Positions 1 to 39,278 of a stretch of DNA of 39,278 bases are shown in pieces. Source of the DNA: a virus. A model generated the notes under the pieces. That model had not been told where the DNA came from. It saw only the letters and a list, made by a program, of their open reading frames with translations, and ran no database searches. Location of the stretch: positions 1 through 39,278 of IMG/VR virus record IMGVR_UViG_3300013132_000002. One strand, 5' to 3'. How positions within the stretch are numbered: position 1 is the stretch's first letter; each line of letters opens with the position of its first letter. The position numbers and the translations under genes are program-made.

Positions 1-123
1 CCATGACCCGCGATGCTTACGCCGAGGAGTGGGGCGACGATCCGGCCAGCTGGCCCAAAGAAGTGCACCAGTGGGAGTTCGACTGGCTCACACCTGACGT
101 TGTCTTCGTGGCCGAGTACTACC
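1..123. repeat. Terminal direct repeat, left copy (circular overlap)
   Basis: These 123 bases are identical to the last 123 bases of the window (39156-39278). The portal reading frame continues in phase across the joined ends, so the repeat reflects a circular or circularly permuted molecule written with an overlap rather than two functional copies. A true short terminal repeat of a linear genome is less likely because the repeat lies inside a gene. Removing one copy leaves about 39,155 bp. Confidence 0.93.
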
Positions 124-1517
124 GCGTCGAGGAGACCCGCGAAACCGTACAGGTGTGGCAAGACCTGGCCGGCGGTGAGGAACGCTACTTCGACAGCGAC
201 TTCGAGAAGGATCCAGAGCTGCTGACTAAGCTCGAGGCTGTTGGCAGCAAGCTGGTTCGCACCAAGCAGGTCAAGCGCCGCAAGGTGCGCAAGTACATCC
301 TGAACGGCGCCCGTGTGCTTGAGGATTGCGGCTACATCGCCGGCAAATACATCCCCATCGTGGTGGTGTATGGCAAGCGCTGGTTCATCGACAACGTCGA
401 GCGCTGCATGGGCCACGTGCGCCTGGCCAAGGACGCCCAGCGCCTGGCCAACATGCAACGGTCCAAGCTCGGCGAGATCAGCGCCCTGTCCTCGGTGCAG
501 AAGCCCATCCTGACCCCCGAGCAGATCGCTGGCCACCAGGTCATGTGGTCTGAGGACAACATCAAGAACTATCCTTACCTGCTGATCAACCCAATCACTG
601 ACATGAACGGCAACCAGACTCTTGCTGGTCCTGCTGCCTACACCAAGTCGCCTGACGTGCCCCCGGCCATGGCGGCTTTGCTGCAGATCACTGAGCAGGA
701 TATGCAGGACCTGCTGGGCAACCAGCAAGCGGCTGAGAAACTCGAGTCCAACATCTCGGGCAAAGCGGTTGAGCTGATTCAGAACAAGCTCGACATGCAG
801 GCCTTCATTTACATGAGCAACTTCGCCAAGGGCGTCCAGCACTGCGGTGAAATCTGGCTCAGCATGGCCAAAGAGGTCTACGTCGAGGAAGGTCGCAAGA
901 TGAAGGGCATCGGCGAGCAAGGCGAGATGAGCCAAGTCGAGCTGGTCAAGCCCATGATCGGCGAAGAAGGTGAGGTCGAAGTTGAGAACGACTTGTCTGA
1001 GGCTGAGTTCGATGTAGCTGCGCAGGTTGGCCCGTCCAGCTCTAGCAAACGCGCCGCCACAGTCCGGGCCCTAACCGGTATGATGCAGATCACTCAGGAC
1101 CCTGAGACGCTTCAGGTGCTGTCGGCCATGGCCATGATGAACATGGAAGGCGAGGGCATCACCGAGGTGCGCGACTACTTCCGCAAGAAGCTGCTGCGCT
1201 TGGGTGTCGTCGAACCGACTGATGAGGAGAAGCAAACCCTCATTCAGGAAGCTCAGAACGCCAAACCTGACGCCCAGACTCTGTACCTGCAGGCTGCGGC
1301 TCAGGAGGCTGAGGCCAACGCCCAGCGTTCGCGCGCTGATACCGTGCTCACGGTGGCCAAGGCCGAGGAGACCAAGGCCAAGACACTCAAGACCGTGTCT
1401 GAGGTCGACGCCATGGACCAGAAGCAGGCGTTGGAAGTCATCGATCGATTCGGCGTGGCACCGCAACCGAGTCCTGAAGTTTCTGTGGTGGCGGTTGAAC
1501 CGCCTCCGCAAGTATGA
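1..1517 (+). CDS. Portal protein, P22 type (C-terminal part; gene continues from 38594)
   Basis: This is the distal 504 codons of the portal gene, whose first 188 codons lie at 38594-39157. Together they make a 692-residue protein, close to the 725 residues of P22 gp1. The portal is the dodecameric ring at one head vertex through which terminase loads DNA and to which the neck proteins attach. The middle has the alternating acidic and amphipathic segments expected of portal wing and stem. The C-terminal 110 residues are Ala/Glu/Lys/Gln-rich and strongly helical, as expected for a barrel or coiled-coil extension. Terminase lies immediately upstream in the circle and scaffold and coat follow, the canonical P22 order. 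The ATG at position 3 is an internal methionine, not the start. Confidence 0.9.
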   Translation, partial: MTRDAYAEEWGDDPASWPKEVHQWEFDWLTPDVVFVAEYYRVEETRETVQVWQDLAGGEERYFDSDFEKDPELLTKLEAVGSKLVRTKQVKRRKVRKYILNGARVLEDCGYIAGKYIPIVVVYGKRWFIDNVERCMGHVRLAKDAQRLANMQRSKLGEISALSSVQKPILTPEQIAGHQVMWSEDNIKNYPYLLINPITDMNGNQTLAGPAAYTKSPDVPPAMAALLQITEQDMQDLLGNQQAAEKLESNISGKAVELIQNKLDMQAFIYMSNFAKGVQHCGEIWLSMAKEVYVEEGRKMKGIGEQGEMSQVELVKPMIGEEGEVEVENDLSEAEFDVAAQVGPSSSSKRAATVRALTGMMQITQDPETLQVLSAMAMMNMEGEGITEVRDYFRKKLLRLGVVEPTDEEKQTLIQEAQNAKPDAQTLYLQAAAQEAEANAQRSRADTVLTVAKAEETKAKTLKTVSEVDAMDQKQALEVIDRFGVAPQPSPEVSVVAVEPPPQV

Positions 1518-1561
1518 GTTACGCGGCGCCCACCCAGCCGCTTCTTTGGGTGAGTTGATAC

Positions 1562-2494
1562 ATGGGGTCCACTATGGGAAAGAAGGCAGTAACAGTCGAA
1601 CCACCGATCGTCGAGGACGATGAGGTTGCGACGCTAGATGACGAGCAGCAGAGCACCGAAGCTGGTGAGGGCGAGGAAGCGAATGCGACCGAGCAAGCCG
1701 CTGGCGAAGGTGAGCAGCAAGTCGACGAGCAAGCAGCTGAGTCTGATGACGATGAAGTTGTGGTCTCGATTGGTGAGGAATCGCCGCCTCAAGACGAAGC
1801 AGCTCATGCACCTGAATGGGTACGAGAATTGCGCAAGAAGAATCGCGAAGATCAGCGCCGCATCAAAGAACTTGAAGACGAGTTGAAACGAGCCAAAGCA
1901 CCTGCTGAGACCAAGCCGGCAGCGCTGGGCAAGAAACCAACTCTCGACGACTTTGACTACGACACTGAGAAATTCGAGCAGGAGTTGGCCGCCTGGTACG
2001 ACCGCAAGCGAGCAGCCGATGAGGCTGAGCGCAAAGCGCGTGAGAAAGAACAGGAAGCTGAGCAAGCTTGGAAGAAGAAGCTCGACGACTACGGCAAGGC
2101 GAAAGCCGAGCTCAAGGTCAAGGACTTCGATGACGCCGAGTTGGCCATGCAAGACCAGTTCAACGTCACGCAGCAAGGCATCATCGTGCAAGGAGCTGAC
2201 AACCCCGCTCTCGTGGTCTACGCGCTGGGCAAAAACCCGAAGAAGGCCAAAGAGCTTGCATCAATCACCGACCCCGTGAAGTTCGCTATTGCGGTCGGCA
2301 AACTGGAGACTCAATTGAAAGTGACCAATCGCAAAGCACCGCCTCCGCCTGAGAAGACGCTCCAGGGAACTGGACCCAAATCTGGCGCGGTGGACTCAAC
2401 CCTCGAGCGGCTCCGTGCCGATGCCGAGAAGACCGGAGACTACACCAAGGTCCTCCAGTACAAACGGCAGAAGCGCGAAGCAACCAAATCTTGA
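1562..2494 (+). CDS. Scaffolding protein (P22 gp8-like by position and composition)
   Basis: A highly charged 310-residue protein lies between portal and coat, where P22-like phages encode the scaffold that directs procapsid assembly and then exits. The first 80 residues are extremely acidic (Glu/Asp/Gln-rich). The centre is a long helical, coiled-coil-prone stretch of Glu, Lys, Arg and Ala (about residues 85-180). The C-terminus is basic (the last residues include KRQKREATK), matching scaffolds whose basic C-terminal helix-loop-helix binds coat protein. An in-frame ATG at 1574 would start with MGKKAV and has a G-rich stretch just upstream, so the true start may be 12 bases later. The assignment rests mainly on gene order and composition because scaffold sequences diverge quickly. 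Confidence 0.78.
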   Translation: MGSTMGKKAVTVEPPIVEDDEVATLDDEQQSTEAGEGEEANATEQAAGEGEQQVDEQAAESDDDEVVVSIGEESPPQDEAAHAPEWVRELRKKNREDQRRIKELEDELKRAKAPAETKPAALGKKPTLDDFDYDTEKFEQELAAWYDRKRAADEAERKAREKEQEAEQAWKKKLDDYGKAKAELKVKDFDDAELAMQDQFNVTQQGIIVQGADNPALVVYALGKNPKKAKELASITDPVKFAIAVGKLETQLKVTNRKAPPPPEKTLQGTGPKSGAVDSTLERLRADAEKTGDYTKVLQYKRQKREATKS

Positions 2495-2514
2495 TCTTGA
2501 AATAGGAGCCAAAC

Positions 2515-3789
2515 ATGGCAAACGCATTTAGCAAAGAAGAACGCGTCGCGTTCGAAAACCTTCTGGAAGGCTTCCAGGACGCACTGGTGCTGTCGCGCAA
2601 CGTCAGCATCTACAACACCGACTCCACCATGATGGAGCGCACCAACAACGTCATCTGGCGCCCGATGCCGTACATCGCCCAGTCGATCAGCTCGACTCCC
2701 GGCGTGTCGATCGCAGGTTCGTACCAGGACATGACCCAGCTGTCGGTTCCGGCCACCCTCGGGTTTAGCCGCACCGTGCCCTGGACCATGACTGCTCTCG
2801 AGCTGCGTGACGCGCTGCAAGAGAACCGTCTGGGCGATGCCGCCAAGCAGAAGCTGGCCAGCGACATCAACCTCGCCATCATGAACGTGGCTGCTGCTCA
2901 GGGTTCCCTGGTGGTCGGCGTCTCCGGTGCTGCCGGCGACTATGACGACGTGGCCCTGGCCGACTCGATCATGAACGAGCAAGGCGTGGTGAACTTCGAC
3001 CGCTTCCTGGCCCTGTCTAGCCGTGACTACAACGGCCTGGCCGGCAACCTGGCGGCTGTGACCCGTAGCTTCGGCAACCAGAAGTCCGACCGTGCTTACG
3101 AGCGCAACTACGTCGGCATGGTGGCTGGCTTTGAGACCTACAAGATGGATTACGCCAACCGCATTGCTGCGGCCGGTGGTGGTGCCACCTTGATTGACAC
3201 TCAAGCTGCGGCCAACAACTACCTGGCGCCGTCTGCTACCTCGACCGCCCTGACCGGTGAAACCCAGAACGTGGACAACCGCTTCCAGACCATCACCGTG
3301 GACAACACTGGTGGCATCGTGGCTGGCGACGCATTCACGATCGACGGTGTCGAGGCTGTGCATCACATCACCAAGCAGTCGACTGGTCAGCTGAAGACCT
3401 TCCGCGTCATTCAGGTTGTCGACGGTACCCATCTGGTTATCACCCCGGGTATCATCAGCAACCAGGGTGGCACGGACGCTGAAGCACAGTACCAGAACTG
3501 CATCGTGACTCCTGCTGCAGCTGCGCCGTTCACCTGGCTCAACGTCAACGCCACGAACGTCAACCCGTTCTGGCAGCGCGACGCGCTGGAGATTCTGCCC
3601 GGCCGCTACGCCGTTCCGACCGATGCCGGCACCGCAGTGATGCGCGCCAGCACCGATCAGGGCATCGAACTGGTCATGCAGAAGTGGTACGACATCAACA
3701 GCATGACGACTCTGTACCGTCTCGACACGCTGTTCGGTGTGGTCAACAAGCAACCTGAGATGAGCGGCATCTTGCTGTTCAACCAGTAA
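2515..3789 (+). CDS. Major capsid (coat) protein, P22 gp5-like
   Basis: The 424-residue product is near the 430 residues of the P22 coat protein and occupies the coat position after the scaffold. The N-terminal half has the pattern of this HK97-fold family: a helical N-arm, a segment with TNNVIWRPM, a sheet region, then a helix with many Ala, Leu and Asp residues. Residues around 250-310 form a beta-rich insertion (QTITVDNTGG and HLVITPGI), consistent with the telokin-like I-domain of P22-type coat proteins. The ribosome site AGGAG sits 7 bases before the ATG, a strong signal for the most abundant virion protein. A GC hairpin follows the gene. Confidence 0.88.
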   Translation: MANAFSKEERVAFENLLEGFQDALVLSRNVSIYNTDSTMMERTNNVIWRPMPYIAQSISSTPGVSIAGSYQDMTQLSVPATLGFSRTVPWTMTALELRDALQENRLGDAAKQKLASDINLAIMNVAAAQGSLVVGVSGAAGDYDDVALADSIMNEQGVVNFDRFLALSSRDYNGLAGNLAAVTRSFGNQKSDRAYERNYVGMVAGFETYKMDYANRIAAAGGGATLIDTQAAANNYLAPSATSTALTGETQNVDNRFQTITVDNTGGIVAGDAFTIDGVEAVHHITKQSTGQLKTFRVIQVVDGTHLVITPGIISNQGGTDAEAQYQNCIVTPAAAAPFTWLNVNATNVNPFWQRDALEILPGRYAVPTDAGTAVMRASTDQGIELVMQKWYDINSMTTLYRLDTLFGVVNKQPEMSGILLFNQ

Positions 3790-3801
3790 GCAACTGAGGG
3801 C

Positions 3802-3819
3802 GGGAGGCTTCGGCCTCCC
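3802..3819 (+). terminator. UUCG-capped hairpin after the coat gene
   Basis: GGGAGGC, a TTCG loop and GCCTCCC form a perfect 7-bp stem closed by a C-G pair, the very stable C(UUCG)G tetraloop. It starts 12 bases after the coat stop codon. The bases that follow are CT-rich without a clear T run, so it may be a weak terminator or an RNA 3'-end stabiliser that sets coat expression above downstream neck genes. Confidence 0.6.
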
Positions 3820-3842
3820 TCCTCTCCATTAAGGAGACCACC

Positions 3843-4016
3843 ATGCCGTTGAAAAAAGGTTACTCGCAGAAATCCATCTCGAGCAACATCAGCAAGGAGA
3901 TGAAGGCCGGCAAGCCTCAGAAGCAAGCCGTGGCAATTGCATTGAGCACTGCTCGTGAGGCGGCCAAGAAGGCCGGCAAACCAGGCAAGGCTCCGATGAA
4001 GAAGGGGAAGAAATGA
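3843..4016 (+). CDS. Small basic phage protein (57 aa), DUF6496-like
   Basis: The product begins MPLKKGYSQKSISSNISKEM, then runs through a short Ala-rich helix and ends in a Lys/Gly/Pro-rich tail. This is a recognisable family of very small basic phage proteins whose members combine a KKG..QK.IS.NI..EM.AGK motif with a Lys tail; the function is unknown to me. The start has AAGGAG 6 bases upstream (3831-3836). The stop overlaps the next start (ATGA at 4013-4016), indicating translational coupling. Its place between coat and neck genes suggests a morphogenesis or DNA-binding accessory role, but that is inference. Confidence 0.72.
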   Translation: MPLKKGYSQKSISSNISKEMKAGKPQKQAVAIALSTAREAAKKAGKPGKAPMKKGKK

Positions 4017-4429
4017 GCTTTCCATCACTTGTTTACCGCTGCCCTGGCCCGCACCGGAAGCCAGGTCAAGGCACCTACGCCTACGCCCAGGTCAAGACCC
4101 AGGAAGAACTCGACGCCAAACTCGCATCTGGTTGGTTCGCCACATTCGCTGAGGCCAAAGAGGCTGCGGGCGAGGTTGCTCCGAGCAAGAAACCGTCGAA
4201 AAAGTCTGGCCGCCGCCTCAAACCGTCACGCCCGCTCGATGGCGTGAACCGCCGCCCGCTGACCAAACTCACTGAGCAGACTCAAGAAGCCGTGGAAGAG
4301 GCCAAGGACGACCAACCTGTGACCCGTGATGAGCTTGAAGCCAAGGCCACTGAGCTCGGCATCGCGTTCACTGACAAGACAACTGACGCCAAGCTGCTGA
4401 AGTTGATCACAAAACACCTGGAGAGCTGA
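4013..4429 (+). CDS. Hypothetical head-region protein with C-terminal HeH/LEM-like motif
   Basis: The 138-residue protein has a short N-terminal module (VYRCPGPHRKPGQGTYAY, then EELDAKLASGWF) often seen in small phage proteins near the coat gene. A basic Lys/Arg/Ser linker follows, and the C-terminal 35 residues (TRDELEAKATELGIAF, then KLLKLI) resemble the HeH/LEM-like helix-extended-loop-helix found at the C-termini of many phage structural and terminase proteins. It overlaps the upstream gene by four bases and ends one base before the gp4-like gene. I cannot assign a specific role; a head-associated or DNA-contacting accessory protein is plausible. Confidence 0.7.
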   Translation: MSFPSLVYRCPGPHRKPGQGTYAYAQVKTQEELDAKLASGWFATFAEAKEAAGEVAPSKKPSKKSGRRLKPSRPLDGVNRRPLTKLTEQTQEAVEEAKDDQPVTRDELEAKATELGIAFTDKTTDAKLLKLITKHLES

Positions 4430-4430
4430 T

Positions 4431-4913
4431 ATGGGCTGGACTAAGCGCCAATTCGTGACGCAAGCATTTGAAGAAATCGGGCTGGCTGCTTACGTCTTCG
4501 ACCTGCAGCCTCAGCAACTTGACAGCGCCCTGCGCAAACTCGACGCTATGATGGCTTTGTGGAATGGCAAGGGCATCCGGTTAGGTTACCCACTGCCGTC
4601 GAGTCCACAAGACAGCAACCTTGACGAGGAAACCCTGGTCCCCGACTCAGCCAACGAGGCCATCTACACCAACTTGGCCCTACGGATCGCCGGAGGTCTT
4701 GGCAGACAGCCTCAGGACGTGACCAAAGCGGCCGCCAGGGCTGGTTACGAGGTCTTGCTCTCACGAGCTGCCATGCCGATGGAACAGCAGTTCCCTGGGA
4801 CCCTTCCTGTTGGCGCAGGGAACAAACCTTGGAACAACTACGACAACCCGTTTGTCAACCCGCCTGTGGACCCGGTGCTCGCCGGCCAAGACGGTCCGAT
4901 CCAATTCAACTAA
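4431..4913 (+). CDS. P22 gp4-like head-completion / tail accessory protein
   Basis: At 160 residues this matches the size of P22 gp4 (166), the first protein to add to the portal after packaging, extending the portal and forming the platform for the needle and gp10. The family pattern is visible: an N-terminal TKRQFVTQAFEEIGL helix, a second helix with LDAMMALWNGKGIRLGYPLP, a helix with ANEAIYTNLALRIAGGLGR, and a C-terminal tail with the conserved MPMEQQFPGTLPVGAGNK segment. P22 gp4 also has muramidase activity; I cannot see from sequence whether this one does. The upstream GGAGAG and the following coupled genes support the start. Confidence 0.87.
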   Translation: MGWTKRQFVTQAFEEIGLAAYVFDLQPQQLDSALRKLDAMMALWNGKGIRLGYPLPSSPQDSNLDEETLVPDSANEAIYTNLALRIAGGLGRQPQDVTKAAARAGYEVLLSRAAMPMEQQFPGTLPVGAGNKPWNNYDNPFVNPPVDPVLAGQDGPIQFN

Positions 4914-4922
4914 GGAGCTGTC

Positions 4923-5378
4923 ATGCCTCAAATCAATCAACTTCCGGTTCTCAGTCAGGTCTCGCCTGGCGACCAGATCCCTGTTTTCACGCCGAACAAC
5001 GGCGACGCGCGCCGCCTGCCAATCAGCCAGCTACTGGCGTTCTTCCAGCAGTCATTCGCCAGCCCGACATTGTCGACCCAGTTCGCCACACCTGGCACCG
5101 GTTTCAACGTGGCCATCCAGACGCCGGTCAGCGAGCAGCAGTGGTTGATTATTCAGCCTGCCGGCACGCTGGCCACCGGCACAGTCACCCTGCCGCTGAA
5201 CACGCAGACGCCTGATGGCACCGAGGTGCTCATCACGACCACGCAGCAGATCACCGCCTTCACGCTGGCATTGAACGGAGCTGCTGCGGCGTTTGGCGCA
5301 CCCAGTACGTTGTCGGCTGAGGACTTCTTCCGGGTGCGTTACTACGCCAACACCAATTCTTGGTATCGGATTGCCTGA
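4923..5378 (+). CDS. Hypothetical structural protein (151 aa)
   Basis: The N-terminus has the form MPQINQLPVLSQVSPGDQIP, a pattern common at the start of phage fibre-like or head-fibre-like proteins, followed by LPISQLLAFFQQ. The rest is beta-rich with alternating Thr/Val (GTVTLPLNTQTPDGTEVLIT) and ends in an aromatic strand with YANTNSWYRIA, as in small beta-sandwich virion proteins. AAGGAG lies 6 bases before the ATG. It sits between the gp4-like and gp10-like genes, so a virion-surface or neck-associated protein is likely. No enzymatic motif is visible. Confidence 0.7.
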   Translation: MPQINQLPVLSQVSPGDQIPVFTPNNGDARRLPISQLLAFFQQSFASPTLSTQFATPGTGFNVAIQTPVSEQQWLIIQPAGTLATGTVTLPLNTQTPDGTEVLITTTQQITAFTLALNGAAAAFGAPSTLSAEDFFRVRYYANTNSWYRIA

Positions 5379-5380
5379 TC

Positions 5381-5668
5381 ATGGCCGCCAAGAAAGATCC
5401 TCGACTGGACCGCGCAGGTGTGCAGGGTTTCAACAAGCCCAAGCGCACGCCTTCACATCCTACCAAGTCTCATGTCGTCGTGGCCAAAGCTGGCGATCAA
5501 GTCAAGACCATCCGCTTCGGTCAGCAAGGCGTGTCTGGCTCGCCAAAACGCGATGGCGAATCGAAGTCTGACAAGGCGCGTCGAGAATCTTTCAAGGCCC
5601 GCCATGCCAAGAACATTGCCAAAGGCAAGATGAGTGCTGCCTATTGGGCAGACAAAGTGAAATGGTGA
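5381..5668 (+). CDS. Small basic conserved phage protein (95 aa)
   Basis: The protein begins MAAKKDPRLDRAGVQGFNKP and continues with the conserved segments KRTPSHPTKSHVVVAK, TIRFGQQGVSGSP and ARRESFKARHAKNIAKGKMS, ending AAYWADKVKW. This is a small Lys/Arg-rich family that recurs in phage structural regions. It resembles nucleic-acid-binding proteins in composition, but its function is not established to my knowledge. The ATG at 5381 lies two bases after the preceding stop codon. An upstream in-frame ATG at 5360 lies inside the preceding gene and is less likely to be used. Confidence 0.78.
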   Translation: MAAKKDPRLDRAGVQGFNKPKRTPSHPTKSHVVVAKAGDQVKTIRFGQQGVSGSPKRDGESKSDKARRESFKARHAKNIAKGKMSAAYWADKVKW

Positions 5669-5673
5669 CCTGA

Positions 5674-7077
5674 ATGCAAATCCCAATCGTCAACGGCATC
5701 TACACTGACAACGGACCTGACCTGCGCACGTCGTATCCGGTCAACATGGTGCCCACACCGAAGAAGCAGGGCGTCAGCAACGGCTACCTGCGCCCTGGTG
5801 ATGGTATCGTGGCCAACGGTTCTGGCCCTGGCGTGGATCGTGGTGGTATCAACTGGAATGGAGTCTGCTACCGTGTCATGGGCACGAAGTTGGTGACCGT
5901 GGCCAGCAACGGCGCTGTGACGGTGCTTGGTGACGTCGGTGGTCCAGTCAACACGCTGGTGACTATGGACTACAGCTTCGACCGCCTGGCCGTCGCCTCT
6001 GGTGGCCGCCTGTACTACTGGAACGGCGCACTCACGCAGGTGACCGACCCAGACCTGGGCGCGGTGCTCGACTTCTGCTGGGTCGACGGCTACTTCATGA
6101 CGACTGACGGGACTAACCTGGTTGTCACAGAGCTCAACGACCCGACACAGGTCAACCCGCTGAAATACGGCAGCTCTGAAGTCGATCCAGACCCGGTGGT
6201 GGCCATCCTCAAGCTGCGCAACGAGGTCTACGCTCTGAACCGCAACACCATCGAAGTGTTCGACAACGTCGGAGGCGACTTCTTCCCATTCCAGCGCATC
6301 GACGGCGCTCAGATCCAGAAGGGCGTCATCGGCACCTTTGGTTGCTGCGTCTACATGGAGATGATCGCGTTCCTCGGCTCAGGTCGCAACGAGGCACCCG
6401 GCATCTACATGGGTTCGAACGCTTCAGCCAACAAGATCAGCACGCAAGAGGTCGACGAGATCCTGTTGCAGTTCACTGAGGCCCAGCTAGCCACCGCCAA
6501 GTTGGAGGCTCGTAATGACAAGAACCACCAGCATCTGTACGTGCACCTACCTGACCGCACGTTGGTCTACGACGCGGCCGCCTCGGCTGAGATGGAGGTG
6601 CAGGTCTGGTTTACGCTGACAACGACGGTCGTGGGGTTCAACCAGTATCGCGCACGCAACCTGGTCTGGGCCTACGATAAGTGGTTAGTAGGCGATCCTC
6701 AGTCAAGCAACATCGGCTACCTTGACGACACCGTCGGACACCACTGGGGTCAACCAGTGCGTTGGGAGTTTGGTACGACGATCGTGTACAACGAGGGCAA
6801 TGGAGCCATCTTCAGCGAACTTGAACTTGTCGCCCTGACTGGTCGCATCTCGCTCGGCGTTGACCCGATTATCACCACCAGCTACTCGCTAGACGGCTTG
6901 GCTTGGAGTCAAGATCAAGCCATCAGAGCCGGCAAGATCGGCCACAGTCTGAAACGCCTGCTCTGGTTGCAGCAGGGGTTTATGCGTAACTGGCGGATCC
7001 AGAGGTTCCGCGGTACGAGTGATGCCCATTTGGCATTCATGCGGCTTGAAGCCCAAGTCGAACCACTGGCGTATTGA
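5674..7077 (+). CDS. P22 gp10-like packaged-DNA stabilisation (tail accessory) protein
   Basis: The 467-residue length nearly equals P22 gp10 (472). The protein begins with the family signature IPIVNGIYTDNGPDLRTSYP followed by VNMVPTPKKQGVSNGYLRPG. It continues as a beta-propeller-like series of strands with repeated W/Y-D motifs (YRVMGTKLVTV, DRLAVASGGRLYYWNG, FCWVDGYFMTTDG, EVYALNRNTIEVFDN). In P22 gp10 forms the hexameric hub between the gp4 ring and the tailspike and needle, sealing DNA in the head. Position after the gp4-like gene agrees. The C-terminal 100 residues carry the basic and aromatic segments of the family. Confidence 0.9.
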   Translation: MQIPIVNGIYTDNGPDLRTSYPVNMVPTPKKQGVSNGYLRPGDGIVANGSGPGVDRGGINWNGVCYRVMGTKLVTVASNGAVTVLGDVGGPVNTLVTMDYSFDRLAVASGGRLYYWNGALTQVTDPDLGAVLDFCWVDGYFMTTDGTNLVVTELNDPTQVNPLKYGSSEVDPDPVVAILKLRNEVYALNRNTIEVFDNVGGDFFPFQRIDGAQIQKGVIGTFGCCVYMEMIAFLGSGRNEAPGIYMGSNASANKISTQEVDEILLQFTEAQLATAKLEARNDKNHQHLYVHLPDRTLVYDAAASAEMEVQVWFTLTTTVVGFNQYRARNLVWAYDKWLVGDPQSSNIGYLDDTVGHHWGQPVRWEFGTTIVYNEGNGAIFSELELVALTGRISLGVDPIITTSYSLDGLAWSQDQAIRAGKIGHSLKRLLWLQQGFMRNWRIQRFRGTSDAHLAFMRLEAQVEPLAY

Positions 7078-7079
7078 TC

Positions 7080-8372
7080 ATGGCGACGCAAAAGCTCAAC
7101 CTCACCCGCGATCAGCTCGCCACGTTCCTCAAGAACCACGAGCAGATCAAGCAGTTCGAGCGCCTGTTCCAAGTTGCAGATGAGGTATCACCTTCCAGCG
7201 ATACCACCGGCATCGGCATCCAGGCAGGCAACGCTGACGCAGCGGCCAACGAAGCGCTGGCTCAGATCGCCAGGCTGGCGCAAGATTCGGCCATCAACAG
7301 CGGCGCAGCCGACCAGAAGGCTGTACAGGCCCTGGACACACTCGAACGCATAGCGCAGGCGTTGGCCTACCTCGCAACAACGCCAGTCGTGAAAAACGAC
7401 AACTCGGTGGCGACTGATTACGTTGACCTGAATGCAGCACCGCACGTCAATCGAATCCGCAGACTGGCGTGGAACTCAACCGACCAAGCGCCGGAGGTCG
7501 GAATGGATTACGACGTGACCCAGCATATCGGCCTAGAGTGGTATGCCCGTGTCGGAAACACCACAGGCACCACAATCTCGAATGGCACAGTAGTCGGGTT
7601 TGCTGGAGCAGCACCCAACGCGCTTCTTGTTGCCCCATACCTCGCCGACGGCTCTAGTCCGTCCCTGTACATCCTCGGCGTGATGACCCATGACCTGCCT
7701 GACAGCGGTGAGAAAGGTTATGCAACAGTCTGGGGCTTCGTACGCGATCTTGACACCAGCGCGTTCAGCGTTGGGGACATTCTCTACGCCAGTCCGTCCG
7801 TTGCAGGTGGCCTGACGAACGTCAAACCGACGGCGCCGAACAACGTCATCCCGGTCGCTGCATGCATCGTGTCTGACGCGGCTGCTGGCGTGATCTTCGT
7901 GCGTCCGACCATCGAGCAGCAGAAGTATTACGGCATCTTCACCAAGACGACAGACCAGACACCGGCGGTGACCAACACCGAATACCTGCTGACGTTTGAC
8001 AACACGCAGATCAGCAACGGCGTGGCCATTGGCGCTCCAGCATCCAGGATCGTTGTCCCAGAATCCGGCCTGTACAACTTCGACGCGGCCGTGCAACTGA
8101 CCAGCGGAAGCTCGTCTGCCAAGAACATCTGGGTGTGGTGGAAGAAGAACGGCGCGGCAGTGGCCAATTCTGCCCGCCTGGTGACTTCGGACGTCAACAA
8201 TGGCTACATCCCGATTGCGCTGAGCGAGTTTTTCTCGCTGGCTGCCAACGACTACATCGAGTTGGCATTCGCGGCAGACAGCACCAACGTGACGGTCGAC
8301 AGCGTGGCTGCAACGGCATTTGCTCCTGCGTCTCCCGCAATCATCCTCAACGTCACTCAAGTTCAACAGTAA
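7080..8372 (+). CDS. Virion structural protein with C-terminal C1q/TNF-like beta domain
   Basis: The ATG at 7080 is preferred over an in-frame TTG at 7074. The 430-residue protein has an N-terminal helical segment (LTRDQLATFLKNHEQIKQFE) and a coiled-coil-like region at about residues 48-95. A middle module follows (NGTVVGFAGAAPNALLV, VMTHDLPDSGEKGYATVWGF, GDILYASPSVAGGLTNV) that recurs in phage fibre and head-decoration proteins. The C-terminal 130 residues look like a C1q/TNF-type jelly roll (SGLYNFDAAVQL, KNIWVWWKKNGAAVANSA, then LAANDYIELAF). Such domains trimerise at fibre tips or head fibres. Function is inferred: a head- or tail-associated fibre. Confidence 0.72.
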   Translation: MATQKLNLTRDQLATFLKNHEQIKQFERLFQVADEVSPSSDTTGIGIQAGNADAAANEALAQIARLAQDSAINSGAADQKAVQALDTLERIAQALAYLATTPVVKNDNSVATDYVDLNAAPHVNRIRRLAWNSTDQAPEVGMDYDVTQHIGLEWYARVGNTTGTTISNGTVVGFAGAAPNALLVAPYLADGSSPSLYILGVMTHDLPDSGEKGYATVWGFVRDLDTSAFSVGDILYASPSVAGGLTNVKPTAPNNVIPVAACIVSDAAAGVIFVRPTIEQQKYYGIFTKTTDQTPAVTNTEYLLTFDNTQISNGVAIGAPASRIVVPESGLYNFDAAVQLTSGSSSAKNIWVWWKKNGAAVANSARLVTSDVNNGYIPIALSEFFSLAANDYIELAFAADSTNVTVDSVAATAFAPASPAIILNVTQVQQ

Positions 8373-8382
8373 GGAGAACATC

Positions 8383-8718
8383 ATGTCCGTTTCAGTCAAA
8401 ACCCTCATCGACGCCAAGCAGGCCGAGAACGCCCAGACCACACAATACACGGCTGTGAATTGCAAGACCATCATCGACAAGTTCACAGCCACCAACACCA
8501 GCGCCAACAACGTGACGCTGAGCGTGAATCTTGTGGCGTCTGGAGGGTCACCTGGCGTCAGCAACCTCATTGTGGATACCAGGACCGTGGCGCCTGATGA
8601 GACCTACACCTTCCCCGAGCTTGTGGGTCAGGTGCTGGAGCCAGGCAGCTTCATCTCCACATTGGCTGGCGCGGCCACGTCGCTCACAATCCGCGCCAGC
8701 GGCCGAGAAATCACCTAG
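8383..8718 (+). CDS. Hypothetical structural protein (111 aa)
   Basis: AAGGAG at 8371-8376 lies 6 bases before the chosen ATG; longer readings in this frame start inside the upstream gene. The protein starts MSVSVKTLIDAKQAENAQTT and is mostly beta-strand with Thr/Val/Asn alternation (NNVTLSVNLVASGG, NLIVDTRTVAPDETYTFPEL), ending with LTIRASGREIT. This layout of a small beta-sandwich is typical of accessory virion or fibre proteins. It is followed by a strong promoter candidate whose -35 starts two bases after the TAG stop, so it probably ends one transcription unit. I do not recognise a specific function. Confidence 0.7.
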   Translation: MSVSVKTLIDAKQAENAQTTQYTAVNCKTIIDKFTATNTSANNVTLSVNLVASGGSPGVSNLIVDTRTVAPDETYTFPELVGQVLEPGSFISTLAGAATSLTIRASGREIT

Positions 8719-8720
8719 TG

Positions 8721-8749
8721 TTTACAACTGGGCGGATTCGTAGTAGGAT
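8721..8749 (+). promoter_or_regulatory. Sigma70-type promoter P1 (+)
   Basis: TTTACA at 8721-8726 and TAGGAT at 8744-8749 are separated by exactly 17 bases. The -35 begins two bases after the stop codon of the upstream gene. It is the only + strand member of a five-promoter family with GTTTACA-N17-TAnnAT. The expected start is near 8756. It would drive the acyltransferase-like, ejection and tailspike genes. Confidence 0.7.
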
Positions 8750-8758
8750 CCACCCTAG

Positions 8759-8777
8759 TTGTGAACCAGATTCACAA
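8759..8777. promoter_or_regulatory. Operator-like inverted repeat just downstream of P1
   Basis: TTGTGAA, five bases, then TTCACAA is a perfect 7-bp inverted repeat starting about three bases after the predicted start of P1. Related octamers of the form YTYACAAC occur at 8721-8728 (overlapping the -35), 8771-8778 and 8805-8812, with one inverted copy at 8758-8765. The arrangement suggests a repressor or activator site, though an mRNA 5' hairpin is also possible. Confidence 0.5.
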
Positions 8778-8835
8778 CAGCTGAGCCGATCGAGCAGCCA
8801 GCAGCTCACAACCGCCCTGAACAAGGAGAATGTGG

Positions 8836-9297
8836 ATGCTGGCTGTCGCTGTTTCTGAAGGTATCACTGAGGACCACTTGCAAGAGGTGTACTCTGATGC
8901 CTACATCACCAAGGTTGGTCACGACCACCGCCCGGCTGCGCCCATTCGCCACCCTCTGGTCACCTACCTGACCGCGACGGTTGACGGCAAGTTTGCCGGT
9001 GCCTTTATGGCCATCCAGCAAACATCTGTGGAGTTAGAACTCCACTCACTGTTGAAGAAATCAGCAGTCCCACATTCTCGTCGGCTTGGCCGCGAGTTCC
9101 TACGCTGGGCCTTCGAGTCACGCCCCATCTTGCGCGTGACTGCATACATCATTGAAGGTCTGGAATCAGCAAAAAACTACTGCCTCAAGCTCGGGATGAA
9201 ACTTGAGGGCTTTCGCCGTGATGCCTGCATTCAAAGTGGCCACGTGAAAGGCCTCTACATCTTGGGCATGACGCGTCAAGATTGGAGCCAAGCATGA
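8836..9297 (+). CDS. GNAT-like / DUF2833-type phage protein
   Basis: GGAG at 8825-8828 is 7 bases from the ATG at 8836 and only 1 base from an upstream in-frame ATG at 8830, so 8836 is chosen, giving 153 residues. The protein resembles a reduced GCN5-type acyltransferase fold related to T7 gp13-like proteins: a central strand with GKFAGAFMAIQ, a basic segment SRRLGREFLRWAFE where GNATs bind acetyl-CoA, a strand VTAYIIEGLESAKNYCLKLG (helix plus strand), then MKLEGFRRDACIQSGHVKGL. Proteins of this kind precede internal virion protein genes in T7-like phages. It overlaps the next start by ATGA. Catalytic activity is not certain. Confidence 0.72.
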   Translation: MLAVAVSEGITEDHLQEVYSDAYITKVGHDHRPAAPIRHPLVTYLTATVDGKFAGAFMAIQQTSVELELHSLLKKSAVPHSRRLGREFLRWAFESRPILRVTAYIIEGLESAKNYCLKLGMKLEGFRRDACIQSGHVKGLYILGMTRQDWSQA

Positions 9298-9917
9298 GTT
9301 TCGTCGGAGACTTCATCGGTGACGTCGTCGGTGGTATCACCGGCGCAAAACAGGCTGGGGAGGCCGCCGAACAGGCTGGCCAGCTTCAGTACCAGGCCTC
9401 GATGGCCGGGGTCGAGGAACAGCGTCGCCAGTTCGACAAGCTAGTTGAGCTCATGGCCCCGTACGTGGCCGCAGGCGAAGGCGGCATGGCCGGCCAACAG
9501 GCTCTGGTTGGTCTCAAAGGACCTGAAGCTCAGCAACAAGCCATCTCGGCACTGGAGCAGTCGCCTGAGTTCGCCAGTCTTGTCCAACAAGGTGAGAACG
9601 CGCTGTTGCAGCAAGCGTCAGCCACCGGTGGTCTGCGTGGCGGCAACACGCAAGCAGCACTTGCCCAGTTTCGCCCGCAGATCCTGTCAGCCCTCATCGA
9701 ACAGCAGTACGGCCGCCTCGGTGGTTTGACCAAGATCGGTCAGGCTTCGGCCGCCGGCCAAGCTGCCGCCGGCATGGAAACGGGTTCTAACGTAGCCAAC
9801 CTGCTGCAGCAAGGTGCCGCCGCCCAAGCAGGTGCCGCCATCGCAGCCGGTAGCGTGCCTCGCCAGACGTTCGGTGACATCCTGAAGATCGGTGGCACGG
9901 TCGCAGGCTTCTTCTAA
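9294..9917 (+). CDS. DNA ejection / internal virion protein (p32-like)
   Basis: This 207-residue protein starts MSFVGDFIGDVVGGITGAK, a Gly-rich hydrophobic N-terminus typical of proteins annotated as DNA transfer protein p32-like in P22-like and related phages. It continues with an Ala/Gln-rich helix (AAEQAGQLQYQASMAGVEEQ), LMAPYVAAGEGGMAGQQAL, a Gly-rich turn with ASATGGLRGGNTQAALAQF, and an Ala/Gly-rich C-terminus. In this position the product would be ejected with DNA, functionally like P22 gp7. The ATG overlaps the previous stop (ATGA), and an in-frame TTG at 9282 is rejected. Confidence 0.77.
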   Translation: MSFVGDFIGDVVGGITGAKQAGEAAEQAGQLQYQASMAGVEEQRRQFDKLVELMAPYVAAGEGGMAGQQALVGLKGPEAQQQAISALEQSPEFASLVQQGENALLQQASATGGLRGGNTQAALAQFRPQILSALIEQQYGRLGGLTKIGQASAAGQAAAGMETGSNVANLLQQGAAAQAGAAIAAGSVPRQTFGDILKIGGTVAGFF

Positions 9918-9928
9918 GGACAACGAAC

Positions 9929-11239
9929 ATGGCAATCAACCCCCCGCAAGGCCCTATCAACTACATGGCAGCAATGCCACAAATTGACCTGGGCCAAAGT
10001 CTTCTCGAAGGTCTGAAACTTGGTTCTGGCATTCGTCAGATGCGTGAGCAACGCGCTGAGACTCAACGTGCTGAAGAAGCACGCGTTCAGTACGCCAAGG
10101 ACCTGCAGGCCACTCTCGACAATCCAACGCCTCAAGCATTCGCCGCCTTGTCGGCCAAGTACCCACAGCAGCGCGAGGCGTTTAAGCAGTCGTGGGAGAT
10201 GTTGAACAAGGACCAACAGGACTCTGAGTTCCTGGCTGGTTCCCAGGCGTTCAACGCCATCCGCAGCGGCAACGTACAGGTGGCCAAGGACCTACTTGAC
10301 CAGCGCATTGCCGCCATGGAGAACAGTGGCCAACCTACGCAAAAGATGCAGGCTATGCGTCAAGCTCTTGAGGGCGACCCCAAGGCTGTGCAAAGTCAAC
10401 TTGGTTTGGTGCTGTCGGCTGTTGATCCCGATCGCTGGACAAAGTTTGCCACCGGCAGCACGGCCCTTGAGAAGGCAGGTGCTGAGTTAACTGAGTCGCA
10501 GGCCAAGGCCCAATCTGCTGCCGTGGCTGCCAAGTTCGCTGAGTCGAACGCTGCCCTCGACCTCCAAAAGAAGGGCTGGGACATCACCAAGATTCAGGAA
10601 GACATCAAGATCGCCAAGCAGAACGCTGGTATCGCTGCGCTCAACGCTCAGATCTCTCGCGAGGGCAACGACCTCAAGCGTCGTGAACTCCAACTCAAGG
10701 TTCAAGAGATGGAGCAGAAGCGTGATGAAGCGGTTCGTGGCAAGGTAGCTGAGGCCAGCACGGCAGCTGCCCAAGCCGATAACTTGCTTAACACGGTTGA
10801 AAAAGCACTCAACATGTCGGTCACCGGGCGTGACAAGGCTGGCAAACCGACTGGCTTCACCAGCACGGTCACGTCGGCCACCGGGCCGATCAGTTCCCGC
10901 ATGCCAACGCTCAGCCAGGACGTGGCCGACTTCGAGGAAACGATCAACACGCTGGGCAGCCAAATCACCATGTCCCGCATCGGTGAGATGAAAGGCGCCC
11001 TGTCTGACAAGGACTTGGCCACTCTCCAGTCGTCACTGCAGTCGCTCAGTCTGCGCCAGTCACCGCAGCAGTTGGTCAACAACCTGCTCGAGGTGCAACG
11101 CCTGACTCAGAAAGCGCGCAAGAACACCATGGACAAGTTTGGTGCACCTGCCACGTTGTCCGTGCCTGACACGCCTGCTGCCCAACCGAGCCCTGCTGAG
11201 ATTGATGACCTCGTCAAGAAATACGGGGGCGGCCGCTAA
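9929..11239 (+). CDS. Internal virion / ejection protein, coiled-coil
   Basis: The 436-residue product is dominated by Ala/Gln/Glu/Lys-rich helices with heptad-like spacing, especially about residues 25-60 and 175-285, and a Ser/Thr-rich middle containing a TATSATGPISSRMPTLSQ-like linker. There is no enzymatic motif. It lies between the p32-like protein and a large Ala-rich protein, matching the three-gene ejection cassette (gp7, gp20, gp16) of P22-type phages; the size is close to P22 gp20 (471). AAGGA at 9916-9920 lies 8 bases before the ATG. The stop overlaps the next start (TAATG). Confidence 0.72.
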   Translation: MAINPPQGPINYMAAMPQIDLGQSLLEGLKLGSGIRQMREQRAETQRAEEARVQYAKDLQATLDNPTPQAFAALSAKYPQQREAFKQSWEMLNKDQQDSEFLAGSQAFNAIRSGNVQVAKDLLDQRIAAMENSGQPTQKMQAMRQALEGDPKAVQSQLGLVLSAVDPDRWTKFATGSTALEKAGAELTESQAKAQSAAVAAKFAESNAALDLQKKGWDITKIQEDIKIAKQNAGIAALNAQISREGNDLKRRELQLKVQEMEQKRDEAVRGKVAEASTAAAQADNLLNTVEKALNMSVTGRDKAGKPTGFTSTVTSATGPISSRMPTLSQDVADFEETINTLGSQITMSRIGEMKGALSDKDLATLQSSLQSLSLRQSPQQLVNNLLEVQRLTQKARKNTMDKFGAPATLSVPDTPAAQPSPAEIDDLVKKYGGGR

Positions 11240-13167
11240 TGGCAACCCTTCAAGAACTTGAGCGGGCTTTGGTCAATGCTGACCGGGCCGGAGATACTGA
11301 CGCAGCACGCAAGTTGGCCGCAGTCATCTCGCGTGCCCGCCAGGACGTCGTCAACCAGATCCCTGACACCACTGTGGCTGAGACTATGCCTCAGTACGTC
11401 GAACCCACCGTTGGCGAGAAGATCGTCGGCGCTGGTGAGACCGCACTGACCTTGGCCACTGGCGCAACTGGTGGAACCGTCGGCATGATCGGCGGCACCC
11501 TCAAGGGTCTGGCTGAGCAGATCCTGTCTGGCAAGTTTGGTACGCCTGAAGCTGCCAAGCTGGTTGAGCAAGAGGCCATGAAAGGTGCTCAGGCACTGAC
11601 TTACGCGCCGCGGACCGAGGCTGGTCAGGAGATGGCGCGTGAGACAGGTCAATTCTTGGCCGAGACCATCCCGCCAGTCATCCCCGTCGTCGGTCCACCT
11701 GGTGCTGTCATGTCTGGCATCCGTGCCGCACAACCTGCCGTGGCTACGACTGCCCGCCAAGCCACAACTGCAGCCCGCCAGGCAGCCGCGCCCGTCGTGC
11801 AGGCAGTCAAGGAGACGGCCCAAACTGCTGCCAGCAAAGCGAAGCAGGCAGTAGGTCTGGAAGTACCTCCTCGCGCAACCCCTGGTACCCCAGGATCAGC
11901 AGGCGCCATGGGCGTGGACGTAGCTACTCAGCGGGCTATGAAGGCCCAGGAGCTGCCTGTGCCCATCAAGTTGACTGAGGGCCAGAAGACGCGCCAGTTC
12001 GAAGACGTCCGCTTTGAGCGCGAGACCGCCAAGCTGCCTGAGGTCGGTGAACCGTTGCGCGAACGCTTTGCCCAGCAGAACCAGCAACTGCGCCAAAACC
12101 TCGACGCCTTCATCGACATGACTGGTGCCCAGGCCGGCGAGTCTGAGTTCCGCCGTGCGACTGGTATGGCAGTTAACGAGGCGCTGCGCAGCCGAGCAGC
12201 TCGTGACAAAGCCCGCATCCGCGTCCTCTACAAGGAGGCTGAGAAGGCCGGTGAGCTGGCCAGCCCAGCCAACCTGTCGCCGATCGCCGACTACCTGAAC
12301 CAGAACCGCGCCGGCCGTTCGTCGGCCCCCATCATGGGCACCTTTGCTGAGGAGCTCAAAGTGCAGGGCATTGGAGCTGGTTCGCTAGCCGACGGCACCT
12401 TGCAGATCGGCGAGGTCAGTCTTGGTCAAGCCGAGGCGTTGCGTAAGGCGATCAACCGCTTCGTCAAGAGCAATGACCCCAACGATGTACGTGTGGCCAG
12501 TGAGCTCAAGCAGCTGATCGACACCCAGACCGAGGGGCTTGGCGGCAACCTGTACCAACAGGCCCGTGCAGCCCGCGCTCGCTACGCGGCCGACTACGAG
12601 AACATCGGCTTGGTGAAGAACCTGCTCGGCTTCAAGCGTGGTACCACTGACCGCGCCATCGCGTTGGAGGAGGTGCTCAACCGATCGATCATCGACCCAG
12701 GGACCTCGCTCGACACCGTCCGCCAGATCCGCCGCCTGCTCCAGACCGAGGGTCCTAAGGGCATGCAGGCCTGGAAGGAACTGCAGGGCGGCACGCTCCA
12801 GTACATCAAGGAGGAGGCCTTGCGCAACGTGGCGCCTGACCAGTTCGGAAACCGCGTCGTGTCGCCGGCCCAGCTTGACCGTGTCATCACCAACCTCGAC
12901 AAGAACGGCAAACTCGACTTCGTCTTCGGCAAGAAGGGCGCCGAGCAGTTGCGCACCATCAACGACGTGGCCAAGGACGTGCTGACTGTGCCTCCTGGCA
13001 CTGTGAACACAAGCAACACAGCCAGCGTGCTTGCCGGTCTGATGGACGTAGCCATCTCAGGCACGTCAGGCGTACCGGCGCCAGTCATGACCAGCTTCCG
13101 TTTGATGGCCAAGGGCATCAAGGACGCAAAAACTCGCGCGCGTGTCAAGCGGGCACTAGGAGAATGA
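11239..13167 (+). CDS. Large ejection protein (P22 gp16-like by position)
   Basis: This 642-residue protein is the last of the ejection trio and is similar in size to P22 gp16 (609). The N-terminal 45 residues form a charged helix (LQELERALVNADRAGDTDAA). A Gly-rich hydrophobic segment at about 65-95 (TALTLATGATGGTVGMIGG) and another near 140-160 (IPPVIPVVGPPGAVMSGI) could insert in membranes, as expected of proteins that help DNA cross the inner membrane. The remainder is long Ala/Arg/Glu/Gln-rich helix. No transglycosylase motif is evident. It begins on a TAATG overlap. Confidence 0.74.
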   Translation: MATLQELERALVNADRAGDTDAARKLAAVISRARQDVVNQIPDTTVAETMPQYVEPTVGEKIVGAGETALTLATGATGGTVGMIGGTLKGLAEQILSGKFGTPEAAKLVEQEAMKGAQALTYAPRTEAGQEMARETGQFLAETIPPVIPVVGPPGAVMSGIRAAQPAVATTARQATTAARQAAAPVVQAVKETAQTAASKAKQAVGLEVPPRATPGTPGSAGAMGVDVATQRAMKAQELPVPIKLTEGQKTRQFEDVRFERETAKLPEVGEPLRERFAQQNQQLRQNLDAFIDMTGAQAGESEFRRATGMAVNEALRSRAARDKARIRVLYKEAEKAGELASPANLSPIADYLNQNRAGRSSAPIMGTFAEELKVQGIGAGSLADGTLQIGEVSLGQAEALRKAINRFVKSNDPNDVRVASELKQLIDTQTEGLGGNLYQQARAARARYAADYENIGLVKNLLGFKRGTTDRAIALEEVLNRSIIDPGTSLDTVRQIRRLLQTEGPKGMQAWKELQGGTLQYIKEEALRNVAPDQFGNRVVSPAQLDRVITNLDKNGKLDFVFGKKGAEQLRTINDVAKDVLTVPPGTVNTSNTASVLAGLMDVAISGTSGVPAPVMTSFRLMAKGIKDAKTRARVKRALGE

Positions 13168-13177
13168 GGATGACTCG

Positions 13178-13267
13178 ATGCTTACAACAATTCGCAGATG
13201 GATCGCATGGCTGCTTGCGTGGCTTCGATCATTCTTTCGCAATGAACCAATCCAAGGAGAACCAGTA
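13178..13267 (+). other. In-frame amphipathic leader ORF upstream of the tailspike
   Basis: An ATG at 13178, with GAGGA 7 bases upstream, opens 30 codons that read in phase into the tailspike without a stop. The peptide begins MLTTIRRWIAWLLAWLRSFF, a cationic Trp-rich amphipathic helix unlike any tailspike N-terminus I know. A second start at 13170 (AGGAG 7 bases upstream) opens an alternative 32-codon ORF ending on a TAATG overlap with the tailspike ATG at 13268. Either could be a short coupled leader, or the first could make an N-extended tailspike. It may equally be untranslated linker. Confidence 0.35.
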
Positions 13268-15016
13268 ATGTCCGCACTCAGCATTCAGCCCACCTTCCCG
13301 ATCTTCACGGAGACGGATGGGCAGCCGCTGGAAAACGGCTATATCTGGATTGGCGCAGCCAACCTTGACCCACAGGTCAACCCAATAAATGTGTATTGGG
13401 ACGCTGCATTGACGCAGCTTGCTGGCCAACCGATCCGCACCGAAGGTGGCTATCCAGTTAACAACGGCACGCCTGCTCGTCTGTACGTCAACAGCGACTA
13501 CAGCATTCGCGTGATGAACAAGAATGGCAGTACGGTCTACAGCGCTCCTGCTGCAACTGAGCGTTATAGCGATGTGGTTTTGGGTGGGATCAATGCTGCT
13601 GACGTGCAATACGACCCTGCAGGCCTTGGTGCTGTCCCCACTACCGTACAAGCCAAACTGCGCGAAACCGTCAGCGTCAAAGACTTCGGTGCTGTGGGTG
13701 ATGGGGTGACGGATGATACGGCTGCAATTCAGGCGGCGATTGACGCCACCCAATTAACTACTGGCTCAACCTACATTACAGCAACGCATCCATCTACTCT
13801 TTATATCCCGGCAGGTGTCTATAAGGTCACGGATACTCTGCAAACAACTGGAAATTTGAACATTGTTGGCGATGGCGGGAATGTAACGATTATCAACTTT
13901 GCGTCATCGTTAGTCAAAGAGGCCTTGGTGATTGGGCCTACTGCCGACAACGAATACATGATTGGCTGCAAGATTGGCGGCTTTAGAATTAACTGCTCGG
14001 AAGGTTCTGCTGTTTGTGCCGGAATTCGTTTGCGTACAGGTAATGTCAACTCTGTCATTACGCAGTGTGCATTTAACGATATTCAAATCTTCAACAGTAG
14101 AATAGCGTTCAACTTCACAGGCGTTCTGTACATGAACGACTACACAAACGTCCGTTCTGTTGGTTCTACCTTGTATGGCTTTTACGCTGCTGATGTGAAA
14201 GAAAACATCTACAACAGCTACACAAATCTGGAAGCCACAAACGTAGGCGACGGCGCATGGGCTTATTACATGACACAGAATGCAGAAGCGCAGATGATAA
14301 ATATCACCGCTGATGGCTGTTGTTACTTTGGTGGCGCATACACGGGCATTAGTGGCCTTGCAGTAGAAGGTATTGCGGCAGCAACGCCAGCATCCACAAC
14401 CTGCATCACTTTCGACCAAATTAGTTCTGCAAAAGACATTGCGATCATTAACGTACCAAATGCAAAATGCAGTATTGGTATCACAGTGATAGGATCGGTT
14501 TCCATAAGTGGAGTGCGTTTCCCTGATGCTGGTGCAGGCAATCAACCAAATCTCCCATTGCATGCACCAACAAACTGTTTTGTCAATAACGTGCAGATGA
14601 CGAACTGCGTTGCTCGACTAGACGCATCTTCTCGCGGAACAAGCACATTCGTAAATTGTGGCGATATTCTCGACGCTAATCTGTCGTACTCTGAAAATAC
14701 GTGGTCGCCTGGGTTTGCAAGCTGGAGTACCGCGCCGACTGTCGCATTTGCCAAGTACATCAAAATTGGGAATCAAGTCACAGTTTTTATCAATGCGTAT
14801 GGAGGCGCTTGTGCTGATTACTCAACAATTACAGGGCTTCCATTTACATCAAGTTCAAGTGTAGGCGGAACTGCGCAAATGTCATCGGGGGATGTTGCAA
14901 AGCGATTTGCCGCAACAATTACAACGTCGTCAACAACTATTTCCCACGTGCCGGCACAATCACTTACTGCTGGCCCTGTGTTTTGGCAGTTGACAGCCAC
15001 ATATCCTGCAGCTTAA
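13268..15016 (+). CDS. Tailspike (receptor-binding) protein with P22-like head-binding domain
   Basis: AAGGAG at 13254-13259 is 8 bases from the ATG, giving 582 residues. Residues 1-105 match the head-binding module of podovirus tailspikes (PTFPIFTETDGQPLENGYIW, NPINVYWDAALTQLAGQPI, NGTPARLYVNSDYSIRVMN). From about residue 135 a pectate-lyase-superfamily start appears (VKDFGAVGDGVTDDTAAIQA), followed by a long parallel beta-helix-like body that probably binds or cleaves host polysaccharide. The last 110 residues form a separate domain shared with the next gene product. Base composition changes to visibly lower GC after about 13700, consistent with receptor-domain exchange on a conserved attachment domain. 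Catalytic residues cannot be assigned. Confidence 0.88.
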   Translation: MSALSIQPTFPIFTETDGQPLENGYIWIGAANLDPQVNPINVYWDAALTQLAGQPIRTEGGYPVNNGTPARLYVNSDYSIRVMNKNGSTVYSAPAATERYSDVVLGGINAADVQYDPAGLGAVPTTVQAKLRETVSVKDFGAVGDGVTDDTAAIQAAIDATQLTTGSTYITATHPSTLYIPAGVYKVTDTLQTTGNLNIVGDGGNVTIINFASSLVKEALVIGPTADNEYMIGCKIGGFRINCSEGSAVCAGIRLRTGNVNSVITQCAFNDIQIFNSRIAFNFTGVLYMNDYTNVRSVGSTLYGFYAADVKENIYNSYTNLEATNVGDGAWAYYMTQNAEAQMINITADGCCYFGGAYTGISGLAVEGIAAATPASTTCITFDQISSAKDIAIINVPNAKCSIGITVIGSVSISGVRFPDAGAGNQPNLPLHAPTNCFVNNVQMTNCVARLDASSRGTSTFVNCGDILDANLSYSENTWSPGFASWSTAPTVAFAKYIKIGNQVTVFINAYGGACADYSTITGLPFTSSSSVGGTAQMSSGDVAKRFAATITTSSTTISHVPAQSLTAGPVFWQLTATYPAA

Positions 15017-15037
15017 TTGAAATGGAAAGGTGAAATT

Positions 15038-15496
15038 ATGCTTAAAACAGTTGGAAACCCATCAACACGATACGGCGATCAGGTCATCACCGATGGAAAT
15101 CTTGTCATTGGGACAGCAGGCAAAGGCATTGATTTTTCTGCCACGCCAGGCTTAGGAACAAGCGAACTGCTTTCTGACTACGAAGAAGGCACCTGGACTC
15201 CAGACTTTTCTGCGTGGACAACAGCGCCATCTTTGATTTTTGCGACCTACACAAAAATAGGGAGGCAGGTCACGGTTAGCCTTTACGCAAATGATGGAGT
15301 GAATGCTGGAGCACAAGCCATTGGAGGACTTCCATTCGTGTCGTCTTCCACTTCTGCGTCTGCAATATACGGTGGAGGTTCAAACTGGCCTAACATCAGC
15401 GGATCTATTCTTCAATCATCCAGTCAGATTCAAAACATACCAACGATCAACCAAACTGGCGCGTATTGGCAAATCACTGCAACATATTTTGTTTAA
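15038..15496 (+). CDS. Tailspike-associated fibre-tip protein, paralogue of tailspike C-domain
   Basis: The ATG at 15038 has AAAGGTG upstream and is preferred over a TTG at 15017. The 152-residue protein begins MLKTVGNPSTRYGDQVITDG and includes GTAGKGIDFSATPG, a segment typical of tail-fibre C-terminal regions. Its last 100 residues align with the C-terminus of the upstream tailspike: EGTWTPDFSAWTTAP versus ENTWSPGFASWSTAP, YTKIGRQVTVSLY versus YIKIGNQVTVFIN, GLPFVSS versus GLPFTSS, and YWQITATY versus FWQLTATY. It is probably a trimeric receptor-binding or tip domain, perhaps a second specificity module. Composition is low in GC like the adjacent tailspike. Confidence 0.72.
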   Translation: MLKTVGNPSTRYGDQVITDGNLVIGTAGKGIDFSATPGLGTSELLSDYEEGTWTPDFSAWTTAPSLIFATYTKIGRQVTVSLYANDGVNAGAQAIGGLPFVSSSTSASAIYGGGSNWPNISGSILQSSSQIQNIPTINQTGAYWQITATYFV

Positions 15497-15505
15497 GGAG
15501 TCGTC

Positions 15506-15535
15506 ATGGCCACCAATTCCCAAATCGCACGGTAA
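15506..15535 (+). pseudogene. Stranded start of the gene now at 16198 (9 codons)
   Basis: AAGGAG at 15495-15500 precedes an ATG that encodes MATNSQIAR and then stops. The intact gene at 16198, on the far side of the GIY-YIG endonuclease gene, begins MATGSQIPF. The two seven-codon starts encode MAT(N/G)SQI but differ at every synonymous third position after ATG. The simplest reading is that the endonuclease gene landed within the first codons of this structural gene and a second start was acquired downstream. Confidence 0.6.
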
Positions 15536-15544
15536 ACTGAAGTC

Positions 15545-16192
15545 ATGTTCTACGTCTACGAGCATATTAGGCCAGACACTTCCAGCGTGTTTTACGTTGG
15601 AAAAGGCCATGCTCGTAGATCGACTTCAACCAACAAGCGAAGCGAGTATTGGAAGCGGATTGTTGCAAAGGCTGGCGGCTTTTCTGTTCGCATGGTTGTC
15701 GATAATGTTGACGAAGAATTGGCTTTTTTTATTGAGATGGAGCGTATTGACCAGCTTCGCAGGCTTGGCATCAGACTCTGTAATTTGACTAATGGCGGCG
15801 AAGGGCTGCATGGGCTTAAACACTCTGAGGAAACCAAGCGCAAGATGTCTGTTTCTCAACGTGGCGAAAACCACAATATGTTTGGAAAGCAGCACAGCGA
15901 AGAAACACGAAAACGAATGTCTGAGGCAAAGCGTGGAAAGCCAAAGACTGCGGAACACGCCAGAAAAGTGGCGCAGGCGTTGATTGGCACAAAGCGTAGC
16001 GATGAATCAAAACGCAAGATGTCCGAAGCAAAACTAGGAAAAAAATTGAGTGATGAGCACAGACAGCGTTTGTCTGAAGTCAGGCGAGGAAAAGAACAAG
16101 CCATTGTTGTTTGTCCTCATTGCTCTAAATCAGGCGGCGTGAACACAATGAAACGCTGGCACTTTGAAAACTGTAAACACACTGAAAGGTAA
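15545..16192 (+). CDS. GIY-YIG homing endonuclease with NUMOD3 repeats
   Basis: The 215-residue protein starts FYVYEHI and then VFYVGKG, the two strands that give the GIY-YIG family its name, followed by a helical region with a likely catalytic Glu (FFIEMERIDQL). From about residue 90 there are repeated NUMOD3-type DNA-binding motifs: HSEETKRKMSVSQRG, HSEETRKRMSEAKRG, SDESKRKMSEAKLGKK and SDEHRQRLSEVRRGK. The C-terminus has a Cys/His cluster (VVCPHCSKSGGVNTMKRWHF, then ENCKH) common at the ends of these enzymes. It is a free-standing selfish element. The ribosome site is weak (GAAG), its GC is lower than the genome, and it interrupts the start of the next gene. Confidence 0.92.
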   Translation: MFYVYEHIRPDTSSVFYVGKGHARRSTSTNKRSEYWKRIVAKAGGFSVRMVVDNVDEELAFFIEMERIDQLRRLGIRLCNLTNGGEGLHGLKHSEETKRKMSVSQRGENHNMFGKQHSEETRKRMSEAKRGKPKTAEHARKVAQALIGTKRSDESKRKMSEAKLGKKLSDEHRQRLSEVRRGKEQAIVVCPHCSKSGGVNTMKRWHFENCKHTER

Positions 16193-16197
16193 AAATC

Positions 16198-16551
16198 ATG
16201 GCTACTGGATCACAGATTCCTTTTAACCCGCAAGGCAAGACCGTCGTCGTGGCGGCCGCAGCCGTTGCGCCTGCTGGCGTGCAGGCTCCCGTCTACGAGA
16301 AGTTCAACGCTCAAGCCACAGGCCAATACCGCTTTGTGAACGCAGGCTCGAACACCGTGTTCTTGGGCACTGGCACCACGGCGGCATTGGCCCAGGCCGC
16401 TGCTGTCGCTCCTGTGGCTGGCACGCCTTCGGATGCCATTGTCTTGGTGCCTGGTGCAGTGGAGATCATCCGTTTCAACAAGGACACCTTCTTCAGCGGT
16501 CTGGCCTCTGGCGCGACTACCGTCTACGTCACACCAGGCGAAGGCCTTTAA
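16198..16551 (+). CDS. Small virion structural protein (117 aa)
   Basis: The product starts MATGSQIPFNPQGKTVVVAA and is an Ala/Val/Thr-rich beta-strand protein with ATGQYRFVNAGSNTVFLGTG, AIVLVPGAVEIIRFN and GATTVYVTPGEGL segments. The pattern of short strands linked by Gly/Thr turns resembles phage decoration or fibre-accessory proteins, but I do not recognise the family for certain. Its ribosome site (AAAGG at 16185-16189) lies within the end of the endonuclease gene, so its translation now depends on sequence brought by or altered with that insertion. GC returns to the genome level here. Confidence 0.68.
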   Translation: MATGSQIPFNPQGKTVVVAAAAVAPAGVQAPVYEKFNAQATGQYRFVNAGSNTVFLGTGTTAALAQAAAVAPVAGTPSDAIVLVPGAVEIIRFNKDTFFSGLASGATTVYVTPGEGL

Positions 16552-16790
16552 TGCTGGAGTGTCCTGACATGGCGGATGAGAAAGACAGCGGCATTGACCT
16601 CGTGAAGTATGGAGTTCTGTGGCAGCGCGTGCAGGACATGGACAAAAAAATGGACAAGATGGAGCGCCAGCTTGAGGAGCTTGTGGCCCTGGCCAACAAG
16701 TCCAAAGGTGGCCTCTGGCTTGGGATGAGCATCGCGTCCGGCTTTTCGGCGCTGGTTGGCTTCCTGGCCAGCCATTGGAAAGGGCACTGA
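16551..16790 (+). CDS. Holin-like protein, one membrane segment
   Basis: The gene starts on a TAATG overlap, with an alternative ATG at 16569 (MADEKDSG) that also has a ribosome site; the product is 79 or 73 residues. A hydrophilic N-terminus with LVKYGVLWQRVQ leads to a short coiled coil (MDKKMDKMERQLEELVALA), then a single hydrophobic helix (LWLGMSIASGFSALVGFL) and a short ASHWKGH tail. This is the layout of small one-membrane-span phage holins or holin partners. It opens the lysis cassette with an endolysin and a three-span holin-like protein. It could be an antiholin instead. Confidence 0.65.
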   Translation: MLECPDMADEKDSGIDLVKYGVLWQRVQDMDKKMDKMERQLEELVALANKSKGGLWLGMSIASGFSALVGFLASHWKGH

Positions 16791-16981
16791 TGCAAGAGCA
16801 GATCATGCAGATGGTTCGTGAGAACCCAAGGACGGTCAAAGACCTGTCAGACGCCACTGGCCTGTCCAAGCAAGACGTCGTCGCGCATCTGTCTGGTCTG
16901 CCTGTTCAAGAGGTGCGCACCGTCAGCCATGGTGGTCGTGGCCGTCCTGTGGTCGTCATTCACTACGTCGCAAAATCATGA
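16790..16981 (+). CDS. Small winged-helix/HTH-like protein
   Basis: The start is the ATG on a TGATG overlap with the holin-like gene, giving 63 residues. The protein has a helix-turn-helix pattern (VRENPRTVKDLSDATGLSKQ, then DVVAHLSGL) followed by a wing-like basic hairpin (VSHGGRGRPVVVIHYVAKS). This suggests a DNA-binding regulator of the MarR/winged-helix kind. Its location inside the lysis cassette is unusual and may indicate timing control. It overlaps the endolysin start by four bases (16978-16981). The function is inferred from fold pattern only. Confidence 0.62.
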   Translation: MQEQIMQMVRENPRTVKDLSDATGLSKQDVVAHLSGLPVQEVRTVSHGGRGRPVVVIHYVAKS

Positions 16982-17349
16982 ACTGGTCAGACTACCCAAA
17001 CTTCAGCAAGGCAGAGTTTGATTGCAAGCACACCGGACTGAATGGGATGCTGCCTGAGTTCATGGAACGCCTCCAGGCGCTTCGCACGGAGTACGGCAAG
17101 GCCATGACCATCACAAGTGGCTACAGGCACCCCACGCACCCTGTGGAGGCCAGGAAAGGCCGATCTGATGGCGAGCACACCCGTGGCATGTGCTGCGACG
17201 TGGCGTGCACGAATGGCTCTGATCGGTACGAGCTGATCCGCTTGGCGCTGAAGCACGGCTTCCACCGCATCGGCATTGCAAAGAACTTCATCCACCTTGG
17301 GCTTGGTGGCCATGGCCTGCCGTCCAAAGTGATCTGGGAGTACCAATGA
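16978..17349 (+). CDS. Endolysin, M15 family peptidase
   Basis: The 123-residue protein fits the M15A/M15_3 zinc peptidase family, which cleaves peptide cross-links of peptidoglycan. The conserved ITSGYRHPTHP segment (residues 45-55) and the zinc ligands His67 and Asp74 in GEHTRGMCCDVAC, with His106 in NFIHLG, are present. There is no signal peptide, so export depends on a holin. It begins with FSKAEFDCKHTG, as in other phage M15 enzymes. It is flanked by the holin-like genes and overlaps the downstream holin by ATGA, a standard lysis cassette. Confidence 0.9.
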   Translation: MNWSDYPNFSKAEFDCKHTGLNGMLPEFMERLQALRTEYGKAMTITSGYRHPTHPVEARKGRSDGEHTRGMCCDVACTNGSDRYELIRLALKHGFHRIGIAKNFIHLGLGGHGLPSKVIWEYQ

Positions 17350-17735
17350 TCCAAGCACTCGTCCCCGCACTTGCCCCGATCATCGGCAAGGTCGTTGGCA
17401 ACTTGTTTCCCGACCCGACCGAGAAGGCAAAGGCAGAAGCAGAAGCCATGCGCCAGCTGCTGGCCCACCAGAGCGAGATTGAATCAGCTGCGGCCAAGAT
17501 CATCCAGACCGAGGCGGCTAGCACACACTGGCTCGCAGCCAACTGGCGACCCCTGGTCATGATCGTCTTTTGTGGGCTCATCGTAGCCAGGTGGTTCGGC
17601 TGGGCGGCCCCCAACCTGTCCGAAGCCGAGTATCTGAAGCTTTGGAGCATTGTGGAGTTTGGCCTCGGCGGCTACGTGATTGGCCGCTCGGTCGAGAAGG
17701 TAGCTCCTAGCATCGCCTCGGCCATGAGGAAATAA
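17346..17735 (+). CDS. Holin, GTA/3TM holin family (PF11351-like)
   Basis: The 129-residue protein starts with a hydrophobic segment (LVPALAPIIGKVVGNLFPD), then a charged helix with EKAKAEAEAMRQLLAHQSEI, then ASTHWLAANWRPLVMIVFCG, the hallmark W..NWRPL segment of this holin family, and a final segment YLKLWSIVEFGLGGYVIGRS. Three hydrophobic segments would create the inner-membrane lesion that releases the endolysin. The ribosome site GGGAG is 5 bases from the ATG. It is the last gene of the late arm, and no i-spanin/o-spanin pair follows it. Confidence 0.86.
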   Translation: MIQALVPALAPIIGKVVGNLFPDPTEKAKAEAEAMRQLLAHQSEIESAAAKIIQTEAASTHWLAANWRPLVMIVFCGLIVARWFGWAAPNLSEAEYLKLWSIVEFGLGGYVIGRSVEKVAPSIASAMRK

Positions 17736-17763
17736 CAGGAAGCCATGTAGGTCATGACGAAAT

Positions 17764-17800
17764 AGAAAGGCCTAGGGCAACTAAGCTCTAGGCCTTTTCT
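17764..17800. terminator. Bidirectional rho-independent terminator between convergent arms
   Basis: AAAGGCCTAG at 17766-17775 pairs with CTAGGCCTTT at 17788-17797, flanked by A-rich sequence on the left and TTTTCT on the right, so U tracts follow the stem in both directions. It lies 30 bases after the holin stop and 26 bases before the leftward dCMP deaminase stop. A second, smaller hairpin (CCCTCGGG, TCAT, CCCTGAGGG at 17805-17825) abuts the deaminase end and may be a further leftward stop. Confidence 0.85.
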
Positions 17801-17825
17801 GTATCCCTCGGGTCATCCCTGAGGG

Positions 17826-18293
17826 TCAAATCTCCACAATAATCTGTTCCCAGGACCTGCCGGCACCAGTCCACAAGTTTCTGGCCGCCGAGTGCGGGTA
17901 CTCCTCCACATAGACGATCCGTTCACAGCTGGTGTTGAGCAGCAACTTGCAGCAGGTCACGCAGGGACTGGCTGTCACGTAGACCGTGTGGATTTGGTAG
18001 ATGTCCCGACACTGCAGCAGCGCGTTCTGCTCCGCGTGGATCGCTTGGCAGCCATCGAGGTTCGTGCCGCTTGGCGACCTAGCCCCCTCGCAAGCATGAG
18101 GAAAGCCAAGCGGGTGGTACGGGTCGTGCTGATTGCAGTGCGGTAGACCAGCCGCGACCCCGTTGTAGCCGGTGGCCAACACGTGGCCCCGAGCATTCAG
18201 CAGCACACAACCCACCTGACGGCGGCAGCACGTGGCCCGTTGGGCTGTCAGCAAGGCCAGCTTCAGGGCCCACTCATCGCGGCTGGGTCTCAT
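17826..18293 (-). CDS. dCMP deaminase (ComEB/T4 cd-like)
   Basis: The 155-residue enzyme carries the zinc-dependent deaminase motifs His86-Ala-Glu88 (IHAEQNALL) and Pro110-Cys111-Val-Thr-Cys114 (SPCVTCCKLL), plus the upstream CRRQVGCVLLN and ATGYNGVAAG segments of the dCMP deaminase family. It would convert dCMP to dUMP, feeding thymidylate synthesis. The start is the ATG two bases after the TS-like stop; GGGAGGTG upstream supports it. It is the last gene of the leftward nucleotide module. T4 likewise pairs a dCMP deaminase with dCMP hydroxymethylase, so its presence is compatible with either dUMP or dCMP as the partner enzyme's substrate. Confidence 0.9.
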   Translation of the reverse strand: MRPSRDEWALKLALLTAQRATCCRRQVGCVLLNARGHVLATGYNGVAAGLPHCNQHDPYHPLGFPHACEGARSPSGTNLDGCQAIHAEQNALLQCRDIYQIHTVYVTASPCVTCCKLLLNTSCERIVYVEEYPHSAARNLWTGAGRSWEQIIVEI

Positions 18294-18294
18294 G

Positions 18295-19077
18295 TTACAC
18301 CTCCCACCAGCGGCGCGCGTCACCTGGCCGGCTGTCACGCAGATCCTTGAGCTCGGACATGAGGAACTGCGGGTCGTTCCAGAGCAGTTTGGGAGTCTCG
18401 ATTTGATCAAGCACCGTGCTACCAAGGCACATCTTCGCGTCGTCCCAGTTGGTCTCGTACAGGTGGCTGCTGGCCGCCGTCAGGAACAACCGACCGGGTG
18501 ACACAGCGTCGGCAGTCAGCCGGTGCTCGTTCAACAGGCCGCAGACTAGGTGGCTGAGCATGCTGAAGTTGAACACGTCATACGGCACGCCCAGCCAGAC
18601 GTCGCTGGACCGCATGAACACGTGGGCATTGAGCTTGCCACCGCGGATGTTGAAGAACACTGCCACCGTGCACGGCACGTCCTTGGTGTTGGGCGGGCAC
18701 TCACGCCAGATGGTCAGGCCAGCTTGGCGGCTGTCCTCATCTGCCTGCAGTTTCTCGATGATGTACGGCAGCTGCGCCACGATCTTGGGGCCGTAGGCAC
18801 CGAAAAACCGTTCGCCGTCGTCTGAGAAGGCGGCGATGCGGCTGTTGTATGGGGCGATGGTCTCGACCCGGTCGTCGCCAGACAGGATCCAGAACGCCTC
18901 GGCCACCATGAACTTGTAGCTCAGACTGCGATCAGGCACGCGAAGCACCGGCTTCCGCATGTCGACCTCAATGGTCCGCTGCGGAATCTCCTTGGTCAAC
19001 TTGCCCCTGGGCGATACCAGATCCCCATTGGCCAAGATGTCGTTGACGGCATTGAGCCACACTCGTGAAAAGTCCAT
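18295..19077 (-). CDS. Thymidylate synthase homologue with Asn-to-Asp switch; predicted dCMP hydroxymethylase/methylase
   Basis: The 260-residue protein has the ThyA fold pattern: nucleophile Cys136 in DVPCTVAVFF, the MRSSDVWLGVPYDVFNFSML block (residues 155-174), and SSHLYETNWDDA with His205 and Tyr207. In true thymidylate synthases the block reads LGxPFN and the Asn reads uracil; here it is Asp167. Asp at this place is the hallmark of T4 dCMP hydroxymethylase, and Asn-to-Asp mutants of thymidylate synthase act on dCMP. The usual PCH is PCT, also as in the T4 enzyme. The phage has ThyX for dTMP, so this enzyme is probably specialised for 5-hydroxymethyl- or 5-methyl-dCMP. AAGGAG supports the ATG at 19077. 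Confidence 0.82.
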   Translation of the reverse strand: MDFSRVWLNAVNDILANGDLVSPRGKLTKEIPQRTIEVDMRKPVLRVPDRSLSYKFMVAEAFWILSGDDRVETIAPYNSRIAAFSDDGERFFGAYGPKIVAQLPYIIEKLQADEDSRQAGLTIWRECPPNTKDVPCTVAVFFNIRGGKLNAHVFMRSSDVWLGVPYDVFNFSMLSHLVCGLLNEHRLTADAVSPGRLFLTAASSHLYETNWDDAKMCLGSTVLDQIETPKLLWNDPQFLMSELKDLRDSRPGDARRWWEV

Positions 19078-19087
19078 GTCGTGCTCC

Positions 19088-19999
19088 TTAGATGAGGTCC
19101 AGCAGCGGGTACCGCTGGCCATGTTTGAATCGCTTCCAGTTCTGCGGGTGCTGAACGCTTGCCGCCTTGATCTTCAGCCGGTACAGCTGCTGGTAGGCCT
19201 CGGTGCCGAGTGTGATGATGCGCTCAGGGTTCAGGTCGTAGAGCACCGACAGATCTTGGTCGGAGTTCAACCAAAGAATCTGGTCCTCGCCCACCTCGAT
19301 CAGATCGAGCTTGTCAGCCAGCCACTGGCTGCAACCCTCGCCGCTGAATGAAGCGAATGGCCACTGGTAGAACGGGTCACAGTCTTTGCGCTCGGCAAAA
19401 GCCTCGCCAATTAGCACAACGCGCCCATCCCAGTTGCCAGCCGAAGCCAGATCTAACGGGTGCTGGCGCATGCGCAGACCCTCGATCGTGAGAGCCAGTT
19501 TAGTATCGGCAAACAGGTCGCCCTTGGTGTAGTCGTAGTCCAGCATCGGCAGGTCTGTGGCCTGCTCGGCATAGATGTCGTAGACCGTCTTGAGCTGGTG
19601 TTCGTTGTCCAGCATCTCCATGTGCTTGCGGCTGAGGTAGTTGGTCTTGACAGTCTCCCACTCAGGTTGACACTTGACGACCACGGCACCGCAACGCATG
19701 GCCAGACGCTCGAGCATCCGCCGGCTTGCATCAGTCAGTCGGTCGCGGCCCTCGCGGAAGGCCACCCCGTAGGGCACCTCGCTCAACCAGCAGCGATCGA
19801 ACACCACGTCTTGGTAGCCAAGCAGTGCAGGTAGCATGGCCTCCACGTACATGCGACCCAGGTTGCGACTGACTCGCGGCAGAGCCGGGAAGTGCACGTA
19901 CTTGGCGCCGGTCGACTCAGCGAAGACCTTGGCCGCCGTGCTCTTGCCGCCACCGTCAGGGCCTTCGAAGATGGTCAGTTTGCAGCTCACTTTGTCCAT
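19088..19999 (-). CDS. Deoxynucleoside monophosphate kinase fused to UDG-like domain
   Basis: The 303-residue protein has two domains. Residues 1-170 are a thymidylate-kinase-like P-loop enzyme: Walker A at 13-21 (GPDGGGKST), a DRC/LSE segment at 68-74 (FDRCWLSEVPYG), and a lid-like basic helix near 119-130. Residues 190-292 resemble the uracil-DNA glycosylase superfamily: VVLIGEAFAERKD near 194-206, PFASFSGEG, ILWLNSD (241-247), ITLGTEAYQQL (262-272) and VQHPQNWKRF (282-291). Such a fusion is unusual. The kinase could phosphorylate the product of the adjacent TS homologue; the UDG-like part may bind or excise a base. The ATG at 19999 has GGAGGAG upstream and overlaps the previous gene by 13 bases. 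Confidence 0.8.
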   Translation of the reverse strand: MDKVSCKLTIFEGPDGGGKSTAAKVFAESTGAKYVHFPALPRVSRNLGRMYVEAMLPALLGYQDVVFDRCWLSEVPYGVAFREGRDRLTDASRRMLERLAMRCGAVVVKCQPEWETVKTNYLSRKHMEMLDNEHQLKTVYDIYAEQATDLPMLDYDYTKGDLFADTKLALTIEGLRMRQHPLDLASAGNWDGRVVLIGEAFAERKDCDPFYQWPFASFSGEGCSQWLADKLDLIEVGEDQILWLNSDQDLSVLYDLNPERIITLGTEAYQQLYRLKIKAASVQHPQNWKRFKHGQRYPLLDLI

Positions 20000-20385
20000 G
20001 ACAGAATCTCCTCCAGTCGTGCCTCGGGGCCAACCCAACCAACGGGCTTCTTGACGTCAAAGGCGCTGCCCCGCTTGCTGTCCTCAGCCTTGACCACGCG
20101 GACCTTGGCCATGTTGCATGAGTGCACGGCGTGCATGCCAGCATGCCACTGAGCTGGGTTGATGCCAGCAAACAGCGCCGTGCCGTAGGCCACGTAGGCC
20201 AGATCCAGCAAGGCGTCAAAGGCCTTGGTCTTGTTGCCCTCAGCCAGCGCCTCCTTGAGCTCGTCCAGCTCCTCTTGCAGGAACTTGACTCGGAACTCTT
20301 GGGCCGAGGGATCGTTCATGAGCTGATCGTCGGTCCCCATGGGGAGACCGAACTTCTCATGGAATTCAGCGACATTTCCGATCAT
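19987..20385 (-). CDS. MazG/PRA-PH-like nucleotide pyrophosphohydrolase
   Basis: The 132-residue all-alpha protein contains the metal-binding pattern EELDELKEAL (Glu38, Glu39, Glu42) followed by AFDALLDLAYVAYG (Asp57, Asp61), typical of MazG/phosphoribosyl-ATP pyrophosphohydrolase-type NTPases. These hydrolyse (d)NTPs to monophosphates and pyrophosphate. In phages that replace cytosine a dCTPase removes dCTP and yields dCMP for hydroxymethylation; placed next to a dCMP-type TS homologue, this protein is a candidate for that job, though the specificity cannot be read from sequence. The start overlaps the preceding stop (TGATG) and AGGAG is upstream. Confidence 0.82.
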   Translation of the reverse strand: MIGNVAEFHEKFGLPMGTDDQLMNDPSAQEFRVKFLQEELDELKEALAEGNKTKAFDALLDLAYVAYGTALFAGINPAQWHAGMHAVHSCNMAKVRVVKAEDSKRGSAFDVKKPVGWVGPEARLEEILSWTK

Positions 20386-21215
20386 CAGAACGGCGCTCCT
20401 TTCGTGGCTTTGCGGGCAACTGGCTTGACCGGCTTACCGTCAGCGGCCTTGCGGCAGACCCAGAGGTTGTTGCGTGCGTGGTCAGGATACAGGCAGCCAA
20501 AGATGTTGCTGATGGCGTCGTTGTCGAAGTACTGCTCAAGCCCTTGGCGCACCTGCTTGATGGCGTCCAGCATCTTCTTGCCGTCAACACCAGGAATCTG
20601 CGGTTCGACCTTGCCAATGTGCTTGATGTCCATGAACGTGCCGAAGCGGCGCTCGATGGCGTAGCCCGCCTTCTCGATGTAGCCCTGCAGCTCAGGCACG
20701 GTGTACTCATGAATGTGGTTGGCCGCGTGGCGCTTGCCGTCGTAGACCGGCGTCGACAGAAGCAACACGCCGCCCGGCTTGGTGGCTGCGAACATGGCCT
20801 TGAGCAGGTTGATGCCGTGCTCGACCTTCATGTGCTCGACGACCTCATAGTTGACGACGACGTCGAAGCCCTCAGGGCGCGCCTTCAACAGTTCCTTGTA
20901 ACGCTCAACGAAGTTGAACTCGCCATGGAACGTCAGACGCTGGCTGTTGGACGGCTTCAGCTTGTTGAGGTCCACGCCAGTATAGTGGTTGACATGAGCC
21001 GCAGCACCACCGGTGAGAATCTTGCTGAGCGGTTTGTCTTCGCCGCAGCCAACTTCGAGCACGTTGTGCTTGGCAGTGATGAAGCGACGGGCAAAGCTCC
21101 AGCGCCAGAAGTGGGCGGAGTAGTCGCGGTGGAGGGTGCGGCCATGGCCTGCTTCGTGCAGCTGAGTGGTGTCATAGTCACGGGTGTCGCGGGAAACTTC
21201 TTTGACTTTAGGCAT
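20385..21215 (-). CDS. SAM-dependent methyltransferase (class I)
   Basis: The 276-residue protein has motif I NVLEVGCGEDKPL (about residues 51-63), an acidic strand end YTGVDLNKLK, and FDVVVNYEVVEHM followed by KPGGVLLLSTPVYDG, the usual class I methyltransferase layout with SAM bound at the Gly-rich loop. The C-terminal 70 residues are basic (KPVKPVARKATKGAPF). I cannot see a DNA-methylase catalytic motif (DPPY, or the PC of C5 enzymes), so a small-molecule, base or protein substrate is possible. As the first gene of the nucleotide module it may act on a modified nucleotide or DNA base. AAGGAATC precedes the ATG. Confidence 0.8.
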   Translation of the reverse strand: MPKVKEVSRDTRDYDTTQLHEAGHGRTLHRDYSAHFWRWSFARRFITAKHNVLEVGCGEDKPLSKILTGGAAAHVNHYTGVDLNKLKPSNSQRLTFHGEFNFVERYKELLKARPEGFDVVVNYEVVEHMKVEHGINLLKAMFAATKPGGVLLLSTPVYDGKRHAANHIHEYTVPELQGYIEKAGYAIERRFGTFMDIKHIGKVEPQIPGVDGKKMLDAIKQVRQGLEQYFDNDAISNIFGCLYPDHARNNLWVCRKAADGKPVKPVARKATKGAPF

Positions 21216-21247
21216 GATGATTCCTTATTGGATTGTTTGCCGTTGGT

Positions 21248-21271
21248 GAGGCGCCTTGTCGGCGGCGCCTC
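21248..21271 (-). other. Perfect GC-rich hairpin between early genes
   Basis: GAGGCGCC and GGCGCCTC pair perfectly over 8 bp with an 8-base loop, directly downstream of the gene at 21281 and 33 bases before the methyltransferase ATG. There is no T run in the direction of transcription, so it is more likely an RNA stability or processing element, or a weak terminator that lowers expression of the nucleotide module. Confidence 0.45.
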
Positions 21272-21280
21272 GAGGCCGTC

Positions 21281-21913
21281 TTACTTCGCCATTTTGGCTT
21301 CAGGCGGGTTCTGCCCCTGCTTCTTCAGGTGGTTGCGGTACCACTTGACGTAGCCGCGCTTCTTCTCGTCCAGACCAAACTCGGCTTGGACCTTCTCGAA
21401 GATTTGGTCGTCGGTCAGTTTGCCGGCCATGATCAGGTCTTGGAACATCTGGGCGGCCGACAGTTTCTTCTCGCCAGGCTTGGTGGCCTTAGCTGGTTTG
21501 GCCGCTGGTTTCGCGACCTTGGCCTTAGGCTCCTTGACCTCAGTGTCTGTTGCGCGGCGTCCTGCCTTGGGTGCCGCTTCCTTCTTCACCGGCTTCTCAG
21601 CAGCGGCTTGCTTCTTGGTGGTAGCCATTTCGAGCTCCTGTTTACTCACGTTGACGACTTGGCCCAGGTAATCCAGAGCCTCCTTAGACGCCCCAATGGT
21701 CTGGCTGTAGTTCAGAAAGAGCTGAGCAGCTTTCTCAATGGGGTAGTTGACCATCGGCTCATACCGTTGGTCGAACGAATCCGCCGACGTTGCCTGCACC
21801 TGCAGACCTTCACTGACGTCGAGCGGGATGAACTTGACTTGACCTGCAACACGCGCCACCTCGATGCACGTGCGCCGCTGCCTGTCGTAGCAGGGCACCA
21901 TTGGTTTTGCCAT
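21281..21913 (-). CDS. Early protein with Lys/Ala-rich linker and small C-terminal helical domain
   Basis: The 210-residue product has an N-terminal segment (residues 1-94) with no recognised motif, a long Lys/Ala/Pro linker (about 96-150, histone-tail-like), and a C-terminal domain (LIMAGKLTDDQIFEKVQAEF, then GYVKWYRNHLKKQG). That domain is paralogous to the C-terminus of the gene at 22316. Residue 96 is a Met (ATG at 21628) with a strong ribosome site (AGGAG, 6 bases upstream), so a 115-residue short form may be made as well. Composition suggests nucleic-acid binding. Its own ATG has GGAGAG upstream and overlaps the prior stop (TAATG). Confidence 0.72.
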   Translation of the reverse strand: MAKPMVPCYDRQRRTCIEVARVAGQVKFIPLDVSEGLQVQATSADSFDQRYEPMVNYPIEKAAQLFLNYSQTIGASKEALDYLGQVVNVSKQELEMATTKKQAAAEKPVKKEAAPKAGRRATDTEVKEPKAKVAKPAAKPAKATKPGEKKLSAAQMFQDLIMAGKLTDDQIFEKVQAEFGLDEKKRGYVKWYRNHLKKQGQNPPEAKMAK

Positions 21914-22131
21914 TACTTCTCTCCAGATAGTTTGTCAGCTGTGACAGATAATTCCAGCAGGCCTTGCATCAGGACCTTGGCGTCCGGCCAGTATTGCGGG
22001 CCGTAGACCTGCCAGTGAAATTGCACGGTGCCATGCTTCTTGGTCACCAAGGCGCGAGGGCCGCCGTCGATGTACAGCTGAAACCGTTGCTCATCGTGCG
22101 TGCTCTCGTCGCGGATCTCGATGGTGTCCAT
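21913..22131 (-). CDS. Hypothetical small early protein (72 aa)
   Basis: The start is the ATG at 22131, overlapping the preceding stop, giving MDTIEIRDESTHDEQRFQLY. The protein is a compact alpha/beta sequence with strands FQLYIDGGPRALVTKK and VQFHWQVYGPQYWPDA followed by a helix (LMQGLLELSVTADKL). It contains no catalytic motif and I do not recognise the family. It is in a run of tightly overlapping small genes (21281-22714) under promoter P2, a typical place for host-takeover or regulatory proteins. Confidence 0.68.
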   Translation of the reverse strand: MDTIEIRDESTHDEQRFQLYIDGGPRALVTKKHGTVQFHWQVYGPQYWPDAKVLMQGLLELSVTADKLSGEK

Positions 22132-22313
22132 TACTTGCACTCGCCGTTGAACGCTGGCCAACCCTGCTCGCCATTGGTCTGCTTCCAAAGCTGGACCATG
22201 TCGCAGTAGTGCTGCTCTTGGCGCTTGGCTTCTTCGTAGTCGTCGGTGCCAACTAGGCCCATGGCGACTACGAGGACGGCCAGCAGGCCGATGACTTGAT
22301 AGCGCTTCAGCAT
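22131..22313 (-). CDS. Small membrane-anchored protein with conserved Cys pair (60 aa)
   Basis: The ATG at 22313 has AAGGAGG 7 bases upstream; an in-frame TTG at 22319 is rejected. The N-terminus (MLKRYQVIGLLAVLVVAMGL) is a single membrane-spanning signal anchor. The remainder (DDYEEAKRQEQHYCDMVQLW, then NGEQGWPAFNGECK) is a short hydrophilic domain with two Cys residues that could form a disulfide in the periplasm. Small phage proteins with this YC.MV..W...GWP pattern recur in phages of proteobacteria, with unknown function. It could affect superinfection or the envelope; that is inference. Confidence 0.73.
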   Translation of the reverse strand: MLKRYQVIGLLAVLVVAMGLVGTDDYEEAKRQEQHYCDMVQLWKQTNGEQGWPAFNGECK

Positions 22314-22315
22314 GA

Positions 22316-22714
22316 TCAAGCCTCCTTAGGCAGCAGGCCCTTGCGCTTCATCTCGCAACGGTACCACGTCGGGTAGTGCTTCTTGGAGTCGTCGAGGTTG
22401 AAGCTGTCTTTGAGGACTGCCCACACCTCTTGGTTGGTGCGTCCGGCCAAGATCAGGTCACGGGCCAGTTGGCTGATGCCAGCACGCTTGGGCTTCTCAG
22501 TCTTGGCAGCTTTGACGGCGGCTGCGATGATGGTCTTGGGCTTCGGGTTCTTGAGCGACTCGAGGTGTTCAGCGGCAGCGCCAAGTTTGCACTCGAACTT
22601 GCCGTCGACCTTCGTGATGAAGAGGTCGTAATCGCGGGCTTGGATGCCGAGCTTGCGCAGGGCGGAGGTGGCAGAATCGCGTGAAGCGTAGGTCTTGGTG
22701 GTCTTGGTGGTCAT
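22316..22714 (-). CDS. Early protein, paralogue of the 21281 C-terminal domain
   Basis: The 132-residue protein starts MTTKTTKTYASRDSATSALR and has a first domain to about residue 55 ending in a strand pair (YDLFITKVDGKFECKLG), then a Lys/Ala linker. The C-terminal domain (ISQLARDLILAGRTNQEVWA, then KKHYPTWYRCEMKRKG) matches that of the gene at 21281. The shared domain resembles a small three-helix nucleic-acid-binding unit common in phage early regions, but I cannot name it. It is the first gene after promoter P2. GAGGGG precedes the ATG by 6 bases, and the stop overlaps the start of the next gene's region. Confidence 0.72.
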   Translation of the reverse strand: MTTKTTKTYASRDSATSALRKLGIQARDYDLFITKVDGKFECKLGAAAEHLESLKNPKPKTIIAAAVKAAKTEKPKRAGISQLARDLILAGRTNQEVWAVLKDSFNLDDSKKHYPTWYRCEMKRKGLLPKEA

Positions 22715-22768
22715 GGTAATCCCCTCAGCAAGGTTTCAGTCAAGCACCATTGCGTTGACCGTGATTAG

Positions 22769-22797
22769 ATTCTAGTGCAATGCAGTGGGCTTGTAAA
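22769..22797 (-). promoter_or_regulatory. Sigma70-type promoter P2 (-)
   Basis: On the minus strand TTTACA (22797-22792), 17 bases, then TAGAAT (22774-22769). The upstream block TTGAAAATAGGTG begins in the stop codon of the SNF2 helicase gene and is shared exactly with P3. Downstream, ATCTAATCACGGTCAA also matches P3 apart from one base. It drives the gene at 22714 and those beyond. Confidence 0.85.
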
Positions 22798-22806
22798 CAC
22801 CTATTT

Positions 22807-24282
22807 TCAACTTTTTCTCAACTTTTTTAGGGCGTCGAACAAGGCATTCTGCCCTTTGCGCTTGGACTTCACAGCGGCCAAGACCACCTCGTCCACAGTA
22901 CCGCGGGCCATGATGTGGTGCACGAACACCTTCTTGCTCTTGTTGCCTTGCCTCAGCACCCGGCGGATGAACTGGTCATAGAGCTCAAAGTCCCAGGTCA
23001 GTGAGTGCCAGCACACGTGGTGGCCGACCTCTTGCAGGTTCAGCCCGTGGGCCATGGCCTGTGGGTGGCCAAGTAGGACAGGCAGGTGCCCAGCATTCCA
23101 CGCCTTCTCCAGCTCAGCTGAACGCTTGGCCGACACGCCGCCGCCGATGTAGGGCACGTCCTGCCCCAGCCGCTCGCGGAGTCGATCGAGGTCATGCTCG
23201 AAATCGTAGGCCACGAGGATGGGCGAACCCTGCAGTTCCTCGATGAGGTCAGCCAGGGCATCGACTTTTTCGGTGTGCAGGTTGACCCACTCACGTTTGG
23301 ACTTGGGCAGCTTGACAAGCGACTCGACCTCGGGGTCGATGTAGATGCCGCCGTTGGCGACCTGTCTGCACTTCATGCTGGCAGCCGCCGCGTTGCTGGC
23401 CACGACGATCTTGTCGCTGAGTTTGGCGATGAGGTCATCTTCAAGCTGGTCGTAGACAACCCTGACCGGCTCAGGCAGGTCGACCCTGATGTTGTTCTCG
23501 ATGAGTGTAGGCATGTCGAGGTAGTCATCAGCGGCCATGCGCAAGGCGAGCGGGTTCAGACGCTCGTAGATCTCCTGCTCGGCGCCCTCGCGGATATTCC
23601 AGCTAAAGCCGTCGTGGCTTGGCACGAAGTACTTCATCCGATAGTGGCTGATGTAGGGACCCAACGTCCTGCCCTGGTCGAGGATGAAGCACTGGCCAAA
23701 CAGGTCGAGCAGCCCATTGGACGCCGGCGATCCGGTCAGACCCCAGCGTCGGCGGAAGGTGTTGAGGACCAGCTTGATGGCCTTGAAGCGGTTCGTGTTC
23801 GTGTGCTTGAACTTCGACAATTCATCAACGACCAGTGTGTCGAAGCCCAGTGCCTTCCAGCGCCGGAGGTCGACGTCAACCTTGGTCTTGCCTGTTGGTG
23901 TCTTGGTCTTCTTGACCTGCAACAACCACTCAAGGCCCTCGGGGTTGATGACATAAACGTCAGCCTCGACCTTCAGCAGCTCGTCCTTATTGGGACCGTG
24001 CAGCACCACGACTTTTATGCCATTGAAGTCAGACCACTTGTCAACTTCCTTTGGCCACACGCTGTAGCAGACGCGCAGTGGAGCGATCAGCAGAACCTTG
24101 TCGAGGACCTTTTTCTGCTTGAGCATCTTGATCGTGGCCAGCGTGATCGATGTCTTGCCCAGTCCTGGGTCCAAGAACAGCGCGCCTGCGGCGTGTTCCA
24201 ACAGGAACTTGACCGCTTTCTTTTGATAGGCGTGCGGTGTCCACGGCTTGGCGGATGGCTTGAAGAGCTCGTACTGGGTCAT
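22807..24282 (-). CDS. SNF2/DEAD-like superfamily II helicase
   Basis: The 491-residue enzyme has Walker A LDPGLGKTS (about residues 37-45), a DEAH-type box as VVDELSKF, motif III as LTGSPASNG, and C-terminal motifs including CWHSLTWDFELYDQFIRR and VLRQGN (motif VI) with a final HHIMARGTVDEVVLAAVKSK segment typical of SNF2 proteins. It would use ATP to translocate on duplex DNA. Such helicases occur in phages with family A polymerases and may support replication or recombination. The start is chosen at the second ATG of an ATGATG pair because GGAG is 7 bases upstream. It overlaps the VRR-NUC reading frame for 242 bases. Confidence 0.9.
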   Translation of the reverse strand: MTQYELFKPSAKPWTPHAYQKKAVKFLLEHAAGALFLDPGLGKTSITLATIKMLKQKKVLDKVLLIAPLRVCYSVWPKEVDKWSDFNGIKVVVLHGPNKDELLKVEADVYVINPEGLEWLLQVKKTKTPTGKTKVDVDLRRWKALGFDTLVVDELSKFKHTNTNRFKAIKLVLNTFRRRWGLTGSPASNGLLDLFGQCFILDQGRTLGPYISHYRMKYFVPSHDGFSWNIREGAEQEIYERLNPLALRMAADDYLDMPTLIENNIRVDLPEPVRVVYDQLEDDLIAKLSDKIVVASNAAAASMKCRQVANGGIYIDPEVESLVKLPKSKREWVNLHTEKVDALADLIEELQGSPILVAYDFEHDLDRLRERLGQDVPYIGGGVSAKRSAELEKAWNAGHLPVLLGHPQAMAHGLNLQEVGHHVCWHSLTWDFELYDQFIRRVLRQGNKSKKVFVHHIMARGTVDEVVLAAVKSKRKGQNALFDALKKLRKS

Positions 24283-24520
24283 CATGTATCTCCACATGGT
24301 AACCAAGGTGCCGCAGCACCTGGTGGATGTATTCTTGTTTCGGCCTGACTTGGCCACCTGGCCGCTTGAACTCAATGAAGAGCGCGCGGCCACCTGGGAT
24401 GAGGAACATTCGGTCGGGCCAGCCGGTCTGACCAGTGACGTTGAGTTTGAGGTTTCTGATCCCCATCTTCAATGCGTCACGGCAGACCTTCTGCTCGATC
24501 TTGGACTCGAGTGTTCTCAT
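24041..24520 (-). CDS. VRR-NUC nuclease
   Basis: The VRR-NUC fold, a PD-(D/E)XK type, is seen in the first 93 of 159 residues: Glu near the N-terminus (ESKIEQKVCRDALK), TGWPDRMFLIPGG with Asp36, FIEFKRPGG with Glu50 and Lys52, and Gln62. Proteins of this family are structure-specific or junction nucleases. Residues beyond about 80 are encoded in DNA that is also the start of the SNF2 helicase gene in another frame; the tail is Arg/Gln-rich and looks like translation of an out-of-frame coding sequence. The family usually ends near residue 95, so the long overlap is notable. It overlaps the DksA-like gene by ATGA. Confidence 0.85.
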   Translation of the reverse strand: MRTLESKIEQKVCRDALKMGIRNLKLNVTGQTGWPDRMFLIPGGRALFIEFKRPGGQVRPKQEYIHQVLRHLGYHVEIHDDPVRALQAIRQAVDTARLSKESGQVPVGTRRRRAVLGPRTGQDIDHAGHDQDAQAEKGPRQGSADRSTARLLQRVAKGS

Positions 24521-24705
24521 GGCAGCTTATACCTGTCACGGCATGGGGCGCAGACGCCGTTGACCAACCTGGCCGACCACTCGCCGCACAGGTCGCAGTC
24601 GCCTGGCCTGCCCTCAGGTATCTTGGCTGCTTGCGCTCGGATCCTGCCGATGCTTGCCTCGTCCCACTGCTCATCACGCTCTTGTTGGCGGTCGATGTCG
24701 TCCAT
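24517..24705 (-). CDS. DksA/TraR-like zinc finger protein
   Basis: The 62-residue protein starts MDDIDRQQERDEQWDEASIG, a charged helix as in TraR-type proteins, and carries four cysteines (37, 40, 52, 55) in CDLCGEWSARLVNGVCAPC. TraR/DksA proteins bind the RNA polymerase secondary channel and modulate promoters, so this could steer host polymerase, which the phage seems to rely on. The N-terminal coiled coil is very short, so RNAP binding is uncertain. It sits between the DEDDh exonuclease gene and VRR-NUC and overlaps the latter by ATGA. Confidence 0.8.
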   Translation of the reverse strand: MDDIDRQQERDEQWDEASIGRIRAQAAKIPEGRPGDCDLCGEWSARLVNGVCAPCRDRYKLP

Positions 24706-24709
24706 AGCG

Positions 24710-25231
24710 TCACACCATCAGCTGAACGGCATGGGCAGCCTGCGACTTGGCGTCGTCAAGCGCGTTGTGGTAGGTACCTTGGCGTGCCAACTTGACCTGC
24801 GGCTTGAGCGACTTCAGGGTGCGGTAGCAGCGGTTGTTCCAGAACTCCCAAGGGATGTTTTGGCCAATGGCTGCGTAGCAAGCAGTCAAGATCGCGTTGT
24901 CGAAGTCTGACCCGTTGCCCCAGACTTTGACCTTCTTGTGGCCGAACTGGGCGAGGAACTCAGTGAGCTTGGCAAGCGCGTCGGTCAGCACCAAACCACC
25001 TTCAGTCGAATGGCCGAGGACAGTCTTAGCCGACTCATTCTGCTTCTCCCACCAAGCCAGCGTGTCAGGGTCCTCATGCAGACCAACCAACGAGCAGCTG
25101 GCGCGGTTGACGACGCAATACATCTCTTGACCAAGACCAAGTCTAGGGTCGAAGGCGACGGCGCCAATCGAGAGGATTGAGCACCCGGCGCGGCGGCCCA
25201 GGGTCTCAAGGTCAATCATTACGTGTTCCAT
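24710..25231 (-). CDS. DEDDh-type 3'-5' exonuclease
   Basis: The 173-residue protein shows the DEDD exonuclease motifs: Asp7 and Glu9 in VMIDLETLG, a second Asp in WGNGSDFDNAIL, and the YHNALDDAKSQA segment with the His and Asp of the DEDDh subtype. GAVAFDPRLGLGQEMYCVV and WWEKQN are typical of the phage 3'-5' exonuclease (RNase T/Rv2179c-like) group. It probably trims 3' ends of DNA or RNA during replication. It begins 4 bases after the upstream micro-gene stop, with GGTGG as a possible ribosome site, and could start at Met1 or Met5. Confidence 0.86.
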   Translation of the reverse strand: MEHVMIDLETLGRRAGCSILSIGAVAFDPRLGLGQEMYCVVNRASCSLVGLHEDPDTLAWWEKQNESAKTVLGHSTEGGLVLTDALAKLTEFLAQFGHKKVKVWGNGSDFDNAILTACYAAIGQNIPWEFWNNRCYRTLKSLKPQVKLARQGTYHNALDDAKSQAAHAVQLMV

Positions 25232-25232
25232 G

Positions 25233-25298
25233 TTATTTCCACCATTTGTTGAGGATGAACAAGAGGATGGCCAGGATAATCCATTCGGCAGGAGTCAT
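25233..25298 (-). CDS. 21-residue membrane micro-protein
   Basis: The ORF fills the gap between the nuclease gene (25311) and the exonuclease gene. Its ATG has GAGG 6 bases upstream. The peptide begins MTPAEWIILAILLFILNKWW and ends in Lys: one Leu/Ile-rich membrane helix followed by an aromatic, positively charged end. The stop TAA precedes the exonuclease ATG by a single base. The tight fit and strong hydrophobicity support translation. Its function is unknown; a membrane toxin-like or accessory peptide is possible. Confidence 0.58.
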   Translation of the reverse strand: MTPAEWIILAILLFILNKWWK

Positions 25299-25310
25299 GG
25301 CCAACCTCAC

Positions 25311-26048
25311 TTAGTACTTGCACTGACCGCCACCGGCAGCCTTGTTGCTGGACCGATAGAAGCACCACCGGCACTTGTCGTTCGGTCGCGGCGCGAACTG
25401 CTTGTCGTTGAGCATCGCCTTGGTCCGCTTCTCCCAGAGCTTCTTGAGCTTAGGGATGTCGGCCCGCGTGAAGACCAGCTCAGCACCAACCTCAGGGTAC
25501 GTGATGCCAAGGTCTAAGTAGGCCAGACGCGGCTTGACCTGCTGGATGTGCTCGTGCAGCAACAGGGCGGCCAGCGCGTAGAGTTCCAACTGCTCGACGT
25601 ACTCCTCATTCATCTCAGGGCGGAACTTGCCTGTCTTCCAGTCAGTGATGATGAGAGTCTCATCGTCATGATGGTGCGCACAATCGAGCTTGATGCGAAG
25701 CCAGCAGTTGATCCAGTCGTCCCACTGGGTCTCGTCCCAGTCCTTGGTGAAGGACCAGTTGTCTTCGACCACCATGCCGTTGATCTTCTTCTTGTACTGC
25801 GCCCGCAACTTCTTGAACTCGTCGGCAAACAACTTGAGCTCAGGTGGCAGCGATCGGCCCTCGCCCTTGATGTACTTCTCGGCCAACTTGTGAATCGCAT
25901 CACCGCGGGCCATGGCCTCGTTGCCGGGCTCACGGATCCGATCGATGGCGCTCAGCTTGAGCTTCAGCGGACACTGCTTGTAGGTGCTGTAGCGGCTGAA
26001 GGACCAGCTCGTCACCTGTTTAATCGGAATCGTTTTCTTGGTCGCCAT
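25311..26048 (-). CDS. PD-(D/E)XK nuclease, Cas4/RecB-like, with four-Cys cluster
   Basis: The ATG at 26048 sits on a TGATG overlap with the polymerase gene and gives 245 residues. The protein begins with SWSFSRYSTYKQCPLKLKLS, the usual first block of RecB-family nucleases. It includes the metal-binding LIITDWKTGKF and then YVEQLELYALA, corresponding to motifs II-III (D-EXK and QxxxY). A Cys in the first block and three near the C-terminus (DKCRWCFYRSSNKAAGGGQCKY region) give the C-n-C-x2-C-n-C pattern of Cas4/AddB iron-sulfur nucleases. It likely works with polymerase in DNA processing or recombination. Confidence 0.85.
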   Translation of the reverse strand: MATKKTIPIKQVTSWSFSRYSTYKQCPLKLKLSAIDRIREPGNEAMARGDAIHKLAEKYIKGEGRSLPPELKLFADEFKKLRAQYKKKINGMVVEDNWSFTKDWDETQWDDWINCWLRIKLDCAHHHDDETLIITDWKTGKFRPEMNEEYVEQLELYALAALLLHEHIQQVKPRLAYLDLGITYPEVGAELVFTRADIPKLKKLWEKRTKAMLNDKQFAPRPNDKCRWCFYRSSNKAAGGGQCKY

Positions 26049-27961
26049 CACAGCACCTTGCCTTTCTTGTCGTAGTCCTGGAGTTCATCCCAGTTGGTTG
26101 ATGAGATGGCGCCTTCGCTCAGAATGGGCACGTCAAACTCGACGGATTCCATGCATTTGCGCAGCACTTCCATTTCTGCTTTGAGGATCTTCTTCGGCAC
26201 GCTGGCTGTGACCTGGTCATGCACGTTGAGGATAATCCTCGCCTCCGGGTGCTTGGCTGCATGGTAGCGAATAATCGCCTCCTTGGTGCAGTCAGCAGCG
26301 GATCCTTGAATCAGGACGTTGACCAGCTTGTAGTCGAATTCCTGAATACGCCCGTTGATGAGCTTCGGCTCTTCGCAGTAGTATTCGCGGCCGCCCCAAG
26401 TGCGGATCGGCTGCTTGGACTTGGCTCTGAGCTTCATGTCTTGGTACATCTGCTTGAGACCAGGGTAGAGCTGCAGAATGGCCTTCTTCAACTCGCTGGA
26501 CTCCTCAACCGTCATGCCGTTGCGCTCGGCCAGCTTGCCCACGCCCATGCCATAGATCAGACCGAGGTTCGTGTTCTTCACCGGCTTCCGGTCGTAGAAC
26601 TTGCCCATCTTCTCAAGTTCGGCCTTGGCGTAGTCGTGGAAGTCAATCCAAGGGTTCTCGAGGTACTTGTCCATCAAGGCACCACCGTCGAAGTGGGCCA
26701 GGATGCGAGGTTCCTGCTGGGAGTAGTCGCGGTCGATCATGACGTGCCCAGCGAAAGGAGTGATGTAGCTGCGCACCTTGGGCAGCGGTGGCAAGTCCTT
26801 GAACGGGCACTTGGGCAGCTTCTTGTCAGGTGCCTCGTGGTGGAAGATCGGCTGAAACTCCTTGGGGATGTTCTGGAAGTTCGGCGTTGAAGACAAGCGA
26901 CCAGTGCGGGTGCCGACGTTGGAGTCACCAGACGGCGTCTTGGTCTGGTTCCAGGTCGTGAAGATCAGACCGCCAGACGCTTCGGCTGTGGCCAACCAAG
27001 GCTGCATGAAGGTGTTCAGGCAGGTGTTTAGCTGCGTGCGGTACTTGAGCACGGCCAGCAGCACCTTGTCGGTCACCCCTTGCAGCAGTGCCTCTTTGTT
27101 CGTCTGGAACTTGCCTGTCGGTGTCCTAGGCAGCAGGTCAGGATCAGCCTTGCCAACCTCCACCATGGCATCGACTAGCTGGGCACCTGAGTCGAGGTTG
27201 ATGTCTGGGTCAGCCTTGAGGGTCTTGACGATCCAGGCGTTGATGGTGTCACGCCACTGGTTGTACATGGCCACGTCGCTGCGCAGACGCTTGAGGTCCA
27301 TGGGCAAACCCTGCCGCTCCATCTCCAGCAGAATAGGCATGAGTTGACGCTCACGATCGTAGGCGACCAGCATACCCCGCTCAGCCGTCTTCTTCCACAG
27401 CATGTTGAAGATCGCCTCGGTGCGATCAACGTCGCCGTTGGCGTACGTGCCCACGAGGTCACCAGGGGCGTAGGCGATGTAGCGGCCGAAGTAGTGGTCT
27501 GAGCTTCGTGATTTGCTGATCTTGACTCCTGGGACCGGCTGGTGCTCGATCAACCAGTCGCCGACTGCGTCACGCTCCTCAGCTTCCCAACCCAGCAATC
27601 GAGTGGCTGCCGGCTTCAAACCAAGCTCAATCTGATGCGGGTCGTCAAGGAACAGCAGGAACAGCGTGTCGTGAATGAGTTTCCAATCTGGGATGGCGAG
27701 GTTGAAGTGCACCTCAGCCACGTCGACGTCGAACTTGCCGTTCTGGAAGAGGACGCCGTCCTTGTGCTTGTAGGCCTTGGCCAACTCAGTGGCCGCGTCT
27801 GACCAACAGCAGTTGTTGCCCACTGGGTGGCCGAAGGCAAAGTACTTGGCCTTCTTGCCTGGGTACTTGATGGACACACCAACCGGCATGGGCGGGTACT
27901 TAGGCCGGCCCTCGATTCCAAATGTCTCGAAGTCGATGGTCACTGGTTTTGGTTGCTTCAT
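26048..27961 (-). CDS. DNA polymerase, family A, with 3'-5' exonuclease domain
   Basis: The 637-residue enzyme has an N-terminal exonuclease domain (DFETFGIEG at 10-18; FQNGKFDVD; TYANGDVDRTEAI) and a polymerase domain: TRTGRLSSTPNFQNIP near 351-366, motif A IDRDYSQQEPR (409-419), motif B RKPVKNTNLGLIYGMG (458-473), and motif C LNVHDQVTAS near 579-588. The residue matching E. coli Phe762 is Leu466. The usual HDE of motif C is HDQ. No 5'-3' exonuclease domain is present. It replicates phage DNA together with the primase-helicase, ligase and nucleases of the same arm. Its ATG overlaps the previous stop (ATGA). Confidence 0.95.
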   Translation of the reverse strand: MKQPKPVTIDFETFGIEGRPKYPPMPVGVSIKYPGKKAKYFAFGHPVGNNCCWSDAATELAKAYKHKDGVLFQNGKFDVDVAEVHFNLAIPDWKLIHDTLFLLFLDDPHQIELGLKPAATRLLGWEAEERDAVGDWLIEHQPVPGVKISKSRSSDHYFGRYIAYAPGDLVGTYANGDVDRTEAIFNMLWKKTAERGMLVAYDRERQLMPILLEMERQGLPMDLKRLRSDVAMYNQWRDTINAWIVKTLKADPDINLDSGAQLVDAMVEVGKADPDLLPRTPTGKFQTNKEALLQGVTDKVLLAVLKYRTQLNTCLNTFMQPWLATAEASGGLIFTTWNQTKTPSGDSNVGTRTGRLSSTPNFQNIPKEFQPIFHHEAPDKKLPKCPFKDLPPLPKVRSYITPFAGHVMIDRDYSQQEPRILAHFDGGALMDKYLENPWIDFHDYAKAELEKMGKFYDRKPVKNTNLGLIYGMGVGKLAERNGMTVEESSELKKAILQLYPGLKQMYQDMKLRAKSKQPIRTWGGREYYCEEPKLINGRIQEFDYKLVNVLIQGSAADCTKEAIIRYHAAKHPEARIILNVHDQVTASVPKKILKAEMEVLRKCMESVEFDVPILSEGAISSTNWDELQDYDKKGKVL

Positions 27962-28170
27962 ACTGTCTTGACCTCGAGTTCAGCCCGCTCGCGGTCGGCA
28001 CGGACCTTGTTCAGGCGACTATGGATGCGCTTGATGAACTGCTTGCGCTTGCGGCCCTTCAGTTCCTCCTTGAGGAGCTTCTGGCAGATGTCCTCATCGG
28101 CATCACGCAAGGCATCGTTCAGCGCCAGCCAAGTCTGCAAAGCTGGGTTGGTCACTGGTTTCTTAATCAT
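27958..28170 (-). CDS. Small helical basic protein (70 aa)
   Basis: The ATG at 28170 has GGAG 8 bases upstream; a TTG further up is rejected. The product MIKKPVTNPALQTWLALNDA continues as charged helices with KLLKEELKGRKRKQFIKRIH and ends RERAELEVKTV. It is rich in Lys/Arg/Glu and could be a small nucleic-acid or polymerase-associated protein. It is translationally coupled to the polymerase by ATGA overlap and lies directly after an intrinsic-terminator-like structure, so its expression may report read-through control. I do not recognise the family. Confidence 0.68.
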   Translation of the reverse strand: MIKKPVTNPALQTWLALNDALRDADEDICQKLLKEELKGRKRKQFIKRIHSRLNKVRADRERAELEVKTV

Positions 28171-28180
28171 TTGACGCTCC

Positions 28181-28210
28181 AAAATAAAAAGCCCGGCGGC
28201 AGGGCGGGCT
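28181..28210 (-). terminator. Intrinsic terminator (possible attenuator) upstream of the polymerase gene
   Basis: On the minus strand AGCCCG, nine bases, CGGGCT and then a T-rich run (TTTT, A, TTTT) form a rho-independent terminator between the gene at 28272 and the small gene before the polymerase. An upstream segment (minus-strand CCCGGCGGC at 28260-28252) is perfectly complementary to the descending arm GCCGCCGGG at 28200-28192, and GGGCGGG nearby is complementary to CCCGCCC of the ascending arm, so an alternative fold could disrupt the terminator. Confidence 0.78.
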
Positions 28211-28271
28211 CAAGGAGGGGAGGTGGCAACTGCGTACCCGCCCGGGTCAAGGCCGCCGGGGTTAACTCACA

Positions 28272-29099
28272 TCAGTACTTGCGGCCGCGAGCTTTGCTCA
28301 CAGGCTTCTGAGCAGCTCGGCTACCGCGCTTCTGAGGGGCGTTCTCCTCATCGTTCGGCTGGTACGGGAAGTCGATCGTCGACTTGGCTTCCTCGTGGCG
28401 CTTCATGATAGCACCCATGAGCTCATCAGGCACGTTCATGATCGGCTCAAAGACGACCTTGAACTGGCTCTTAGGATCCGGCACGACCTTGACCTTGGTC
28501 ACGATGCCGAACGGCGGGCGGCGCAACGCACCGGCCACTTGCTTGACGAAACTGGCATAGCCCTTGACCGAGGTGACAGGCAGCTTCATGAAGCCGACAG
28601 CCGTGGTCTCGTAGTGCTCCTCATCCTCGATCAGCTCCAGCTTGCCAGCTGCGTTGAAGGTACCTGCCGGGATCATCGCCAGCCGACGCGTGTTGCGGCA
28701 GGCTTTGCCACGACCGGTCTCAGCCGAACCGAACTCGTTCATCTCGCAGCCAGCGCACTGACCAGATGCACCGCACTGCTGGTTGCCAGCATCGATGACA
28801 ATCTGATGGGGCTGCATGGTCTTCTCGTCGCGGTCGAACGCGAAGCAGATCGGGCCTTGCGGCACGTCCGGATCGTAGCGACCTTCGTAGTAGACGTTCT
28901 CGAGGATCGAGTCGAGCACGATGACCGCCATCTGGTTGCCCGACAGCGGAGCGTCTTGCCAGCTCAGGATGCCGCCCTTCGTGCTGAAGAACTGGCCGCC
29001 TCCTGTGTTAGCTTCCATGCCTGCGGCGATCTCAGCCTGCTTGGCAAGTTCCTCATCCCATTTGACGAGGGCGGTGGTTTGGGTTTTCTTTGTAGCCAT
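28272..29099 (-). CDS. Conserved phage early protein with Cys cluster; candidate DNA-binding replication protein
   Basis: Two starts are possible: ATG 29105 lies 3 bases from AAGGA and ATG 29099 lies 9 bases from it; the second is chosen, giving 275 residues. The protein carries a recurrent phage motif of the form CGASGQCAGCEMNEFGSA followed by TGRGKACRNTRRLAMIPAGT, a likely zinc-binding unit. C-terminal VTKVKVVPDPKSQFKVVFEP forms a strand pair, and the tail is basic (KARGRKY). It is strongly expressed in many such phages and sits beside polymerase genes; a single-strand DNA-binding role is plausible but not shown by sequence. Confidence 0.8.
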   Translation of the reverse strand: MATKKTQTTALVKWDEELAKQAEIAAGMEANTGGGQFFSTKGGILSWQDAPLSGNQMAVIVLDSILENVYYEGRYDPDVPQGPICFAFDRDEKTMQPHQIVIDAGNQQCGASGQCAGCEMNEFGSAETGRGKACRNTRRLAMIPAGTFNAAGKLELIEDEEHYETTAVGFMKLPVTSVKGYASFVKQVAGALRRPPFGIVTKVKVVPDPKSQFKVVFEPIMNVPDELMGAIMKRHEEAKSTIDFPYQPNDEENAPQKRGSRAAQKPVSKARGRKY

Positions 29100-29182
29100 G
29101 ATCATGGTTCCTTGTAACTAGGGCTGCACGGAATTTGAAAGCTCAGCAACCTCAGGCCGTGCCCCAAGGTCACTGAGTGACG

Positions 29183-29584
29183 TCACACCTTGTTGATGCT
29201 GACCGAAATGGCGTTGAAGTGCTCAACACCAGGAATCTCTTTGCCTGCTTCCCAACGCTCCTTGATGGCTCCGTCGGTGATGCGGCGCTGCATGAGGTCG
29301 AACTGGCCGGTCTTCTTCACGTACTTGTAGAAGGCATCCCAGTCCTTGACCTGCGGCACGACCTTCGTGATGACCGTGACCCGAGCCAGCTTGCCAGCCA
29401 CGCCAGACGCTTCTGACTTAGGCAGCGTGTTGATGATGTGCTCCTTGAGCGCTGACTCCTCGGCTGCCACCTTGTCAACCTCCTTCTGCATCTCCAGTCG
29501 CTTTTGGCGCAGCTCATACAGACGGTCGGCGCAGGCGCCCATGGTCTTGGGGAATTTGTACTTGGGTTTCTCGACTTCAGACAT
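29183..29584 (-). CDS. Conserved early phage protein with coiled coil (133 aa)
   Basis: AAGGAG 7 bases upstream decides the ATG at 29584; the upstream part of the reading frame is antisense-like sequence within the pentapeptide gene. The protein contains MGACADRLYELRQKRLEMQK, then a coiled coil with KEVDKVAAEESALKEHIINT, LPKSEASGVAGKLARVTVI, and DWDAFYKYVKKTGQFDLMQR. This conserved arrangement recurs beside the Cys-rich gene at 28272 and polymerase genes in podo- and siphophages. Its function is unknown to me. It overlaps the preceding pentapeptide gene by 8 bases. Confidence 0.78.
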   Translation of the reverse strand: MSEVEKPKYKFPKTMGACADRLYELRQKRLEMQKEVDKVAAEESALKEHIINTLPKSEASGVAGKLARVTVITKVVPQVKDWDAFYKYVKKTGQFDLMQRRITDGAIKERWEAGKEIPGVEHFNAISVSINKV

Positions 29585-30083
29585 CTTGATTCTCCTTGGT
29601 GACGGCATGATTGTCGCACATAGCAAGCAACGGCAACTTCCATCGTGCCCAGAACTCAATAGCGCGGCCTTCCATGCGCTGAATGGAGTCGTCATCAAAT
29701 GACTTCCATGCCTCGTGGGAGTGTCGTTGGCAACCAATCCGCATGAAGCCCTCAGTGATGAGGACAGGCCACGTGAGATTGAGAATGGAAATGGGTGCCT
29801 TGGTGAGTATTTCACCGGCCAGGTTGGCACCGGCCAGGTAGGCACCGGCCAGGTTGGCACCGGTCAGGTAGGCACCGGTCAGGTAGGCACCGGCCAGGTT
29901 GGCACCGGTCAGGTTGGCACCGGCCAGGTTAGCACCGTCCAGGTAGGCACCGGCCAGGTTGGCACCGTCCAGGTAGGCATGGGTAGAGACCGCAGCCTCC
30001 AGGGTCAAGCACATGGTGTTGTTCTCAGCTTCATGCGAGAACAAGATGCTGCCACTGATCAGACATTTAATTTCAATCTTCAT
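29577..30083 (-). CDS. Pentapeptide-repeat protein
   Basis: The 168-residue protein has an N-terminal segment with LISGSILFSHEAENNTMCLT, then about 11 pentapeptide pairs of the type A(N/Y)LxG (GANLAGAYLDGANLAGANLT pattern) between residues 36 and 91, predicted to fold as a right-handed quadrilateral beta-helix. The C-terminal 70 residues (PVLITEGFMRIGCQRHSHEA, AIEFWARWKLPLLAMCDNH) form a module that recurs behind such repeats in phages. Related Qnr/MfpA proteins mimic DNA and inhibit gyrase action; whether this one does is unknown. GAGGAG precedes the ATG. It is the first gene after P3. Confidence 0.88.
   Translation of the reverse strand: MKIEIKCLISGSILFSHEAENNTMCLTLEAAVSTHAYLDGANLAGAYLDGANLAGANLTGANLAGAYLTGAYLTGANLAGAYLAGANLAGEILTKAPISILNLTWPVLITEGFMRIGCQRHSHEAWKSFDDDSIQRMEGRAIEFWARWKLPLLAMCDNHAVTKENQDV
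29814..29978. repeat. Eleven tandem 15-bp units (pentapeptide coding repeats)
   Basis: Units of the form accgg(c/t)caggt(t/a)ggc repeat without interruption 11 times (165 bp), with a few variants (accgtcc, ggttagc). They encode the pentapeptides of the gene at 29577. Near-identity at DNA level points to recent expansion or contraction by slippage or recombination. Confidence 0.92.
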
Positions 30084-30130
30084 TTAGAAGCTCCTCAGCA
30101 AGTTTCCGATCGATGTTTGACCGTGGTTAG

Positions 30131-30159
30131 ATCATAGCGCGATCCGGCCACGATGTAAA
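30131..30159 (-). promoter_or_regulatory. Sigma70-type promoter P3 (-)
   Basis: Minus-strand TTTACA (30159-30154), 17 bases, TATGAT (30136-30131). The block TTGAAAATAGGTG upstream starts at the ligase stop codon and equals that of P2. Downstream ATCTAACCACGGTCAA matches P2 at all but one base. It drives the pentapeptide protein and the genes beyond, including those leading to the polymerase. Confidence 0.85.
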
Positions 30160-30168
30160 CACCTATTT

Positions 30169-31038
30169 TCAAAGATCGCGACTGTCCCGGAAACCGAGGA
30201 ACACCGGGAACCGTGGCTTCTCCTTCACGCCCACCGGTTGGCTCTTGTACTTCACAAGGCGGCCCGTGAGGTTGTCGCCGATGTTCCAGAACTTGGCGCG
30301 GTCGGCTTGGGTGAACCCGGTGCCAATCTCAAACTCCACACCGGTCTTCAGGTCCTTGACGATGAACGACCCGAGCACCTGCGCGCCTTTCATGCCAGCT
30401 TTCTTGCTGCTGCGCTCAAGGTGGCCTAGCTCATTGCGCACGGCCTCGTTGGTGTTGGTCTGCAACTCGGTGAAGCCGATGATCTTGGCCTCGGCGTCGT
30501 GGAAGCGTTTCAGTTTCAGCAACCAACCTTCGCGGGCAGTCGACCTGCCGTGCTTGTAAGGACCATCAGGATCGCGCAGCATGACCCCTTCGTAACCAAG
30601 CTCAAGGTAGTCGACCTCGTGCTGCAGGAGTTGCTTCTCGGCCCCAATCTGATGGTGGGGCACGTCCTCGATGTGTTTGGCCTTCTTGATCCGACGGTGT
30701 GCCGTATGCAAGCGCCGCTCGAAGCCACCTGACTCAGTGAAGTCGTCGAACACCCAGAGGCTGACCTCAGGTTCGCCCTCGATCGACATGACACCAGATG
30801 TGGTCTTGTTAAACACATCAGCAGCACCAGGTTCCCCGATGATCAGCTCGCCATCGAGGCCGTTGTACTCCTTACGGCCAAACAGCTGCTGCACGTGCTT
30901 GTTGGGGATCGGCTTCAACGAGCGGCTCATAGCCACGCCGTCGATGATCAAGCAACGGATGCCGTCCAGCTTCGGGCTGAGCAGCATAGGATACTTCAAG
31001 AAGTGGCCGTCGGTCGCGGCCGCAAGCATTGGTTTCAT
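30169..31038 (-). CDS. ATP-dependent DNA ligase
   Basis: The 289-residue protein carries the nucleotidyltransferase motifs of ATP-dependent ligases: motif I SPKLDGIRCL with adenylated Lys23, motif III LDGELIIGEP, motif IV GYEGVMLRDPDGPYKHGRS, and motif V WLLKLKRFHD. The C-terminal part (KIIGFTELQTN, KDLKTGVEFEIGTGFTQADR, LTGRLVKYKSQP, PRFPVFLGFR) is the OB-fold domain. It is short, as in T7-like ligases (359 aa), and seals nicks on the lagging strand. It starts where the next upstream gene ends (ATGA overlap), and P3 begins right at its stop. Confidence 0.95.
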   Translation of the reverse strand: MKPMLAAATDGHFLKYPMLLSPKLDGIRCLIIDGVAMSRSLKPIPNKHVQQLFGRKEYNGLDGELIIGEPGAADVFNKTTSGVMSIEGEPEVSLWVFDDFTESGGFERRLHTAHRRIKKAKHIEDVPHHQIGAEKQLLQHEVDYLELGYEGVMLRDPDGPYKHGRSTAREGWLLKLKRFHDAEAKIIGFTELQTNTNEAVRNELGHLERSSKKAGMKGAQVLGSFIVKDLKTGVEFEIGTGFTQADRAKFWNIGDNLTGRLVKYKSQPVGVKEKPRFPVFLGFRDSRDL

Positions 31039-31244
31039 GATGGCTTCCTTTCACCTCGTTCAAAGGCCTCGCGGCCGTCTAAGCTGTTATGCACCCAGAT
31101 CGTCTCGGCGCCTTCTTCGTCGCGCGTCGGTTTGCACCAGCAACTGCCGTTGAGGTCATGTCCACGTAGATCGTTGAGCGGCACCACGTGCCAGCCGGCG
31201 CAGTTGCAGTCACGGCCCTGGCGGCAGTTCTGGTTGCACGTCAT
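31035..31244 (-). CDS. Small conserved phage protein, Cys/His-rich (69 aa)
   Basis: The 69-residue product reads MTCNQNCRQGRDCNCAGWHV at its start, followed by LNDLRGHDLNGSCWCKPTRD and IWVHNSLDGREAFERGE. The HDL...CWC.P and HNSLDGRE segments recur as a small conserved phage family of unknown function. The Cys content at the N-terminus (C3, C7, C13, C15) may bind a metal. It overlaps the gene upstream (31210-31578) by 35 bases and the ligase start by four bases, so expression of all three is probably coupled. Confidence 0.76.
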   Translation of the reverse strand: MTCNQNCRQGRDCNCAGWHVVPLNDLRGHDLNGSCWCKPTRDEEGAETIWVHNSLDGREAFERGERKPS

Positions 31245-31578
31245 TGAGCTTCTCCTTCATGTAGTATTTCAAACTGACCCTCATCGCTGCTTCACGCAAG
31301 CGACTTGGGCTGCATAGCTTCATGGCCTCAAAGCCGATGGCCAGAAGCGTCTCAAGCTCAGACCGCTCGTCGTCGCCCCAGCCAATCAACTCAGCGATGC
31401 ACTCCTGCAGGCGCTTGTCCTTTAGCTTCTCAGCCGCTTGCGCGACGTATTCCAGGTCCTCGCGGCTCAGGTTGCCACGACCGCGGGTGATGGCTGTCGA
31501 GCGGTTCGAGTAGTAGGCCAGAAGCGCATCGAAGTACTCACGGCTTCCGACCTGCACAGTCTTGGGCTTCTTAGCCAT
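31210..31578 (-). CDS. Hypothetical early protein (122 aa)
   Basis: GGAGG 8 bases upstream sets the start at ATG 31578; the preceding part of the frame is antisense-like sequence in the J-domain gene. The product starts MAKKPKTVQVGSREYFDALL and is helix-rich, with LSREDLEYVAQAAEKLKDKR and ECIAELIGWGDDERSELETL. No catalytic motif is visible. Location between the J-domain protein and ligase genes, with overlaps on both sides (8 bases and 35 bases), suggests a replication-associated or regulatory role. The family is not recognised. Confidence 0.68.
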   Translation of the reverse strand: MAKKPKTVQVGSREYFDALLAYYSNRSTAITRGRGNLSREDLEYVAQAAEKLKDKRLQECIAELIGWGDDERSELETLLAIGFEAMKLCSPSRLREAAMRVSLKYYMKEKLNDVQPELPPGP

Positions 31579-31849
31579 GGCCTGAACCTCCGCACACCTG
31601 GCATGGCATCTCGATCGAGGACCAGCCGCTGGACTGCTTGACCTTACCGCTGCCTGAGCAGGTGCCGCAGGGTTTGGGCGCGCTGGCTTCTTCCATGGCG
31701 ACCTTGTAGGCCTTACGGATCTCGTTGAACTCAAAGGCATTGCCGCCGCGGTCTGGGTGGTGGACCATGACCAGCTCACGCCACTTCGCCTTGACCTCAT
31801 CAGGCGTCGCGGTCTCAGGCAGACCTAGAGTCGCGAACGCCTTGCTCAT
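31571..31849 (-). CDS. J-domain (DnaJ-like) mini-cochaperone with zinc-finger repeats
   Basis: The start is the ATG at 31849 with GGAG 6 bases upstream. Residues 1-55 form a J domain with the essential HPD at 31-33 (VHHPDRGGNAFEF) and a preceding LGLPETATPDEVKAKWRELV. The C-terminus carries two CxxCxGxG motifs (CGTCSGSG at 61-68 and CQVCGGSG at 83-90), as in the DnaJ zinc-binding domain, but only one zinc unit is possible. The protein would recruit host DnaK and stimulate its ATPase, perhaps to remodel replication complexes, as lambda does with host DnaJ. It overlaps the upstream membrane micro-gene by ATGA. Confidence 0.88.
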   Translation of the reverse strand: MSKAFATLGLPETATPDEVKAKWRELVMVHHPDRGGNAFEFNEIRKAYKVAMEEASAPKPCGTCSGSGKVKQSSGWSSIEMPCQVCGGSGHG

Positions 31850-32004
31850 ACCAGACTCCATCCAAACTTGAACAGCAGCCACATGAGCTTAAAGGCAAAC
31901 CCAAGCAACACCAAGCACAGGGGCCAACCAATGAAAAGCAAGGCCCAAGCGCCAAAGAATTCACCCCAGCTCTGGGCGCCGTAGCGGTTACGCCTCCAGT
32001 TCAT
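31846..32004 (-). CDS. Small membrane protein (52 aa)
   Basis: The ATG at 32004 has GAGG 6 bases upstream and lies inside the end of the DUF3310 gene in another frame. The peptide starts MNWRRNRYGAQSWGEFFGAW and continues as a long hydrophobic stretch (ALLFIGWPLCLVLLGFAFKL) followed by MWLLFKFGWSLV. Basic residues at the start and one or two membrane helices suggest an inner-membrane protein. Its stop overlaps the J-domain start (ATGA). The perfect fit in an otherwise empty gap makes translation likely; no function is known to me. Confidence 0.7.
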   Translation of the reverse strand: MNWRRNRYGAQSWGEFFGAWALLFIGWPLCLVLLGFAFKLMWLLFKFGWSLV

Positions 32005-32251
32005 TCAACACCTCGTCGAGTTTGGTGGCGTACCAGATGGCCTTGCGATTGTCCTCGACCGAGTCGGCCTTCTTACCCAGGCGCCACTGGTACTTGATGA
32101 CCTGGCCACGCAGGAAGCCGATGAACTGCTCACGGCCCAGCGCAGCGCGGATGGCGTCGATGCACTCGACCCCGTTGTCGGTCTCGGCGTAGTGCGGCGG
32201 GTGGTTGACCATGTCCTTCTTAGGATCGGTCTTAGTGGTCTTGCGTTGCAT
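31988..32251 (-). CDS. DUF3310 family protein
   Basis: The ATG at 32251 with AGGAG 7 bases upstream gives 87 residues. The protein shows the DUF3310 signature: VNHPPHYAETDNGVECIDAI, then FIGFLRGQVIKYQWRLGKK, then DSVEDNRKAIWYATKLDEVL. The family is very common in phages and is often labelled nucleotide kinase, but I am not aware of firm evidence for that activity. It overlaps the ThyX gene by 20 bases at its start and contains the start of the small membrane gene at its end. Confidence 0.88.
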   Translation of the reverse strand: MQRKTTKTDPKKDMVNHPPHYAETDNGVECIDAIRAALGREQFIGFLRGQVIKYQWRLGKKADSVEDNRKAIWYATKLDEVLNELEA

Positions 32252-32900
32252 TGAGAATCTCCTCGAGTGATGGCATGACATGGAGCAGAGCGAGACGGCA
32301 CATGACCGCAAGCTCACGGTGCTCCTTCTGGGTACCGTTGCCGGCGCGGAGTTGGATGTAGTGGATCCAGCTGCGGATCGAGCCCGCCATGTACAACCGG
32401 CTGACGGTTAGGCCCTCAGGCAAGACTGCCCGGGCCACCTCCTTCGCGATGCCTTGCTCCAAGGCCCATTGGTAGGTCTGGCGGGTCAGCTCGGCGGTTC
32501 GGCTTTGCAGCGTATACCACTGGCGTTGCAGCTCAGCATCGTCGGTCTCAGTGCTGTTCTGCCGGTTCTTGGTGTCTTGCAGACGGACTTCGCGCAGCAT
32601 CACGTCATCCGTGACCTCGGCGTACCGCTGGCTGAACTCCTGGAAGGCGAAGCTGCGATGGCGGAGAATCTGACGGGCGATGTCACGGGTCGTCTGGATC
32701 TCCATGACGGCGTGAGCCATCTCAAACGGCGACCAGTGGTGGTTGCGGGTGAGGTAGTTCAGCAGACGAGGAGCCGTCTCGTGGTTGGCCTGGTTGCCCG
32801 GGTTCGAGACCCGAGCGCAGTAGGCCACCAACTCCTCGCCCGTCTGAACGCCATCAAGCTCGATGGGCTGCGTGAAAGCGATCAGACGGACTTGGCTCAT
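32232..32900 (-). CDS. thyX: Flavin-dependent thymidylate synthase ThyX
   Basis: The 222-residue protein has the ThyX signature RHRSFAFQEFSQRY at residues 80-93, matching the RHRxxSxxxxSxRY-type motif that binds dUMP and FAD; the first Ser position is Ala here but the second (Ser90) and the Arg/Tyr are kept. Further family segments are NHHWSPFEMAHAVMEIQTTR, ARAVLPEGLTVSRLYMAGSI and WIHYIQLR. ThyX makes dTMP from dUMP using methylene-tetrahydrofolate, FAD and NADPH. Its coexistence with the ThyA-like protein at 18295 implies separate jobs. The ATG overlaps the previous stop (ATGA). Confidence 0.94.
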   Translation of the reverse strand: MSQVRLIAFTQPIELDGVQTGEELVAYCARVSNPGNQANHETAPRLLNYLTRNHHWSPFEMAHAVMEIQTTRDIARQILRHRSFAFQEFSQRYAEVTDDVMLREVRLQDTKNRQNSTETDDAELQRQWYTLQSRTAELTRQTYQWALEQGIAKEVARAVLPEGLTVSRLYMAGSIRSWIHYIQLRAGNGTQKEHRELAVMCRLALLHVMPSLEEILNATQDH

Positions 32901-33109
32901 TCCTCTTCCTTCTCGTCGAGCTCGGCGCACAGGCCGTTGATGAACTCGAGCAGCTCGGCCTTGGCGACCGGGATGTCGGTCTGCTCAATCTCGACATCCT
33001 TCTTCTTGCAGCCCAGCTGCTCAACCAGCTCATCGCGAACGGCGCGGGCATCCGCGTTCGTGGCCGCGTAGCGCTTGGCGCCCGGGCCGGTTACCAGATA
33101 GCAACGCAT
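32897..33109 (-). CDS. Hypothetical small early protein (70 aa)
   Basis: The product starts MRCYLVTGPGAKRYAATNAD and has a short beta-alpha-beta pattern, ending in a strongly acidic tail (AELDEKEEE). It may be an acidic nucleic-acid-mimic-like or regulatory small protein, but no family is recognised. It starts two bases after the DUF2829 gene stops and ends in ATGA overlap with ThyX. Confidence 0.66.
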   Translation of the reverse strand: MRCYLVTGPGAKRYAATNADARAVRDELVEQLGCKKKDVEIEQTDIPVAKAELLEFINGLCAELDEKEEE

Positions 33110-33111
33110 GA

Positions 33112-33399
33112 TCAGTCGCCCTCCACGATGGTCCAGTCCTCGGCCAGCATGTCAGACTGGCTTGCCAACCAACCGGGCAGCATTGCGCGACGCCCTTCGG
33201 CATTTGTCGTCCACATATCGATGTGCGGCAGAATTTCGCATTCGCTCATGCCAAGGTGGGTATGATAAGGTGTGCCTTCTTTGAGGATTGCCGGTTTGGT
33301 CCCAGGTACGAGGATCAACCACATACCCTTGCCATTCCAACCAGCACGAGAAACCTTTTTGCCTTCCTTCAAGGCTGTGATAGCTTCACCGAAATTCAT
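33112..33399 (-). CDS. DUF2829 family protein
   Basis: The 95-residue protein matches the DUF2829 pattern: MNFGEAITALKEGKKVSRAG, then WNGKGMWLILVPG, SECEILPHIDMWTTN and PGWLASQSDMLAEDWTIVE. The family is widespread in phages and bacteria and its biochemical role is unsettled. AAGGAG precedes the ATG by 6 bases. It is the first gene after an intrinsic terminator, so transcription from P4 must read through to reach it and the ThyX gene. Confidence 0.9.
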   Translation of the reverse strand: MNFGEAITALKEGKKVSRAGWNGKGMWLILVPGTKPAILKEGTPYHTHLGMSECEILPHIDMWTTNAEGRRAMLPGWLASQSDMLAEDWTIVEGD

Positions 33400-33426
33400 G
33401 AGAAACTCCTTATTTACATTGAGGTG

Positions 33427-33462
33427 AAAAGAAAGGCGCCTAGGAACTGAACTCCTGGCGCC
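33427..33462 (-). terminator. Rho-independent terminator after the small gene at 33479
   Basis: On the minus strand GGCGCCAGGA, seven bases, TCCT, A, GGCGCC, then TTTCTTTTC: a strong stem with a single bulged base followed by a T-rich run. It lies 17 bases after the stop of the gene at 33479 and before the DUF2829 gene, so it may limit or modulate read-through from P4. Confidence 0.8.
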
Positions 33463-33478
33463 CTTGCGGCTGTGAAGC

Positions 33479-33670
33479 TTAAGCAGCTTCCTTGATACCG
33501 GCGATGATGCCCTTGATGACTTCCTTCGCAGCCTTCGCAGCGGCCTTGTCCTCGGGCAGCTCGGCTTCCTTGATCACGGTCAGGACACGCTTGGTCTCGG
33601 CCTTGACAGCCTTGGTGACTTCCTTCTCGACCAGGGCGGCGACTTTCTCGTCTTGCAGCAATTTGCTCAT
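33479..33670 (-). CDS. Small helical Lys/Ala-rich early protein (63 aa)
   Basis: The product MSKLLQDEKVAALVEKEVTK continues as a nearly uninterrupted amphipathic helix with Lys, Glu, Ala and Val (RVLTVIKEAELPEDKAAAKA). It has its own promoter (P4) and terminator, so it is expressed as a separate short transcript at a high level, as expected of an early host-control or DNA-binding protein. GGAG lies 6 bases before the ATG. No family is recognised. Confidence 0.72.
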   Translation of the reverse strand: MSKLLQDEKVAALVEKEVTKAVKAETKRVLTVIKEAELPEDKAAAKAAKEVIKGIIAGIKEAA

Positions 33671-33724
33671 GGTGAACTCCAGTTGGTTGATGATAGCCTT
33701 GGGAAGATCCCCTCAGCAGTTGCG

Positions 33725-33753
33725 ATTCTAATCTACGCCAGCGCGGCTGTAAA
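33725..33753 (-). promoter_or_regulatory. Sigma70-type promoter P4 (-)
   Basis: Minus-strand TTTACA (33753-33748), 17 bases, TAGAAT (33730-33725). The preceding TTGAAACCACAT begins in the stop codon of the primase-helicase gene, as with P2 and P3. A leader with CTGCTGAGGGGAT follows, resembling the leader of P2. It drives the gene at 33670. Confidence 0.84.
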
Positions 33754-33762
33754 CATGTGGTT

Positions 33763-35862
33763 TCAATATTTTGCGGCTTTTTGCCCGCTTTGCTTCTTGT
33801 CCCACTTGTTCAGGTGGTCAATGACCAGCTGCGGCTGAGACGTGAGCCACTGATCGACGTTCCGCACCGCGTAGAACCGGCCCTGCGACCCATCCGCCAA
33901 GCGCACCGGCTTCCCGTTGCAGACCTGCCTGACCCCGGCCCGTGCCAGCTCGCGACCCAGCCCGTTGGCCGTGGTGCCAGTCCGCCCAGTTGGGTCGTAG
34001 AACTGCAGCAGCTCCTTCGACGTGAACAGGTCCTTGTCGACGACCAGCTCCCCGACCCGCAGCACGTGGTCTGGCGTAGCCAGGAGCATGCGCACCCAGC
34101 CGGCCAGGTCCGATTGCACGTTGGCGATCATGCGCTCCTTGGCTGCCGTCTTGAAGGCCGGGGCCGCTGGGTTGAAGTCGCCCAGGTCCAGGTTCAGCAG
34201 GTACTGGAACACAGCTGACGAGCCGCCCGTGTCCAGCCACAGGTCGTACTCCATGTAGAACTCCTCGGCCATGGGACCCACCTGCACCTCGTGGATGAAG
34301 AACCGCCTGTCGTCGTCTTCCAAGAAGAACGAGTCCGGGTGGTTGGCCGTGAAGAAGTAGTTGATGCAGTCCGGCACCGTGTACGTGGGCACGTACTTGC
34401 CGTTGACGCGGAGCTCCCGCTGCGTGATGAGCTTCTTGAGGAAGTCGGCATCTTGGCGCTTGTTAGACCCAGTCACATCATCGCCCATGACGAACTGCTT
34501 GCCTTCCGCCCACTCGTTGAAGGCGCCGTGCAGATCCATCTGGCTGATCTCGGTGAAGTTCTTGCCGTAGATCCTGGCCAGCGTGTAGCCCAGCAGCGAC
34601 TTACCAGTGCCATGGCGGATGCCGTGGATGACGACGGAGCTGAACAGCTTGACACCCGGGTGCTGCAACGGATAGGCACACCAGCGCAGGAACCACTGCT
34701 TGGCCTCAGGCTCGGCGTTCGTGAAGATGTGGTCGACGAGTTGCAAGAACAGGCTGACGTCGTCCTCAACCGGTTCGACACCCCAGCCCGGCCAGATGTT
34801 GAACATGGGCCTCGGCTCCGTGATGAAGCGCTCAGACCCAGGTTGGTAGGTGAGCTTTGTGACCTCCGTGCGCAAGGGCCAACGGAGCCAAGCAGCAGCT
34901 GCCGAGACCGCCTTGAAGCTAACCGTGCCATCCTGCTTGAGGTTGCGCTCGTGGTAGTTGAGAGGTGCCTGCAGGTGCTCCTTAAAGGCAGATGGTGAAG
35001 CCTTGAACCGGGTATCTTGGTCGACGATGAGGCCTGGGTCCTGCACGTAGACGTACTTGTCATTGAGCGACCAGAGCGGCGCTGTAAGCCCCAGGGGCTC
35101 AGCCTCCGTGAGCAAGCCGCGGAACATCGTGACGGCTGAGGGCCCGGCGTGGACGAGGAAGTCATCGAGCCCCACCTTCTCGAGGCCTGGCAGCTGCGGC
35201 AGCGAGACCAGATGCACGAAGCACCCGCGCCGGTGCAGCTCCTCAGCCAGCTCCCGCAAAGCCGCGCAGACCATGGGGTTGGTCTTGTAGTCGGAGTCGA
35301 AGCAGATATAGACGTTGCGCTTGAGCCACCGCACGAGGTCGAGGCTGGGGAGCCAGTCGACGCCGAGTTTGTGGCTGCGCCAGTTGTACACGCCGCCCAG
35401 CCCGATGGTGGGGAAACCTTCCTTGCAGGCCTTGGCCGCCTTGAGCTCGCCCTCAGTGAGGATCAACGGTTGGTCTGTATCGTCAAGCAGACCAGACCAG
35501 TCTTGGTTGGCCGGGTAGTAGGCGACTGGCGCTGTGTTGGGTTCTTGCACGTACCTGACTGGCTTCTTCTCAGTCATCGATGAGAAGTCAGTTGCGGTCT
35601 CGAGGTACCTGAGGCGGTAGAAGGGTTTGCTGCCCGGCCAGTCGCTGAGGGGCTTGCCGTCAGGGTCGAGGTAATCGATGCGGAGACTACAAAGCTGCTT
35701 GAATGCTTGGTGTTGAGCCGCCGTCTGCTGGGCTCCTAAGCAGTGCATACTAAGCAGCTTGGCGTCGTCGAGCGTGAGCCCGCTTGATTTGAGCTTGGCT
35801 TCACCTAAAGCGAGCGCTTTGTGGTCGGCGGCTGGTGCCGTCTTCTTTCTTGTGGTTGCCAT
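33763..35862 (-). CDS. Primase-helicase (DUF3854/Toprim-like N-terminus, SF3-type helicase)
   Basis: The 699-residue protein combines an N-terminal Toprim-like part (LILTEGELKAAKACKEGFPT with Glu137, and VYICFDSD with Asp189 and Asp191) with a C-terminal SF3/AAA+-like ATPase: Walker A IRHGTGKS near 415-422, Walker B FVMGDD near 457-462, and NYFFTANHPDSFFLEDDDRR near 501-520. The central region links the two. The protein would prime and unwind DNA for the family A polymerase. The Toprim plus SF3 layout is that of plasmid-like primase-helicases rather than the T7 gp4 DnaB type. It starts 1 base after the HNH stop codon. Confidence 0.88.
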   Translation of the reverse strand: MATTRKKTAPAADHKALALGEAKLKSSGLTLDDAKLLSMHCLGAQQTAAQHQAFKQLCSLRIDYLDPDGKPLSDWPGSKPFYRLRYLETATDFSSMTEKKPVRYVQEPNTAPVAYYPANQDWSGLLDDTDQPLILTEGELKAAKACKEGFPTIGLGGVYNWRSHKLGVDWLPSLDLVRWLKRNVYICFDSDYKTNPMVCAALRELAEELHRRGCFVHLVSLPQLPGLEKVGLDDFLVHAGPSAVTMFRGLLTEAEPLGLTAPLWSLNDKYVYVQDPGLIVDQDTRFKASPSAFKEHLQAPLNYHERNLKQDGTVSFKAVSAAAAWLRWPLRTEVTKLTYQPGSERFITEPRPMFNIWPGWGVEPVEDDVSLFLQLVDHIFTNAEPEAKQWFLRWCAYPLQHPGVKLFSSVVIHGIRHGTGKSLLGYTLARIYGKNFTEISQMDLHGAFNEWAEGKQFVMGDDVTGSNKRQDADFLKKLITQRELRVNGKYVPTYTVPDCINYFFTANHPDSFFLEDDDRRFFIHEVQVGPMAEEFYMEYDLWLDTGGSSAVFQYLLNLDLGDFNPAAPAFKTAAKERMIANVQSDLAGWVRMLLATPDHVLRVGELVVDKDLFTSKELLQFYDPTGRTGTTANGLGRELARAGVRQVCNGKPVRLADGSQGRFYAVRNVDQWLTSQPQLVIDHLNKWDKKQSGQKAAKY

Positions 35863-36285
35863 TTACTTTTTCACCTCAACCGATAGTTTCTTGAAGAACT
35901 CTGCTACCTGCATCACCTCGTCCGGGGTTGCAGAAGACTTGATCATGTTCGCCTTGTGGGAGATGACAATGATGTTGCCCTTCACGTAACCGAGTTCTGG
36001 AATGATCCTATCTAGGGAGGGTGAGTTCAATGTGGCAAAACCATCGCCTGCTTTCAGTTCAAAACCAAACACAGGGCAATAGGTAACGAGTGGGATGTCA
36101 GAGCATTCGATGTCAAAGGGAACACCGAGCTTGGCTGCTCTGAACTTCATGCGATGAAGCATATACTGGCGGTAGTCTTTGCGACGGTACGCTCTCAGAT
36201 ATGCTTGGCGGCACAGTGAGCACTGGTGCTTAGAAGCGAATTCTGATGGTGGTTTAGATTCACCACACGATGTGCAAGTCTTCAT
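35863..36285 (-). CDS. HNH/recombination-endonuclease-like homing endonuclease
   Basis: The 140-residue protein starts with a four-Cys zinc ribbon (CTSCGESKPPSEFASKHQCS, then LC; Cys4, 7, 22, 25), followed by basic helices (YLRAYRRKDYRQYMLHRM), YCPVFGFELKAG, and a C-terminal SLDRIIPELGYVKGNIIVIS with HKANMIKSSATPDEV. The D-Ix-x-GY..GNI..IS..AN..K pattern is that of phage HNH/endonuclease VII-like proteins. GC is lower than the neighbouring early genes. It is the first leftward gene after P5 and ends directly before the primase-helicase, so it is probably a free-standing selfish element, though a packaging or recombination role is possible. Confidence 0.82.
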   Translation of the reverse strand: MKTCTSCGESKPPSEFASKHQCSLCRQAYLRAYRRKDYRQYMLHRMKFRAAKLGVPFDIECSDIPLVTYCPVFGFELKAGDGFATLNSPSLDRIIPELGYVKGNIIVISHKANMIKSSATPDEVMQVAEFFKKLSVEVKK

Positions 36286-36303
36286 TTGTTTCTCCAGTCA
36301 TAT

Positions 36304-36317
36304 GTGGCCATGGCCAC
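36304..36317. promoter_or_regulatory. 14-bp perfect palindrome in the leader of the HNH gene
   Basis: GTGGCCATGGCCAC reads the same on both strands and lies 19 bases upstream of the HNH start and 139 bases downstream of P5. It could be an operator, a nuclease site or an RNA hairpin without a loop; function unknown. Confidence 0.4.
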
Positions 36318-36455
36318 GGTCATTTACATCGACCCTCAGCCGGTTCGATGTCTCATACTCTCAGCAGCATGAAAGGTGTCCGATGCCCAACATCTTGCTG
36401 AGGGATGACCACTGGAGCTCTGAGGAGAACCATTGAAGGGCACCGGACGAGGCAG

Positions 36456-36484
36456 ATTGTAGCTCAGACTCTTGGCTCTGTAAA
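36456..36484 (-). promoter_or_regulatory. Sigma70-type promoter P5 (-), start of the leftward arm
   Basis: Minus-strand TTTACA (36484-36479), 17 bases, TACAAT (36461-36456), with GTTTACA as in the other four. The leader to the HNH gene is about 165 bases long and includes GGCTGAGGG near 36355. It likely drives the first early transcript through the primase-helicase. Confidence 0.8.
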
Positions 36485-36878
36485 CGAGTGGTTGTAGTCG
36501 AGGTGAAAAGCTGTTATAGATCAACCACTTAGACTCTGTGGAGCCCGGCGCTACGCATCTTGGCTCCCGCTACAGAAGTTGCTTCGCTACGCCGTTCTCT
36601 ATTCTCTCTTCTCTCTATATCTATATCTTCTTCTTCTTCTTCTTCTATAGGAAAAAGAAGAAGAATCTGTAGTATCTGTAGAAACCCTATATAAATCAAC
36701 AACTTAGGCTGCTACAAATTGCTGCTACACAGGCCGTGGCCCCGCCGCGGTGTAGCGGGCCTCCCACCTATGTACGAGAGGCTCCACATGTGTTAGAGCG
36801 GTTTACGCCACGGTGGAAACAAGTTACGATCCACTCCAACCCAAGATTCTTAATCTTTCAACCTTTGTGGAGTGGTGC
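36485..36878. other. Repeat-rich non-coding region between divergent arms; origin/control candidate
   Basis: No credible gene lies here. It contains a 21-bp direct repeat with three differences (36515-36535 and 36690-36710, core ATCAAC.ACTTAG), two ATCTGTAG copies (36665-36681), two GCTGCTACA copies (36708-36728), six TTC triplets (36628-36645) opposite a GAAGAAGAA tract (36656-36664) that can pair as a hairpin, and AT-rich TATATA stretches. Composition is far lower in GC than the flanks. The layout of iterated direct repeats next to an AT-rich, pyrimidine-tract zone fits a replication origin or a packaging/regulatory region. No strong rightward promoter for terminase is evident; a weak candidate is TTGTAG-N17-TATAGA at 36492-36520. 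Confidence 0.6.
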
Positions 36879-37247
36879 ATGGCGCGTGGTGGAGCTCAAC
36901 CTGGATCAGGACGGCCGAAAGGCGCAGTCTCTAAGGTCACAGCCAAAGCCCGCGAAGCCGCCATGGAGTCCGGACTGCTGCCCCATGAGTGGTTGTTGAA
37001 GGTGTCACGCGGCGAGCCCATCGAGCAGAAGCGTTGGAAGATCATCTACGACAAGCAGGGCAATGAGAAGGGCCGTGAGCTGATCACCGAAGAGGTGTAT
37101 GCTGACTTTCCCACCCGCATCGATGCCGCGAAAGCTGCCTCCCCGTACTATGCACCTCGCCTCGCTGTGCAAAACGTCTCGATCACTGGCAACACCGACG
37201 CCGTGTCTGAGACCCTGAAATCCATCGCGGAGAAGCTGCCCGTATGA
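36879..37247 (+). CDS. terS: Terminase small subunit
   Basis: The ATG at 36879 has GGAG 6 bases upstream; a longer reading from a GTG at 36813 is less likely. The 122-residue protein starts MARGGAQPGSGRPKGAVSKV, a basic Gly-rich segment common at the N-terminus of phage small terminases, followed by a helical region with KAREAAMESGLLPHEWLLKV and IDAAKAASPYYAPRLAVQNV. It would recognise the packaging site and load the large subunit. It sits directly upstream of terL and overlaps it by four bases (ATGA at 37244-37247). In P22-type phages the pac site lies within this gene. Confidence 0.85.
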   Translation: MARGGAQPGSGRPKGAVSKVTAKAREAAMESGLLPHEWLLKVSRGEPIEQKRWKIIYDKQGNEKGRELITEEVYADFPTRIDAAKAASPYYAPRLAVQNVSITGNTDAVSETLKSIAEKLPV

Positions 37248-38590
37248 GCGAGCTTCAGGCCATCAACCCAGCTCACGCGCAGGACATTGCTCGTTGGTAC
37301 CCGCTGACTGAGCACCCAGTGCAGACCTCCTTGGTCAACGACCCGGTGCGGTTCAAGGTGGTCCCGGCTGGTCGCCGGTCAGGCAAGACAGAACGCGCCA
37401 AGCGCTTTGTGGTTCGTGAGGCCATGCGGGAACCCGGCCCCTACTTTGTGGCTGCTCCCACCCGGGACCAGGTCAAGCGGATTTATTGGGCCGACCTCAA
37501 GCGCCTGTGCTTCACTTCAGTCTTGGGCGACCGCTCAGTGAGCGAGTCTGAGTTGCAGATCCGCCTCCCCAACGGAAGCACGATCAGCCTCATCGGCCTT
37601 GACCAACCTCAGCGCATGGAAGGTGTGTTCTGGGCTGGCGGCATCATCGATGAGATTGCTGACGTGCGCGAAGGTGCTTGGGAGGAGAACATCAGCCCGG
37701 CTCTTGACACGTTCAACCCGACCAAGCCTGACTACCGTGCGTGGTGCTGGTTGATCGGCGTACCTGATGGCCTGAACCACTACTACGAGATGGCTGAGTA
37801 CGCCAGGACCAGCAATGATCCTGACTGGAAGCTGTACACGTGGAAGTCGGCTGACATCCTGCCTGCTGACGTCATCGAGGCTGCCAAGCGCCGCATGTCG
37901 TTGAAGCAGTTTCGCCAGGAGTACGAGGCCAGCTTCGAGACGGCTGCGGGCAAGGTCTACGAGGACTACGGCCCTGAGAACGAGACGAATGAAACCATCA
38001 AGCCCCATGAGCAGCTCATGTGGCACCACGACTTCAACTACACGCCCATGTCGTCTGGCATCGGTGTGCGTCGTGGCGATGACTTCTACATCCTCGACGA
38101 GATCGTGCTTCAGTCCGCAGTGGCTCGGCAGTCAGCCCTTGAGTTCGTGGAGAAGTTCAAGGCGCACAAGAACCGGACTGTCATCGTGTATGGTGACCCA
38201 GCAGGCCGTGCCGGTGAGAAGCATGGTCATGCCTCGGACTACACTGAGATTGAAGGCGTGCTGAAGTCGAACAACTGGACCGTGGTGCGTAAGGTTAAGA
38301 ACGCAGCTCCTGCCATCCGCGACCGTCAGAACGCCGTGCGCGCCAAGATTTGCAACGCGGCTGGGAAGCGTAGTCTCTTCGTGAACCCGGTCACCGCGCC
38401 CTACGCTCACAAGGGCTTGGCCACCGTGCAGATCAAGAAGGGTTCCACCTTCCTTGAGGAGGATGGCGAGTATCAGCACATCACGACGGCCATTGGCTAC
38501 TGTGTCGACCACGAATGGCCAGTGCGTCCGGAGCCCAAGAAGATTGATGCAACTCCGGTCGCCTCTGTCCACCATTTCAACAGGAACTAA
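37244..38590 (+). CDS. terL: Terminase large subunit
   Basis: The 448-residue motor protein has Walker A GRRSGKT (43-49), Walker B GGIIDEIAD (IIDE at 134-137) and coupling motif-like segments in the ATPase half, then an RNase H-like nuclease half with Asp263 in HHDFNYTPMSS and Asp318 in IVYGDPAGRAG. It cuts concatemeric DNA and pumps it through the portal. The gene order terS-terL-portal-scaffold-coat is that of P22-like headful-packaging phages, which fits the circular form of this sequence. It overlaps terS, and the portal gene starts 4 bases after its stop. Confidence 0.94.
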   Translation: MSELQAINPAHAQDIARWYPLTEHPVQTSLVNDPVRFKVVPAGRRSGKTERAKRFVVREAMREPGPYFVAAPTRDQVKRIYWADLKRLCFTSVLGDRSVSESELQIRLPNGSTISLIGLDQPQRMEGVFWAGGIIDEIADVREGAWEENISPALDTFNPTKPDYRAWCWLIGVPDGLNHYYEMAEYARTSNDPDWKLYTWKSADILPADVIEAAKRRMSLKQFRQEYEASFETAAGKVYEDYGPENETNETIKPHEQLMWHHDFNYTPMSSGIGVRRGDDFYILDEIVLQSAVARQSALEFVEKFKAHKNRTVIVYGDPAGRAGEKHGHASDYTEIEGVLKSNNWTVVRKVKNAAPAIRDRQNAVRAKICNAAGKRSLFVNPVTAPYAHKGLATVQIKKGSTFLEEDGEYQHITTAIGYCVDHEWPVRPEPKKIDATPVASVHHFNRN

Positions 38591-38593
38591 ACC

Positions 38594-39278
38594 ATGGCCA
38601 GAATGTCAAAAGCCGAGCGCCACGCTCAAATCCACTATGAAGCCATGGTGGAGTTCGACAACATCCAATCTGCCTTGCGTGACGAACGTCTGCAGTGTCT
38701 GCAGGACCGCCGCTTTTACTCGATCGCCGGTGCCCAGTGGGAAGGTCCGCTGGCCAAGCAGTTCGAGAACAAGCCGAAGTTCGAGGTCAACAAGATCCAC
38801 CTGTCGGTCATCCGCATCATCAACGAGTACCGCAACAACCGCATCACTGTCGACTTTGTGAGCAAGGAAGGCGCGGAGTACGACAAGCTGGCCGACACCT
38901 GCGACGACCTGTATCGCGCCGATGAGCAAGACAGCGTGGCTGATGAGGCCTACGACAACGCCTTCGAGGAAGCCGTGGCCGGTGGCATCGGGGCTTGGCG
39001 CCTGCGGACCGAGTACGAGAACGACGAGGATCCGGAAGACGAGCGCCAGCGCATCCGCATCGAACCGATCTTTGACGCCGACAGCTCGGTGTTCTTCGAC
39101 CTGAACGCCAAGCGGCAGGACAAGTCCGACGCCAAGCGCTGCTTCGTGCTGACCGCCATGACCCGCGATGCTTACGCCGAGGAGTGGGGCGACGATCCGG
39201 CCAGCTGGCCCAAAGAAGTGCACCAGTGGGAGTTCGACTGGCTCACACCTGACGTTGTCTTCGTGGCCGAGTACTACC
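38594..39278 (+). CDS. Portal protein, P22 type (N-terminal part; continues at position 3)
   Basis: The ATG at 38594 has AGGA 8 bases upstream. The first 188 codons end at 39157, and the codon at 39158 equals the one at position 3, so the frame continues into 1-1517. The start (MARMSKAERHAQIHYEAMVE) and the segments RRFYSIAGAQWEGP, NKPKFEVNKIHLSVIRIINE and EPIFDADSSVFFDLNAKRQD are typical of P22-type portals. It follows terL directly. The last 123 bases duplicate the window start. Confidence 0.9.
   Translation, partial: MARMSKAERHAQIHYEAMVEFDNIQSALRDERLQCLQDRRFYSIAGAQWEGPLAKQFENKPKFEVNKIHLSVIRIINEYRNNRITVDFVSKEGAEYDKLADTCDDLYRADEQDSVADEAYDNAFEEAVAGGIGAWRLRTEYENDEDPEDERQRIRIEPIFDADSSVFFDLNAKRQDKSDAKRCFVLTAMTRDAYAEEWGDDPASWPKEVHQWEFDWLTPDVVFVAEYY
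39156..39278. repeat. Terminal direct repeat, right copy (circular overlap)
   Basis: This segment is identical to positions 1-123. See the left copy for the interpretation as circular closure inside the portal gene. Confidence 0.93.

What the first reader, a model, noticed from the sequence alone, without database searches (positions are those of the whole stretch)
18295..19077. ThyA-family enzyme with Asn-to-Asp switch alongside a separate ThyX: predicted dCMP hydroxymethylase or methylase
The sequence shows LGVPYD where thymidylate synthases have LGxPFN, and PCT in place of PCH at the nucleophile (Cys136). It is established that Asp at this place determines dCMP specificity in T4 dCMP hydroxymethylase and that the Asn-to-Asp change in thymidylate synthase gives dCMP activity. 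ThyX (32232-32900) covers dTMP synthesis, which frees this paralogue. Inference: the phage incorporates 5-hydroxymethyl- or 5-methylcytosine. I see no TET-type dioxygenase or glucosyltransferase.
Basis: partly seen in the sequence, partly recalled or inferred. Interest (0 to 1): 0.88.

Follow-up and report, generated by a model that had tools for sequence, protein, structure and literature searches.

The report
Phage enzyme making a cytosine variant
A small virus of bacteria carries a changed copy of a DNA-building enzyme that most likely makes hydroxymethyl-cytosine instead of thymine, inside a conserved gene set whose tightly linked methyl-transferring enzyme may finish it into a still undescribed DNA letter that shields viral DNA from bacterial cutting enzymes.

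Summary
In detail: minus-strand gene 18295-19077 is a ThyA homologue with Asp at the dUMP-reading Asn (E. coli 177) and Cys-Thr at Cys146-His147. It is unlikely to be a thymidylate synthase. Asp177 marks dCMP enzymes. The residue three before the catalytic Cys, named as water activator in the T4 dCMP hydroxymethylase structure paper, is Asp in the window and 80 of 80 relatives, Leu in 80 of 80 ordinary viral ThyAs, Asn in 8 of 8 Xp12-type enzymes. I therefore call it a dCMP hydroxymethylase, not a methylase. The methyltransferase lies near 47 of 54 such genes and 0 of 61 ordinary thyA genes. Phage AXL3, isolated, with the same operon, has DNA that only 2 of 37 enzymes cut, both at A/T-only sites, and it resists enzymes that cut 5mC DNA. 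Novel reading: the methyltransferase caps 5hmC, perhaps as 5-methoxymethylcytosine. The final base is unproven; LC-MS of AXL3 DNA would decide.

The parts
18295..19077 (-). ThyA-family pyrimidine hydroxymethylase, predicted dCMP 5-hydroxymethylase (frame open from 19122)
19088..20038 (-). thymidylate-kinase-like dNMP kinase (likely start ATG at 19999) with a C-terminal divergent uracil-DNA-glycosylase-like domain; predicted 5hm-dCMP kinase
   Evidence: phrog_761 1e-15; model pLDDT 88, best VIA-align match 3kb2 Z 14.2, rmsd 3.1, 163 aligned, thymidylate kinases at Z 13 to 14; UDG-like domain
19987..20385 (-). MazG/PRA-PH all-alpha NTP pyrophosphatase, predicted to remove unmodified dCTP
   Evidence: PF01503 1e-11, phrog_671 4.9e-23; 43 of 54 loci
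20385..21215 (-). class I SAM methyltransferase, candidate enzyme that modifies 5hmC further
   Evidence: PF13489 1.8e-13; linkage; model pLDDT 87
17826..18293 (-). dCMP deaminase (start ATG directly after the ThyA-like gene)
   Evidence: PF00383 5.8e-21, phrog_174 4.1e-40; 50 of 54 loci
32232..32900 (-). ThyX flavin-dependent thymidylate synthase, supplies dTMP
   Evidence: PF02511 7.7e-39; in 15 of 44 records searched, window included

Best explanation
The gene encodes a dCMP 5-hydroxymethylase that works like T4 gp42. The active-site Cys adds to C6 of dCMP, Asp177 (E. coli numbering) reads and protonates N3, methylene-tetrahydrofolate supplies the one-carbon unit, and the Asp three residues before the Cys activates water, so the product is 5-hydroxymethyl-dCMP rather than a methylated nucleotide. 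In the same operon the kinase domain would raise 5hm-dCMP to the diphosphate, the MazG-like enzyme would remove dCTP, and dCMP deaminase plus ThyX would cover dTTP. The phage polymerase then builds DNA with modified C in place of C, which blocks restriction enzymes. The residue facts, operon, linkage and homologies are shown; the substrate, product and complete replacement of C are inferred. Second, weaker step (about even odds): the linked SAM methyltransferase modifies the hydroxymethyl product, so the final base is a methylated 5hmC derivative.
For: Asp177 in 80 of 80 relatives and in 69 of 69 ThyAs lying in the flanks of 79 methyltransferase-scan loci. Asp three before Cys in the window, 80 of 80 and 69 of 69, against Leu in 80 of 80 ordinary viral ThyAs and Asn in 8 of 8 Xp12-type enzymes; no search peptide covered this residue. 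In T4 gp42 that Asp (145) is reported to activate the water, D145N abolishes activity, TS has Leu there, and the authors offer it as part of a hydroxymethylase signature (PMC6400193, passages). Best solved-structure match is CMP 5-hydroxymethylase MilA, 3.6e-18, ahead of every thymidylate synthase. Bit score far below the cut-off of all 8 TS equivalogs hit (best 69.9 against 174.55). Tree with columns 147 and 177 masked: clade 100/99, on the side of the SPO1 and Yuavirus dUMP hydroxymethylases (84/91), while ordinary ThyA and Xp12-type enzymes group on the other side (87/63). AXL1-type DHFR in 0 of 44 records of the window's family against 6 of 8 Xp12-type records. Operon genes near 54 D-type versus 61 N-type loci, at 60 bits or more: deaminase 50/2, pyrophosphatase 43/2, kinase 37/0, methyltransferase 47/0. 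MetaGPA linked Asp177 and loss of His147 to cytosine-modified contigs (PMC8670742, passages). AXL3 DNA, same operon, resists 35 of 37 enzymes and is cut only by TasI and Tru1I (PMC7504290, passages). GC-containing 6-mer palindromes are less avoided in the D-type loci, observed/expected 0.89 versus 0.72, 35 versus 61 dereplicated loci.
Against: I found no biochemistry on this protein or a close relative. The second T4 signature residue, Ser94 (two before the Tyr), is Gly here; SPO1 (Ala) and the Yuavirus enzyme (Gly) also lack Ser, so it is not general. The key tree branches are not starred (84/91, 87/63) and T4 gp42 itself is a long branch that cannot be placed. Xp12's own enzyme was not available; the Xp12-type group is represented by AXL1 and 8 contigs, and 2 of those 8 lack the DHFR. 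4-base AT-only palindromes also differ slightly in the same direction (1.01 versus 0.97, p = 0.03), so the restriction signal is not perfectly C-specific, and the control phages differ in host. The AXL3 digestion is from a relative with 56% identity in this protein. ThyX is in only 15 of 44 records. Seven of 54 loci lack the methyltransferase. All relative sets except the 8 Xp12-type contigs are capped best-80 lists.
Confidence: 0.85

Rival explanations
1. dCMP methylase: it methylates dCMP as the Xp12 enzyme does, so the DNA holds 5-methylcytosine.
For: Asp177 alone is reported to give 5mdCMP when put into ordinary TS (PMC8670742, passage). Xp12-type phages share the MazG-like gene and dCMP deaminase next door (8 of 8 each).
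Against: Asn, not Asp, stands three before Cys in 8 of 8 Xp12-type enzymes, and Pro, not Thr, follows the Cys. AXL1-type DHFR is in 6 of 8 Xp12-type records and 0 of 44 of the window's family. AXL3 DNA was tested with KpnI and Eam1105I and not cut, though the 28.8 kb that I hold has 13 and 8 sites. Xp12 (5mC) DNA is cut completely by KpnI and AhdI, and AXL1 DNA partially by KpnI and Eam1105I (PMC7653180, PMC9206674, passages). That AhdI and Eam1105I share a site is recalled.
Confidence: 0.08
2. dCMP hydroxymethylase as in the best explanation, but the methyltransferase acts elsewhere (host RNA, a small molecule or a protein) and the final base is plain 5hmC.
For: Its closest families by profile are small-molecule, RNA and protein methyltransferases (protein lysine methyltransferase, UbiG, Hen1), in NCBIfam all far under the cut-offs, and Foldseek matches are generic. 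Some D-type loci show no hit to this methyltransferase and none of the replacing trio (L072, L073). Plain 5hmC already blocks most enzymes: T4gt DNA resisted 186 of 227 (PMC7653180, passage).
Against: Linkage to this one gene is extreme: 73 of 79 methyltransferase loci (the best of 235 found) have an Asp177 ThyA in flank or record; of the other 6, two are whole contigs of 5 and 7 kb, two lie in records of 13 and 14 kb, and two in records of 38 and 39 kb of unknown completeness. 0 of 61 ordinary thyA loci have it. It was not found together with a PLP-enzyme trio.
Confidence: 0.4
3. dUMP hydroxymethylase making 5-hydroxymethyluracil, as the PW916 record labels its homologue.
For: The clade groups with the SPO1 and Yuavirus dUMP enzymes (84/91); PW916 annotation and paper (PMC9414467, passages).
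Against: Those enzymes keep Asn177; this clade has Asp in 80 of 80. AXL3 DNA is cut at AATT and TTAA sites but by none of the 35 tested enzymes with G/C in their sites (PMC7504290, passages).
Confidence: 0.04
4. Ordinary thymidylate synthase, as in the AXL3 paper.
For: Same Pfam family; catalytic Cys, Glu, Tyr and several ligand residues conserved.
Against: Asp177, Thr147, Asp three before Cys, no residue aligned with the C-terminal end of E. coli TS, scores far under all TS equivalog cut-offs hit.
Confidence: 0.02

Closest known systems
Stenotrophomonas phage AXL3 gp28 and its operon (gp27-gp31); Pseudoxanthomonas phage PW916
   Same: Same five-gene operon and order; CT/D active site; 56% identity in the enzyme, 75% in the methyltransferase
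   Different: Genomes of 47.5 and 47.8 kb; the AXL3 authors read gp28 as thymidylate synthase, the PW916 record as dUMP hydroxymethyltransferase; AXL3 authors say the modification is unknown (PMC7504290, passages)
T4 dCMP hydroxymethylase gp42
   Same: Cys-Thr, Asp179, Asp145 and Glu60 equivalents
   Different: Very distant (33% over 73 aa); T4 Ser94 replaced by Gly; T4 decorates with glucose, here a methyltransferase is linked
MilA, CMP 5-hydroxymethylase of mildiomycin biosynthesis (5jnh, 5b6d)
   Same: Best sequence match among solved structures; D-V-x-C-T motif and Asp at the base-reading place
   Different: MilA prefers the ribonucleotide through Lys133 and Ala176 (PMC5175136, passages); the window enzyme has Arg and Ser at these places
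Xp12-type dCMP methylase (AXL1 gp63 and 8 contigs; Xp12's own record not held)
   Same: Asp177; MazG-like gene and dCMP deaminase next door
   Different: Cys-Pro, Asn three before Cys, DHFR neighbour in 6 of 8, no methyltransferase or kinase hit in 8 of 8; separate clade 100/99. That this enzyme methylates is inferred from Xp12's 5mC
SPO1 gp29 and Yuavirus dUMP hydroxymethylases
   Same: Asp three before Cys; same side of the tree
   Different: Asn177 and Cys-Asn, uracil substrate
MetaGPA class of Asp177 ThyA in cytosine-modified metavirome contigs (PMC8670742)
   Same: Position 177 Asp and position 147 not His; PRA-PH and dCMP deaminase neighbours
   Different: That study followed a carbamoyltransferase; 'methyltransferase' has no occurrence in its main text

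Membership tests
Pyrimidine (dCMP) hydroxymethylase | Asp at the dUMP-reading Asn (T4 Asp179, E. coli 177) | tested here: met
   Window plus 80 of 80 relatives; aligned with T4 Asp179
Pyrimidine (dCMP) hydroxymethylase | Acidic water-activating residue three before the catalytic Cys (T4 Asp145) | tested here: met
   Asp in window and 80 of 80; Leu in 80 of 80 TS-type, Asn in 8 of 8 Xp12-type
Pyrimidine (dCMP) hydroxymethylase | Ser two before the catalytic Tyr (T4 Ser94; Thr in some phages) | tested here: not met
   Gly in the window; Ala in SPO1 gp29 and Gly in the Yuavirus enzyme too. Hence filed as 'works like', not as a member of the T4 gp42 subfamily
Pyrimidine (dCMP) hydroxymethylase | Catalytic Cys, Glu58 and Tyr94 equivalents | tested here: met
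   Cys151, Glu75 and the Tyr present in the window; in relatives Cys 80, Glu 77 and Tyr 79 of 80, rest mostly gaps
Pyrimidine (dCMP) hydroxymethylase | Makes 5hm-dCMP and tetrahydrofolate in vitro | not testable with these tools
   Needs purified protein
Thymidylate synthase ThyA | Asn177 and His147 | tested here: not met
   Asp and Thr
Thymidylate synthase ThyA | Scores over an NCBIfam TS equivalog cut-off | tested here: not met
   Best 69.9 bits against 174.55; 8 equivalogs hit, none over its cut-off
Thymidylate synthase ThyA | C-terminal folate-covering tail | tested here: not met
   No residue aligned with E. coli Ile264 in the window or in 80 of 80
Xp12-type dCMP methylase | Cys-Pro and Asn three before Cys | tested here: not met
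   Thr and Asp; the group is AXL1 plus 8 contigs, all 8 Pro and Asn
Xp12-type dCMP methylase | Phage DHFR nearby (not strict: 6 of 8) | tested here: not met
   0 of 44 records including the window; PF00186 also 0 of 44, but that model finds only 1 of the 8 Xp12-type records
T4-like cytosine replacement pathway | Hydroxymethylase, dNMP kinase, dCTP-removing pyrophosphatase, dCMP deaminase together (T4 set recalled) | tested here: inconclusive
   Homologues of all four classes in one operon; substrates of kinase and pyrophosphatase not shown
T4-like cytosine replacement pathway | Glucosyltransferase on 5hmC | tested here: not met
   None in Pfam scans of 30 predicted window proteins or PHROG scans; most structural genes not scanned

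The most novel reading that the evidence does not exclude
The linked SAM methyltransferase O-methylates the hydroxymethyl group made by this enzyme (or N4-methylates the base), so that these phages, AXL3 included, carry an undescribed DNA base, most simply 5-methoxymethylcytosine, in place of cytosine. In sister phages a PLP-enzyme trio takes its place and builds a different 5hmC derivative. The cassette thus has an exchangeable finishing module.
Probability: 0.38. Interest if true: 0.82.

Novelty: new variant of a known kind. Interest (0 to 1): 0.62.

Why it matters
If right, a family of small phages, with named members from springs and soil, replaces cytosine with a 5hmC-derived base using a compact five-gene cassette, and an isolated phage (AXL3), reported in 2020 to have restriction-proof DNA of unknown chemistry, can settle the question with one LC-MS run. 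A methyl-capped 5hmC would, as far as my searches go, be a new natural DNA base, expected to escape enzymes that grip the free hydroxyl. The residue code seen here (Asp or Asn at 177; Asp, Asn or Leu three before Cys; Thr, Pro, His or Asn after it) would give a usable rule to read substrate and product from sequence: dCMP or dUMP, hydroxymethyl or methyl.

Tried and rejected
ThyX as a required partner: ThyX in 15 of 44 records, window included, and a second, ordinary ThyA in 1 of 44, so not a rule. DHFR by Pfam PF00186 alone: 0 of 44, but the model found only 1 of 8 Xp12-type records, so I repeated with the AXL1 protein. That protein is no general DHFR probe either: it found none near 80 ordinary thyA loci. 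Fold searches: the methyltransferase model matches generic class I methyltransferases; CmoM is first at Z 19.5 (rmsd 4.4, 215 aligned), tied with unrelated rows, so I draw no function from it. Weak hits to O-methyltransferase families (UbiG, Hen1, CmoB) are suggestive only, since the PDB profile list is headed by a protein lysine methyltransferase and holds N-methyltransferases too. The methyltransferase as a CmoA-type carboxy-SAM synthase (idea from PMC12783734, outline and passages) was considered; no row shown is named CmoA, which does not exclude it. A C5-cytosine methyltransferase homologue in L052 as a substitute for the methyltransferase: rejected, because it also co-occurs with it. No paper with at least two of 'methoxymethylcytosine', '5-methoxymethyl' and 'phage' in the library; none with at least four of five terms for a thymidylate kinase-UDG fusion; the listings show no title on this operon. 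I did not read those papers through.

Neighbour counts use the 54 of 80 D-type and 61 of 80 N-type loci with at least 4 kb upstream and 2 kb downstream, at 60 bits or more; one control locus (L192) has a 25-bit methyltransferase hit below that line. The palindrome test uses loci over 8 kb, dereplicated at 70% ThyA identity (35 of 76 and 61 of 67). The tree used 58 chosen rows. ThyX, second-ThyA and DHFR searches used 44 records: the window, 42 of the 80 ThyA-scan loci and one methyltransferase-scan locus.

Full report
What is there. It belongs to Pfam Thymidylat_synt at 4.2e-22 but reaches the cut-off of none of the 8 NCBIfam thymidylate synthase equivalogs that it hits (best 69.9 bits against 174.55). 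Its best match among solved structures is MilA, a CMP 5-hydroxymethylase, ahead of all thymidylate synthases. The window is a virus record with an exact 123-bp direct repeat at its two ends, so it is probably a complete genome of about 39.2 kb.

Residues. I aligned the protein with E. coli ThyA, a T-even td thymidylate synthase (RB14), T4 gp42, SPO1 gp29, a Yuavirus dUMP hydroxymethylase, AXL1 gp63 (stand-in for its near relative Xp12, whose record is not held) and 80 IMG/VR relatives, the best of 110 found. Asp stands at E. coli Asn177 in 80 of 80, Thr at His147 in 79 of 80 (one Ser), and the nucleophile Cys is in 80 of 80. One of the six search peptides contains the Asp, so the 80 of 80 is partly selected; the methyltransferase scan below is free of that. 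T4 gp42 has the same Cys-Thr and Asp; the two dUMP hydroxymethylases have Cys-Asn and Asn; AXL1 has Cys-Pro and Asp. MetaGPA found exactly positions 177 and 147 as the two that best separate ThyA of cytosine-modified from unmodified metavirome contigs (PMC8670742, passages).

Hydroxymethylase or methylase. The T4 gp42 ternary-complex paper (PMC6400193, passages) names the Asp three residues before the catalytic Cys as the activator of the water that becomes the hydroxyl. D145N abolishes activity, TS has Leu there, and the authors propose the Asp, with a Ser near the Tyr, as a hydroxymethylase signature. In one search this residue is Asp in the window, in 80 of 80 relatives, in 69 of 69 ThyAs of the methyltransferase scan, in T4 gp42, SPO1 gp29 and the Yuavirus enzyme; Leu in 80 of 80 ordinary viral ThyAs; and Asn in 8 of 8 Xp12-type enzymes and AXL1, the group whose type phage has 5-methylcytosine. 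The Ser is Gly in the window; SPO1 gp29 and the Yuavirus enzyme lack Ser as well. A tree with columns 147 and 177 masked puts the window clade (31 rows, 100/99) on the side of the SPO1 and Yuavirus enzymes (84/91) and the Xp12-type and ordinary ThyAs on the other side (87/63); neither deep branch is starred and T4 gp42 is a long branch. A methylating enzyme of this family makes dihydrofolate. AXL1-type DHFR is in 6 of 8 Xp12-type records and in 0 of 44 records of the window's family with the same query. ThyX, present here, does not make dihydrofolate either (recalled).

The operon. In transcription order on the minus strand: class I SAM methyltransferase (20385-21215), MazG/PRA-PH pyrophosphatase (19987-20385), thymidylate-kinase-like protein (19088-20038), the hydroxymethylase, dCMP deaminase (17826-18293). 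AXL3, PW916 and the Manatee Spring phages ctUtU524 and ct3Et533 show the same order. Around 54 D-type loci with enough flank, deaminase was found in 50, methyltransferase in 47, pyrophosphatase in 43 and kinase in 37; around 61 ordinary viral thyA loci, in 2, 0, 2 and 0 (60 bits or more; Fisher p from 3e-17 to 3e-25, relatedness not corrected). The kinase domain is sound by structure (pLDDT 88; best VIA-align match 3kb2 at Z 14.2, rmsd 3.1, 163 aligned, with thymidylate kinases at 13 to 14). Its C-terminal 120 residues look like a divergent UDG-superfamily domain: PF03167 at 2e-6 in one relative and 0.0014 in another, no Pfam hit in the window's own copy; of 27 weak PDB profile hits (best E 0.0038), 26 are named UDG or are entries that I take for UDGs (a TM0511 'hypothetical' and 'SPO1 polymerase-related' proteins).

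The methyltransferase. An independent scan with its profile kept 79 loci, the best of 235. Of these, 69 have a ThyA in the flank, all 69 with Asp177, 68 with Thr147 and one with His147. Four more have an Asp177-Thr147 ThyA elsewhere in the record. In the remaining 6 none was found: two whole contigs of 5 and 7 kb, two records of 13 and 14 kb, and two of 38 and 39 kb whose completeness I do not know. Forty of the 79 share their methyltransferase sequence with a locus of the ThyA scan; of the other 39, 30 have a ThyA in the flank. Among 50,697 named phage records it occurs in 5 (4 phages) at E 1e-5, each with a Cys-Thr/Asp ThyA. Seven of the 80 D-type loci carry instead a trio (an unknown PHROG family, a PLP-dependent PALP-fold enzyme and an unknown protein), and in none of these 7 was the methyltransferase found; two of the 7 (L055, L067) have too little upstream DNA to tell. 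The trio is in 0 of 79 methyltransferase loci and 0 of 80 controls. The seven are two or three lineages, and a crude chance figure for three is 0.016, so this is suggestive only. L072 and L073 show neither. A C5-cytosine methyltransferase homologue sits in the slot in L052 but also co-occurs with the methyltransferase in 2 of 80 and 13 of 79 loci (some are the same contigs), so it is not a substitute. NCBIfam families that the methyltransferase weakly resembles, all far under cut-off, include the O-methyltransferases UbiG, Hen1 and CmoB, but the PDB list is headed by a protein lysine methyltransferase. I infer, with about even odds, that it acts on the hydroxymethyl product.

Evidence on DNA. 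AXL3 virion DNA was cut by 2 of 37 enzymes, TasI and Tru1I, whose sites have only A and T (PMC7504290, passages). The panel included KpnI and Eam1105I, with 13 and 8 sites in the 28.8 kb that I hold. Xp12 5mC-DNA is cut completely by KpnI and AhdI (PMC7653180, passages) and AXL1 DNA partially by KpnI and Eam1105I (PMC9206674, passages). AXL3 therefore seems not to carry plain 5mC. AXL3 is a relative, not the window. As a sequence-based check, 6-base palindromes with G or C are less avoided in the D-type loci (median observed/expected 0.89, n = 35) than in ordinary-ThyA loci (0.72, n = 61; p = 3e-9; GC-adjusted difference 0.159 +/- 0.026), while AT-only 6-mers do not differ (0.86 versus 0.88 pooled). 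4-mers agree (0.98 versus 0.89), but AT-only 4-mers also differ slightly (1.01 versus 0.97, p = 0.03). The window itself has 0.87 for GC-containing 6-mers and 6 AT-only 6-mers where 17.5 are expected. The two sets differ in hosts, so this is supporting evidence only.

Verdict. Reading it as a dCMP enzyme is well supported, and 'hydroxymethylase' is now much better supported than 'methylase'. ThyX as the reason is only part of the picture. The likely novelty is the linked methyltransferase and the base it may make. The kind (ThyA paralogue for modified cytosine) is known; the operon with a methyltransferase is, as far as my searches go, an undescribed variant.

Noticed in passing
L054:3751-6808, L056:9130-11991, L063:9130-11847: A trio of phrog_13881 (unknown), a PLP-dependent PALP-fold enzyme (phrog_7093) and an unknown protein sits beside the Asp177 ThyA in 7 of 80 loci, in none of them with the methyltransferase found: perhaps another 5hmC hypermodification pathway.
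   Followed up: partly
window 19088-19453 (minus): The dNMP kinase carries a C-terminal divergent uracil-DNA-glycosylase-like domain, seen in many relatives; a search for papers on such a kinase-UDG fusion found none.
   Followed up: partly
L052:6553-8001, also L035, L042 and 13 of 79 methyltransferase loci: A C5-cytosine DNA methyltransferase homologue (PF00145) near the cassette in some phages; could be a CmoX-like enzyme or a true methylase.
   Followed up: no
window 1-123 and 39156-39278: Exact 123-bp direct terminal repeat, so the record is probably a complete genome of 39,155 bp.
   Followed up: partly
window 33112-33399 (minus): Tad2-like protein (PF11195, 2.2e-26), the Thoeris anti-defence family; perhaps another counter-defence gene in the same phage.
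   Followed up: no
window 25311-26051 (minus): PD-(D/E)XK nuclease with weak Cas4 similarity beside the DNA polymerase, as in AXL3, whose authors link Cas4-like nucleases to modified DNA.
   Followed up: no
window 15545-16192 (plus): Homing endonuclease (phrog_314, 1.5e-24) in the structural region.
   Followed up: no
IMG/VR contig of L123 and L203: One phage record carries both an ordinary CH/N ThyA and the Cys-Thr/Asp ThyA with its methyltransferase; there the ordinary ThyA may play the part that ThyX plays here.
   Followed up: no
L155:7526-8458: A single Asp177 ThyA that keeps His147 while having the methyltransferase and operon: a natural intermediate at position 147.
   Followed up: no
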